Positions 1 to 36,859 of a stretch of DNA of 36,859 nucleotides are shown here, piece after piece. Below the pieces are notes generated by a model, which saw only the letters and a program-made list of their open reading frames with translations, made no database searches and had not been told where the DNA came from. Numbering within the stretch: position 1 is the first letter of the stretch; each line of letters starts with the position of its first letter. The translations under genes were made by a program, and so were the position numbers. This DNA is from a virus: the IMG/VR virus record IMGVR_UViG_3300017755_000021, positions 1 through 36,859 of that record. The stretch is one strand, 5' to 3'.

Positions 1-88
1 CTTTACTTCTTTTTCTTAATTGAGCTCTAGCAGAGATTTCTTTACTTTTCTCTTTTTTGAGAGCTCGTAGGTCTTTTATTAAGTCCAT
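1..88 (-). CDS. Partial basic protein, cut by the left edge
   Basis: The first 29 codons of a minus-strand gene starting at ATG 88-86 and running off the window. The start is supported by a strong Shine-Dalgarno (AAAAGGAGAAAGT) just upstream. The visible peptide begins MDLIKDLRALKKEK and is rich in Lys and Arg. No family can be assigned from so short a piece. It overlaps the end of the weaker reading frame 42-257 by 47 bases, which argues against one of the two; the ribosome binding site favours this one. Confidence 0.6.
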   Translation of the reverse strand, partial: MDLIKDLRALKKEKSKEISARAQLRKRSK

Positions 89-257
89 ACTTTCTCCTTT
101 TAAAAGAGCGTTTCTTCAACCTTGATGGTTTACTTCCGTCCGTTTTAGGATAAACGATTGTATTATTATTTATATCTTTTTCAATTAGCTTACGGAAATA
201 GATGGTGAGTGGTGAGTTGGGTTGATAGGAGGTGTATTCGCTTCGCTTTTTGTACAA
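42..257 (-). CDS. Doubtful small basic protein (71 aa)
   Basis: An open frame with only a TTG start (257-255) and no Shine-Dalgarno; there is no internal Met. The C-terminal half is very basic (KPSRLKKRSFKRRKYGL). A perfect TATAAATA late box lies 10 nt upstream. The peptide composition looks coding, but the weak start and the 47-base overlap with the better-supported gene ending at the left edge keep confidence low. Function unknown. Confidence 0.35.
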   Translation of the reverse strand: MYKKRSEYTSYQPNSPLTIYFRKLIEKDINNNTIVYPKTDGSKPSRLKKRSFKRRKYGLNKRPTSSQKREK

Positions 258-267
258 AGTTTATTTT

Positions 268-275
268 TATTTATA
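268..275 (-). promoter_or_regulatory. T4-type late promoter box
   Basis: Perfect TATAAATA on the minus strand, between the 70-aa gene and the leftmost genes. In T4-like phages this box is recognised by the gp55/gp33/gp45 late system. The box overlaps the stop codon of the gene at 271-483. Confidence 0.5.
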
Positions 276-483
276 AACGAAGTACCTTATGTGCAAACCA
301 TTTTAAGAATCTTTTAATATAACCATTTACCCATTTATTCATTGCCCAACGAAAGACTCTTACAACTATTAATATAGGACTTGATAATACGTCAAAAGCA
401 ATTAGACCTACATCAACAGAGAAGTCAATTACATTATCTGTTGTACAAGCCTTCTTCCATCTTTCTTTTATTGTAGGTTTCAT
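271..483 (-). CDS. Small protein with hydrophobic centre (70 aa)
   Basis: ATG at 483 overlaps the stop of the 442-aa gene as TAATG, indicating translational coupling. A basic N-terminus is followed by a hydrophobic stretch (about residues 22-45, containing LIAFDVLSSPILIVVRVF) and a basic amphipathic tail (KRFLKWFAHKVLRL). It could associate with or span a membrane. No family recognised. Confidence 0.65.
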   Translation of the reverse strand: MKPTIKERWKKACTTDNVIDFSVDVGLIAFDVLSSPILIVVRVFRWAMNKWVNGYIKRFLKWFAHKVLRL

Positions 484-1811
484 TATTCAGAGATAAGAAT
501 ATAAACACCACCAGCTGGTGTCATCTTCTTTGAAACAAAGTAACACCAAGTATAGTGTTCTGTTCTTTTTTTAGGCGTATCAGGTAATACTAGGAAACTG
601 TATAGATAAGAAGCAAAGTTACAAAATCTTTCTTTTGTATTATTATCTGCACTCTTGTAAGCATTTAAAACTTCTTGTAAACTTTTAAACTTCACAGATA
701 ATTTAGCTGGTGTATATTTACTATAAACCATTTTTATTTCATTTAATGCTTTACTTTCATCCATTGATAAATTTACTTTATTACCATTTCTTAATGTGTA
801 GTTATATTTCTCTTTTACAAAAGCCACATAACCTTTAGCGTCAATAGCACCAGCAAATGATTTGGCGCCTTCATTACGTCCTTCTAAAGATAATGATTGT
901 ACACGTTGACCACCTTTGAAACCAAGACGTGCACCAAATCCACTATTAGTATAAACCATACAGTTGTTAAAGGTTTGTGTAATCTGTGCATACTTATGAG
1001 CAAAGTCCATATTTAAATCTTCTGCTTTATCTAAATTCAATGTCATCTGTCTTGCTGATGGTGTTAACACTTGTTTAAGAGATATACCAATTAAATCTTT
1101 TTTCTTAAATGCATCTTTTAAATGTGCATTTAACTCTGCTGTTGTTTTAGACTTTAATATATTGTCAAATCTAAAACCTTTCTTAATCATCCATACATCA
1201 CCAGGATTCCAGTTATCGGCTAATAACTTTGTTAACGTATTAGCGTGCTTGTACATTGGTTTGGTTAATTTGTCTTGTTGTCTTTCATAATCATAACCTC
1301 TTAACTTTGCACTACCAAAATTCTTACTAAATGAAAGTTGTAAAGCCTTTAATTGTTTCAATGCACTTTCGTAATACATCTTATCATAGTATTCGTGTAA
1401 ATTAGAAGGCAAACAATCATAGGCAAAATCTTCATCTACAGTTTTACCATTTTCCATATATTGTTGAATCACACACATTGAGATTAATTCTTTAGCAGTG
1501 GTTGTTTCTTTTGTTTTACTACGACCTTGTTTACCAAAGTGATTAAACGTAGCATTAAACACACTGTCACTTCCATAAAACAATATACACTTGTTTTTTT
1601 CATCTATCATATATTCGTGTGTTTTAGCATCTGTTAAATGTATTACCATATCTGGACGTTGTTTTCGTTTAGTCATAACAAAGATAGACTTACCAGGTTG
1701 ATAACCATATTTCATTATCTCTTTTTGTGTATCTGCGCTGACGGCAAGTTTATCCTTTAGAACAACCTTGTGTCCTTCGCCGTATTTTGGATTATTTAAT
1801 ATATGTGCCAT
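483..1811 (-). CDS. Unknown 442-aa protein
   Basis: A long, clearly coding frame, not recognised with confidence. Around residues 201-245 it has NPGDVWMIKKG, then after about 30 residues LIGISLKQV. That spacing vaguely recalls a PD-(D/E)XK nuclease core (D...xK), but the acidic residue before the Lys is missing, so this is only a hint. No signal peptide or membrane segment is visible. It begins close to a sigma70-like promoter and a TATAAATA box, with no Shine-Dalgarno before ATG 1811. The following 70-aa gene is coupled through TAATG. Confidence 0.8.
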   Translation of the reverse strand: MAHILNNPKYGEGHKVVLKDKLAVSADTQKEIMKYGYQPGKSIFVMTKRKQRPDMVIHLTDAKTHEYMIDEKNKCILFYGSDSVFNATFNHFGKQGRSKTKETTTAKELISMCVIQQYMENGKTVDEDFAYDCLPSNLHEYYDKMYYESALKQLKALQLSFSKNFGSAKLRGYDYERQQDKLTKPMYKHANTLTKLLADNWNPGDVWMIKKGFRFDNILKSKTTAELNAHLKDAFKKKDLIGISLKQVLTPSARQMTLNLDKAEDLNMDFAHKYAQITQTFNNCMVYTNSGFGARLGFKGGQRVQSLSLEGRNEGAKSFAGAIDAKGYVAFVKEKYNYTLRNGNKVNLSMDESKALNEIKMVYSKYTPAKLSVKFKSLQEVLNAYKSADNNTKERFCNFASYLYSFLVLPDTPKKRTEHYTWCYFVSKKMTPAGGVYILISE

Positions 1812-1819
1812 ATGGTGCA

Positions 1820-1848
1820 GTTATATCATATTTATAGAGAAAAGTCAA
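1820..1848 (-). promoter_or_regulatory. Sigma70-like promoter with embedded late box
   Basis: Minus strand: -35 TTGACT (1848-1843), 17-bp spacer, -10 TATAAC (1825-1820). A TATAAATA late box (1836-1829) lies inside the spacer, so the 442-aa gene may be read both early and late. The start codon at 1811 is only 8 nt past the -10, leaving almost no leader for an early transcript. Confidence 0.6.
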
Positions 1849-1881
1849 TGCTGAATACACTCCGAGAATCTTGCTCGCTGG

Positions 1882-2136
1882 CTAACCATAAATCTTCTTA
1901 AATAAGGCCCTAAACTTCTCATACCAATACTTACCAGAATCTCTTAATATCTCATTGCTGTTTCTTAATCGTTCTAATTTACGAATCAATAGCTTTCGTG
2001 TAGTTTTAGGAATAGTCGTCTTTGTTTCACTTATACGTTCAATCTTTGATATAACATTGTCAATGTCCGTACAAGTATAATCTGGTACTTTCGGAGCACG
2101 TTTCTTAATATCTTTGATAGATTTGAATTTGGGCAT
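1882..2136 (-). CDS. Small basic unknown protein (84 aa)
   Basis: Starts at ATG 2136 with AAAAGGAC about 8 nt upstream as ribosome binding site. The product is basic, with many Lys and Arg (TTRKLLIRKLERLRN near the middle), and looks helical. A TATAAATA box 80 nt upstream could drive it. No family recognised. Confidence 0.7.
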   Translation of the reverse strand: MPKFKSIKDIKKRAPKVPDYTCTDIDNVISKIERISETKTTIPKTTRKLLIRKLERLRNSNEILRDSGKYWYEKFRALFKKIYG

Positions 2137-2393
2137 AGTTTATAGTCCTTTTATATAACCAGCCTTTTGAGAGGAAAATATATACGAAAAAATTTTGTGT
2201 TGATTTTGTATAGTATTATTTATAAGATAAAGCCTTACTTTAAGTGGTACTCTGAGTTTCTCTGCCAACCCTACAAGGCTATATATAATATTAAAAATTT
2301 TAACACACTAAAGATACTAGATGCTAATATATGCCGATGCCGTTACTTGATTTTATAGATTACGGCTAGCTATTACTATTTAACTGGCCACCC
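2137..2393 (-). other. Intergenic region behind gp5: hairpin and late promoter
   Basis: No convincing gene in this 257-base gap. On the minus strand a long-range stem AGCCTT/AAGGCT (2280-2275 with 2236-2231) encloses a comparatively GC-rich 38-base loop and is followed by TTTATCTT, compatible with a weak terminator or structured RNA after gp5. Immediately after it comes a perfect TATAAATA late box (2224-2217). A plus-strand reading frame at 2167-2358 lacks a ribosome binding site and was not accepted. Confidence 0.45.
2217..2224 (-). promoter_or_regulatory. T4-type late promoter box
   Basis: Perfect TATAAATA on the minus strand, 80 nt upstream of the 84-aa gene and just past the hairpin that follows gp5. 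Confidence 0.5.
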
Positions 2394-3491
2394 TTATGGA
2401 TTTAAATCTATCTGGTTTGCTCTTATTGTTCTATTGCCTGTGGTGTTGCTGGTGTGCTGGCCTTCCACTGTTTCTGATACAGAGCCGGCCACCGTTACAT
2501 TCATATTGCCACCAACCTTTAAATTATAATCACCAGCACTGTTTACGTTTACTTTGCCTTTTACTGTGACTACGTTTATGTCGCCATCATCTACTTGTAT
2601 ATTGATATTAGCGTTGGCTCCTATCTGTATGTCATAGTGATTGTTTAATGTTCCACTCTTATTGATATACAGCTTATGGTGGCCGTCAATTGATATGTCG
2701 CTATTGCCTGTAATAGAGCTATAGCTATTGTCATCAGTAATTGTATATTTGTCACCCTTTGTTAATTCTACAACTGTGCCGTTAGGATGAAATTCATATG
2801 AGCTCCCTGTTCTGTGACGTAGGTGTACTCTTTCGTGTCTTATCTCATTATCTGTATTTGGATTCGTTGGCGGCGTGTCATCAAACTCCAATAGATGGCC
2901 TGATTCGGATTCATATACGTTATTGTATGGATAGACAGCTGCGTATGGTATAGCCGGCTGATCCCACGTTGTATTATCCGATGCAGCCATAATAGAACCA
3001 TCTGCAGCCGTAGTGATATTAAAGTCTGCACTAGGCACATTTAACACTCTTGTGGCTTCTCTTAATGTCAAGCTGAGATGGGGATTGGCTGCGTCATTTA
3101 CTGCAAGTCTGTTGACATCTGGCTCATTCTTGTGCTTAGGATAAATTCCATTTGGATCATAGAAGCCTTTTGATGGCTCGGCTAATTCGCTTGGTTTCCC
3201 TGGCAACGATCCCATAACCACAGCCTCATTACGTTCATTATCTCTAAAGTATCCCATCACCCAAGAGCCTTCAACTAAACTATGATTACTCCAGCCAATG
3301 CCATTAATCCCACTAGACGTAACCGGCAACATACATTGAGACCAAGGCAATCTATTTGTAGGCAGTGTAGTTTTATTATCAGTATGCGTCCCTAATATAC
3401 GAACACGCACACGGCCAGATTTAAGTGGATCGCTTCGGTCCTCCACCACACCAACCCACCAGATAAATTTACTTCCTAAAAACTCACTCAT
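2394..3491 (-). CDS. 5: Baseplate central spike protein gp5, lacking the lysozyme domain
   Basis: Membrane-puncturing spike below the tail tube. Residues about 8-100 form the OB-fold typical of gp5/VgrG (WVGVVEDRSDPLKSGRVRVRILG, followed by LPWSQCMLP). Residues about 220-365 form the repetitive beta-helix needle (ISIDGHHKLYINKSG; INIQVDDGDINVVTVKGKVNVN). T4 gp5 carries a lysozyme between these parts; here the middle is short and has no lysozyme-like sequence, so cell-wall cutting must come from elsewhere. It sits downstream of gp27, its partner in T4. ATG 3491 overlaps the previous stop (ATGA) and has AGAGGAG upstream. The GC content is visibly higher than in neighbours. Confidence 0.88.
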   Translation of the reverse strand: MSEFLGSKFIWWVGVVEDRSDPLKSGRVRVRILGTHTDNKTTLPTNRLPWSQCMLPVTSSGINGIGWSNHSLVEGSWVMGYFRDNERNEAVVMGSLPGKPSELAEPSKGFYDPNGIYPKHKNEPDVNRLAVNDAANPHLSLTLREATRVLNVPSADFNITTAADGSIMAASDNTTWDQPAIPYAAVYPYNNVYESESGHLLEFDDTPPTNPNTDNEIRHERVHLRHRTGSSYEFHPNGTVVELTKGDKYTITDDNSYSSITGNSDISIDGHHKLYINKSGTLNNHYDIQIGANANINIQVDDGDINVVTVKGKVNVNSAGDYNLKVGGNMNVTVAGSVSETVEGQHTSNTTGNRTIRANQIDLNP

Positions 3492-3796
3492 ATTGAAACT
3501 CCTCTGCCGATAGGCCGTTCGTTAAGACTGCTTGGCTTTGCACTATTTTTAACCATTTTAATTAAGCCTACGCACAGCTCGTTATATTGTGTATTATGTA
3601 TATATGTGTACGCATCTCGGCCTTTATCATTGAAAATACACTGATTAGCGCCGATAATATGTGATCTAAGCAGGCTTCCGTAGCCTTTGTGATATGTTGA
3701 GAGAACCATTATGAGTATCTTATCTACATAATACTTACATAGTTCTTTCTTCGTTCTTGTATTGTTCTTACCGTTCATAAGTGTTTTATCTCTCAT
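3488..3796 (-). CDS. Unknown 102-aa protein between gp27 and gp5
   Basis: Coupled to gp5 through an ATGA overlap. Basic N-terminus (MNGKNNTRTKKELCKYY), three Cys, no recognised domain. The ribosome binding site before 3796 is weak; Met7 is an alternative start. Like gp5 it is richer in GC than the rest of the window, suggesting the two arrived together. A small perfect hairpin (CCGAG/CTCGG, 3826-3840) lies between it and the gp27 stop. Confidence 0.55.
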   Translation of the reverse strand: MRDKTLMNGKNNTRTKKELCKYYVDKILIMVLSTYHKGYGSLLRSHIIGANQCIFNDKGRDAYTYIHNTQYNELCVGLIKMVKNSAKPSSLNERPIGRGVSI

Positions 3797-3843
3797 TTCT
3801 TGCCGTCTATAGCCACCTTCATAGCCCGAGCGATTCTCGGTGA

Positions 3844-5334
3844 TTATCCCATTATTTTTGGATTGTGACCATCTACGAGTAATTCATCTATCGTATATTG
3901 GTTAATAACTCCTCTGTCTTCTTTTTCTTTGCCAGTAAACGTATCTATTACTTCGTCTGGATATGCTGTTCTTACGGCGTCTTTACATACTTCTACGTTC
4001 ATTATATGCTTGTTAAACGTAGGTGAAATTTCGTGGTGGATAGTAGATACTAGGTATCTTCCACTCATATATGGGTCTGTATCTAATGGATTGCCATCGT
4101 CTGCTGGGGTAAATGCAGGCAATACTACTGATACTAAATCACCACAAGATAACCCTGTAAATCCATTTAGTGTCAGTTCTAATTTAAATGATTCAAACGC
4201 CATCTTTTGTGACATTCTTTTTTGATGTGTTACTTTACTGTCAAAACCTGCAGTGCTTTCAAATTTGTTTGATGTATCTGATTTATATACTAATACACCT
4301 TCTGGATAATCTGATACAAACTTCTGGTCTTCTACATTAACCATAGGCGCAATTGATTTATACTCTGTCTTGCCTCCGTCTTGTCCGTGTTCTGTATGGA
4401 AAGACTTCTCATATTCGTTATGATAGTCAAAGTCTATAACATCAAACTTTTTACTAAATGCATCGTGTGATATTAGACGACTAGCATATACACCATTACG
4501 GCTGTTCTTCAATGTGTTTGTTTGTTCTATGACTTTGTAATCCATAATCACTTGCATATCTGATATTACATCTTTGTTACCTTTTTCATCTCGTTGTCCG
4601 ATTGTCTTGTATTCGTATCTAGCAACAACTGGTCTAGCGACAGCGTTGGTACCAGCGAGTAATGATTCATACGATTTAAAATTGTAACCATAACTTGTTT
4701 CATAGAACATATAACCAGCGTTGTGGTGTTTCTCACTTTGTGCTTTCTTACTTAATAAGTCTATTGCTTCGTGTGGTCTTACTCTCGGACACACAAAATC
4801 AAATACACCTCTTGTTGGTTCTACGAATAAATCTTTTTGTGAATTGAAACCATCTTTATCTCTTACTATGTCAGTCACCATATCTGATATATTAGTTTGA
4901 TATGGTTTTACACACCTCACTCTTTCGTTTCTTATCATCTCTTTTGAACAGAACATCAATTGGTATATCATAGTACCTTGTTGTTCTAAATTCTTTCTAT
5001 TTTTTACAGCATAGATATGCATAGGGTGACCTGTCTTATCTCTAAAGTCAAAGCCTTTACCCATTGATGGTGTGTGTACAGAAAATTCTATACGTTCAAA
5101 TCCTGTAATAGGTAATTTCATTAACAAGTTCTGTGCATCAATTAAGATTAAGCTACCAGATAAATGTTTGTTGAATATAGACTCGTATATGTTTATCTCT
5201 GTGACTAGAGTTTTGATAGATATTTTCTTTGGTATATTATCACCATCTACACTCTGGTAGGATACAAGGCGAATATCGTTGATTGTAAAATCGCCTGGTC
5301 TATTTAATTCGTTTGGATTGATTTTTGCATACAT
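3844..5334 (-). CDS. 27: Baseplate hub protein gp27-like
   Basis: Likely forms the trimeric hub that holds gp5 and receives the tail tube. N-terminal region (residues about 15-75: RLVSYQSVDG, LVTEINIYESIFNKHLSGSLILID) matches the first tail-tube-like domain of gp27-type hubs, and the C-terminal third has ELTLNGFTGLSCGDLVSVVLP, typical of the second hub domain. At 496 aa it is longer than T4 gp27 (391 aa). It lies between gp53 and gp5, as expected for a hub gene, with start TAATATG next to the gp53 stop. Confidence 0.82.
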   Translation of the reverse strand: MYAKINPNELNRPGDFTINDIRLVSYQSVDGDNIPKKISIKTLVTEINIYESIFNKHLSGSLILIDAQNLLMKLPITGFERIEFSVHTPSMGKGFDFRDKTGHPMHIYAVKNRKNLEQQGTMIYQLMFCSKEMIRNERVRCVKPYQTNISDMVTDIVRDKDGFNSQKDLFVEPTRGVFDFVCPRVRPHEAIDLLSKKAQSEKHHNAGYMFYETSYGYNFKSYESLLAGTNAVARPVVARYEYKTIGQRDEKGNKDVISDMQVIMDYKVIEQTNTLKNSRNGVYASRLISHDAFSKKFDVIDFDYHNEYEKSFHTEHGQDGGKTEYKSIAPMVNVEDQKFVSDYPEGVLVYKSDTSNKFESTAGFDSKVTHQKRMSQKMAFESFKLELTLNGFTGLSCGDLVSVVLPAFTPADDGNPLDTDPYMSGRYLVSTIHHEISPTFNKHIMNVEVCKDAVRTAYPDEVIDTFTGKEKEDRGVINQYTIDELLVDGHNPKIMG

Positions 5335-5335
5335 A

Positions 5336-5860
5336 TTATTGACTTATCAATGATTGAAATTCCTCTAAAAGTGCAGGCAATACACCTGGACTTAATAATC
5401 TAATTTGTCTTTTCTTAAATTGTTCTCTGTCTTCGTATTCTCTATTTGATACTACCAGTGAGCCTACGTCTGTACTCTTACATTCTATTAGGTGTGAGTA
5501 ATCTGGTGATGTTTGTGGTCCACTTGATTGTACTTTTTCATAATGGTGTATACCATCTGCATTATCGTATTTCTCTCCCATCATTTTCTCAAATTCAAAT
5601 GTTGTTAGTGGCCAACCATAATATCTATCTGTTACATTGTTCAACATAAGTATAACCCAATGTAATTCAGAGTTACCATAAAACTTGAATGCAATACTTT
5701 CTGGTGTGTCACCATCTGTCACATCATAACTATCGTATAGACTAGCTTCATCTTTTATTTTTGCTCTAACTTTTACACGCCTCATTAGGTCGGTAACTAT
5801 TTTAGGATTACCGTCACCCTTTAAATCGTAATAGCCTTTTGGGAACATAGAAAAATACAT
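5336..5860 (-). CDS. 53: Baseplate wedge protein gp53
   Basis: 174 aa. Residues about 45-95 show the gp53 signature: DGDTPESIAFKFYGNSELHWVILMLNN followed by RYYGWPLT, a LysM-like fold that locks wedge subunits together around the hub. N-terminus MYFSMFPKGYYDLKG is also typical. The gene overlaps the gp48 stop by one base and precedes gp27. Confidence 0.88.
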   Translation of the reverse strand: MYFSMFPKGYYDLKGDGNPKIVTDLMRRVKVRAKIKDEASLYDSYDVTDGDTPESIAFKFYGNSELHWVILMLNNVTDRYYGWPLTTFEFEKMMGEKYDNADGIHHYEKVQSSGPQTSPDYSHLIECKSTDVGSLVVSNREYEDREQFKKRQIRLLSPGVLPALLEEFQSLISQ

Positions 5861-6984
5861 TAAAAGCCTTCTGTTATTTTCTGTTTGGTCATTACCTCTG
5901 TCTCACTAAACGTCAATGTCATTTTTGTAAGTGTAGGAAATGCACCTCTATCATCAGCAGAAAATGTAGTAAATACACCTTCTGGTGATTGGTCAACTTC
6001 CATAGTCTTTAACACGCATCTACTGATCTTTGGTATATAACCATTTAGTTTATCCATATACATATATGTCAACTGAAATTCTGATGGTACTCTAAAGTAA
6101 TCAGATCCAGCTAATGTTTCTGGTTGCATATGAAATTTAAATAGTTTGATAATTTTATCTACATTATCTAATTCTGTTTGATTTTTAGGTGCAAATTCAA
6201 ATGTGAAATTAAACTCTCTCATTGGTACACTCTTAAACACCATTTCCATATTAGGATTTCTAGCTCTACCTAATGACTTGTCAATAACAGCATTTAGATC
6301 ACCAACGCCTGGTATCAATGTCAATGCTGTATTCAATGCATCTTTTAATAGATCACCACTTATACTCCCCACAGTATCCAACATACCTGAAAATCCCTGT
6401 TGTACAGCAAATCCTGCTTTACCTGTTTCTACCTGATCGTAATTGGCAGCATAGGTTGTCTTTACTTGTGGTGGAGTATAAAGTATTATAGAATCTGTAA
6501 CGTGATTGTGTGTGTTGTTTCTTTTGTTAATTCCTGTGTTGACTTTGGTTAATCTGTTTAATACACCTCTGTCCTTAAAATTCTTAGCAGTACTGTTTCC
6601 TTTTTCACCTACAATATCACCTGTTAGATCACTGCCTAGATTAGGTGACTTGATATAATTACCATTTTGAAATGTACCACTTTTGAATTGTGAATGCTTT
6701 AACATTATTATATCAAATATCATATAGTGCCCAGCACCTAAATTTGATATTTCTGTTGGGTAATAAACTGTACCATATTCATATGGGTTTTGTTTGATTA
6801 CTGCTGTAGGTGTATCATCACTTATTTCCAGTGGTGATTTATTTAACAATTTAGCCGCAGCTAGATTTGTTTGTGCATTGTTCTTAGCGCCATCTATAAA
6901 ACCAGATATACTTGATGAGAAACCACCTACTAGATTTGATAGATTAGACTTGACAACGCTTGAAATTTTACTTTTAAAATTCAT
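5860..6984 (-). CDS. 48: Baseplate tail-tube cap protein gp48
   Basis: 374 aa, close to T4 gp48 (364 aa). In T4, gp48 and gp54 cap the hub and start tube polymerisation. The C-terminal half has the tube-like fold signature: MEMVFKSVPMREFNFTFEFAPKNQ at about 244-267, then IIKLFKFHMQPE and SEFQLTYMY. The N-terminus is variable, Gly/Ser/Asn-rich. Start ATG 6984 has AAGGAT as ribosome binding site and its own TATAAATA promoter that overlaps the divergent gp4 promoter. Confidence 0.82.
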   Translation of the reverse strand: MNFKSKISSVVKSNLSNLVGGFSSSISGFIDGAKNNAQTNLAAAKLLNKSPLEISDDTPTAVIKQNPYEYGTVYYPTEISNLGAGHYMIFDIIMLKHSQFKSGTFQNGNYIKSPNLGSDLTGDIVGEKGNSTAKNFKDRGVLNRLTKVNTGINKRNNTHNHVTDSIILYTPPQVKTTYAANYDQVETGKAGFAVQQGFSGMLDTVGSISGDLLKDALNTALTLIPGVGDLNAVIDKSLGRARNPNMEMVFKSVPMREFNFTFEFAPKNQTELDNVDKIIKLFKFHMQPETLAGSDYFRVPSEFQLTYMYMDKLNGYIPKISRCVLKTMEVDQSPEGVFTTFSADDRGAFPTLTKMTLTFSETEVMTKQKITEGF

Positions 6985-6985
6985 A

Positions 6986-7014
6986 GATAAATATCCTTAC
7001 AGAGTATATTTATA
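6986..7014. promoter_or_regulatory. Back-to-back late promoters for gp48 (-) and gp4 (+)
   Basis: Within 29 bases there are two late boxes facing apart: TATAAATA on minus at 7014-7007 (for gp48) and GATAAATA on plus at 6986-6993 (for gp4). The minus box overlaps the first base of the gp4 start codon, so the two promoters physically overlap and may compete. GATAAATA fits the NATAAATA form I recall for marine T4-like phages. Confidence 0.6.
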
Positions 7015-7454
7015 TGAAATACAGAAGAAGTTTTAAAGGTTTATATAGACCCACGCACCCAAAGAAATACATTGGTGATTCAAATAGAATAGTATATAGG
7101 TCATTATTAGAGAGAAGACTTATGGTTTATTTGGATAAAACTGATGATATTATTAGTTGGGCTAGTGAAGAAATGTCTGTAATTTATCGTTCACCTATTG
7201 ATAAGAAAAATCATAGATACTTTCCTGACTTTTTATGTAAGACTAAAAGTGGTGAAAAGTATATGATAGAAGTAAAACCATCACGTCAATGCAAGAAACC
7301 AAAAACGCCTAAACGTAAAACTAAAAGTTTTATGAGAGAGCAATTTGAGTGGATTAAAAATCAAGCCAAATGGCAAGCAGCAATGTCCTTTTGTGAAGAT
7401 AATAATATGAAATTTAAGATTATGACAGAGAAAGATTTAGGTGTTACTTTTTAA
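7014..7454 (+). CDS. 4: Head completion protein gp4 (nuclease-like fold)
   Basis: The only gene on the plus strand. The 146-aa product has RSLLERRLMVYLDKTDDIISWASEEM, then IPYxx-type strand (VIYRSP), HRYFPDF and YMIEVKPS, i.e. the D...ExK-like arrangement (D near 69, EVK near 87-89) shared by gp4 head-completion proteins and TnsA-type endonucleases. In T4, gp4 (with gp50) finishes the filled head before tail joining. It is flanked by minus-strand tail genes with convergent overlap of 4 bases with the 503-aa gene. Confidence 0.85.
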   Translation: MKYRRSFKGLYRPTHPKKYIGDSNRIVYRSLLERRLMVYLDKTDDIISWASEEMSVIYRSPIDKKNHRYFPDFLCKTKSGEKYMIEVKPSRQCKKPKTPKRKTKSFMREQFEWIKNQAKWQAAMSFCEDNNMKFKIMTEKDLGVTF

Positions 7455-8962
7455 ACTTCTAAACCACCATTTAATATATTAAATGTTCTATCGTTATTGT
7501 GTGGTGAATTAGCCACCATTGTTTCTGATTTACTTGAATTGATTACATTGTTAGGTGCTATGTTTGTAAGTATTGTTTCCATAGACTTTTGTGCATCACC
7601 TTCAGGTACCATATATTTTAGATTTTGTGGTTGTAAATCCATTGTAGAACTGATAGGTTTAAATCCTGGTTTATATTCACCTTTTATAAAATCATAGTTT
7701 TCTGAGTTTCTAATTGTAGCGTCACCATCTTGGTTCTTTATTCTTTCATTCTTTTGAAACTCTGAACTGATTGTTGGTGCATTACCATCATCAAATGCGT
7801 CCATAGGCATTTCTGAATTAGTAAATTTTTCTGCTTCTGCTAACTTCTCTGCCTTCTCTTTTGGTGTTTCATCTCCTCCACCTATAAGACTAAATGGCCA
7901 TATTGATTTTAACTTCTTAAACAAAGCAATAACACCTACAATAGCAGCAGTGATACCTATAAATGCTATAATGATAGGTAATAATGTTCTACTCATAAAT
8001 GCAAATATCTTTGTCAAACTTCCTAATGGTTTGAATAAACCTGCAAATGATCTACCCAACATCATAGTTTGATCTTTTAATTGATTGAATGCTTCCATTG
8101 GCGCCATCAATGTTTGTCCAAACGTTGCAGTGATTGGTCTTAATATCTCTGGTCCAGATTCACCTCTTAAAAATCTACCTGCGCCTTGAAGAATTCCACC
8201 ACGTTCATCACCCTCGCCTTGTTGACCTGTTAAATCTTGTCGTCTTTCTTCTAAAAGCTCTTTGCTTTCTGTTATCTTCTCTTGTTTAGAGATGATACTT
8301 TCTGACTGTCTCTTTGTCAGTTTTTCTTCTCTTAATAGTTTTTCTCTATCTTTTATAAACTGTTTCTCTACATCTCGTTGTAATTTCTCATCTCTCTCAA
8401 GCTTTTTAACTTCTTCTTTGTATTGTCTATTAGTCAATACTCTGATTTCTAATTCTTTCTTTTGTTGATTTTCAACAACTTTGGTTTGTATACCTTTTTC
8501 TCTTAATATTTCTCGTTCTTTGTTAACAGCTAATATGTTTTCTTTTCTTGCCTCAAATGCTTTTCTTAATCTATCAAAATTATTACCTAGTCGTTGACTA
8601 AATTGAAATAGATTTATACCAGTCTTATCTACTATTTTTTGTAATCTGTCAAGTGCATTTTCGTAATTCTTGTCAGAACCTTTAGCAAAGGTTTCAGATA
8701 TTTCTTGTAACTCATTTGTAATATTAGGTATAGCAGATAACATTGATGTAGATACTGTCTTCTCAGCTGCAGCAGTTATAGATGTGCCTATACTTGTAAA
8801 ATATTTACCTAAATCTAAATCAGATATTTTAGCATTTAATGCATCACGGAATGTTTTAAAAAACTCTTTTTTCTGTTCTTCATCCATTACGTTCTTAGCA
8901 TTAACCTGTTCCGGTTGTACCGTAACTTCTAAATCTTTATCTAAATCTGAAACCTTAGCCAT
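7451..8962 (-). CDS. Tape-measure-like / hub coiled-coil protein (gp29 position)
   Basis: 503 aa. Residues about 155-245 are a very charged coiled coil (Lys/Glu/Arg heptads), followed by a Gly-rich linker and one strong hydrophobic segment (about 325-350: LLPIIIAFIGITAAIVGVIALF). Long helical proteins with a membrane segment between gp26 and gp48 correspond in position to T4 gp29, the tape measure/hub protein. The preceding gp26 gene has a frameshift signal, as genes just upstream of tape measures often do. Assignment is by position and architecture, not by a recognised motif. Confidence 0.6.
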   Translation of the reverse strand: MAKVSDLDKDLEVTVQPEQVNAKNVMDEEQKKEFFKTFRDALNAKISDLDLGKYFTSIGTSITAAAEKTVSTSMLSAIPNITNELQEISETFAKGSDKNYENALDRLQKIVDKTGINLFQFSQRLGNNFDRLRKAFEARKENILAVNKEREILREKGIQTKVVENQQKKELEIRVLTNRQYKEEVKKLERDEKLQRDVEKQFIKDREKLLREEKLTKRQSESIISKQEKITESKELLEERRQDLTGQQGEGDERGGILQGAGRFLRGESGPEILRPITATFGQTLMAPMEAFNQLKDQTMMLGRSFAGLFKPLGSLTKIFAFMSRTLLPIIIAFIGITAAIVGVIALFKKLKSIWPFSLIGGGDETPKEKAEKLAEAEKFTNSEMPMDAFDDGNAPTISSEFQKNERIKNQDGDATIRNSENYDFIKGEYKPGFKPISSTMDLQPQNLKYMVPEGDAQKSMETILTNIAPNNVINSSKSETMVANSPHNNDRTFNILNGGLEV

Positions 8963-8965
8963 TTA

Positions 8966-9268
8966 TTAATCTTTGTTTTTAACTTTTGATGGTTTACCAT
9001 TAACATATATTGCAAACCAACCAGCGCCTGCGCCAACTACTACTGACACTAACCCTGCTTGTGCGTTGTTAGGATTCTCTAACATCATAAACCAATTGAT
9101 TACATCTAAAAATGCCCAAGCATAAGCGACCATTAATAGACGTGGTACTAATCTCCAGTTTGACATCAATTCAGGTATCTCTACCTCAATAAAGTGCCAT
9201 AATTGTTTTATACCATATTTTATACCAGACCAACCTGATCCGAATAAGTTTTTAATTCTTTGTATCAT
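8966..9268 (-). CDS. Small membrane protein, holin-like
   Basis: 100 aa with two probable membrane helices (about 43-60 VPRLLMVAYAWAFLDVINWF and 71-90 AGLVSVVVGAGAGWFAIYVN) and a basic C-terminus. This layout resembles small holins of marine phages, but a baseplate role is possible because it lies inside the tail operon. ATG 9268 overlaps, as ATGA, the stop of the frameshift extension of gp26; AGAAGGA is the ribosome binding site. Confidence 0.7.
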   Translation of the reverse strand: MIQRIKNLFGSGWSGIKYGIKQLWHFIEVEIPELMSNWRLVPRLLMVAYAWAFLDVINWFMMLENPNNAQAGLVSVVVGAGAGWFAIYVNGKPSKVKNKD

Positions 9269-10160
9269 TTATTAGCGTTCCTTCTCTTTTCGTTTTCTTC
9301 TTTTATATAATTTATTAACATATTGACATATATGTCCCTTTCCCAAGGTATCATATTCTCAAGCTCGCTTAAACTATATTTATGATGTTGCACAAGGGCA
9401 AAATTGGTTTCAAATATGGCCTCTAGGGAATTGTGTGAGAGGCTTACCCGAAAAAATCTTGTAACCCTTGCAGGGTCACTGTACTCTTTACCTTTGTGTT
9501 AGGATTTTCTACCTCTATCACTTGTTTTAATTTTGGCATTGTATCAAAAAATTTCTTTATTTTTACAAAACTATCCTGTGTCATAGTTTCAACAAATTCT
9601 TTGATTTCTTCTGGTGTAGTATCTTTTGCTGGGTATATCTTATCGCCTTCAAATATATGGTCCACACAATCTATCAACACTGTAAATACGTTATCTACAT
9701 CATTTGTGTTAATGTCTTTCCCTACTGTGTAATTCTTAAGCGTTGGATATCTCAACACCATACCTAGTTTTCTACTTTCGTCTACCACAATTTTATTTGT
9801 GTGGTTTTCTTCCACATGCACTTCTACTTTAGATAAGTCAACTTTTACATCTGCATATGTTTTATTGTCATCTGGACAAATAACCTTGAAATCAGCAACT
9901 TCACCCACAGATTTGGCACGAATATTTAAAAACAAATATTCTATATCAAATAAAGGTAAACTGTCTACGTTCAATGTGTTAAATGTACAAGCGTTTATGA
10001 TCTCTTTTACTGCATTGACCATCTCTGCATTGTTTTTGGATTCCATTGCAACAAATAAAATTTTTTCTTCTTTGACTAAAAAAGGTCTAAACTTAACTTT
10101 TTTATCTTCAGAAGGTAATGTCAATTCATAAGTTGGCACATCCACTTTTGGTAATGTCAT
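9265..10160 (-). CDS. gp26 -1 frameshift fusion (298 aa)
   Basis: Predicted longer product: 237 residues of gp26, then a -1 shift at T TTT TTC (9456-9450) into a 61-codon open frame ending TGA 9267-9265. The extension reads like a folded domain (SLEAIFETNFALVQHHKYSL, then MIPWERDIYVNMLINYIK) yet has no usable start of its own at its beginning; its stop overlaps the next gene as ATGA. Paired short and shifted proteins made just before the tape measure gene are a known theme in tailed phages (lambda G and GT). Application to this gp26 is my inference. Confidence 0.7.
9419..9470 (-). promoter_or_regulatory. -1 programmed ribosomal frameshift signal
   Basis: Three standard elements in order on the minus strand: a Shine-Dalgarno-like AAGGG about 8 nt upstream; the heptamer T TTT TTC (9456-9450) in the gp26 zero frame; a 6-nt spacer containing the gp26 stop; and a perfect 6-bp stem GCCTCT/AGAGGC (9443-9438 with 9424-9419) with a 13-nt loop. 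Confidence 0.75.
9444..10160 (-). CDS. 26: Baseplate hub assembly protein gp26-type (zero-frame product)
   Basis: 238 aa of the T4_baseplate family (gp26/gp51 type): starts MTLPKVDVPTYELTLPSE, then KFRPFLVKEEKILFVAME, SLPLFDIEYLFLNIRAKSVGE and the ending TVTLQGLQDFFG. It is needed for hub assembly in T4. The zero-frame stop comes two codons after a slippery T TTT TTC; a -1 shift would add 61 residues (see separate entry). Confidence 0.82.
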   Translation of the reverse strand: MTLPKVDVPTYELTLPSEDKKVKFRPFLVKEEKILFVAMESKNNAEMVNAVKEIINACTFNTLNVDSLPLFDIEYLFLNIRAKSVGEVADFKVICPDDNKTYADVKVDLSKVEVHVEENHTNKIVVDESRKLGMVLRYPTLKNYTVGKDINTNDVDNVFTVLIDCVDHIFEGDKIYPAKDTTPEEIKEFVETMTQDSFVKIKKFFDTMPKLKQVIEVENPNTKVKSTVTLQGLQDFFG

Positions 10161-10172
10161 TATAACTCCTTA

Positions 10173-11159
10173 TTATATATTTAGAGGTGGGAAGTTAGGG
10201 AATGGTGGAAATACTCTTCCACCAGTAATGCCACCAATAGGTAATCTTCGTTTGATACCTTGTAACACTTCTGTTCCAGCTCTTCTTAACTCTGGTGGTA
10301 GTTTACCGAGTAAACCACCAAAAGGACCACCACCACTTTTCACTGTTACATCTCTAAAGTTTGGTGTTCCTAATTCTACTTGTCCTGCTTTATCAATAAA
10401 GTAATTAACCCAATTTCTATATTCAAACGATACACTAAAAGTTTGTATCTCGTTTGCCGTATGAGCATAATCTACTTTACTAACAATTTTAGGAAAACAA
10501 TCAAACAATTTAACTCCATAGGTTACATCATCTCTTTCGTTTCTACTCTCAAAACTACCTAACTGAAATATATTCATATCAGATACATAATTGTCATAGA
10601 AATTAAAGTTATGTGTAGTATTACTGTATGCAGCATTCTGCCACATCTCAAAATAACTACGTTCTCTCATAAACTTATCTGCATAAAACGTGGCATCTAT
10701 ACTTGTTGCCTTGTAGTCATATGCAAATCTTCTTGGAGGACCATTGTGTTTGATTTCTTTGGTCTGAATTTCTTTCTCTGGCATAGATATAGAATTACAA
10801 AATGCTTGTACTCGTCTAGCATTAGCCATTTGTACAGCATTCATCTCGCCTTGTTGTTTGAATGCCATTTGTTGTTCTACAGATGTACCACTTACTTCAT
10901 TGTTCTCATCACCAGCATTTACACCTGTTATTGGAATACTTTTTGGTAAGTAAAACTCAACATAATATCTTGCCTTACGTGCAAATCCCTCACTCTCATT
11001 AACCATAGCTTGAAATCTACCCATTGTAGTTTCAGGATTACCACCAGCTCGTTGTTTAAATCGTGCATCGTTATTGACATTATCTAAGCTTCTATCTCTA
11101 GGTAAACCTATTCTAATATCAAAACCACCAATTCTTTTACCACCTCTTAATATTGCCAT
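10173..11159 (-). CDS. 54: Baseplate tail-tube initiator gp54
   Basis: 328 aa (T4 gp54 is 320 aa). It contains tube-protein-like sequence at residues about 151-205: IDATFYADKFMRERSYFEMW, then NFNFYDNY and NIFQL, followed by FSVSFEYRNWVNYFID. In T4, gp54 sits on gp48 and primes polymerisation of the gp19 tube. The C-terminus is Gly/Pro-rich and ends PPFPNFPPLNI. It overlaps the preceding 185-aa gene by one base. Confidence 0.75.
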   Translation of the reverse strand: MAILRGGKRIGGFDIRIGLPRDRSLDNVNNDARFKQRAGGNPETTMGRFQAMVNESEGFARKARYYVEFYLPKSIPITGVNAGDENNEVSGTSVEQQMAFKQQGEMNAVQMANARRVQAFCNSISMPEKEIQTKEIKHNGPPRRFAYDYKATSIDATFYADKFMRERSYFEMWQNAAYSNTTHNFNFYDNYVSDMNIFQLGSFESRNERDDVTYGVKLFDCFPKIVSKVDYAHTANEIQTFSVSFEYRNWVNYFIDKAGQVELGTPNFRDVTVKSGGGPFGGLLGKLPPELRRAGTEVLQGIKRRLPIGGITGGRVFPPFPNFPPLNI

Positions 11160-11716
11160 TACTCCATTGCCTCTCTGGTTTGTCTATAAACACTTTGTGC
11201 AGATGCTTTTTGAAACCTTTGTACAGGTAGATATATTGCATATGCCGCTTGTGTTAAATCTACTTTTAAGAACCTTGACCTAACGTGGTTAAACAGATAC
11301 TTTTTTATTATTGGTTTGACCTCTGGTATATTCTTCACTCTACTTAAATTTACGTTCAATAGTGTTTTGTTATCAATACGTCTTTTATTTTTAAAACTTT
11401 CTAATCTTTCTAATAATCTAAATCGTTGTAATGGTGCTAGATAATGAAAGTTTATTCCAGCAAACCCACCAGGTATAACATCTAAAGGTAATACTAATGG
11501 ATATATGTCATAATAAGGTAAAGTCTTTTTATACTTTGGGTCATAATAAAATAAGTTCAATAATCCAATGTTTGGTCTATTAGTTAGTATACCATCTTGC
11601 ATCATTTTGTTTGCAGTTACTCTGGTACCTAGTTTCCGAACAGTGTTTCTATACCATTCAGCTGATCTATCTATACCACCATCTCTAGTGTTAATTCTAT
11701 CTAATATATTGGCCAT
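11159..11716 (-). CDS. Probable virion/tail protein, unknown role (185 aa)
   Basis: First gene of the baseplate operon. Starts MANILDRINTRDGGIDRSAEW; I recall similar proteins beside gp54 in marine T4-like phages but cannot name a function. No membrane segment or enzymatic motif seen. The start codon is only 6 nt from the TATAAATA box, so the late transcript would begin at or next to the ATG, and no Shine-Dalgarno is present. Confidence 0.7.
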   Translation of the reverse strand: MANILDRINTRDGGIDRSAEWYRNTVRKLGTRVTANKMMQDGILTNRPNIGLLNLFYYDPKYKKTLPYYDIYPLVLPLDVIPGGFAGINFHYLAPLQRFRLLERLESFKNKRRIDNKTLLNVNLSRVKNIPEVKPIIKKYLFNHVRSRFLKVDLTQAAYAIYLPVQRFQKASAQSVYRQTREAME

Positions 11717-11722
11717 TGTATA

Positions 11723-11730
11723 TATTTATA
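11723..11730 (-). promoter_or_regulatory. Late promoter of the baseplate operon
   Basis: Perfect TATAAATA directly behind the gp32 terminator and 6 nt before ATG 11716. With the usual T4 late geometry, transcription would start about at the A before the ATG, giving a leaderless mRNA. Confidence 0.65.
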
Positions 11731-11733
11731 CAT

Positions 11734-11766
11734 AAAAAAAGGGATGCCCATTGCTGGACACCCCTT
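11734..11766 (-). terminator. Intrinsic terminator after gp32
   Basis: Minus strand: an 11-bp stem (AAGGGGTGTCC with GGGCATCCCTT, including two G-U pairs), 6-nt loop AGCAAT, followed by a T7 run overlapping the stem end. It lies 25 nt after the gp32 stop and separates gp32 transcription from the baseplate operon. Confidence 0.9.
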
Positions 11767-11790
11767 AAAGTAAATGTAATTTGAGAGAGA

Positions 11791-12681
11791 TTACTCGTCT
11801 TCAGCTAATTTACTAAAATAAGACAACGTATCGTCATCATCATCGCTAGCCGAAGGAGCACTTACAGGTTTACTTTTAACTGAACCGTTGGTTTGAGGAG
11901 GGAGGTCTACATTTTCCACCGTTTCAGCTTTTCTAGTACCTGAAATAACCCTAATCAGTTTCTCTTTGAGTTCATCATAGGTTTTAAAATTATCAGGTGC
12001 CAAGAAAGGTTTTAGAGCATACTGTTTTTCCCAAATAGTTTTGATAGCGTCATCACTATCAGCAACTTTTGCTACAGCTTCAAACTCAGATTTGTCATAA
12101 TTCCAATATCCATCAACTTTTCTGATTTTTAATTTAAAGTTTGCACCTTCCCAAAAATCAAATGGGTTGATAGCCTTCTCATCATCAAATGCAGGACTCA
12201 TTTTCTCAGCAATCTTATCAAATATCTTTTTACCGAATTTGAATAATTTTACTTGTCCCTCATTTTGAGGATTTTTAGGATCACTAACCACTAGTATGTT
12301 TGCAAAGTAAGATAGTTTTCTTTTTCTCTTTCTAGCAATCTCTTTGTCAGATTCAACACCAGTATTCCATAGTCTAGTATTTTCTTCTGACACAGGGTCT
12401 TTTTGATTTAAAGTTGTTAGTGAGTTTTCTATATACCAACCACCTGTTCCTTGGAATGCGTGTGACCATACTCTAGTCCACGGCATATCTTCGCCAGAAA
12501 CTGCAGGTAAAAATCTAATAACAGCATAGCCATTACCAGTTTTATCTAACTCTGGTTTCCAGATTCTTTCGTCAGTATATTTGTCTTTGGATTGATTGTC
12601 GTTGTTATCTAATTTTGATTCTATTGCTTTGGTAAGTTTCTCAAAATTACTTCTGCTTGTTTTTAATGTTTCAAAGTCCAT
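11791..12681 (-). CDS. 32: Single-stranded DNA-binding protein gp32
   Basis: Coats single-stranded DNA in replication and recombination and recruits gp59 and others through its acidic tail. Shows the gp32 core (GYAVIRFLPAVSGEDMPWTRVW; KLSYFANILVVSDPKNPQNEG; KLFKFGKKIFDKI) and a very acidic C-terminus (SDDDDDTLSYFSKLAEDE). No Cys occurs in the whole protein, so the zinc site of T4 gp32 is absent, as I recall for marine relatives. A TATAAATA box lies 58 nt upstream, with CAAGGAG as ribosome binding site; a strong terminator follows. Confidence 0.93.
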   Translation of the reverse strand: MDFETLKTSRSNFEKLTKAIESKLDNNDNQSKDKYTDERIWKPELDKTGNGYAVIRFLPAVSGEDMPWTRVWSHAFQGTGGWYIENSLTTLNQKDPVSEENTRLWNTGVESDKEIARKRKRKLSYFANILVVSDPKNPQNEGQVKLFKFGKKIFDKIAEKMSPAFDDEKAINPFDFWEGANFKLKIRKVDGYWNYDKSEFEAVAKVADSDDAIKTIWEKQYALKPFLAPDNFKTYDELKEKLIRVISGTRKAETVENVDLPPQTNGSVKSKPVSAPSASDDDDDTLSYFSKLAEDE

Positions 12682-12738
12682 ATTCGTATTCTCCTTGTAT
12701 TATTGTATTTGTGTTACCTGTATAATCGGTATCATTAT

Positions 12739-12746
12739 TATTTATA
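12739..12746 (-). promoter_or_regulatory. Late promoter box before gp32
   Basis: Perfect TATAAATA 58 nt upstream of the gp32 start, just behind the small gene at 12760-12915. It would add a late transcript to the sigma70-type promoter further upstream. Confidence 0.6.
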
Positions 12747-12759
12747 AGAGTAAAAGGTT

Positions 12760-12915
12760 CTATTTTTGATTTTCTTTCCACTTCTTATGATCTTTAGCCC
12801 ACTCCTCAGCTGATATACAAGGTTTAGGTAATGATTTTTTTATCATATATTCCCTAGTTCTGGCACTTGTTTTATCAATCCAATTTAGTAAACTGTATAT
12901 TATTCCGTCAAACAT
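12760..12915 (-). CDS. Small protein upstream of gp32 (51 aa)
   Basis: ATG 12915 to TAG 12760. Sequence begins MFDGIIYSLLNWIDK and contains KKSLPKPCISAEEWAKDHKK; similar small proteins occur before gp32 in marine T4-like phages as far as I recall. Function unknown. The start codon lies 5 nt after the -10 box of a consensus promoter and has no Shine-Dalgarno, suggesting a leaderless mRNA. Confidence 0.75.
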   Translation of the reverse strand: MFDGIIYSLLNWIDKTSARTREYMIKKSLPKPCISAEEWAKDHKKWKENQK

Positions 12916-12920
12916 ATCTC

Positions 12921-12949
12921 ATTATACTACATCTGACACAATCTGTCAA
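12921..12949 (-). promoter_or_regulatory. Consensus sigma70 promoter for the gp32 unit
   Basis: Minus strand: TTGACA (12949-12944), exactly 17 bp, TATAAT (12926-12921). It overlaps the end of the 289-aa gene and would drive the small gene and gp32 using unmodified host polymerase. Confidence 0.8.
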
Positions 12950-13796
12950 GTGCATTTCGGTTTATATACTTCAAGTTCTTTACTTCGTTCCATTCTTCTA
13001 TAGGTGTATTCATTTTATCTCTACCATCATTAAATTCATTGACTTTATAGAACATTATATCTGGATTCCAATTCATCAAATCACGCCATTGTCTAATCCA
13101 ATTAACGCATGGAGTAGGACTATGTTCTTCGTGTACATAATATTGTGAACCAGCATATAAATTATTTACTTTATTAGTACCACTGTATAAATCGTGGCCT
13201 ACCATATAAATCTCTTTTGGTTTTTCTCTTTTGACAGCAATGAAACCTGATGTAGGTCCAGCAGACCAACCATAGTCGTGGCTTATACCATCTGGTTTAC
13301 ACATAAGTTCTTTTAAGTCTTTTACTTTATCATCTGATCTAGTCCAACTAACACATAAAGATGCATGGTTTACTTTTTTTTCTTTTATATGCTTTTCACC
13401 TTTTGTTCTAGTTAGAACATTTATTATGCCTTTAATTTGTGCGCCGTGCATAACAAATTCTTCTTCAGTTGTTTTCTTATTTACTCTCACTACATCCCAT
13501 TCTTTTGCTTTATCTAATTCATCTTTTGTTAATCCACTATAAATTAAATTGTCGTGTGCATGGCCAGGTAACTTTGTCCAATCTCTAAAGTAACAAGGTG
13601 TAGAATAACCAAAACCACTATGATATATCTCGTGCATAATACCGTGGTCAACAGCAACTAATACATCTGGTGTCCAATCACGGTATATGGCATTACATCC
13701 ATACATTGTAAAATATAATGATAACTTATCAAGGTCTAAACCTTTTCTACTATTTCCGTTGCCTAAACAAATAACCCTTTGATCCCTACTTGCCAT
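12927..13796 (-). CDS. Unknown 289-aa protein, Rossmann-like start
   Basis: Begins MASRDQRVICLGNGNSRKG, resembling a nucleotide- or sugar-binding Rossmann turn, followed by YGCNAIYRDWTPDVLVAVDH. The pattern recalls DUF115-type/MptE-like or sialyltransferase-like proteins that bind a sugar nucleotide, but I cannot confirm this. Start chosen at Met3 of the longest frame (13796) because AAAGAGG lies at proper distance. It lies between gp59 and gp32, where T4 has no such gene. Confidence 0.7.
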   Translation of the reverse strand: MASRDQRVICLGNGNSRKGLDLDKLSLYFTMYGCNAIYRDWTPDVLVAVDHGIMHEIYHSGFGYSTPCYFRDWTKLPGHAHDNLIYSGLTKDELDKAKEWDVVRVNKKTTEEEFVMHGAQIKGIINVLTRTKGEKHIKEKKVNHASLCVSWTRSDDKVKDLKELMCKPDGISHDYGWSAGPTSGFIAVKREKPKEIYMVGHDLYSGTNKVNNLYAGSQYYVHEEHSPTPCVNWIRQWRDLMNWNPDIMFYKVNEFNDGRDKMNTPIEEWNEVKNLKYINRNALDRLCQM

Positions 13797-14400
13797 TAAC
13801 AAAAACCTCTTTCATAATTAGTTTACATTGTGTTTGATTGTAACTCATAAATGGTTTTAATTTAATAATTTTATTTTCCCAATGAGGCCAAACAACTCGT
13901 TCTTTAATTTCTTTATTCCAATTCTTACAATACGATAAGATATTATCCAACACGACTGCCGTCTGTATTCTGATTTTTTTCTGAAGCAATAATCGTAGAA
14001 GTCGTGGATGTTGGCCTTTGTGTACGAGTAGACCACTATCAAAAGAAATACCAGAAGTGCCAAAGTCATCAGCAAGGAATACACAGTCACTTCTAAAATT
14101 GTATTCAAAAGCCTCTTTGACTTTTCTATATTCCAAGTAAACTTCCTTACCATCATTTCTTAATAAACTCCCAACCCATTTCTTACTATCTGCCAAGAAG
14201 TTAGATACAAAAAAATCTAGTATGTTATCTTTACTATACATTGTACTTAACTTATGAAAAAAGTACCTGTCGTTTCTTTTTGTAAAGGTATCTAACTTAC
14301 AATTTACCTTACCACCATATTTATAGTAGTCATATGTATCGGTAGTAAAATGGAGTTTGACTGCCATATATATTTTAAATACATCAAATCCACCATACAT
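13786..14400 (-). CDS. 59: Helicase loader gp59
   Basis: 204 aa (T4 gp59: 217 aa). Typical start FDVFKIYMAVKLHFTTDTYDYYKYGGK and later FFVSNFLADSKKWVGSLL and HPRLLRLLLQKKIRIQTAVVLD. In T4, gp59 loads the gp41 helicase on gp32-covered forks. Coupled to gp33 through TAATG; the gene order gp33-gp59-gp32 agrees with T4 apart from inserted genes. Confidence 0.83.
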   Translation of the reverse strand: MYGGFDVFKIYMAVKLHFTTDTYDYYKYGGKVNCKLDTFTKRNDRYFFHKLSTMYSKDNILDFFVSNFLADSKKWVGSLLRNDGKEVYLEYRKVKEAFEYNFRSDCVFLADDFGTSGISFDSGLLVHKGQHPRLLRLLLQKKIRIQTAVVLDNILSYCKNWNKEIKERVVWPHWENKIIKLKPFMSYNQTQCKLIMKEVFVNGK

Positions 14401-14612
14401 TATACAGGCAATACTCCAGTCTTTGGTAAGAAATTTAACTTTTGTGCTTCCATTTCTATTTTTTGTTTTAATGTTTTACTGATTAATGGTTTTACCGTAC
14501 CAACATCAATATCATTTTCTTCACAATACCATATGATTGCATCCATATATGTTAAATCTCTTTTTTCTCTTATTATTTTTTCTATTTCTAAACTAAATTC
14601 TTTACTATTCAT
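14400..14612 (-). CDS. 33: Late transcription coactivator gp33
   Basis: 70 aa. MNSKEFSLEIEKIIREKRDLTYMDAIIWYCEEND and the C-terminal NFLPKTGVLPV match the short gp33 of marine T4-like phages. In T4, gp33 links RNA polymerase to the gp45 clamp at TATAAATA late promoters, which fits the late boxes seen in this window. Followed immediately by gp59. Confidence 0.82.
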   Translation of the reverse strand: MNSKEFSLEIEKIIREKRDLTYMDAIIWYCEENDIDVGTVKPLISKTLKQKIEMEAQKLNFLPKTGVLPV

Positions 14613-14614
14613 TT

Positions 14615-14679
14615 TTATCCTGCATCTAAAACTATTGTGGGTGGCTTCACGCTAGCTTCACCACCCTGCCAATTGACAT
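14615..14679 (-). pseudogene. Tiny frame-disrupted reading frame before gp33
   Basis: Behind a sigma70-like promoter, ATG 14679 opens a frame that ends after 13 codons. In the frame one base back, an open stretch reads NWQGGEASVKPPTIVLDAG and stops (TAA 14617-14615) just before gp33. The two would join as a 21-22 aa peptide if one base were missing from the sequence or if ribosomes shift -1 near codon 3. The same DNA can form a GGGTGG/CCACCC hairpin, so it may instead be only structural. Confidence 0.35.
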
Positions 14680-14683
14680 TCTC

Positions 14684-14712
14684 ATTATATCACTATATTG
14701 AATTTGAGTCAA
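14684..14712 (-). promoter_or_regulatory. Sigma70-like promoter for gp33-gp59
   Basis: Minus strand: TTGACT (14712-14707), 17 bp, TATAAT (14689-14684). The -35 lies inside the end of the peroxiredoxin gene. Confidence 0.75.
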
Positions 14713-15253
14713 GTGCTGATGATTGTAAATACTTCATTATATGCTCTGGTGTAGAGACAGTATAAGGGTCATCATCATCGCTGAAGTCATTAAATCCTGG
14801 TTCTTCAAAACATTGTTCTACTCTACCATCATTAATTACAGCTGAATACCTCCAACTTCTCATACCAAAACCTTGTTTAGGTTTGTTTACCAACATACCC
14901 ATTGATCTCGTAAACGTACCACATCCATCTGGTATCATTTTGACATTCTTTATACCTAAATCTCTAGCCCAAGCATTCATTACAAATGCATCATTCACAG
15001 AGATACAATAAACATCATCTATACCTTGATCTTTGAATTGTTGATACATTGCATCATAACTTGGTAGTTCTTGTCCTGAACAGGTTGGTGTAAAGGCGCC
15101 AGGCAAACTAAACAATACTACCTTCTTACCTTTAAATAATTCATCAGTGGAAACATCTTTCCATTCCCCACCAATAAACGTACAACCACCTTTTTCTTCT
15201 GAATCACCTACTCTAAATTTAAATGTGTGATCTATTATATTCCACTGGTTCAT
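14693..15253 (-). CDS. Peroxiredoxin (Prx5/AhpE-like)
   Basis: 186 aa thiol peroxidase reducing peroxides with a peroxidatic Cys. Active-site motif PGAFTPTCS with Cys58; upstream KKVVLFSLP and downstream VYCISVNDAFVMNAWARD are typical of the Prx5 group. A resolving partner could be the glutaredoxin at 28962. It follows the tmRNA gene, with AGGAG before ATG 15253. Peroxiredoxins occur in marine T4-like phages and may protect infected cells from oxidative stress. Confidence 0.9.
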   Translation of the reverse strand: MNQWNIIDHTFKFRVGDSEEKGGCTFIGGEWKDVSTDELFKGKKVVLFSLPGAFTPTCSGQELPSYDAMYQQFKDQGIDDVYCISVNDAFVMNAWARDLGIKNVKMIPDGCGTFTRSMGMLVNKPKQGFGMRSWRYSAVINDGRVEQCFEEPGFNDFSDDDDPYTVSTPEHIMKYLQSSALDSNSI

Positions 15254-15271
15254 ATTATACTCCTATATAAA

Positions 15272-15498
15272 TGCCTGTTTCTGTTGCTAGGTACAGGCAA
15301 ACCTCTATGACATTATGCTGCCATTGCTAAATTATTGTTAGCATTTAAAATGACTTTACGTTGTCAACGATTAACTCCAGTAAGTTTTAGTAGCAGTCGA
15401 ATCTAACTCACCCCCTCAAAGCACATATTAATGTGTTTTAAATGGTGGAGGTGGTGGGTACTGCCCCCACGTCCTCACTAGTTATTATCTTACCTTCA
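15272..15498 (-). ncRNA. ssrA: Circularly permuted two-piece tmRNA (alphaproteobacterial type)
   Basis: Minus strand, 5' to 3': acceptor piece (about 15498-15443) with T-arm GTGGG-GGCAGTA-CCCAC and 3' end CACCTCC-A-CCA encoded; a 27-nt intervening segment with a CACAT/ATGTG hairpin; then the coding piece from 15415 (GGGGGTG...TAGATTCGACTG). GGGGGTG pairs with CACCTCC over 7 bp with a G3-U70 pair, the alanine identity signal. The tag frame GCT...TAA (15342-15313) encodes ANNNLAMAA. An H-type pseudoknot (AGGT/ACCT and TGCCTGT/ACAGGCA) ends it near 15272. P2 can form between CTTAC (15384-15380) and GTAAG (15493-15489). The 5' boundary is estimated. It rescues stalled ribosomes and tags peptides for proteolysis. 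Confidence 0.92.
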
Positions 15499-15509
15499 AC
15501 ATTAATTCT

Positions 15510-15857
15510 TTATAAATTTTGACCTTTTAACAATTCTGTATTTAATTTTAAATTAAATGTTCTAAAGACAATACAGCTTTGATTAGGTGCTTGTGGCGTT
15601 TGCACAGATGCAAATGTTTCTTGTCTTTCGTTAATCCAATATACAACCATATAAACTATCTCACCTTCTACTGTGCCACCTTCTTTACCATAACTCACAT
15701 TAACAGGTGTAAAATTGTTATCATCAGCCCATCTTTCAATTTCACTTGTGGTACTACATACTGTTGGTATTGATTCCCACCAAAAATTATAAGTTTTTTG
15801 TTCTGCATATACTCCTGTCATTAACAGTAAGTATATTGTAAGTATTAATTTTTTCAT
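15510..15857 (-). CDS. Small secreted protein (115 aa)
   Basis: Start placed at ATG 15857 because AAAGGGAAT precedes it; it gives a signal peptide MKKLILTIYLLLMTGVYAEQ. The mature part has two Cys (VCST; QSCIVFRT), perhaps a disulfide, and looks mostly beta. Function unknown. The ORF stops just before the tmRNA acceptor piece. Confidence 0.7.
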   Translation of the reverse strand: MKKLILTIYLLLMTGVYAEQKTYNFWWESIPTVCSTTSEIERWADDNNFTPVNVSYGKEGGTVEGEIVYMVVYWINERQETFASVQTPQAPNQSCIVFRTFNLKLNTELLKGQNL

Positions 15858-15898
15858 TATTCCCTTTACTATTAAGGGCCGCAAGAAAGTAATTAGTC

Positions 15899-16579
15899 CT
15901 AACTCTTGTCCTTATTTTGCTTTTCATAATATTTATAAAAATCATTAATACTCTCTAACAATTTAGGCTGAAAATCTTTAGGGTCTTTCTTCCAAACTTG
16001 CACAGCACCGTCTTCAGCTACTAATAAAACAACGATTTGTTCTATTGGCTTTCCGAATAACTCCTCATACATAATAGCATAGGCTGTGGTCTGTAAAAAA
16101 TAGTTTTCTACCCAAGCTTCTTGTCGTTCTTTGTTGGCAGATTTGAAGTCAATTACAGATAGTTTACCATTAAATTCAGCAACACAATCAACTTGACCTG
16201 CAATAGTTAACTTCTTACTATACATTTGGTGTTCTAATAAATGTATGTTATCAATTTGGTCAACATAAGGTTTGATTAATCTAAACATACCTAAAGGCAA
16301 TACATCTCTTGTTACTGGAGTTTCACCCTTTATATAATTTTCTACTAATTTATGTAAGGAATTACCACGTCTAGCAGCTCTTCTCATTTCCCAATTGGCA
16401 ACATCTTCACCTATTGACTCACGCCATTTTTTTAATTCTTCTGTTTTCTTTAAAGACAGAATTGTTGTCACAGATGGATATTGTTGTCCATCTATTTCAT
16501 AAAATCTAATACCACCTACATTACGTCTTTTAGGTTTTGGTAATTTAGTCTTATCTATATCTACAAATTTAAATTTCAT
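15899..16579 (-). CDS. PD-(D/E)XK exonuclease (RecB/Cas4-like)
   Basis: 226 aa. Motifs in order: RGNSLHKLVE (His76, Glu80), LEHQM (Glu116), GQVD (Asp131) and VIDFKSANK (Asp144, Lys146), followed by QTTAYAIMYEE. These are the catalytic elements of RecB-family nucleases. Probably trims host or phage DNA during recombination or host-DNA degradation. Own sigma70 promoter and AGGAT ribosome binding site before ATG 16579. Confidence 0.85.
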   Translation of the reverse strand: MKFKFVDIDKTKLPKPKRRNVGGIRFYEIDGQQYPSVTTILSLKKTEELKKWRESIGEDVANWEMRRAARRGNSLHKLVENYIKGETPVTRDVLPLGMFRLIKPYVDQIDNIHLLEHQMYSKKLTIAGQVDCVAEFNGKLSVIDFKSANKERQEAWVENYFLQTTAYAIMYEELFGKPIEQIVVLLVAEDGAVQVWKKDPKDFQPKLLESINDFYKYYEKQNKDKS

Positions 16580-16602
16580 AATATATCCTATGTTATCTAT
16601 TC

Positions 16603-16631
16603 ATTATACCATAATAAAATCAATCTGTCAA
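16603..16631 (-). promoter_or_regulatory. Consensus sigma70 promoter for the exonuclease
   Basis: Minus strand: TTGACA (16631-16626), 17 bp, TATAAT (16608-16603), leaving a leader of about 20 nt with AGGAT before ATG 16579. Confidence 0.8.
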
Positions 16632-16633
16632 CC

Positions 16634-16711
16634 TTATATGCCTTTTTGCATATATTGATCTATGATCTTATCTTGTTCTCTTTTTTGTTCATTATTAAGA
16701 CGTTCATTCTC
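16634..16711 (-). other. In-frame open extension after the M15 stop codon
   Basis: Directly after the UGA (16714-16712) the same frame continues with 25 sense codons reading ENERLNNEQKREQDKIIDQY and a few more residues, ending TAA 16636-16634. The composition is that of a charged helix and not of random AT-rich DNA. It may be a decayed C-terminal tail, a readthrough product, or a sequence difference at the stop. Confidence 0.45.
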
Positions 16712-17182
16712 TCAGCTAGGATCGTAAGGTTCGTATATAGTTTTGCCAGCATCATCTCTGTATGCTCTTAATACCTGTTTTCTATTATCTTCAGGATTCT
16801 TATACGAACAATGTATCCAACCGCTGTTAGGTTCTTCTGGATTATGGTATTCCAATATCAGTTGGTCAAAGTCTAAATTTTCTATAATATACTTTGCTAG
16901 TTCTGAATTTGGTAGACCAAATATCTCAAAATCCGCAGCTTGGCCTTTGGCATGCTGAGATTTCATACTTGAACCTATCTTCACACACAGCTCAGGTGAT
17001 CTATAACCACTTGACACAGATACTACTTTATCATAATGATTTCTGATTTTTTGCAGTATATTTTCACATAGTTTTTTTAAGTTATCCATATGGTCTTCAC
17101 TAGGATTATTACTTATACCATGCCTGTCAGCTGTTTGTGAGGCTGTCATTTCTTTTAATGAAAAATTGTCTGTTAGTTTCAT
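16712..17182 (-). CDS. Peptidase M15-type endolysin
   Basis: 156 aa zinc peptidase of the M15_3 type (D-Ala-D-Ala carboxypeptidase/L-Ala-D-Glu endopeptidase fold). Zinc ligands: His77 and Asp84 in SQHAKGQAADFE and His124 in GWIHCSY; SGYRSPE upstream is also typical. Likely cleaves peptidoglycan stem peptides during lysis; no signal peptide, so it would need a holin. The frame stays open after the UGA stop for 25 more codons (16711-16634). Confidence 0.88.
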   Translation of the reverse strand: MKLTDNFSLKEMTASQTADRHGISNNPSEDHMDNLKKLCENILQKIRNHYDKVVSVSSGYRSPELCVKIGSSMKSQHAKGQAADFEIFGLPNSELAKYIIENLDFDQLILEYHNPEEPNSGWIHCSYKNPEDNRKQVLRAYRDDAGKTIYEPYDPS

Positions 17183-17183
17183 T

Positions 17184-17582
17184 TTATCCTCTCGTTAATT
17201 TGAGTATTTTTTCTATTTGAGCCTTAATAATTGGACCTCTATTTGGCCAATGTATATATGGTTCATCACTCTTTGATAGATTGTAAAGAAAAGGTAATAT
17301 TACTTTCTCTATATCTTTAAATCTATTTTTTACATCTGCACTTTCTAGTTCTTTTGTTACAGTTTCTTTTTCTGCAACGATCTGCATTACTTCGTTCATC
17401 ATTGATCTAATAGATGATACATCATCTTTCACTTTTGCTAATTCTAAAGATTGATTATCAAGTGCTGATAAATCTACTTTTGGTTGTTCTGTATCTGTTT
17501 TAGGTGCAGAGGATACAGCAGTAAAACCATAGTCTTCATCCATATCAAAGCCACGCATATAATCAGGTAAGTCTTTTACCAT
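17184..17582 (-). CDS. Unknown 132-aa protein
   Basis: Acidic first half (MRGFDMDEDYGF), then a helical region (LELAKVKDDVSSIRSMMNEVMQ) and a C-terminal YIHWPNRGPIIKAQIEKIL. No recognised family. It stops 2 nt before the M15 gene start and overlaps the upstream gene by 7 bases. Confidence 0.75.
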   Translation of the reverse strand: MVKDLPDYMRGFDMDEDYGFTAVSSAPKTDTEQPKVDLSALDNQSLELAKVKDDVSSIRSMMNEVMQIVAEKETVTKELESADVKNRFKDIEKVILPFLYNLSKSDEPYIHWPNRGPIIKAQIEKILKLTRG

Positions 17583-17881
17583 TTTTTCCTCTTTCTATGT
17601 TTTGCTATTACTTGTTCTGTTTTGGATTGTTTGATTGTCTTTTTTCCATATCTTGCCGCTAGTGCGCTTTTAGGGTGTGCCTCTGCAATTCTACTTAAAT
17701 TGTCTTTCCAGCCTCCATCGGTCTTATGAGTTATGCCTCCGACACCACCTACTATATTTATTGATGTGATAACCTGACGAAGGTTCTTATTTTTCTCTAA
17801 ATATGTATCTAATTCACTCATAGATAACCACTTATCGTGCTGTTTCTTTGTTCTTTTGTTCTCAAAAGTATAATTAGGCAT
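17576..17881 (-). CDS. Small conserved phage protein, FmdB-like N-terminus without Cys
   Basis: 101 aa. N-terminus MPNYTFENKRTKKQHDKWLSM resembles FmdB-like small proteins common in marine T4-like phages, but there is no zinc-binding Cys. The C-terminus is basic (KHRKRKKW). Function unknown; located between small genes with 4-8 base overlaps. Confidence 0.7.
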   Translation of the reverse strand: MPNYTFENKRTKKQHDKWLSMSELDTYLEKNKNLRQVITSINIVGGVGGITHKTDGGWKDNLSRIAEAHPKSALAARYGKKTIKQSKTEQVIAKHRKRKKW

Positions 17882-18128
17882 CGTCTTCTTCTTCCTCTAT
17901 TCTTCTTAATATTTGTTCTTCATTAAAACCCATCATCAATATATCGTGTAGAGAGTAATTATCCTCATTCAAACCATCCTTTAATATTTGCTCTTCAGCA
18001 GGTGTAAACAATCTAATCATACCTTTATCTCTAGCAAGTCTTTCATTTTTATGTAACCTAGATTGTTTTAATCCTATGTCCAATATCTTTTGGTCTTCTT
18101 CTATTGCTTCGTGGAAATATTTTGTCAT
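17874..18128 (-). CDS. Unknown acidic protein (84 aa)
   Basis: Helical, charged, ending in a run of acidic residues (RRIEEEEDDA). Overlaps both neighbours by 4-8 bases, consistent with translational coupling. No family recognised. Confidence 0.7.
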   Translation of the reverse strand: MTKYFHEAIEEDQKILDIGLKQSRLHKNERLARDKGMIRLFTPAEEQILKDGLNEDNYSLHDILMMGFNEEQILRRIEEEEDDA

Positions 18129-18325
18129 TTTACACTTCTTTTTAAATCATCTCTATTATTTACAAATACTCTAACAAGCCGTGAAACATCTACCGACTCT
18201 TCTTTTAGAGTTTTTGGATTTTTAAACAAAACTCTGCTATCATTTACTTTTAAGATGTGTTCACCATCTTCTATAATTGCATCGTCTGTATGTTTACGCC
18301 AATCGTGTGAGCTATATATTGTCAT
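18125..18325 (-). CDS. Unknown small protein (66 aa)
   Basis: MTIYSSHDWRKHTDDAIIEDG at the N-terminus, likely beta-rich centre (HILKVNDSRVLFKNP). Overlaps the 191-aa gene by 14 bases and the 84-aa gene by 4. No family recognised. Confidence 0.7.
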   Translation of the reverse strand: MTIYSSHDWRKHTDDAIIEDGEHILKVNDSRVLFKNPKTLKEESVDVSRLVRVFVNNRDDLKRSVK

Positions 18326-18887
18326 TTTGTGTGGCCTCCTTATACCATTGTGGCATTACTGATGGTGATTTCCAAGTAGCAAATGCTCGTTTCTTTTCTA
18401 TATAATATTTTCTGTATGAACCAACAACATCACCAGGTATTTTACATTCATCAGGCATCGCTGGTGTAGGATCACTACCAATAACATTTAGTGGCGAGTT
18501 ATCAGGTGGTTCTCTCAATATGTCTTTTAGTTTTCTAATAGTCATATGATCTCTGTCGTGGTTATATCTTTTTTTAAATTCTTCATTAAGTTCTAGCATA
18601 TGATTGTACAACCATCTGTAATTGTATGTACTACCCATTACCCAAACTGTACTAGGATGTTTAGTGTGACTTGCTTTGTACAATATCTTTTCCATATTAT
18701 TGTTAGGGTGTAACCATCTTTTTATCTTTCTACCATTGGCTGTCTTGTCATAATATTCTGTACCGTCTTGTATTCTATGTGTAGTACATAACATCTGAGC
18801 TGACTCAATAATCATTTTACATACGTGCTTGTCACAGCACATTCTAGCTGCAACAACAGGGTCTTTGTCCAAGTAAAATATATTCAT
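18312..18887 (-). CDS. Conserved phage protein of unknown function (191 aa)
   Basis: Starts MNIFYLDKDPVVAARMCCDK and then HVCKMIIESAQMLCTTHR; later HPSTVWVMGSTYNYRWLYNH and GSYRKYYIEKKRAFATWK. I recall this pattern in many marine myoviruses, always without a function. Conserved Asp, Cys, His and Trp residues suggest an enzyme. It follows the 2OG oxygenase with a 2-nt gap. Confidence 0.8.
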   Translation of the reverse strand: MNIFYLDKDPVVAARMCCDKHVCKMIIESAQMLCTTHRIQDGTEYYDKTANGRKIKRWLHPNNNMEKILYKASHTKHPSTVWVMGSTYNYRWLYNHMLELNEEFKKRYNHDRDHMTIRKLKDILREPPDNSPLNVIGSDPTPAMPDECKIPGDVVGSYRKYYIEKKRAFATWKSPSVMPQWYKEATQNDNI

Positions 18888-18889
18888 TT

Positions 18890-19453
18890 TTATATCCTTC
18901 CAAAGTTATAAGCAAGACTAATTCTATCAGTATCACTATTAGATTGTTCAACACTATGTCTTAATGATGATCTAAACAATATCAATCTACCAGGTGTTGG
19001 TGGATAGTGTACAAGTTTGTGTAAAACTTGACATCTTAAATCATCAACATTTTCCAAGCCATCACTTTCAAATATAGTTCTAGCATCTGTTTTAGGATTT
19101 GCTTTCAACACTAGAATACCTGATAGTGTTGAACCTGGATGAGTATGAAACTCTTGGAAATCTTTCTTTTTGTAAATGTTAAACCAACCATTTTGATATT
19201 TTAGTTTGTCTTTAGAACCTATCTTTTCGGAATATAAATTTGCTTGTTCCAATGCCCAATCGTTTATCTCTTTAAATTTTTCATCATTTATAATATTGTG
19301 TGTGCTATGTGTATTGTAAACTGTACTTATCCAATTATCACCACCACGTTCAATTGTTTTTTGTAAATCATAACAATGGTCAATAAGTGGTTGACATTTG
19401 CCATGCCAATCTGAATAGGAAATGATAGTTGGAAACCAATATTCTAAATTCAT
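18890..19453 (-). CDS. 2OG-Fe(II) oxygenase (PF13759-like)
   Basis: 187 aa. GWFNIYKKKDFQEFHTHPGS with His103/His105, followed by LSGILVLKAN, then PGRLILFRSSLRHSVEQ (His166) and DRISLAYNF (Arg177). This is the double-stranded beta-helix of putative 2OG-Fe(II) oxygenases common in marine T4-like phages. Substrate unknown. It has its own promoter, and its ATG is 6 nt past the -10 box with no Shine-Dalgarno. Confidence 0.85.
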   Translation of the reverse strand: MNLEYWFPTIISYSDWHGKCQPLIDHCYDLQKTIERGGDNWISTVYNTHSTHNIINDEKFKEINDWALEQANLYSEKIGSKDKLKYQNGWFNIYKKKDFQEFHTHPGSTLSGILVLKANPKTDARTIFESDGLENVDDLRCQVLHKLVHYPPTPGRLILFRSSLRHSVEQSNSDTDRISLAYNFGRI

Positions 19454-19459
19454 ATGTTT

Positions 19460-19488
19460 AATATATCACTTTTTAGGGCCTTTGTCAA
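19460..19488 (-). promoter_or_regulatory. Sigma70-like promoter before the 2OG oxygenase
   Basis: Minus strand: TTGACA (19488-19483), 17 bp, TATATT (19465-19460). The start codon follows 6 nt later, implying a leaderless mRNA. Confidence 0.75.
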
Positions 19489-19490
19489 GG

Positions 19491-21038
19491 TTAATTATGT
19501 ATGTATTTTCTATGAAAATCAATATAACTATCCTTATTTTTTAAGTAATCTAGCCATTTTTGTTTTCTTTGGTCTAATGCTTTGATGAAAGGGTCCCACT
19601 CTTTTTTATAGATTTCAATATTTTTATCATTGTACATATCTAACCACTTTGCTGTAGTGAAATCACCTGGACCCCAATTCATACCAGCAGCAATTGCTTG
19701 TAGACCACCAGCTGTTTCATAATGGTAATCATAATCTCTTTGACAAGCATATGTAAAGAAACCTACGTGGAACATTGCTTTTAAATCTATCATATTAGGT
19801 TCCCATTCTTTATCTCTATTTGCTCTCCAATATTCTGTATCATCTCTATTAGATAATGCATAGTGCATGGCCACAAATTCAGCAAAGTTTCTAAACAATC
19901 TTTTAGATTGGAAAGTATAGTTATCTCTATCCCACTGTGTAACTATATCTCTTTTTAAATTTCTTAACAATCTAAACAAAAATTCGTGTACAGAATATAA
20001 TCCATTACTCTCTAATGGTTCAATAAATCCAGCAGCTAATCCAATAGCTGCAACATTCTTAACCCATAATCTCTTATGTATACCAACTCTCATTTTTAAT
20101 TTTTTAAACTCTAGTTCATCTGTACCCAAATGATTTTGTAATTGTTTTAATGCAGTATCGTCATCAACAAACTTATCTGAATACACATAACCTGTTCCTA
20201 TTCTTTCCCATTGTGGTATGTTCCATACCCAACCGTTCTCTATGGCTGTACAATTTGTGTATGGTACAAATTCTTTTTCTTTATTAGTATATGGTTTTCT
20301 TGTTGCCCAAGCAGAATTGTTTGGTAACATATCGCTGTAAGATGTAAATTCTTCTTTTAGTGTTTCACCTAATAGTAATGACTTGAAACCTGTACAATCA
20401 ATATACATATCTGCTGTGTGTGTATTGTTTAATGATTTAACACCATTCTCATCTTGCTCTACAGTTTTTATATCTTCTTTAATATGTTTTACACCTCTAG
20501 GAATACAATAGTTATCTCTTAACCAAATAGCAAACATTGTAGCATCAAAATGATATGCAGTGTGTCTATCAAAATCAAACGGAAACTTATCAAATTCATT
20601 GTTTGGATAAAATAGTTTACCTGAATTGACCATAGCCATTTGTGGATAATGACTTTCTGCATAATCTGATCTAGGTGTATCAGGATAAAAATATTTTTTA
20701 TAATACCAATCGTTTAATACTGCTTTGTTTTCTGTTACAAATGGTTGACCAAATGGATAATGAAAACCTCCGTCACCTTTTGTGTAAAAGTCTGTAAATT
20801 TTATACTTAATTTGTAACTACCATTGGTGTGTTTCATAAAATCTTTATCATCTATTCCCAAATAGTTTGTCCATTGTTTAATACCACCTACTGTACTTTC
20901 ACCTACACCCACAGTAGCTATGTTAGGTGACTCTATTAATGTTACTTCTTTGTCGGGAAATTCGTGTTTAAGTGTAGCAGCTGTCATCCATCCAGCACTG
21001 CCACCACCTACTACTAAAAATGATTTTATACTTTTCAT
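19491..21038 (-). CDS. Flavin-dependent tryptophan halogenase-like enzyme
   Basis: 515 aa. FAD-binding GGGSAGWMTA at 11-20, IATVGVGEST at 40-49, SYKLSIKF with the equivalent of the catalytic lysine at Lys76, the halogenase signature WVWNIP at 270-275, and GFIEPLES at 338-344. These identify the PrnA-type family, which uses FADH2, oxygen and halide to halogenate an aromatic substrate. Related genes are known in marine T4-like phages; the substrate is unknown. A flavin reductase is not visible in this window. Start ATG 21038 is 5 nt beyond a TATAAT box. Confidence 0.9.
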   Translation of the reverse strand: MKSIKSFLVVGGGSAGWMTAATLKHEFPDKEVTLIESPNIATVGVGESTVGGIKQWTNYLGIDDKDFMKHTNGSYKLSIKFTDFYTKGDGGFHYPFGQPFVTENKAVLNDWYYKKYFYPDTPRSDYAESHYPQMAMVNSGKLFYPNNEFDKFPFDFDRHTAYHFDATMFAIWLRDNYCIPRGVKHIKEDIKTVEQDENGVKSLNNTHTADMYIDCTGFKSLLLGETLKEEFTSYSDMLPNNSAWATRKPYTNKEKEFVPYTNCTAIENGWVWNIPQWERIGTGYVYSDKFVDDDTALKQLQNHLGTDELEFKKLKMRVGIHKRLWVKNVAAIGLAAGFIEPLESNGLYSVHEFLFRLLRNLKRDIVTQWDRDNYTFQSKRLFRNFAEFVAMHYALSNRDDTEYWRANRDKEWEPNMIDLKAMFHVGFFTYACQRDYDYHYETAGGLQAIAAGMNWGPGDFTTAKWLDMYNDKNIEIYKKEWDPFIKALDQRKQKWLDYLKNKDSYIDFHRKYIHN

Positions 21039-21043
21039 ACTAT

Positions 21044-21071
21044 ATTATAACAAATCTAATCAATTTGTCAA
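21044..21071 (-). promoter_or_regulatory. Sigma70-like promoter before the halogenase
   Basis: Minus strand: TTGACA (21071-21066), 16 bp, TATAAT (21049-21044). ATG 21038 follows 5 nt after the -10. The -35 overlaps the last codons of the membrane protein gene. Confidence 0.75.
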
Positions 21072-22021
21072 TCCTTATTCATATCCATTATTTGATTCAT
21101 TTTAATTTTTATCTCATCAGGGTTCATTTTTTCTAAATCTTTTGGTGATGCATTACTACCAAATAATGCTTTTAATATCACAGCTTGTTTCTTTTTATAC
21201 TTATCGTTCTTTTTTACCAAGTTTTTTATTCTTGTATTCAAGTTATCTTTTTTCTTTGATTTTACATCTTCTCTACTCATACGCCATTGTCTTAATGATA
21301 TATTAGCAGCAATTAGTAGTAGTACAGCTAATGGGTCAAATACGAATATAAGTATTAATATGATTATACGAACGGCAGAATCAAAATGATCTTGTGCATT
21401 ATCACCATAAATCAACTCAGCAACGTACTTCAATGGACCCACATCCGCTTCTAATTTTAATTGTTCTATGGTTATTGACGATTTGGAATTGTTCAAATCT
21501 GCTATTTTTTCCATTGCTTCGTCTATTGATTTATTCAACAACTCTCGTTCTTCTTTTTGTTTCTTACGCTCTTTTAGTCCCCTACTAACATATTCTTTAC
21601 TAATGTAAACATCAAGTGCTTTATCTAATTGGTCAAGCGTTCTTTCTGCTCTTGTAATAATTGCTTCTTCTTGTTTAATCTTTTTATCAATTAATGCTAT
21701 TTGTTCTATATTACCTGCTGTAGGTTTGACTTGATCTAGGTGTGCCTTTGATAAGAAACCAAAGATACCTATTGATGTTATGAATATTAATATTATGATT
21801 GCTGAAAATAGATATGCTTTTAATGCTCTAGGTATTTCTGAGCGCCAGTTATGATATAACCAAGATGCCGCCACTAACTTACCTATCTCTAGTGCAGAAC
21901 CCATAGCAATAATTGGCACTGCGGCACCAGCAAACAATGTTGCCAATCCAAGTATAGAATAACCAGCTGCTATTAATGAGATAGCAATAGCTGATAAAAA
22001 AGTTAGTATTGTTAAAAACAT
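21068..22021 (-). CDS. Membrane protein with central coiled coil (317 aa)
   Basis: Three N-terminal membrane helices (about 4-25, 28-55, 68-92), a long charged coiled coil (about 105-190: IALIDKKIKQEEAIITRAER), one more hydrophobic segment at about 217-242 (IIILILIFVFDPLAVLLLIA) and a basic C-terminus. Similar coil-containing membrane proteins occur in marine T4-like phages, function unknown. It abuts the GH73 gene (TAG-ATG), suggesting a shared role at the envelope. Confidence 0.75.
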   Translation of the reverse strand: MFLTILTFLSAIAISLIAAGYSILGLATLFAGAAVPIIAMGSALEIGKLVAASWLYHNWRSEIPRALKAYLFSAIIILIFITSIGIFGFLSKAHLDQVKPTAGNIEQIALIDKKIKQEEAIITRAERTLDQLDKALDVYISKEYVSRGLKERKKQKEERELLNKSIDEAMEKIADLNNSKSSITIEQLKLEADVGPLKYVAELIYGDNAQDHFDSAVRIIILILIFVFDPLAVLLLIAANISLRQWRMSREDVKSKKKDNLNTRIKNLVKKNDKYKKKQAVILKALFGSNASPKDLEKMNPDEIKIKMNQIMDMNKD

Positions 22022-22747
22022 CTATTCCTTTGGTTTGTTCTTCGGTGCGACCTTTGAATCCTCTTTAGTATTTATATCTATAACACTTGCTTTATCTTCT
22101 TGTTTTCTAATAGCATCAACTATCCAATTTACTCTTTCAGCATAATCTTTTGTAGTAGAATATGCCTTTAAAGTCTTAATTAATATCTTAGCATCTAATG
22201 ACTGTCCTGTTACCAACATTTTTGTTCTTTCATTTCTAAATTCTTCGTATGCTGGATGATTGTTTAATAGTTCTATAAAAAACTTTACCGATTGACATTT
22301 TGTATCAAACTTTCTAACACCCCAACCTTTCCATTTAGTTCTACCCTCAATTAATAAATGTGGTATTTTCTTATCATATGTTCTTATACCAAATAGATTG
22401 TTTGCTTTTAAAGCAAATCTACTTGTACCCCAACCTGACTCTAATGCTGCTTGAGCAACAATCATTTCTATTGGTACTCTTTCAAATCTTGGTGTTTCAA
22501 AGTTTACCCAATCAACACACTTACGAACAGCAGCAACAAATTGTATATCATTTGTATATTCAAAAGATGGTTCTTGTAAACCTAATGCATTTGCCCAATG
22601 TGTGTAAAAACTTTCTATATCTTTCTTTATCAAGTGTTTTGTATATGGATTAGGAAAAAATGTTCCTATGATAAACATAAAGAATATCACCATTATACCT
22701 GTTAATACTTTTTTTACTACGTTATTTTTTATCGCTTGTTTCACCAT
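22022..22747 (-). CDS. Membrane-anchored GH73/Bax-like glucosaminidase
   Basis: 241 aa. An N-terminal signal anchor (about 14-31: VLTGIMVIFFMFIIGTFF) is followed by a Bax/GH73-type domain with AQAALESGWGTSRFA (catalytic Glu103) and NNLFGIR. Such enzymes cut the glycan strands of peptidoglycan. The anchor could make it a SAR-type endolysin exported by the host Sec system. Start chosen at 22747 because GGAGG lies 6 nt upstream; longer frames from 22780 are less likely. Confidence 0.83.
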   Translation of the reverse strand: MVKQAIKNNVVKKVLTGIMVIFFMFIIGTFFPNPYTKHLIKKDIESFYTHWANALGLQEPSFEYTNDIQFVAAVRKCVDWVNFETPRFERVPIEMIVAQAALESGWGTSRFALKANNLFGIRTYDKKIPHLLIEGRTKWKGWGVRKFDTKCQSVKFFIELLNNHPAYEEFRNERTKMLVTGQSLDAKILIKTLKAYSTTKDYAERVNWIVDAIRKQEDKASVIDINTKEDSKVAPKNKPKE

Positions 22748-23351
22748 AATCATCCTCCGTTTGAAAGTTAAACACTGCAATCACCCGTCTATCATTTTTA
22801 GCTGGATAACTTGTAGCGTGATAATGTTTACCATCAAATATTAATACTTTATATTTTTCTGGTTTGATTGTCTTAAATAAATCTAATGGATTTTTTATAT
22901 GTTCGTCTATTGACATTGTAGAGTTTTTAAAATCTGTGTCTTTATAAGTTTGTTTAAATATATGTGTATCACCTTCACAATCATTTAAATATATTATACC
23001 TAGTTTATGTGGCATTTTAAAATCAATGTGTGGGTCGCCGTGTTTATAATCAAAACAATTAACATTTAAATTTAAACAACCTCTCATCATTGTTTTTATT
23101 TTTAGATTAACTGCATCACAAGCTCTTAATAATATATTTTCAAAAAATGAAAACTCATCTGATTTTTTAAAATCTGTTACCATAGGATCATCAGCTCTAG
23201 GCATTAACATATGACTAAAAAATAAAAACTTCTCTGTTGTAGATACTGGTTGAAAGTACCAAGGAAAATCATTTGACAATATATATTTTTCTATATGTTC
23301 TTTTTCATTATCATTTAGTATATTTTTTATTTCCCAAATCTTATGATTCAT
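22722..23351 (-). CDS. 2OG-Fe(II) oxygenase (prolyl-hydroxylase-like)
   Basis: 209 aa. HGDPHIDF carries the HxD iron ligands (His108, Asp110), with the distal HYHATSYP (His176/178) and RRVIAVFNF (Arg189 for 2-oxoglutarate). The fold type is that of a prolyl 4-hydroxylase-like oxygenase. Substrate unknown. It is a second member of the superfamily in this window, but only the catalytic pattern is shared with the protein at 18890. Confidence 0.83.
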   Translation of the reverse strand: MNHKIWEIKNILNDNEKEHIEKYILSNDFPWYFQPVSTTEKFLFFSHMLMPRADDPMVTDFKKSDEFSFFENILLRACDAVNLKIKTMMRGCLNLNVNCFDYKHGDPHIDFKMPHKLGIIYLNDCEGDTHIFKQTYKDTDFKNSTMSIDEHIKNPLDLFKTIKPEKYKVLIFDGKHYHATSYPAKNDRRVIAVFNFQTEDDYGETSDKK

Positions 23352-23616
23352 ACATACCTTTTTTGATAAAAGATTTTAATTGTTTAGTATCAAATTTAGT
23401 TTGTATTTTTAAAGCTTTGTACAGAGGTTCTTTTGTTGGTCCAGTAAACTCTAACTCGGTAATGTTATTAAAGGTAACGATACCTTTTAGATACATCTCA
23501 ACTACAGTTTCCATTTCTTTAATTGATTTATCTTTTGGTATTAGTTTTGTTTTGTAAATACCTTTACCCTTAACTAACCCTTTTAATATATCAATATGTT
23601 TTTTTAATAATCTCAC
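23341..23616 (-). CDS. Unknown basic protein (91 aa), GTG start
   Basis: GTG 23616 overlaps the upstream stop (GTGA) and has GAGGAAAAC as ribosome binding site. Lys-rich, with two helical parts around IKEMETVVEMYLKGI. No family recognised. Confidence 0.7.
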   Translation of the reverse strand: MRLLKKHIDILKGLVKGKGIYKTKLIPKDKSIKEMETVVEMYLKGIVTFNNITELEFTGPTKEPLYKALKIQTKFDTKQLKSFIKKGMYES

Positions 23617-23894
23617 GTTTTCCTCACAATATAATCATAGTAACCGTGTAGTGTATCTATTTTCTTTTGACAGAATATTAATTGTTCATTCTCTCTGTAT
23701 TTACTCATTCTCTTAAATAACTTTGTTGATTGTTTCTTATTATAGTTACTTAAAATATCTTCTTGTAGATTACCAGAATAGTAAACTAGTTCGCCTTTAG
23801 GTTTCTCTAAAAACTGCTCTAACTTTTCTAATGATTCTTCTATTGGTTTTTTAAGATATGCGTCCTTAAACTTTTTTACTCTCACCTTCTTCAT
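23613..23894 (-). CDS. Unknown basic protein (93 aa)
   Basis: MKKVRVKKFKDAYLKKPIEES start, charged helical centre and the ending HGYYDYIVRKT. Overlaps the 91-aa gene by 4 bases. No family recognised. Confidence 0.7.
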   Translation of the reverse strand: MKKVRVKKFKDAYLKKPIEESLEKLEQFLEKPKGELVYYSGNLQEDILSNYNKKQSTKLFKRMSKYRENEQLIFCQKKIDTLHGYYDYIVRKT

Positions 23895-23915
23895 AATATA
23901 ATCTTTCTATTTAAT

Positions 23916-24332
23916 TTAAAGTCGTAGTCCGATTGATTTTAACTTTGGTTCAAAGCTATAAAACAATTTATTGTGATTGCCACTATCACCTTTATTAGCC
24001 ATTTGATACAGATGTACCATTTCGTGTCCTAGTGTGTCCACAAAATCTTTTTTACTTTTATAGACTGGTTGCATTTGTAGTCTATACACCCTTGTCCCTT
24101 TTCTTTTCCATTCTAATACTTCTACTAATCCGTAACAATATCTTTTTCTATCTCTTATCTGTTTAATTTCTATTTGATTAAATGGTGAGAGTTGACCTTC
24201 AAAGATTGTGTCATTAATTAGTTTGAAATACTTTTTAATGTCTTTAAAATTTGTATAATATTTTTCTCTACTACTCAATACTGTGTTGAGTCGTTTCTTT
24301 ATGACTGATAGTTTTTGTTTTTTGTTTTGCAT
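23916..24332 (-). CDS. SprT-like zinc metalloprotease
   Basis: 138 aa. Motif GHEMVHLYQ (HExxH, 103-107) and the second zinc His at 120 in SGNHNKLF mark a SprT/Spartan-like protease. Family members act on proteins linked to DNA; the phage role is unknown. Start set at ATG 24332, which overlaps the stop of a 29-aa frame as TAATG; the longer start at 24395 would overlap that gene. Confidence 0.82.
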   Translation of the reverse strand: MQNKKQKLSVIKKRLNTVLSSREKYYTNFKDIKKYFKLINDTIFEGQLSPFNQIEIKQIRDRKRYCYGLVEVLEWKRKGTRVYRLQMQPVYKSKKDFVDTLGHEMVHLYQMANKGDSGNHNKLFYSFEPKLKSIGLRL

Positions 24333-24421
24333 TATAGATAACCTTTTAACCACATATAACCCATTACGAGTGATGTGTAGATAATATACTCCCACAATGT
24401 TATGTCACCAAATTCGTGCAT
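24332..24421 (-). CDS. 29-aa membrane peptide
   Basis: ATG 24421 to TAA 24332, filling the gap before the SprT-like gene with a TAATG junction. One membrane helix (LWEYIIYTSLVMGYMWL). No clear Shine-Dalgarno. Unknown function; accepted because of the tight packing. Confidence 0.5.
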   Translation of the reverse strand: MHEFGDITLWEYIIYTSLVMGYMWLKGYL

Positions 24422-24427
24422 AATAAA

Positions 24428-24751
24428 TTAACAATCGTCTTTGATTTCGCTGTCTTTTAAGAGTTCACACTTTAACTCTTTGTCAGCTTTCATTCTTAAT
24501 TCAGCAGCAACACCTTCTAATATTGTAGGAAGGTACTTCTGTAAAATAACTAATGACTCAATTGTAAATTGATGTGCAAGTTTTTGTAGTTCTTGCTCCA
24601 TTAACTTACTAATATCTACGTTGTTGCCTTGTATAGTATTGGTTATTACATTAGCAACTACTGCCTTATTGTATTCATCAGCCTTAACTGAATTGGCAAT
24701 GGAGCTCAAACCCCACCACAATATGGCTAATAATATAATCAACTTCTTCAT
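24428..24751 (-). CDS. Small secreted protein (107 aa)
   Basis: Signal peptide at 1-24 (MKKLIILLAILWWGLSSIAN, then SVKADE), mature helical region and a C-terminal pair of Cys (KCELL...KDDC). Periplasmic location expected. GAGGAGG ribosome binding site before ATG 24751 and a sigma70-like promoter upstream. No family recognised. Confidence 0.75.
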   Translation of the reverse strand: MKKLIILLAILWWGLSSIANSVKADEYNKAVVANVITNTIQGNNVDISKLMEQELQKLAHQFTIESLVILQKYLPTILEGVAAELRMKADKELKCELLKDSEIKDDC

Positions 24752-24777
24752 AATATATCCTCCTCGTTTATATATTT

Positions 24778-24806
24778 AGTATATAAGGATTATTGGTCAA
24801 TGTCAA
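24778..24806 (-). promoter_or_regulatory. Sigma70-like promoter
   Basis: Minus strand: TTGACA (24806-24801), 17 bp, TATACT (24783-24778), ahead of the secreted 107-aa protein; the leader carries GAGGAGG. Confidence 0.75.
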
Positions 24807-24820
24807 ATAAAAAATTGGTC

Positions 24821-24848
24821 AAAAAGTCATTGATTTTATTGACTTTTT
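24821..24848 (-). terminator. Hairpin terminator
   Basis: Perfect 9-bp stem AAAAAGTCA/TGACTTTTT with a 10-nt loop, the 3' arm itself ending in T5. It lies between the DUF6433-type gene and the next promoter and could stop transcription on either strand. Confidence 0.7.
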
Positions 24849-24860
24849 AGGGAGGGCGTA

Positions 24861-24885
24861 AGGGGATTTTATAAGAAAACCCCCT
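24861..24885 (-). terminator. GC hairpin right after the DUF6433-type gene
   Basis: Minus strand stem AGGGG-GTTTT with AAAAT-CCCCT (one mismatch), loop CTTAT, starting 7 nt after the stop codon. No T run follows on minus; together with the next hairpin it forms a double termination or 3'-end protection region. Confidence 0.5.
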
Positions 24886-24891
24886 AAAAAT

Positions 24892-25419
24892 CTATCTTTT
24901 CACAAATTCATCCGTCCAATTAAACGCTTCTTTGACTACCGATTCGGTTAATCCTTTAAAAGCTTTGTTTAGACTTTTGTTTTTGATGTTTAACAGAACC
25001 TTAGCATCGTCTTTATGTAGACCCTCTAGTAATTGAATAAACAATGTTTCTTTTCTAACTCTGTTAACTTGGTTGTTACCACCGACAATATAAACATATA
25101 ATCTCTTTGCTTCGTTGAATAAAGATGTATGTTCTGTACCAGCTGGCGCCTCATTTTCCATATAAGGTGGGTCACCTGCGGGTAAATCAAATTTAATCCT
25201 AGGATCAAAACCTGCCTTACATAACTGTCTCAAAGATTGACTATCGTTTTCTCTCAAAACAGCAATCTTCTTTGCTTTGTCTTTAGCATTATTAATTTTT
25301 GTAAATAATTCGTGCACTAAAGGCCTTGATGAGCCAGATGTTCTACTAACAGCCGCCATCGCCTTTTTACTCATAAGCTGAGGATGTCTATTTTCGGTAA
25401 GTTGTTTTTCTTCTGCCAT
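24892..25419 (-). CDS. DUF6433-type conserved phage protein
   Basis: 175 aa. LVHELFTKINNAKDKAKKIAVLRENDS, FDPRIKFDLPAGDPPYMENEAPAGTEHT in pieces and LFIQLLEGLHKDDAKVLLNIKNK match the pattern of a family I know from marine T4-like phages (DUF6433). Function unknown; these genes usually lie near replication genes, as here beside RNase H. GGAGTG ribosome binding site. Confidence 0.78.
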   Translation of the reverse strand: MAEEKQLTENRHPQLMSKKAMAAVSRTSGSSRPLVHELFTKINNAKDKAKKIAVLRENDSQSLRQLCKAGFDPRIKFDLPAGDPPYMENEAPAGTEHTSLFNEAKRLYVYIVGGNNQVNRVRKETLFIQLLEGLHKDDAKVLLNIKNKSLNKAFKGLTESVVKEAFNWTDEFVKR

Positions 25420-25442
25420 AATTCACTCCAAATATTGCAATA

Positions 25443-26291
25443 TTAAAAATCATTAATGTTAGTCATTAACGCTTTAAGTTTATGTTTCATAAAGTATGGC
25501 AATAGTTTGGACCTATTGTTCACTTTATAACTCATATATCTATTTATAATAGTATTTACTAGAGGTTCAGGTATTTGTTCCAAGTCAATTAATGTCTTAT
25601 TTCTTTGATAAAACTTCTTGGTTTCTGACCCTAATGGAATATTATCTACATTTGCCCACTCCTCTAATCTCTTTTTATTGATAGGTCTTTGTTTCTCACC
25701 TACCACAAACACATCATCATTACTTAATATGTTTGGTACACCATCTGATCTATCACCTTTGATGATCTGTTCGTGTAAAAATCTTTTTGGATTTGCATCT
25801 TCTATAAATTTCTTTTGTATAGGTGCATATTGTTTTACATTTGCATACTTCTGTAACTGTATGAAGTCTTTATCACCAGATACAATTAGAATATTTTTCT
25901 CTTTAGGTGCAAGTTCTCTTACCAATGTGCCTATAATATCATCTGCTTCTGCTGTATCTATGTGTAACACCATATACGGAAAGTTTTCTTGTATCTCAAC
26001 TCTTATATCATTAATAACTTCAAATATGGATAACCAATTGGTTGCAGAGTCTTCTCTATTTTTCTTTCTAGCATATTTGTAATTTGGAAATATGCTTCGC
26101 CTCCAGGTATTACTTGCATCTGCACATAATATTATGTCTCCGTATTGTTCTCCAAACTTTAACTTGTAACCTCTAATAGAATTAATTACCATATGTCTAA
26201 TTACATCTTTGTCAGGCATTTCTTCAGCCTTACCTCTAGTTTGAGCCATAAGGTTTGAAATTAAAACTTGGTTTAAGTCAACTAATATCAT
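25443..26291 (-). CDS. rnh: RNase H / 5'-3' flap exonuclease (T4 Rnh-type)
   Basis: 282 aa of the FEN-1/T4 RNase H family, removing RNA primers from lagging strands. Acidic metal-site motifs: Asp5 in MILVDLN, Asp58 in LCADAS, EADDIIG (Glu115, Asp117, Asp118) and SGDKDFIQL (Asp140, Asp142). T4 RNase H is 305 aa. ATG 26291 overlaps the preceding small gene by 4 bases. Confidence 0.9.
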   Translation of the reverse strand: MILVDLNQVLISNLMAQTRGKAEEMPDKDVIRHMVINSIRGYKLKFGEQYGDIILCADASNTWRRSIFPNYKYARKKNREDSATNWLSIFEVINDIRVEIQENFPYMVLHIDTAEADDIIGTLVRELAPKEKNILIVSGDKDFIQLQKYANVKQYAPIQKKFIEDANPKRFLHEQIIKGDRSDGVPNILSNDDVFVVGEKQRPINKKRLEEWANVDNIPLGSETKKFYQRNKTLIDLEQIPEPLVNTIINRYMSYKVNNRSKLLPYFMKHKLKALMTNINDF

Positions 26292-26425
26292 AAGTATTTC
26301 TTTTTATACCATTTGTAAAATATTTTATCTGTAAATATCTCTGCAATCTCACTTGCAGGTACTTGGTCACTTCTAATACACTCTGCCAAAGACTCATACT
26401 CATAAGTATCCACCTTACGAGTCAT
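26288..26425 (-). CDS. Small conserved protein (45 aa)
   Basis: Start set at ATG 26425 (MTRKVDTYEYESLAECIR), which follows the stop of the 58-aa membrane protein by 7 nt; the longer frame from 26494 would overlap that gene heavily. The sequence VPASEIAEIFTDKIFYKWYK resembles small proteins found beside rnh in marine T4-like phages. Function unknown. Confidence 0.7.
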   Translation of the reverse strand: MTRKVDTYEYESLAECIRSDQVPASEIAEIFTDKIFYKWYKKKYL

Positions 26426-26432
26426 TTTCTTT

Positions 26433-26609
26433 TTAGACTGTATCGTCCCCAAAGTAATATGGGTTCTTCTTTGCTTCTCTTTTTCTAAGCTCATTTTCTA
26501 TCTCTTCCCTTTTGATTTTGTTTATTACTAAAAATGCAATAAAGAAACCAACAACGGTTACTGTACATCCTATAAATCCTAAAAGCAATCCGTGTTCTAA
26601 ATCTAACAT
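26433..26609 (-). CDS. Small membrane protein (58 aa)
   Basis: ATG 26609 overlaps the upstream stop as TAATG. One long hydrophobic segment (LLLGFIGCTVTVVGFFIAFL) then a charged tail (KIKREEIENELRKREAKKN). A single-span inner-membrane protein with cytoplasmic tail is likely. Function unknown. Confidence 0.72.
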   Translation of the reverse strand: MLDLEHGLLLGFIGCTVTVVGFFIAFLVINKIKREEIENELRKREAKKNPYYFGDDTV

Positions 26610-26797
26610 TACAAATAATTAGCCCAATGCTTAGGCTTTTTACCTTTCAATTCATCTTTTAAAACTTTTATTCTATGTTTTAAACCATCAATGGTAGTGT
26701 ACATCCAACCACAATCACTTGGCTCAACTTGTTTTTTAAACCAACTAATAGTATCTTTCAATACTTTAATTTGTTTTTCTACTTCTTTTTTTGTCAT
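26609..26797 (-). CDS. Small coiled-coil protein (62 aa)
   Basis: Two helices (KEVEKQIKVLKDTISWFKKQ and LKHRIKVLKDELKG) around QVEPSDCGWMYTT, a helical hairpin type. AAGGATACTAA before ATG 26797. No family recognised. Confidence 0.65.
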   Translation of the reverse strand: MTKKEVEKQIKVLKDTISWFKKQVEPSDCGWMYTTIDGLKHRIKVLKDELKGKKPKHWANYL

Positions 26798-26921
26798 TTA
26801 GTATCCTTCCATAATTAGGCCATCCAAATTTGTCTGGCGATTCATCAACATACCTCCAACGAATAACTCCTGTATTAGGATTTCTTTCGTAGATTTTTTC
26901 TCTATTTTTTTTCTTTTTCAT
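26766..26921 (-). CDS. Small basic protein (51 aa)
   Basis: ATG 26921 overlaps the stop of the asparagine-synthetase-like gene (ATGA). Begins with a Lys-rich stretch (MKKKKNREKIYERNPNTG) and contains GVIRWRYVDESPDKFGWPNYG, a composition clearly coding. Its last 11 codons overlap the next gene in another frame. Function unknown. Confidence 0.68.
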   Translation of the reverse strand: MKKKKNREKIYERNPNTGVIRWRYVDESPDKFGWPNYGRILNDKKRSRKTN

Positions 26922-27736
26922 ACTGGTAATACTCCTAAACTTTCAAATTGTGTAGACCAATCTCTACAAATGTCCATAACTCTTTTTCTATTTTTAAAAT
27001 TAACTTTTCTATTATCTAATAGTGTTTCAAATAATTTATCAATACCAGCACCTAATTGTAAGTTTATATGTTTCTTAAATTTAAACTTCTTAAATTCTTC
27101 AAATGAATTGACAACATTGTGCTTTTGAAATGGCTCATTCAATTCGTACCAATCTTTATTATAGAAATAATCCCTAATACTAAATGCCAAATAAGGTGTA
27201 ATTAATTGTTTATTATTATTTCTAGCTATTCTTTCGTGCCATAGATAACCAGCTTGATTATAGTAGTCAAAATAATTATCTCTAAACTCATCAAATTTTT
27301 GTTTTGTTTTACCTTTAGTATAATGTAAAATAGCTTTCTTACTTATACCATAGTAACCATCTGCTGCCCATCCACTTATTACTGCCTTCTCTTTTATCTC
27401 TGGATATACATATAAGAACGGAAAGCAACATTCAAAATGTGTTTTCTTTTTACACAATATTTCTTTAGCAAGTCTAAAAAAATCTTCTTCTATCTTATCG
27501 GTAGGTACAACTACAACTTTATAATCCCAATTAAACTTCTCTGCAACTTCTACAGCTTTTTGTGAGTCGTAAGTTGGTTGACCTTCTAAATGAAAAGTAT
27601 AAGCAGTTATCTTTTTACCTAACCTATTGGCAGCGAATGCTGTAGATAAACTATCAACACCTCCAGATAACAATACAGCAACCTCACTATCTACTGTTTG
27701 GCCTTGTATTTCCTGTGTTAATAGTTTGTCTATCAC
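26918..27736 (-). CDS. Stand-alone asparagine-synthetase-type ATP-pyrophosphatase domain
   Basis: 272 aa. The PP-loop LLSGGVDSLS (residues 22-31) and following KITAYTFHLEG, VISGWAADGYYG match the synthase half of AsnB-type enzymes, which activate a carboxylate with ATP before amide formation. The N-terminal glutaminase domain is missing, so ammonia would have to be used directly or supplied by another protein. Could act on a small molecule, a peptide or a sugar. Coupled to both neighbours by 4-base overlaps. Confidence 0.83.
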   Translation of the reverse strand: MIDKLLTQEIQGQTVDSEVAVLLSGGVDSLSTAFAANRLGKKITAYTFHLEGQPTYDSQKAVEVAEKFNWDYKVVVVPTDKIEEDFFRLAKEILCKKKTHFECCFPFLYVYPEIKEKAVISGWAADGYYGISKKAILHYTKGKTKQKFDEFRDNYFDYYNQAGYLWHERIARNNNKQLITPYLAFSIRDYFYNKDWYELNEPFQKHNVVNSFEEFKKFKFKKHINLQLGAGIDKLFETLLDNRKVNFKNRKRVMDICRDWSTQFESLGVLPV

Positions 27737-27960
27737 GTTTTAAATGGGTCTTTTTTAATAAAATACTTATTTAACATTTCCATCTGATCGTCATATTCTG
27801 CTATAATACCTAATTCTTTTTCAATAGTTTCAATGTAGTCAGGATGTTCTGCAACACCTACACTATTTTGTAATAAGTTCTCTACATTGACTCTATGTTT
27901 TTCTATATGACCCTCAGCGTGTTTCTTTATCGCTTCTAATAGTGAATCTCTTAATGACAT
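27733..27960 (-). CDS. Small unknown protein (75 aa)
   Basis: Helical, with His-rich centre (KKHAEGHIEKHRVNVENLLQ) and HPDYIETIEKEL. Ends coupled to the asparagine-synthetase-like gene (4-base overlap). Similar small proteins accompany T4-like replication genes in marine phages as far as I recall. Function unknown. Confidence 0.7.
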   Translation of the reverse strand: MSLRDSLLEAIKKHAEGHIEKHRVNVENLLQNSVGVAEHPDYIETIEKELGIIAEYDDQMEMLNKYFIKKDPFKT

Positions 27961-27988
27961 ATAATTCCTTTGTTGTTTAGATTATGTA

Positions 27989-28013
27989 TGTGGCGTGTTT
28001 GCATCACGCCACA
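27989..28013 (-). terminator. Strong GC-rich hairpin without T run
   Basis: Perfect 9-bp stem TGTGGCGTG/CACGCCACA with a 7-nt loop, 12 nt after the wHTH gene stop. No T run follows on minus, so it may pause polymerase, protect mRNA 3' ends or be a processing site rather than a classic terminator. Confidence 0.5.
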
Positions 28014-28024
28014 CACTTGGATTA

Positions 28025-28408
28025 CTAGTTAATTGGCGCTAGTTCTGATCTCTTTACAGAAACCTTGTGGTTGTTATACTTGAATTTAGTTCCGTATAAC
28101 GCTTTAATACCAGCAGCAACTATTGCTCTTGTAGGAGCACCAATTCTGTAGTATGTTTTACCAGCCACTTTATTACCGTAGACCATATAGCCTTCAGCTC
28201 TTAAAGTGTCAACCATTGATCTTGGTGATTCCAATTCAAATTTATTTTGAATTGTTGACCAAGCAACGTTTTCACCTTTTTGTAAAAGGTTTAAAACTTT
28301 CTGTTTCTTTGAAAGTTTTTTTCTGCCTCTAGTTTCAGCAGTTCTTTTAGTTACTTTTACAGTAACTAGTTCGTCTTTAACGAACAGGTTTTTAATATAA
28401 TTAAACAT
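28025..28408 (-). CDS. Winged-helix DNA-binding protein
   Basis: 127 aa. Basic RGRKKLSKKQKVLNLLQKG leads into a helix-turn-helix (VAWSTIQNKFELESPRSMVDTLR) and wing (YMVYGNKVAGKTYYRIG). Probable transcriptional regulator or nucleoid-type protein. AAAGGAG ribosome binding site. The gap upstream (28409-28486) contains an ATTCC/GGAAT hairpin and an unconvincing 28-codon frame. Confidence 0.72.
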   Translation of the reverse strand: MFNYIKNLFVKDELVTVKVTKRTAETRGRKKLSKKQKVLNLLQKGENVAWSTIQNKFELESPRSMVDTLRAEGYMVYGNKVAGKTYYRIGAPTRAIVAAGIKALYGTKFKYNNHKVSVKRSELAPIN

Positions 28409-28486
28409 TATATATTACTCCTTTTTATATTTGAGTTTAACAAAACTATTTTACAACCTGTTAAGGCGATTCCTATGGAATTTTGT

Positions 28487-28969
28487 TTATTCATCTAAAT
28501 CCTTGTCTGCATCAAATAATACACCAGTCTGGTTTAGATCATTTAATTCTTCTTTGACATCTTTACTAATTGGTTTGGATGTCATTGCTTTTAATACTGG
28601 TTCATAGTTAATTTTAGCTTGTGGTTGACCTGATTTATTATCTTTTAGAATAACCATCTTATCTGATAGTGTTTGTGCTGGATGTTTTAATCCAAAATCT
28701 CTATATATCATACCACGCATTACATCTACTAATAGTGCTAAGTCTTGCATAAATACATTTGATTGAGTCTTCATAGCCAAATCAACAAACTGTTTTAATA
28801 AATTCATACTAATATCATCTACTGCTGTTTCAACAAATTTTTTAGTTTGTTGTTGTTTTATTTGTTTGGCTACCTTCTCACCCATTTTACGTCTTTGTTC
28901 ATCAAGTTCCCTACTTCTATGATTAACAATCCGTTCTGTTGGAAAGTGTATTATTTTATCATCACTCAC
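28487..28969 (-). CDS. Unknown 160-aa protein
   Basis: Start chosen at GTG 28969 (MSDDKIIHFP) because AAAGGTGAG lies 7 nt upstream; GTG 28981 is possible. N-terminal Arg/Lys-rich helix (HRSRELDEQRRKMGEKVAK), central hydrophobic helix (FMQDLALLVDVMRGMIY), acidic C-terminus. I recall similar proteins in marine T4-like phages, function unknown. Confidence 0.7.
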   Translation of the reverse strand: MSDDKIIHFPTERIVNHRSRELDEQRRKMGEKVAKQIKQQQTKKFVETAVDDISMNLLKQFVDLAMKTQSNVFMQDLALLVDVMRGMIYRDFGLKHPAQTLSDKMVILKDNKSGQPQAKINYEPVLKAMTSKPISKDVKEELNDLNQTGVLFDADKDLDE

Positions 28970-29228
28970 TAATAATCTCACCTTTAAAATTCACTTTCCC
29001 TTGTTTTTCAAAATATTCTACAAGTTGATTATAACCACCAATTAATTCATCATCTATTTTAATCTGTGGCATTTGTCTTACCTGTTTGCCAATATCTTCT
29101 AACATCTTATCAACAGATTCAAATGATTCCATTGTTTTTTCTTCATAGTCAAGGCCAAGTCTTTTTACAAGACCCTTGGCCTTGGTACAATAGGTACAAT
29201 TGTTTTTACTGTATATTACTATTTTCAT
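28962..29228 (-). CDS. Glutaredoxin
   Basis: 88 aa. Active site CTYC (Cys11, Cys14), cis-Pro motif QMPQI (Pro54) and the glutathione-site LIGGYNQL are those of glutaredoxins. It could reduce ribonucleotide reductase or the phage peroxiredoxin. The start overlaps the end of the LPP20-like lipoprotein gene by 23 bases. Confidence 0.9.
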   Translation of the reverse strand: MKIVIYSKNNCTYCTKAKGLVKRLGLDYEEKTMESFESVDKMLEDIGKQVRQMPQIKIDDELIGGYNQLVEYFEKQGKVNFKGEIISE

Positions 29229-29823
29229 TTTCTTTACCTATTAAGTTGTCATAAGCAACTTTAGCTTTTTCTTTTACGTTATAAGCATCAACTGCTTCTG
29301 CTATTGTGAAATTGTACATTTTATTGTACTCACCTAATGGTAATCTCAAACCAATCCACGCTCTATAATAACCGTTTTTAGTTATTGTTACATCTTTGGC
29401 AAAGATTTCATAACCTCTAACAGGTGTATCTTTAATCAAGTTAACGATAACTGATTCTACTTCCGATACAGTTGTTTTGTTATGTTGTTTTCCCAACTCT
29501 GTAATGAATTGTTTTGATGATTTGTTCATCTCACCTTTAACAATATCAGCAAGTTCTGCCTTAGCAATCATCATACCTTTTTCAATCGCCAAGTTTAGAT
29601 CAGGTGACACTGCAGTACCGACACCAAAGATACACATTCTATCTTTGTCTTTACCAAATAAAGGTGTATCACACGCTTTACTTTCAGAAAAGTCAGCCAT
29701 ATACCATTTTGGTACTTCATTTAAGACTTTACCCTTCTCTGACTTCATCTTGTAAGAACCAGCACAATTGGCTACTAATAACCCTGCTGCGATGATACCT
29801 ACTATTTTACCATACTTCATCAT
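29206..29823 (-). CDS. LPP20-like lipoprotein
   Basis: 205 aa. Signal sequence ending LLVANC (lipidated Cys20), then NEVPKWYM and FGVGTAVSPDLNLAIEKG, followed by an alpha/beta domain of the LPP20 type (KAELADIVKGEMN). Expected on the outer or inner membrane face of the periplasm. Phage lipoproteins often act in superinfection exclusion; that role is only inferred. Own promoter within the upstream small gene. Confidence 0.8.
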   Translation of the reverse strand: MMKYGKIVGIIAAGLLVANCAGSYKMKSEKGKVLNEVPKWYMADFSESKACDTPLFGKDKDRMCIFGVGTAVSPDLNLAIEKGMMIAKAELADIVKGEMNKSSKQFITELGKQHNKTTVSEVESVIVNLIKDTPVRGYEIFAKDVTITKNGYYRAWIGLRLPLGEYNKMYNFTIAEAVDAYNVKEKAKVAYDNLIGKENENSNIQ

Positions 29824-29826
29824 ATA

Positions 29827-29967
29827 TTAATTTACCTCACTTTTTATATTATATACTAGGTCTTGCATTTTGTCAAGTCCTAAAGATATATAGTCTAAAA
29901 ACTCAGAACCCGATATACCCGTAACAATTACAAAAACTAGTGAGATTATGATTAAATTTTTAATCAT
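29827..29967 (-). CDS. Small secreted/membrane peptide (46 aa)
   Basis: ATG 29967 overlaps the upstream stop (ATGA) and has GGGAGGTAAA as strong ribosome binding site. N-terminal hydrophobic segment (IIISLVFVIVTGISG), then FLDYISLGLDKMQDLVYN. Likely membrane-anchored. A sigma70 promoter lies inside its reading frame. Confidence 0.72.
   Translation of the reverse strand: MIKNLIIISLVFVIVTGISGSEFLDYISLGLDKMQDLVYNIKSEVN
29848..29876 (-). promoter_or_regulatory. Consensus sigma70 promoter for the lipoprotein unit
   Basis: Minus strand: TTGACA (29876-29871), 17 bp, TATAAT (29853-29848), inside the end of the 46-aa gene. The leader contains GTGAGGT before the lipoprotein start. Confidence 0.8.
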
Positions 29968-30440
29968 TTTACCTCCCATTCACCGTTCTGTTGTAAACAC
30001 ACTTTTCCGAACGACTTAAAAGCGTGATTTGGTCTACTGTACATTCTACAGTATTCAGGTGTTGCTACATCTCTATAATAAAATTGAGCAAATAGCTGCC
30101 AATATGAAGGACCATCTACAGTTTTTCTTCCATCAGCACACTCTAAAATTTCTTCTTTAATAATTGTATTATCAGTTTCTTTTATAATCACTTTTACATA
30201 ACAATATTGATCTGCTGCGTCTTTAGGTTCAACAGTTGTAATTTTGTTATAATAAACTTTATCGCCGTCTTTTTCAATTTTTTCTATTTTATCTAATATC
30301 TCTATTACTTTTACATTCTCAACAGGATATGTCTTCTCTGACAAGTCACCATTTTCATTACCAAATACATATGTACATATTAGTATTGCAAAAATTGTGT
30401 ACATCATTAGAGTTAAATATTTTCTAGGATCAAATGGCAT
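29964..30440 (-). CDS. Membrane-anchored periplasmic protein (158 aa)
   Basis: Start set at ATG 30440, overlapping the preceding stop as TAATG; a longer frame to 30479 is less likely. One N-terminal membrane segment (YLTLMMYTIFAILICTYVF), then a beta-rich domain with four Cys. The ending GKVCLQQNGEWEVK resembles the end of the preceding lipoprotein (ACQMPDGRWVEKN), suggesting related C-terminal folds. Confidence 0.72.
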   Translation of the reverse strand: MPFDPRKYLTLMMYTIFAILICTYVFGNENGDLSEKTYPVENVKVIEILDKIEKIEKDGDKVYYNKITTVEPKDAADQYCYVKVIIKETDNTIIKEEILECADGRKTVDGPSYWQLFAQFYYRDVATPEYCRMYSRPNHAFKSFGKVCLQQNGEWEVK

Positions 30441-30916
30441 TAGTTTTTTTCTACCCATCTGCCATCTGGCATTTGACACGCAGTACCAAAGTTTACTTTT
30501 CTATTGATACCTCCAATACCTATTAAAGGCCATTGGTTTGTTATGTCAACAGTTGATTCATAATCTTTACATTTAATTGTTTCAACCATATATGTACTTG
30601 TAGTTTTTATAATTCCACTATTACCTGTATTTGTATTGTACCAATTAGTGTATGTAGAACCATTAGGACTTTTGTTCATATGGTCAACAAACATTGCATT
30701 GTGTACATCAGCATCTGACTTGTACATAATATCAGCACCAACAAATGCACCAGTCACAGCACACGCAGCGATGGCATAAGGATTTTCTACTCCCAAAGCG
30801 ACACACGAGCCAGTTGTAGTCGTGGCACCAAGAGTGGCACCAATGTGACTACGATTACTGGCTGCGCAGTTATTTAACAACAAGAGAGCAATTAAACTTA
30901 ATAATATTTTATGCAT
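30440..30916 (-). CDS. Surface-antigen-like lipoprotein (17 kDa antigen style)
   Basis: 158 aa from ATG 30916. Signal peptide with LLLLNNCAAS (lipidated Cys18, lipobox atypical), then a Gly-rich segment (HIGATLGATTTTGSC, VTGAFVGADIMY) like the glycine zipper of 17-kDa surface antigens, and the terminal ACQMPDGRWVEKN. Such proteins are widespread in alphaproteobacteria, so acquisition from a host is plausible. Confidence 0.7.
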   Translation of the reverse strand: MHKILLSLIALLLLNNCAASNRSHIGATLGATTTTGSCVALGVENPYAIAACAVTGAFVGADIMYKSDADVHNAMFVDHMNKSPNGSTYTNWYNTNTGNSGIIKTTSTYMVETIKCKDYESTVDITNQWPLIGIGGINRKVNFGTACQMPDGRWVEKN

Positions 30917-31199
30917 ATGTTTTATTGTAGTCTGTCCAGTATTCATTATAACTTTTTCCAAAACCGATTTGATAAAATGTATCTAAAGGGTTAACTGTTT
31001 GATAAACACTCAATAGTTTATCAAAGTTAACATCAACATTTTCATATGACTTTGGATTTTCTTCTTTATTCTTAATATGATCTTTAAAAAAGTTGATACG
31101 ATTTTCATAACATACTTTTCTAGTTGTAGATTTTTTCTTATCTTTCTTTTTCTCTATATCAAACTCAACGAATAGTAACTCTTTTGTATATTGAAACAT
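30909..31199 (-). CDS. Unknown 96-aa protein
   Basis: MFQYTKELLFVEFDIEKKKD start, Lys-rich centre and FYQIGFGKSYNEYWTDYNK near the end. GGAGGA ribosome binding site 6 nt before ATG 31199. Overlaps the lipoprotein gene by 8 bases. No family recognised. Confidence 0.7.
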   Translation of the reverse strand: MFQYTKELLFVEFDIEKKKDKKKSTTRKVCYENRINFFKDHIKNKEENPKSYENVDVNFDKLLSVYQTVNPLDTFYQIGFGKSYNEYWTDYNKTYA

Positions 31200-31200
31200 A

Positions 31201-31317
31201 TTATTCCTCCATTTTTAGTTTAGTGATTATATAATAACATAAAAATATCGTATTGTCAATGCCTAAAATAGTCAATAAAATCAACATTTTAAATAAGAAC
31301 AAAACGAGAACATCCAT
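31201..31317 (-). CDS. 38-aa hydrophobic peptide
   Basis: ATG 31317 follows the upstream stop by 2 nt, and the frame ends TAA 31201, 1 nt before the next start. Almost wholly hydrophobic (VLVLFLFKMLILLTILGI). The exact fit between neighbours argues for a gene; no Shine-Dalgarno is obvious. Contains a sigma70-like promoter. Confidence 0.5.
   Translation of the reverse strand: MDVLVLFLFKMLILLTILGIDNTIFLCYYIITKLKMEE
31231..31259 (-). promoter_or_regulatory. Sigma70-like promoter
   Basis: Minus strand: TTGACA (31259-31254), 17 bp, TATTAT (31236-31231), ahead of the 96-aa gene and the lipoprotein cluster. Confidence 0.7.
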
Positions 31318-31319
31318 AA

Positions 31320-31532
31320 TTATGACGTAAAATCCATTCCAGAATCTCTTATTTTAGTACATAATTCTGGTCCATTTACACTTTTAATTATGTAATAATC
31401 TTCTGTATTATCAATTACATATTTTCTAGTAAACTCATTCTCTTTCCAAAAGGTCTCAGCTCTAGCTGTGATGGGCCTGATAAAAGCAGTCCCATCATTT
31501 TTACTAGTATAAACAAAATCCTTACTGTTCAT
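31320..31532 (-). CDS. Small unknown protein (70 aa)
   Basis: MNSKDFVYTSKNDGTAFIRP start and a probable alpha/beta region (RKYVIDNTEDYYIIKSVNGP). Overlaps the preceding secreted-protein gene by 11 bases. No family recognised. Confidence 0.7.
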   Translation of the reverse strand: MNSKDFVYTSKNDGTAFIRPITARAETFWKENEFTRKYVIDNTEDYYIIKSVNGPELCTKIRDSGMDFTS

Positions 31533-31782
31533 TACTATCCTTAAAGATTTTATTCCAAGGCCATTTCTTTTTCGCTTCAGCCCAACTCTTTTTTTGATAT
31601 GCCTTTGACTTCTCTATTTCCATAGAAATGTGATTACCTACTTTACTTGGTATTTCACTAACAGCCGTAGCAAATTCTTTTGGTGTTACTTTTTTTTCAT
31701 CTGCACTTGCCATATTCATTGATACAAGAATTACTGTAACCAATGCAATAGCAAATAGTAGTGATTTTTTCATATTCCACAT
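31522..31782 (-). CDS. Small secreted protein (86 aa)
   Basis: Signal peptide (MKKSLLFAIALVTVILVSMN, cut near ASADE), then a basic helical mature part (YQKKSWAEAKKKWPWNKIFK). TAATG coupling to the upstream gene with GGAAGG as ribosome binding site. Periplasmic; function unknown. Confidence 0.72.
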   Translation of the reverse strand: MWNMKKSLLFAIALVTVILVSMNMASADEKKVTPKEFATAVSEIPSKVGNHISMEIEKSKAYQKKSWAEAKKKWPWNKIFKDSNEQ

Positions 31783-32060
31783 TACGTTTTCCTTCCCATA
31801 GTTTTAAAATCAGCTTGATCTACAATTTGGTAGTTACCCTTATTGTAAGCAATGCCGATGGTTTTACCTTCAGGCAATTTTACTTTTGGTAAAGTTCTCT
31901 TTACACAAGCGCCTGGGATTCTATCACTTGTTGGTATAGAATTTCTTGGTAGACCGTTGATGTCTAATGTCAAATCAGGTAAATCAAAACCTGATAAAGT
32001 CTTTTTGAAAGACTCTCTATTAATGCTTTTATATGTTTCTTTTATCTTTTTCTTTTTCAT
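31782..32060 (-). CDS. Unknown basic protein (92 aa)
   Basis: Start placed at ATG 32060, coupled to the upstream stop through ATGA; the frame could start at 32144 but would overlap the membrane protein gene. Contains FDLPDLTLDINGLPRNSIPT and KLPEGKTIGIAYNKGNYQIV. No family recognised. Confidence 0.7.
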   Translation of the reverse strand: MKKKKIKETYKSINRESFKKTLSGFDLPDLTLDINGLPRNSIPTSDRIPGACVKRTLPKVKLPEGKTIGIAYNKGNYQIVDQADFKTMGRKT

Positions 32061-32323
32061 TGAAATAATGGTGCTAGTAATATTGATAATATCATTGTAG
32101 GTACAACAATTGATAATGGCCAAAAATCTAATAGTTCTTTCCACAATACAACTTTGTCCTGTTTCTTTTGTTTTTTAATACTTCTTTTGATTTCTACCAT
32201 AAGTTTATTGATAGGTTCGCCTTTTTGAAAGTTAGGAAAACCAAGATCATTACACATAGCAACTTGATTGTAAACTTCTGATATAGTTTTTTTATTTACT
32301 TCTATTGTAATTGTTTTAGCCAT
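32057..32323 (-). CDS. Tail-anchored small membrane protein (88 aa)
   Basis: Soluble charged part followed by a C-terminal hydrophobic segment (LLDFWPLSIVVPTMILSILL). Overlaps the next membrane protein gene by 8 bases. No family recognised. Confidence 0.68.
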   Translation of the reverse strand: MAKTITIEVNKKTISEVYNQVAMCNDLGFPNFQKGEPINKLMVEIKRSIKKQKKQDKVVLWKELLDFWPLSIVVPTMILSILLAPLFQ

Positions 32324-32630
32324 AATAATAATTTAATATACCCATTGAATAAATTGCAAGTGATATAGCATTCAATACAATCAATGCTCTATCGTGCCAT
32401 AGTAAACCAACAGTTAACCAGCCAATAAAACCTATGTTTGCAATCAACATATTAATTGGATAGATGTCAACTGCAGTAAACATCATAGCAGTAATTAATA
32501 TAATACTACTTGCCCATTTGATATACCAAGACAAATCATATCTAGGTGTAACTTTTTTGTACACTCTGGTAGAATTAAGTTTGGCTATCTTACTATCTAA
32601 TTTTTCTTCTATCGGTTTAATCTCACTCAT
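32316..32630 (-). CDS. Small membrane protein (104 aa)
   Basis: About three membrane helices (SIILITAMMFTAVDIYPINM; LIANIGFIGWLTVGLLW; LIVLNAISLAIYSMGI). ATG 32630 lies 6 nt after a TATTAT box. Could be a lysis or exclusion protein, but nothing specific shows it. Confidence 0.7.
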   Translation of the reverse strand: MSEIKPIEEKLDSKIAKLNSTRVYKKVTPRYDLSWYIKWASSIILITAMMFTAVDIYPINMLIANIGFIGWLTVGLLWHDRALIVLNAISLAIYSMGILNYYYG

Positions 32631-32636
32631 ACCTAT

Positions 32637-32665
32637 ATAATATCAGGATTTTTAGAATTTGTCAA
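32637..32665 (-). promoter_or_regulatory. Sigma70-like promoter
   Basis: Minus strand: TTGACA (32665-32660), 17 bp, TATTAT (32642-32637). The start codon of the membrane protein is 6 nt downstream. Confidence 0.72.
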
Positions 32666-32671
32666 TAGTAG

Positions 32672-32692
32672 TGTAAAACCCCTTATTTTACA
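32672..32692. terminator. Symmetric hairpin between units
   Basis: Perfect 7-bp stem TGTAAAA/TTTTACA with loop of 7 nt. It separates the 79-aa gene from the next promoter and may be a weak terminator. The rest of the gap 32693-32747 holds a patch of higher GC with no assignable function. Confidence 0.45.
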
Positions 32693-32747
32693 ATAAAAAG
32701 ACACGCTAGGATCAACGCTGAGCAGGTTTCCTAACACTCTTTGATAC

Positions 32748-32987
32748 TTATATACCCCCCTTTTTTTCATCATTTTTCACTGTCTGGTTGTGTGTCATTT
32801 CATTCTCTAACTCAAGCATATTGTGTATTTCTGATTGTACTTTTGCCCACTTATCAAACTCATCAATCTCAGCTTGTATCTTATCTTTAAATGTAATTAG
32901 ATCATCTTTGGCATCTGCTATCTTACCATCATCAATCTTATCAATGACCGTATCTAACATATCTACCGTTGCTATTTCGTTTATCAT
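32748..32987 (-). CDS. Acidic helical protein (79 aa)
   Basis: Two or three helices (MLDTVIDKIDDGKIADAKDD; KDKIQAEIDEFDKWAKVQSE). It ends at an A7G6 tract encoding EKKGGI, a possible slippage site. Overlaps the upstream gene by 4 bases. No family recognised. Confidence 0.7.
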   Translation of the reverse strand: MINEIATVDMLDTVIDKIDDGKIADAKDDLITFKDKIQAEIDEFDKWAKVQSEIHNMLELENEMTHNQTVKNDEKKGGI

Positions 32988-33298
32988 TTTTCCTCCTGTA
33001 CATCTGTGTTAACAATTAAATCGTCTTCTTCTTCACTTTCAGGATCAGAAGTTACCGTACCAACATATTCTGAATTGTGGTCACCTGTACTCACATCAAT
33101 GTAATCTGTATCAACATCTGAATCTGTGTTTGTTAAATCAGTATTAATCTTATCGTGTTTAATACCACCATTTTCTAACCACTTGTCAAATGCTTCGTCT
33201 TCATTGTCAGCAATAATATATTGATCTAGTTTTAAAGTTTTAATTGCAGATATTTTATATACCTTTTTACCTTTATGTTGTTTATATACATCTATCAT
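32984..33298 (-). CDS. Acidic unknown protein (104 aa)
   Basis: A folded N-terminal part (VYKISAIKTLKLDQYIIADN) with a strongly acidic, Asp/Glu/Thr-rich and probably disordered C-terminal half. The pattern of a short alpha/beta domain followed by a DEAFDKWLENGG helix is seen in other marine phage small proteins. Function unknown. Confidence 0.7.
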   Translation of the reverse strand: MIDVYKQHKGKKVYKISAIKTLKLDQYIIADNEDEAFDKWLENGGIKHDKINTDLTNTDSDVDTDYIDVSTGDHNSEYVGTVTSDPESEEEDDLIVNTDVQEEK

Positions 33299-33307
33299 AT
33301 GTCCTCC

Positions 33308-33709
33308 TTAATTTAGTTTGTAAATATAATCTCTTTTTGTTTTGTAATTTATTGTTAGGTCAGGATCAAAATCTTTTCTAAAACCTTGTCTTTTGTATAA
33401 CTGACCATAATCGTTAAATAAATTTTTATCACCAGCTGCTGTATCTCCAAATACATCTTCATATGTTTGGTAATACTCATCTGGATATACTATCTCAATA
33501 CCAGTTGCACCAGTAAAGTTTGTAGCATCTTCTTTGTAACTTTTATTTAATATTTTTTTGATATTTAATAATTGTTTTCTATAATACTTTAGTTTCTCAA
33601 TAGGAACATTTTTGTATATGGCATCTCCTAACCAAAAGTTTTCTGGATCCTCAGAGTCCATATACTCTCTTTTGTAAACTATATTAAAAGATTTAAAATA
33701 TTCACTCAT
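33308..33709 (-). CDS. Unknown protein (133 aa)
   Basis: Tyr/Asp-rich, with KLKYYRKQLLNIKKILNKSY in the middle and FDPDLTINYKTKRDYIYKLN at the end. Overlaps the upstream gene by one base. No family recognised. Confidence 0.7.
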   Translation of the reverse strand: MSEYFKSFNIVYKREYMDSEDPENFWLGDAIYKNVPIEKLKYYRKQLLNIKKILNKSYKEDATNFTGATGIEIVYPDEYYQTYEDVFGDTAAGDKNLFNDYGQLYKRQGFRKDFDPDLTINYKTKRDYIYKLN

Positions 33710-33927
33710 TAAAGGTATTTAGCTTTCATTTTGTTTTCTTGTTCTTCTTTAGCATAGAATAAATGGTCACCAATATTGTGTTTCTCTACTACCATTTCTA
33801 TATTGTCTATGTTTTCTATCTTATTCTCAGCAGTATTCAAATCAATATTACCTTCTAAATAATCATTAGTAATTTTGTCAACTTGTTTCTCTACTGAAGT
33901 TTCTATGTATTGTTTTATTTTACTCAT
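33709..33927 (-). CDS. Small helical protein (72 aa)
   Basis: Charged and helical (MSKIKQYIETSVEKQVDKIT; LNTAENKIENIDNIEMVVEK). AAGGAGG ribosome binding site before ATG 33927. No family recognised. Confidence 0.7.
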   Translation of the reverse strand: MSKIKQYIETSVEKQVDKITNDYLEGNIDLNTAENKIENIDNIEMVVEKHNIGDHLFYAKEEQENKMKAKYL

Positions 33928-33952
33928 TTGTTTTTCCTCCTTATATACACAT

Positions 33953-33981
33953 ACTATACAGGGTTATATGGCAGATGTACA
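33953..33981 (-). promoter_or_regulatory. Possible sigma70-like promoter
   Basis: Minus strand: TGTACA (33981-33976), 17 bp, TATAGT (33958-33953), in the 119-base gap behind the glycosyltransferase genes. The -35 matches consensus at only 4 of 6 positions. Confidence 0.45.
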
Positions 33982-34046
33982 GAGTTATTTTGCTAGTAAA
34001 TTAAGGGTCTATTTAAGATAAAGTAGAACAAAACAAGAACATTTTA

Positions 34047-34724
34047 CTACTTCCAGTTGTCTTTAACCCACTGCTGGTCCGATTCGTGTGGATTAGGCCT
34101 ACCGTGAAATACACATATCTTTGCATTTGGGTCTTGTTCAAAGGTCCAGTTCTTTTTATGAAATCTTGTTTTACTACGATTAAACCATTTATAAGATTGT
34201 GTCCATTCATTTGGAAAGGGTTTCAATAGTTTCTTACCATTGACATAATGAGTTATCACATTTTGGTCACCTTGTAGTTTTCTATGATTTACTCTTTCAT
34301 TCATATAAGGTTTCCATATTACATCTGACATTACAGCATTGTTCCATTTCATTACGCTAGAGTTGTATGTATTATCTGGTTGACCAAAATCTCTGGTAAT
34401 ACCAAAGTCCATTTCATTACCGTGTTCTACAAAACAATCTATATTTTTTAGTATTACAACATCAAGGTCCATATAGAAGTTAATACCTTCTAACCCTGTG
34501 TCAGGATTAAATAGTTGTAGTTTATGCCACCAACCTTCAAAATCGTGTCTAGGAAAAGGTTTGAAGATAATATCACCTTCAATCATTTTATGTATTTTAG
34601 TATGATCTGTAAAACAATGAAACTTAAATGGTTTTGTTAAATGTCTTTTGACCATATTGTACAGGTTCTGTACATAGATCGTTTCGTACTTATCACCATA
34701 ATATACACAGCATACATTAATCAT
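34047..34724 (-). CDS. Glycosyltransferase-like protein (GT-A, DxD)
   Basis: 225 aa. INFYMDLDVVIL carries a DxD metal/sugar-nucleotide motif (about residues 86-88) in the context typical of GT-A enzymes; HGRPNPHE near the C-terminus supplies a late His. Resembles the glycosyltransferase at the right edge (FMDCDM). Likely modifies a surface or virion glycan, or DNA; target unknown. Last gene of a four-gene block. Confidence 0.75.
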   Translation of the reverse strand: MINVCCVYYGDKYETIYVQNLYNMVKRHLTKPFKFHCFTDHTKIHKMIEGDIIFKPFPRHDFEGWWHKLQLFNPDTGLEGINFYMDLDVVILKNIDCFVEHGNEMDFGITRDFGQPDNTYNSSVMKWNNAVMSDVIWKPYMNERVNHRKLQGDQNVITHYVNGKKLLKPFPNEWTQSYKWFNRSKTRFHKKNWTFEQDPNAKICVFHGRPNPHESDQQWVKDNWK

Positions 34725-35532
34725 TTTGTACTCTCAATGTATTATATGCAACTCCAGTTTCTATCTCTTTTAATGTGAATTGATTTTCTGCTACAAATTT
34801 TAACCATTCATCCATAGTTTTTCTACCAGGTCTTAATGGTTTTTCTATAAACTTTAAATCGTGTGAGGCAACTGGTGCAGCAACATTACTTGTATGTGTT
34901 ATTATTGGTACTTTATTAAGTACAGCATCTATAGCTGATAAACTCATATTTGTAACTAAACAGTGACAATCTATTAACCAATCTTTTATATCTGTATTCC
35001 AAAATTCATTATTAGGTCTAGGTTTGTTTCTAACTTTTATTTCTCTTTGACTGTACTTTCTTAAATCTTTTGTAACTGTTTCAATCCATTGTTCCTGTGA
35101 CATACCATTTATATGCCAAGTTACTGTTGGTGATGATGGACATAACAAAATATGTTTTACCTCACCAGTATACCAACCTTTAAATTCAGTATCTATGCCT
35201 TGGTTTTTCAATACGTTTAATCTTTGTCCAGTTCCTACTGAACCACGTTTAGTGTGCATACCACCTTTACATATTCTAAAATATGTTTTATCGTAATCGT
35301 GTATGATAGGACTAGGGTATCTTGTAATCTGTTGTGTCAAATAACCTACATCAACAAACCACCATTCTTCGTTTTTCTCTTGTACTTGTGCAATCTCTTT
35401 TACGTTATTACCACCAAGACCCCAAAAAAAATGTATGGGTTTCATAGGTGTATCTTTCCAGCCTTTTTCTATTGCTGGCCATATTTGATGTGATAAACAA
35501 TCTGCCTTTTGTAATTTATGAGTAATTATCAT
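34717..35532 (-). CDS. Glycosyltransferase-like protein (GT-B style), copy 2
   Basis: 271 aa. The C-terminal half (HILLCPSSPTVTWHING, then YSQREIKVRNK, CLVTNMSLSAIDAVLNKVPI and FTLKEIETGVAYNTL) lines up with the neighbour at 35516-36358. This resembles the sugar-nucleotide-binding half of GT-B or capsule-type transferases, where a buried Ser/Ala-rich loop (NMSLSAIDAVL) follows a beta strand. Start supported by AAGGAAG. Confidence 0.65.
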   Translation of the reverse strand: MIITHKLQKADCLSHQIWPAIEKGWKDTPMKPIHFFWGLGGNNVKEIAQVQEKNEEWWFVDVGYLTQQITRYPSPIIHDYDKTYFRICKGGMHTKRGSVGTGQRLNVLKNQGIDTEFKGWYTGEVKHILLCPSSPTVTWHINGMSQEQWIETVTKDLRKYSQREIKVRNKPRPNNEFWNTDIKDWLIDCHCLVTNMSLSAIDAVLNKVPIITHTSNVAAPVASHDLKFIEKPLRPGRKTMDEWLKFVAENQFTLKEIETGVAYNTLRVQND

Positions 35533-36358
35533 ATATAGCTTCCTTGTTCTTCAATCTTTTCCATGCGTAACCGTTTGTTATTTCTTCTAACGTATATTGA
35601 TTTGATAGTAAACTATCTATCCATTGTTCTCTATCTGCTGGGTATAATGGATTTTCTATCTCACTTAAATCTGTTAATGATACAGGCACACCCATAGACA
35701 TCTTATCACAAAAAGATGGTATACCTTCTATTATGGCATCAACACAAGCAGTTGATTGACAAGTAACTACTGCGTGAGCCTTTTGTAATTCTTCTATATA
35801 TGGAGTTTTACTATCTTTTGTTCTTATTCTTATTTCTCTTTTAGTATGTTTCTTTAAAGTTTCTACAACATTTTTTTCCCAATCAAATAAACCATACCAT
35901 CTTCTAACGTGATCTGATGGTGGCAATACTAATACATAACTACCATCATATTTAAATGGTTTTAACTTTATATGTTGTTTAAACTTTCCTAATCTTTCTC
36001 TATCTGCTTTATTAAGTTTATCTATGTAAGTCAACATCAAATTGTTTTTTGTAATTCTATAAATCTTATCACCAAATAATTTATTTACACCATGCTTTTG
36101 TTCTTTAAAATAATATGCATGGTCAAAATGATAAAAGGTATGTGTAGATTCTTTACACTTTCTAATTATCTCACCAGTTCCTCTTAATATACCAAATACC
36201 ACACACGGATATTCTAAATGATGTTTTAATGATTCCCATTTAGTCATCTCATACTTATCAACTTCTGTTTGCTTTTCGTGCATAATACCATATGCACTTT
36301 TAACAAAAGCTCTTATAGGTACATCTGTTAATTGTCTTGTAGAAAAACCTTGTATCAT
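35516..36358 (-). CDS. Glycosyltransferase-like protein (GT-B style), copy 1
   Basis: 280 aa. YVLVLPPSDHVRRWYG, KREIRIRTKDS, HAVVTCQSTACVDAIIEGIPS and YTLEEITNGYAWKRL correspond in order to segments of the next gene, so the two are diverged tandem copies. ATG 36358 overlaps the stop of the DxD glycosyltransferase (ATGA). Reaction and acceptor unknown. Confidence 0.65.
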   Translation of the reverse strand: MIQGFSTRQLTDVPIRAFVKSAYGIMHEKQTEVDKYEMTKWESLKHHLEYPCVVFGILRGTGEIIRKCKESTHTFYHFDHAYYFKEQKHGVNKLFGDKIYRITKNNLMLTYIDKLNKADRERLGKFKQHIKLKPFKYDGSYVLVLPPSDHVRRWYGLFDWEKNVVETLKKHTKREIRIRTKDSKTPYIEELQKAHAVVTCQSTACVDAIIEGIPSFCDKMSMGVPVSLTDLSEIENPLYPADREQWIDSLLSNQYTLEEITNGYAWKRLKNKEAIYDNYS

Positions 36359-36859
36359 CTTAATCTAATTTGAAAACACTCCGAATAATATTTGTACCAG
36401 TTTGTAGAATAATCACAATGCTCATATTCTGAAAACCAAGGTCCACCTTCTGTAAAATGAACATTCTTTATATCATCTTTATGTTCATATTCACCTGCTA
36501 ACCAATTCCATTCTAATGGTAATTCACCTATCAAGTCTTCACTTTCTAACCATTTGTATTGATGTAATTCTAAACCACTTGCACTATTTACATATTCAGG
36601 TGTTAGTGTTGTACACTTTTTACAATTCATCAACATAAAACTAGACCAATTTTTTTTAGGATATGTTGTTTGTACTTGATTTAAAAATTTTACTTTACTC
36701 TTTGGTGTGTAATCGTGTTTACAAACTTGTACAGCATATTTGTCATCTCTCAAACGCCATAGTTCTGCTATATCTGCTTCCATTAACATATCACAATCCA
36801 TAAACAATGCCCAACCTTGATAGTTCATCAAATGTGGTATAATAAATCTACTAAATGAA
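36355..36859 (-). CDS. Glycosyltransferase-like protein, cut by the right edge
   Basis: The frame is open to the edge of the window, so the true start lies outside; ATG 36828 or TTG 36831 are internal. The visible 167 codons begin SFSRFIIPHLMNYQGWALFM followed by DCDML (DxD) and DIAELW, the core of a GT-A fold glycosyltransferase, and include PLEWNWLAGEYE further on. Confidence 0.75.
   Translation of the reverse strand, partial: SFSRFIIPHLMNYQGWALFMDCDMLMEADIAELWRLRDDKYAVQVCKHDYTPKSKVKFLNQVQTTYPKKNWSSFMLMNCKKCTTLTPEYVNSASGLELHQYKWLESEDLIGELPLEWNWLAGEYEHKDDIKNVHFTEGGPWFSEYEHCDYSTNWYKYYSECFQIRLR

Follow-up and report, generated by a model that had tools for sequence, protein, structure and literature searches.

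The gp26 gene of an uncultured marine virus and the open -1 frame that follows it very probably (at a probability of roughly 0.93) encode a tail assembly chaperone pair, in which a short form, gp26, and a long form, gp26-51, would be made by ribosomal slippage. This reading draws on sequence comparison, structure prediction and analogy with other phages. In the proposed mechanism, most ribosomes would finish gp26 (TAC-N) and a minority would slip back by one base on T TTT TTC, aided by AAGGG upstream and by a GCCTCT/AGAGGC hairpin downstream. The slipped ribosomes would read into the gp51 frame to give gp26-51 (TAC-NC), a predicted fusion of 298 aa. If the pair works like lambda G/GT, the tape measure protein may be coated by many copies of gp26, with a few copies of gp26-51 recruiting tail tube subunits. 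We infer the occurrence and rate of slippage, the roles of the stimulators and the chaperone action from the features described below.

The gp26 junction and its gene neighbourhood

The window, that is, the whole stretch of DNA that was analysed, is a 36.9-kb uncultured virus contig (IMG/VR IMGVR_UViG_3300017755_000021, positions 1 to 36,859). The order of its tail genes matches that of Pelagibacter phage Mosig EXVC030M, family Kyanoviridae, which on sequence grounds identifies the window as a marine T4-like phage. The features of the junction and of the surrounding genes are listed in Table 1.

Table 1. Features at the gp26 junction and in the adjoining tail genes of the window
Feature	Position	Strand	Evidence
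Tail tube-like protein, upstream neighbour of gp26	10173..11159	-	phrog_45 E=4.4e-33; 42% identical to Mosig counterpart
gp26 (TAC-N, putative short chaperone form), 238 aa	9444..10160	-	PF12322 E=1.2e-63; phrog_150 E=5.8e-69
AAGGG, putative Shine-Dalgarno-like upstream stimulator	9465..9469	-	8 nt ahead of heptamer
Slippery heptamer T TTT TTC, X_XXY_YYZ phase	9450..9456	-	sequence and conservation
Zero-frame stop TAA of gp26	9444..9446	-	sequence
Stem 5' arm GCCTCT	9438..9443	-	6 nt past heptamer
Stem 3' arm AGAGGC	9419..9424	-	pairs with GCCTCT
-1 frame extension, gp51 (putative TAC-C domain), 61 codons and TGA	9265..9450	-	phrog_634 E=8e-27
100-aa protein with hydrophobic segments, ATGA overlap with extension	8966..9268	-	phrog_10198; Mosig match
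Tape-measure-like protein, 503 aa (gp29 position)	7451..8962	-	position, size, charged middle region, hydrophobic segment

On the minus strand, gp26 ends with ...CTG CAA GGG TTA CAA GAT TTT TTC GGG TAA. The stem that follows has 6 bp and a 13-nt loop. The -1 frame runs from the last base of the heptamer through 61 codons to a TGA at 9267-9265, where the ATG of the next gene overlaps it as ATGA. The first-pass annotation had described these elements from the letters, namely an in-phase heptamer at the end of gp26, an AAGGG about 8 nt upstream, a perfect 6-bp stem-loop 6 nt downstream and a 61-codon open -1 frame coupled to the next gene, and all of them are present. It had placed the heptamer two codons before the stop; the location near the stop was right and the distance was not, since the heptamer ends one codon (GGG) ahead. 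A random -1 frame at this place would stay open for 58 codons with a chance of ~0.01. A T-run heptamer within the last 15 codons combined with such an extension was found for gp26 alone among the window genes, and the other long -1 frames in the window are mostly the next gene. An Rfam search at the junction gave no match.

A second heptamer, A AAA AAC, precedes the stop of a lipoprotein-like ORF (30440-30961, minus strand). Frameshifting was rejected there, as the next ORF has its own ATG. This next ORF (29964-30479, minus strand) lies in -1 relative to the first and begins with that ATG in a TAATG overlap, and the A AAA AAC ahead of the stop of the first ORF is probably due to chance.

The overlapping ORF pair at the junction, with its second member in -1, lies upstream of the tape-measure-like gene, with one 100-aa ORF intervening. 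The product of this conserved ORF, which sits between the chaperone extension and the tape-measure-like gene, is 62% identical over 77 aa to Mosig_00135 of Pelagibacter phage Mosig EXVC030M. For the tape-measure-like ORF itself, profile searches (Pfam, PHROG) gave no convincing family match and BLASTP against its positional counterpart in Mosig showed no similarity; the label tape-measure-like is thus taken from position and features only. In Caulobacter phage Cr30, the gene that follows gp26, gp51 and the small ORF is annotated as tape measure. A head closure (gp4-like) gene (7014-7454, plus strand) lies between the tape-measure-like and tube-cap genes, and Mosig is arranged alike.

Conservation of the slippery site and the identity of the extension

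The first-pass annotation had proposed comparing the junction across marine T4-like relatives. We found 160 IMG/VR loci with gp26 or the extension. Together with the window itself, 153 of these (154 sequences) passed a first filter that required a T6 run, and T TTT TTC or T TTT TTT was present in 154/154 sequences from this T6-requiring filter. The loci outside the filter were checked singly; the six that could be scored (L069, L130-L133 and L150) all have T TTT TTT, and L099 ends at a contig edge. The heptamer, its phase and the extension thus recur in all scorable IMG/VR loci. The flanking segment was complete in 153 sequences, and clustering these at 85% nucleotide identity gave 71 clusters of uncultured marine relatives, in every one of which (71/71) T TTT TT(C/T) is kept. 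Ahead of the Phe pair stands a codon for Asp, Ser, Ala or Asn whose third base is nonetheless T in 71/71 clusters, and TTT is the only codon used for the first Phe (71/71). Given codon usage, the joint probability of this T and TTT is ~10^-21, and that of the third-base T in the 29 non-Asp clusters has a log10 P of about -8.4; in both calculations the related clusters are not fully independent.

The same junction was found in named phages of varied hosts, infecting Vibrio, Pseudomonas, Stenotrophomonas, Aeromonas, Rhizobium/Sinorhizobium, Agrobacterium, Acidovorax, Caulobacter, Synechococcus, Prochlorococcus and Pelagibacter. Among 18 such phages, T TTT TT(C/T) is present in 14 and T TTT TTG in two Rhizobium phages, so that T6 is kept in 16/18. 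The two Ackermannviridae, KpS110 and Kevin, have no T6 run and keep the -1 extension. Their gp26 ends read GAG ATT TTC or CAG GTT TTC in place of the T6 run.

The first-pass annotation had called the extension protein-like and free of a start of its own, and had suggested searching it against phage proteins. A profile search matched its residues 2-60 to phrog_634 (gp51, "baseplate hub assembly catalyst"), and this identity as gp51 is a point that the annotation had missed. In tblastn, the extension matched 604 phage records, mostly of cyanophages; no Pfam model matched it.

Comparison with T4 suggests how the two proteins are related. Residues 3-248 of T4 gp51 (249 aa) align end to end with positions 13-280 of 282 in phrog_150 (E=2.6e-84), and its C-terminal part matches phrog_634 (E=1.2e-23). 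T4 gp26 also matches phrog_150 (E=6.7e-71). On this evidence, T4 gp51 reads as a gp26-like domain followed by the same C-terminal extension. T4 genes 26 and 51 are adjacent, divergent and separate. T4 would thus have one gene for the short form and another for the long, and the window would make both from one gene with a frameshift. T4 gp51 is needed for assembly yet is missing from the particle (PMC3004832), which by analogy fits a chaperone role. gp51 has long been listed as essential for hub assembly without its function being understood, and it may now be read as the C-terminal portion of a chaperone for the tail.

Alternatively, gp51 could be a separate short protein, produced by termination-reinitiation or from its own start just past gp26, with the T run serving merely as a Phe-Phe motif. 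We consider this improbable. It is consistent with the many GenBank records, notably of cyanophages, in which gp51 is its own CDS. In a subset of cyanophage-like sequences the extension carries an ATG as its codon 3 or 4, and separate gp51 initiation or reinitiation would be possible in that subset. In the window, however, the -1 frame reaches its first ATG, GTG or TTG at extension codon 20 (a GTG) and its first ATG at codon 33, and both fall inside the conserved block of the extension. No start codon (ATG, GTG or TTG) was found near the junction in the extension frame of any window-clade sequence. A Phe-Phe motif alone also fails to explain an invariant preceding T across four amino acids, and T4-type gp51 has the gp26-like and C-terminal parts fused in one protein. 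Furthermore, cyanophage gp51 has been described as being without its first ~200 residues (Sullivan et al. 2010; PMC3037559), as a missed frameshift would give. Under ribosomal frameshifting, these missing N-terminal residues would be gp26, joined to gp51 by the slip, which would explain that remark.

Stem and upstream element

Across the window clade (35 clusters), the stem arms GCCTC and GAGGC hardly vary. The stem contains rare codons: Leu is encoded by CTC in 33/35 clusters, compared to 0.5% of Leu codons in gp26 of the same clade, and Leu CTA and Glu GAG are each found in 33 of the 35. In the 12 clusters where gp26 stops before the stem, CTC is kept in 10/12, CTA in 11/12 and GAG in 11/11 (binomial tails of 8.5e-22, 2e-9 and 9.5e-8, respectively). 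The codon signal persists where gp26 has already stopped, and therefore overlapping gp26 coding does not explain this signal. Pairing was found in 94.7% of cells compared to 20-60% in slid controls, and RNAalifold independently predicted five of the six stem pairs. Pair 6 is unpaired in 18/60 sequences, and one locus (L088) has a mismatch inside the stem. Nine loci, corresponding to 4/60 distinct sequences, have GCCTGT with (A/G)CAGGC, a C-G to G-C swap that preserves the pair. This compensatory change probably arose once and was then inherited, which makes the covariation support modest; codon choice is the stronger evidence.

gp26 occurs in two lengths, with its stop 3 nt or 24 nt past the heptamer (24 nt in L013, L019 and others). 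In the long version, translation in the zero frame would end at a TAG located at the stem's 3' arm.

The GCCTC/GAGGC stem was not found in the other, cyanophage-like clade, and the stem is therefore not needed everywhere. The conservation of the stem that the first-pass annotation had looked to relatives for thus holds within the clade of the window and fails in the cyanophage-like one. Upstream of the heptamer, codon choice favours anti-SD pairing in both (Wilcoxon p=1.8e-5 in the window clade and 5.1e-5 in the other clade). We lean towards a scenario in which the heptamer is ancestral to T4-like phages and the stimulators are lineage-specific, the window clade having gained a strongly selected hairpin, kept up by rare codons and a compensatory swap, that sets its own gp26:gp26-51 ratio and the cyanophage-like relatives leaning more on a GGAGG-like upstream element. 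The conserved hairpin could serve as a natural variant set for studying how -1 frameshifting is tuned by its stimulators.

These elements also bear on whether RNA polymerase, rather than the ribosome, might slip on the T run, to which we assign an even smaller chance than to a separately initiated gp51. The site has 6-8 T among relatives, and the 7 or 8 T in some of them would suit polymerase slippage; six T is the commonest form, however, and this is short for known transcriptional slippage. The X_XXY_YYZ phase, the downstream RNA stem and the SD-like codon choice are instead stimulators of the ribosomal kind. There is a negligible chance that gp51 is an in-frame fusion that decayed or was mis-sequenced: a single contig could carry an error in T-run length, which the first-pass annotation had named as a risk, but this is excluded because independent contigs carry the same site (eight of them at 92-100% identity in gp26), and the junction recurs in all scored contigs and in isolated phages.

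The fold of gp26 and known chaperone systems

In the search against PF12322, gp26 scored 215 bits, with a curated cut-off of 24.5. We modelled gp26 with AlphaFold2 from an alignment of 61 sequences (pLDDT 86.9). Residues 1-85 of the model align with HK97 gp13 (2OB9) and residues 5-95 with 3FGX, with a Z of 7.7 each; the next unrelated structural match has a Z of 2.6. 3FGX is also listed as a phage tail assembly chaperone (PMC9603447). The 2OB9 alignment covers 83 residues with an rmsd of 4.2 and 8% identity, and Foldseek alone ranked 2OB9 fourth, at an E of 1.6, without significance. With Z below 8 and one domain aligned, the model is supportive rather than conclusive of a TAC fold in the N-terminal domain of gp26. 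PDB sequence searches with gp26 and with the extension gave no match. The likeness to HK97 gp13 lies in this N-terminal domain, and gp26 differs in having ~150 further residues. The suggestion that gp26 is a tail assembly chaperone counterpart of the lambda G/GT kind, made from the sequence alone, is supported by the conserved slip site, the gp51 homology of an extension that lacks its own start, the gene position and the HK97-like N-terminal domain.

Lambda makes a minor long form by -1 slippage close to the 3' end of its short chaperone gene (gpG and gpGT; reviewed in PMC5009743). The window resembles this system in having a putative short chaperone gene just upstream of a tape-measure-like gene and a predicted -1 slip near the 3' end. 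It differs in that no sequence similarity to lambda G/GT was shown, that its slip site is T TTT TTC and that its C-domain is gp51. The pair in the window is homologous to T4 gp26 and gp51, whose divergent separate genes need no frameshift.

Frameshifting is reportedly conserved in several T4-like groups according to Vladimirov and colleagues, with T4 using genes 26 and 51. Their paper (Vladimirov, Gautam, Davidson 2022, Virology 566:9-15), as its title indicates, reported T4-like tail assembly chaperone genes, so the statement in the first-pass annotation that it knew of no such description for gp26 no longer stands. In passages citing that paper, T4-like TAC-N genes are stated to carry polyT slippery sequences (PMC12846349), and some T4-like phages to have one gene for the short form and another for the long (PMC10885494). 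Our interpretation is therefore right but, to judge from these citations, not new. The T4-like chaperones of Vladimirov et al. appear to belong to the same two gene families, with the same inferred TAC role, and the window is an uncultured marine relative. The cited passage on phage Adele (Vandenendeviridae/Andersonviridae) describes a similar -1 frameshift at a poly-T stretch at the end of TAC-N that routine annotation missed; its motif is GTTTTT and it comes from another family (PMC12846349). A literature search, which covered Vladimirov et al. 2022 through its title and citing papers, found no description of the GCCTC/GAGGC stem with its compensatory change. As far as could be checked from these sources, a frameshift-made T4-like chaperone pair was already reported, and the present lineage and the conserved stem are new. 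Judged from its sequence, the window is a well-supported further example of a frameshift-type T4-like tail assembly chaperone.

The frameshift would also be the reason why gp51 is mis-annotated or omitted in many database entries. In Mosig EXVC030M, the gp26 and gp51 frames share T TTT TTC in their overlap; the frameshift is missing from the record, which annotates gp51 as a separate short CDS starting past the junction (6058-6192 of our locus L163). The records of S-WAM1, CC2, ACP17 and KpS110 list no gp51 gene over the extension. In GenBank MN723850, gp26 and gp51 are both labelled as tape measure protein assembly chaperones.
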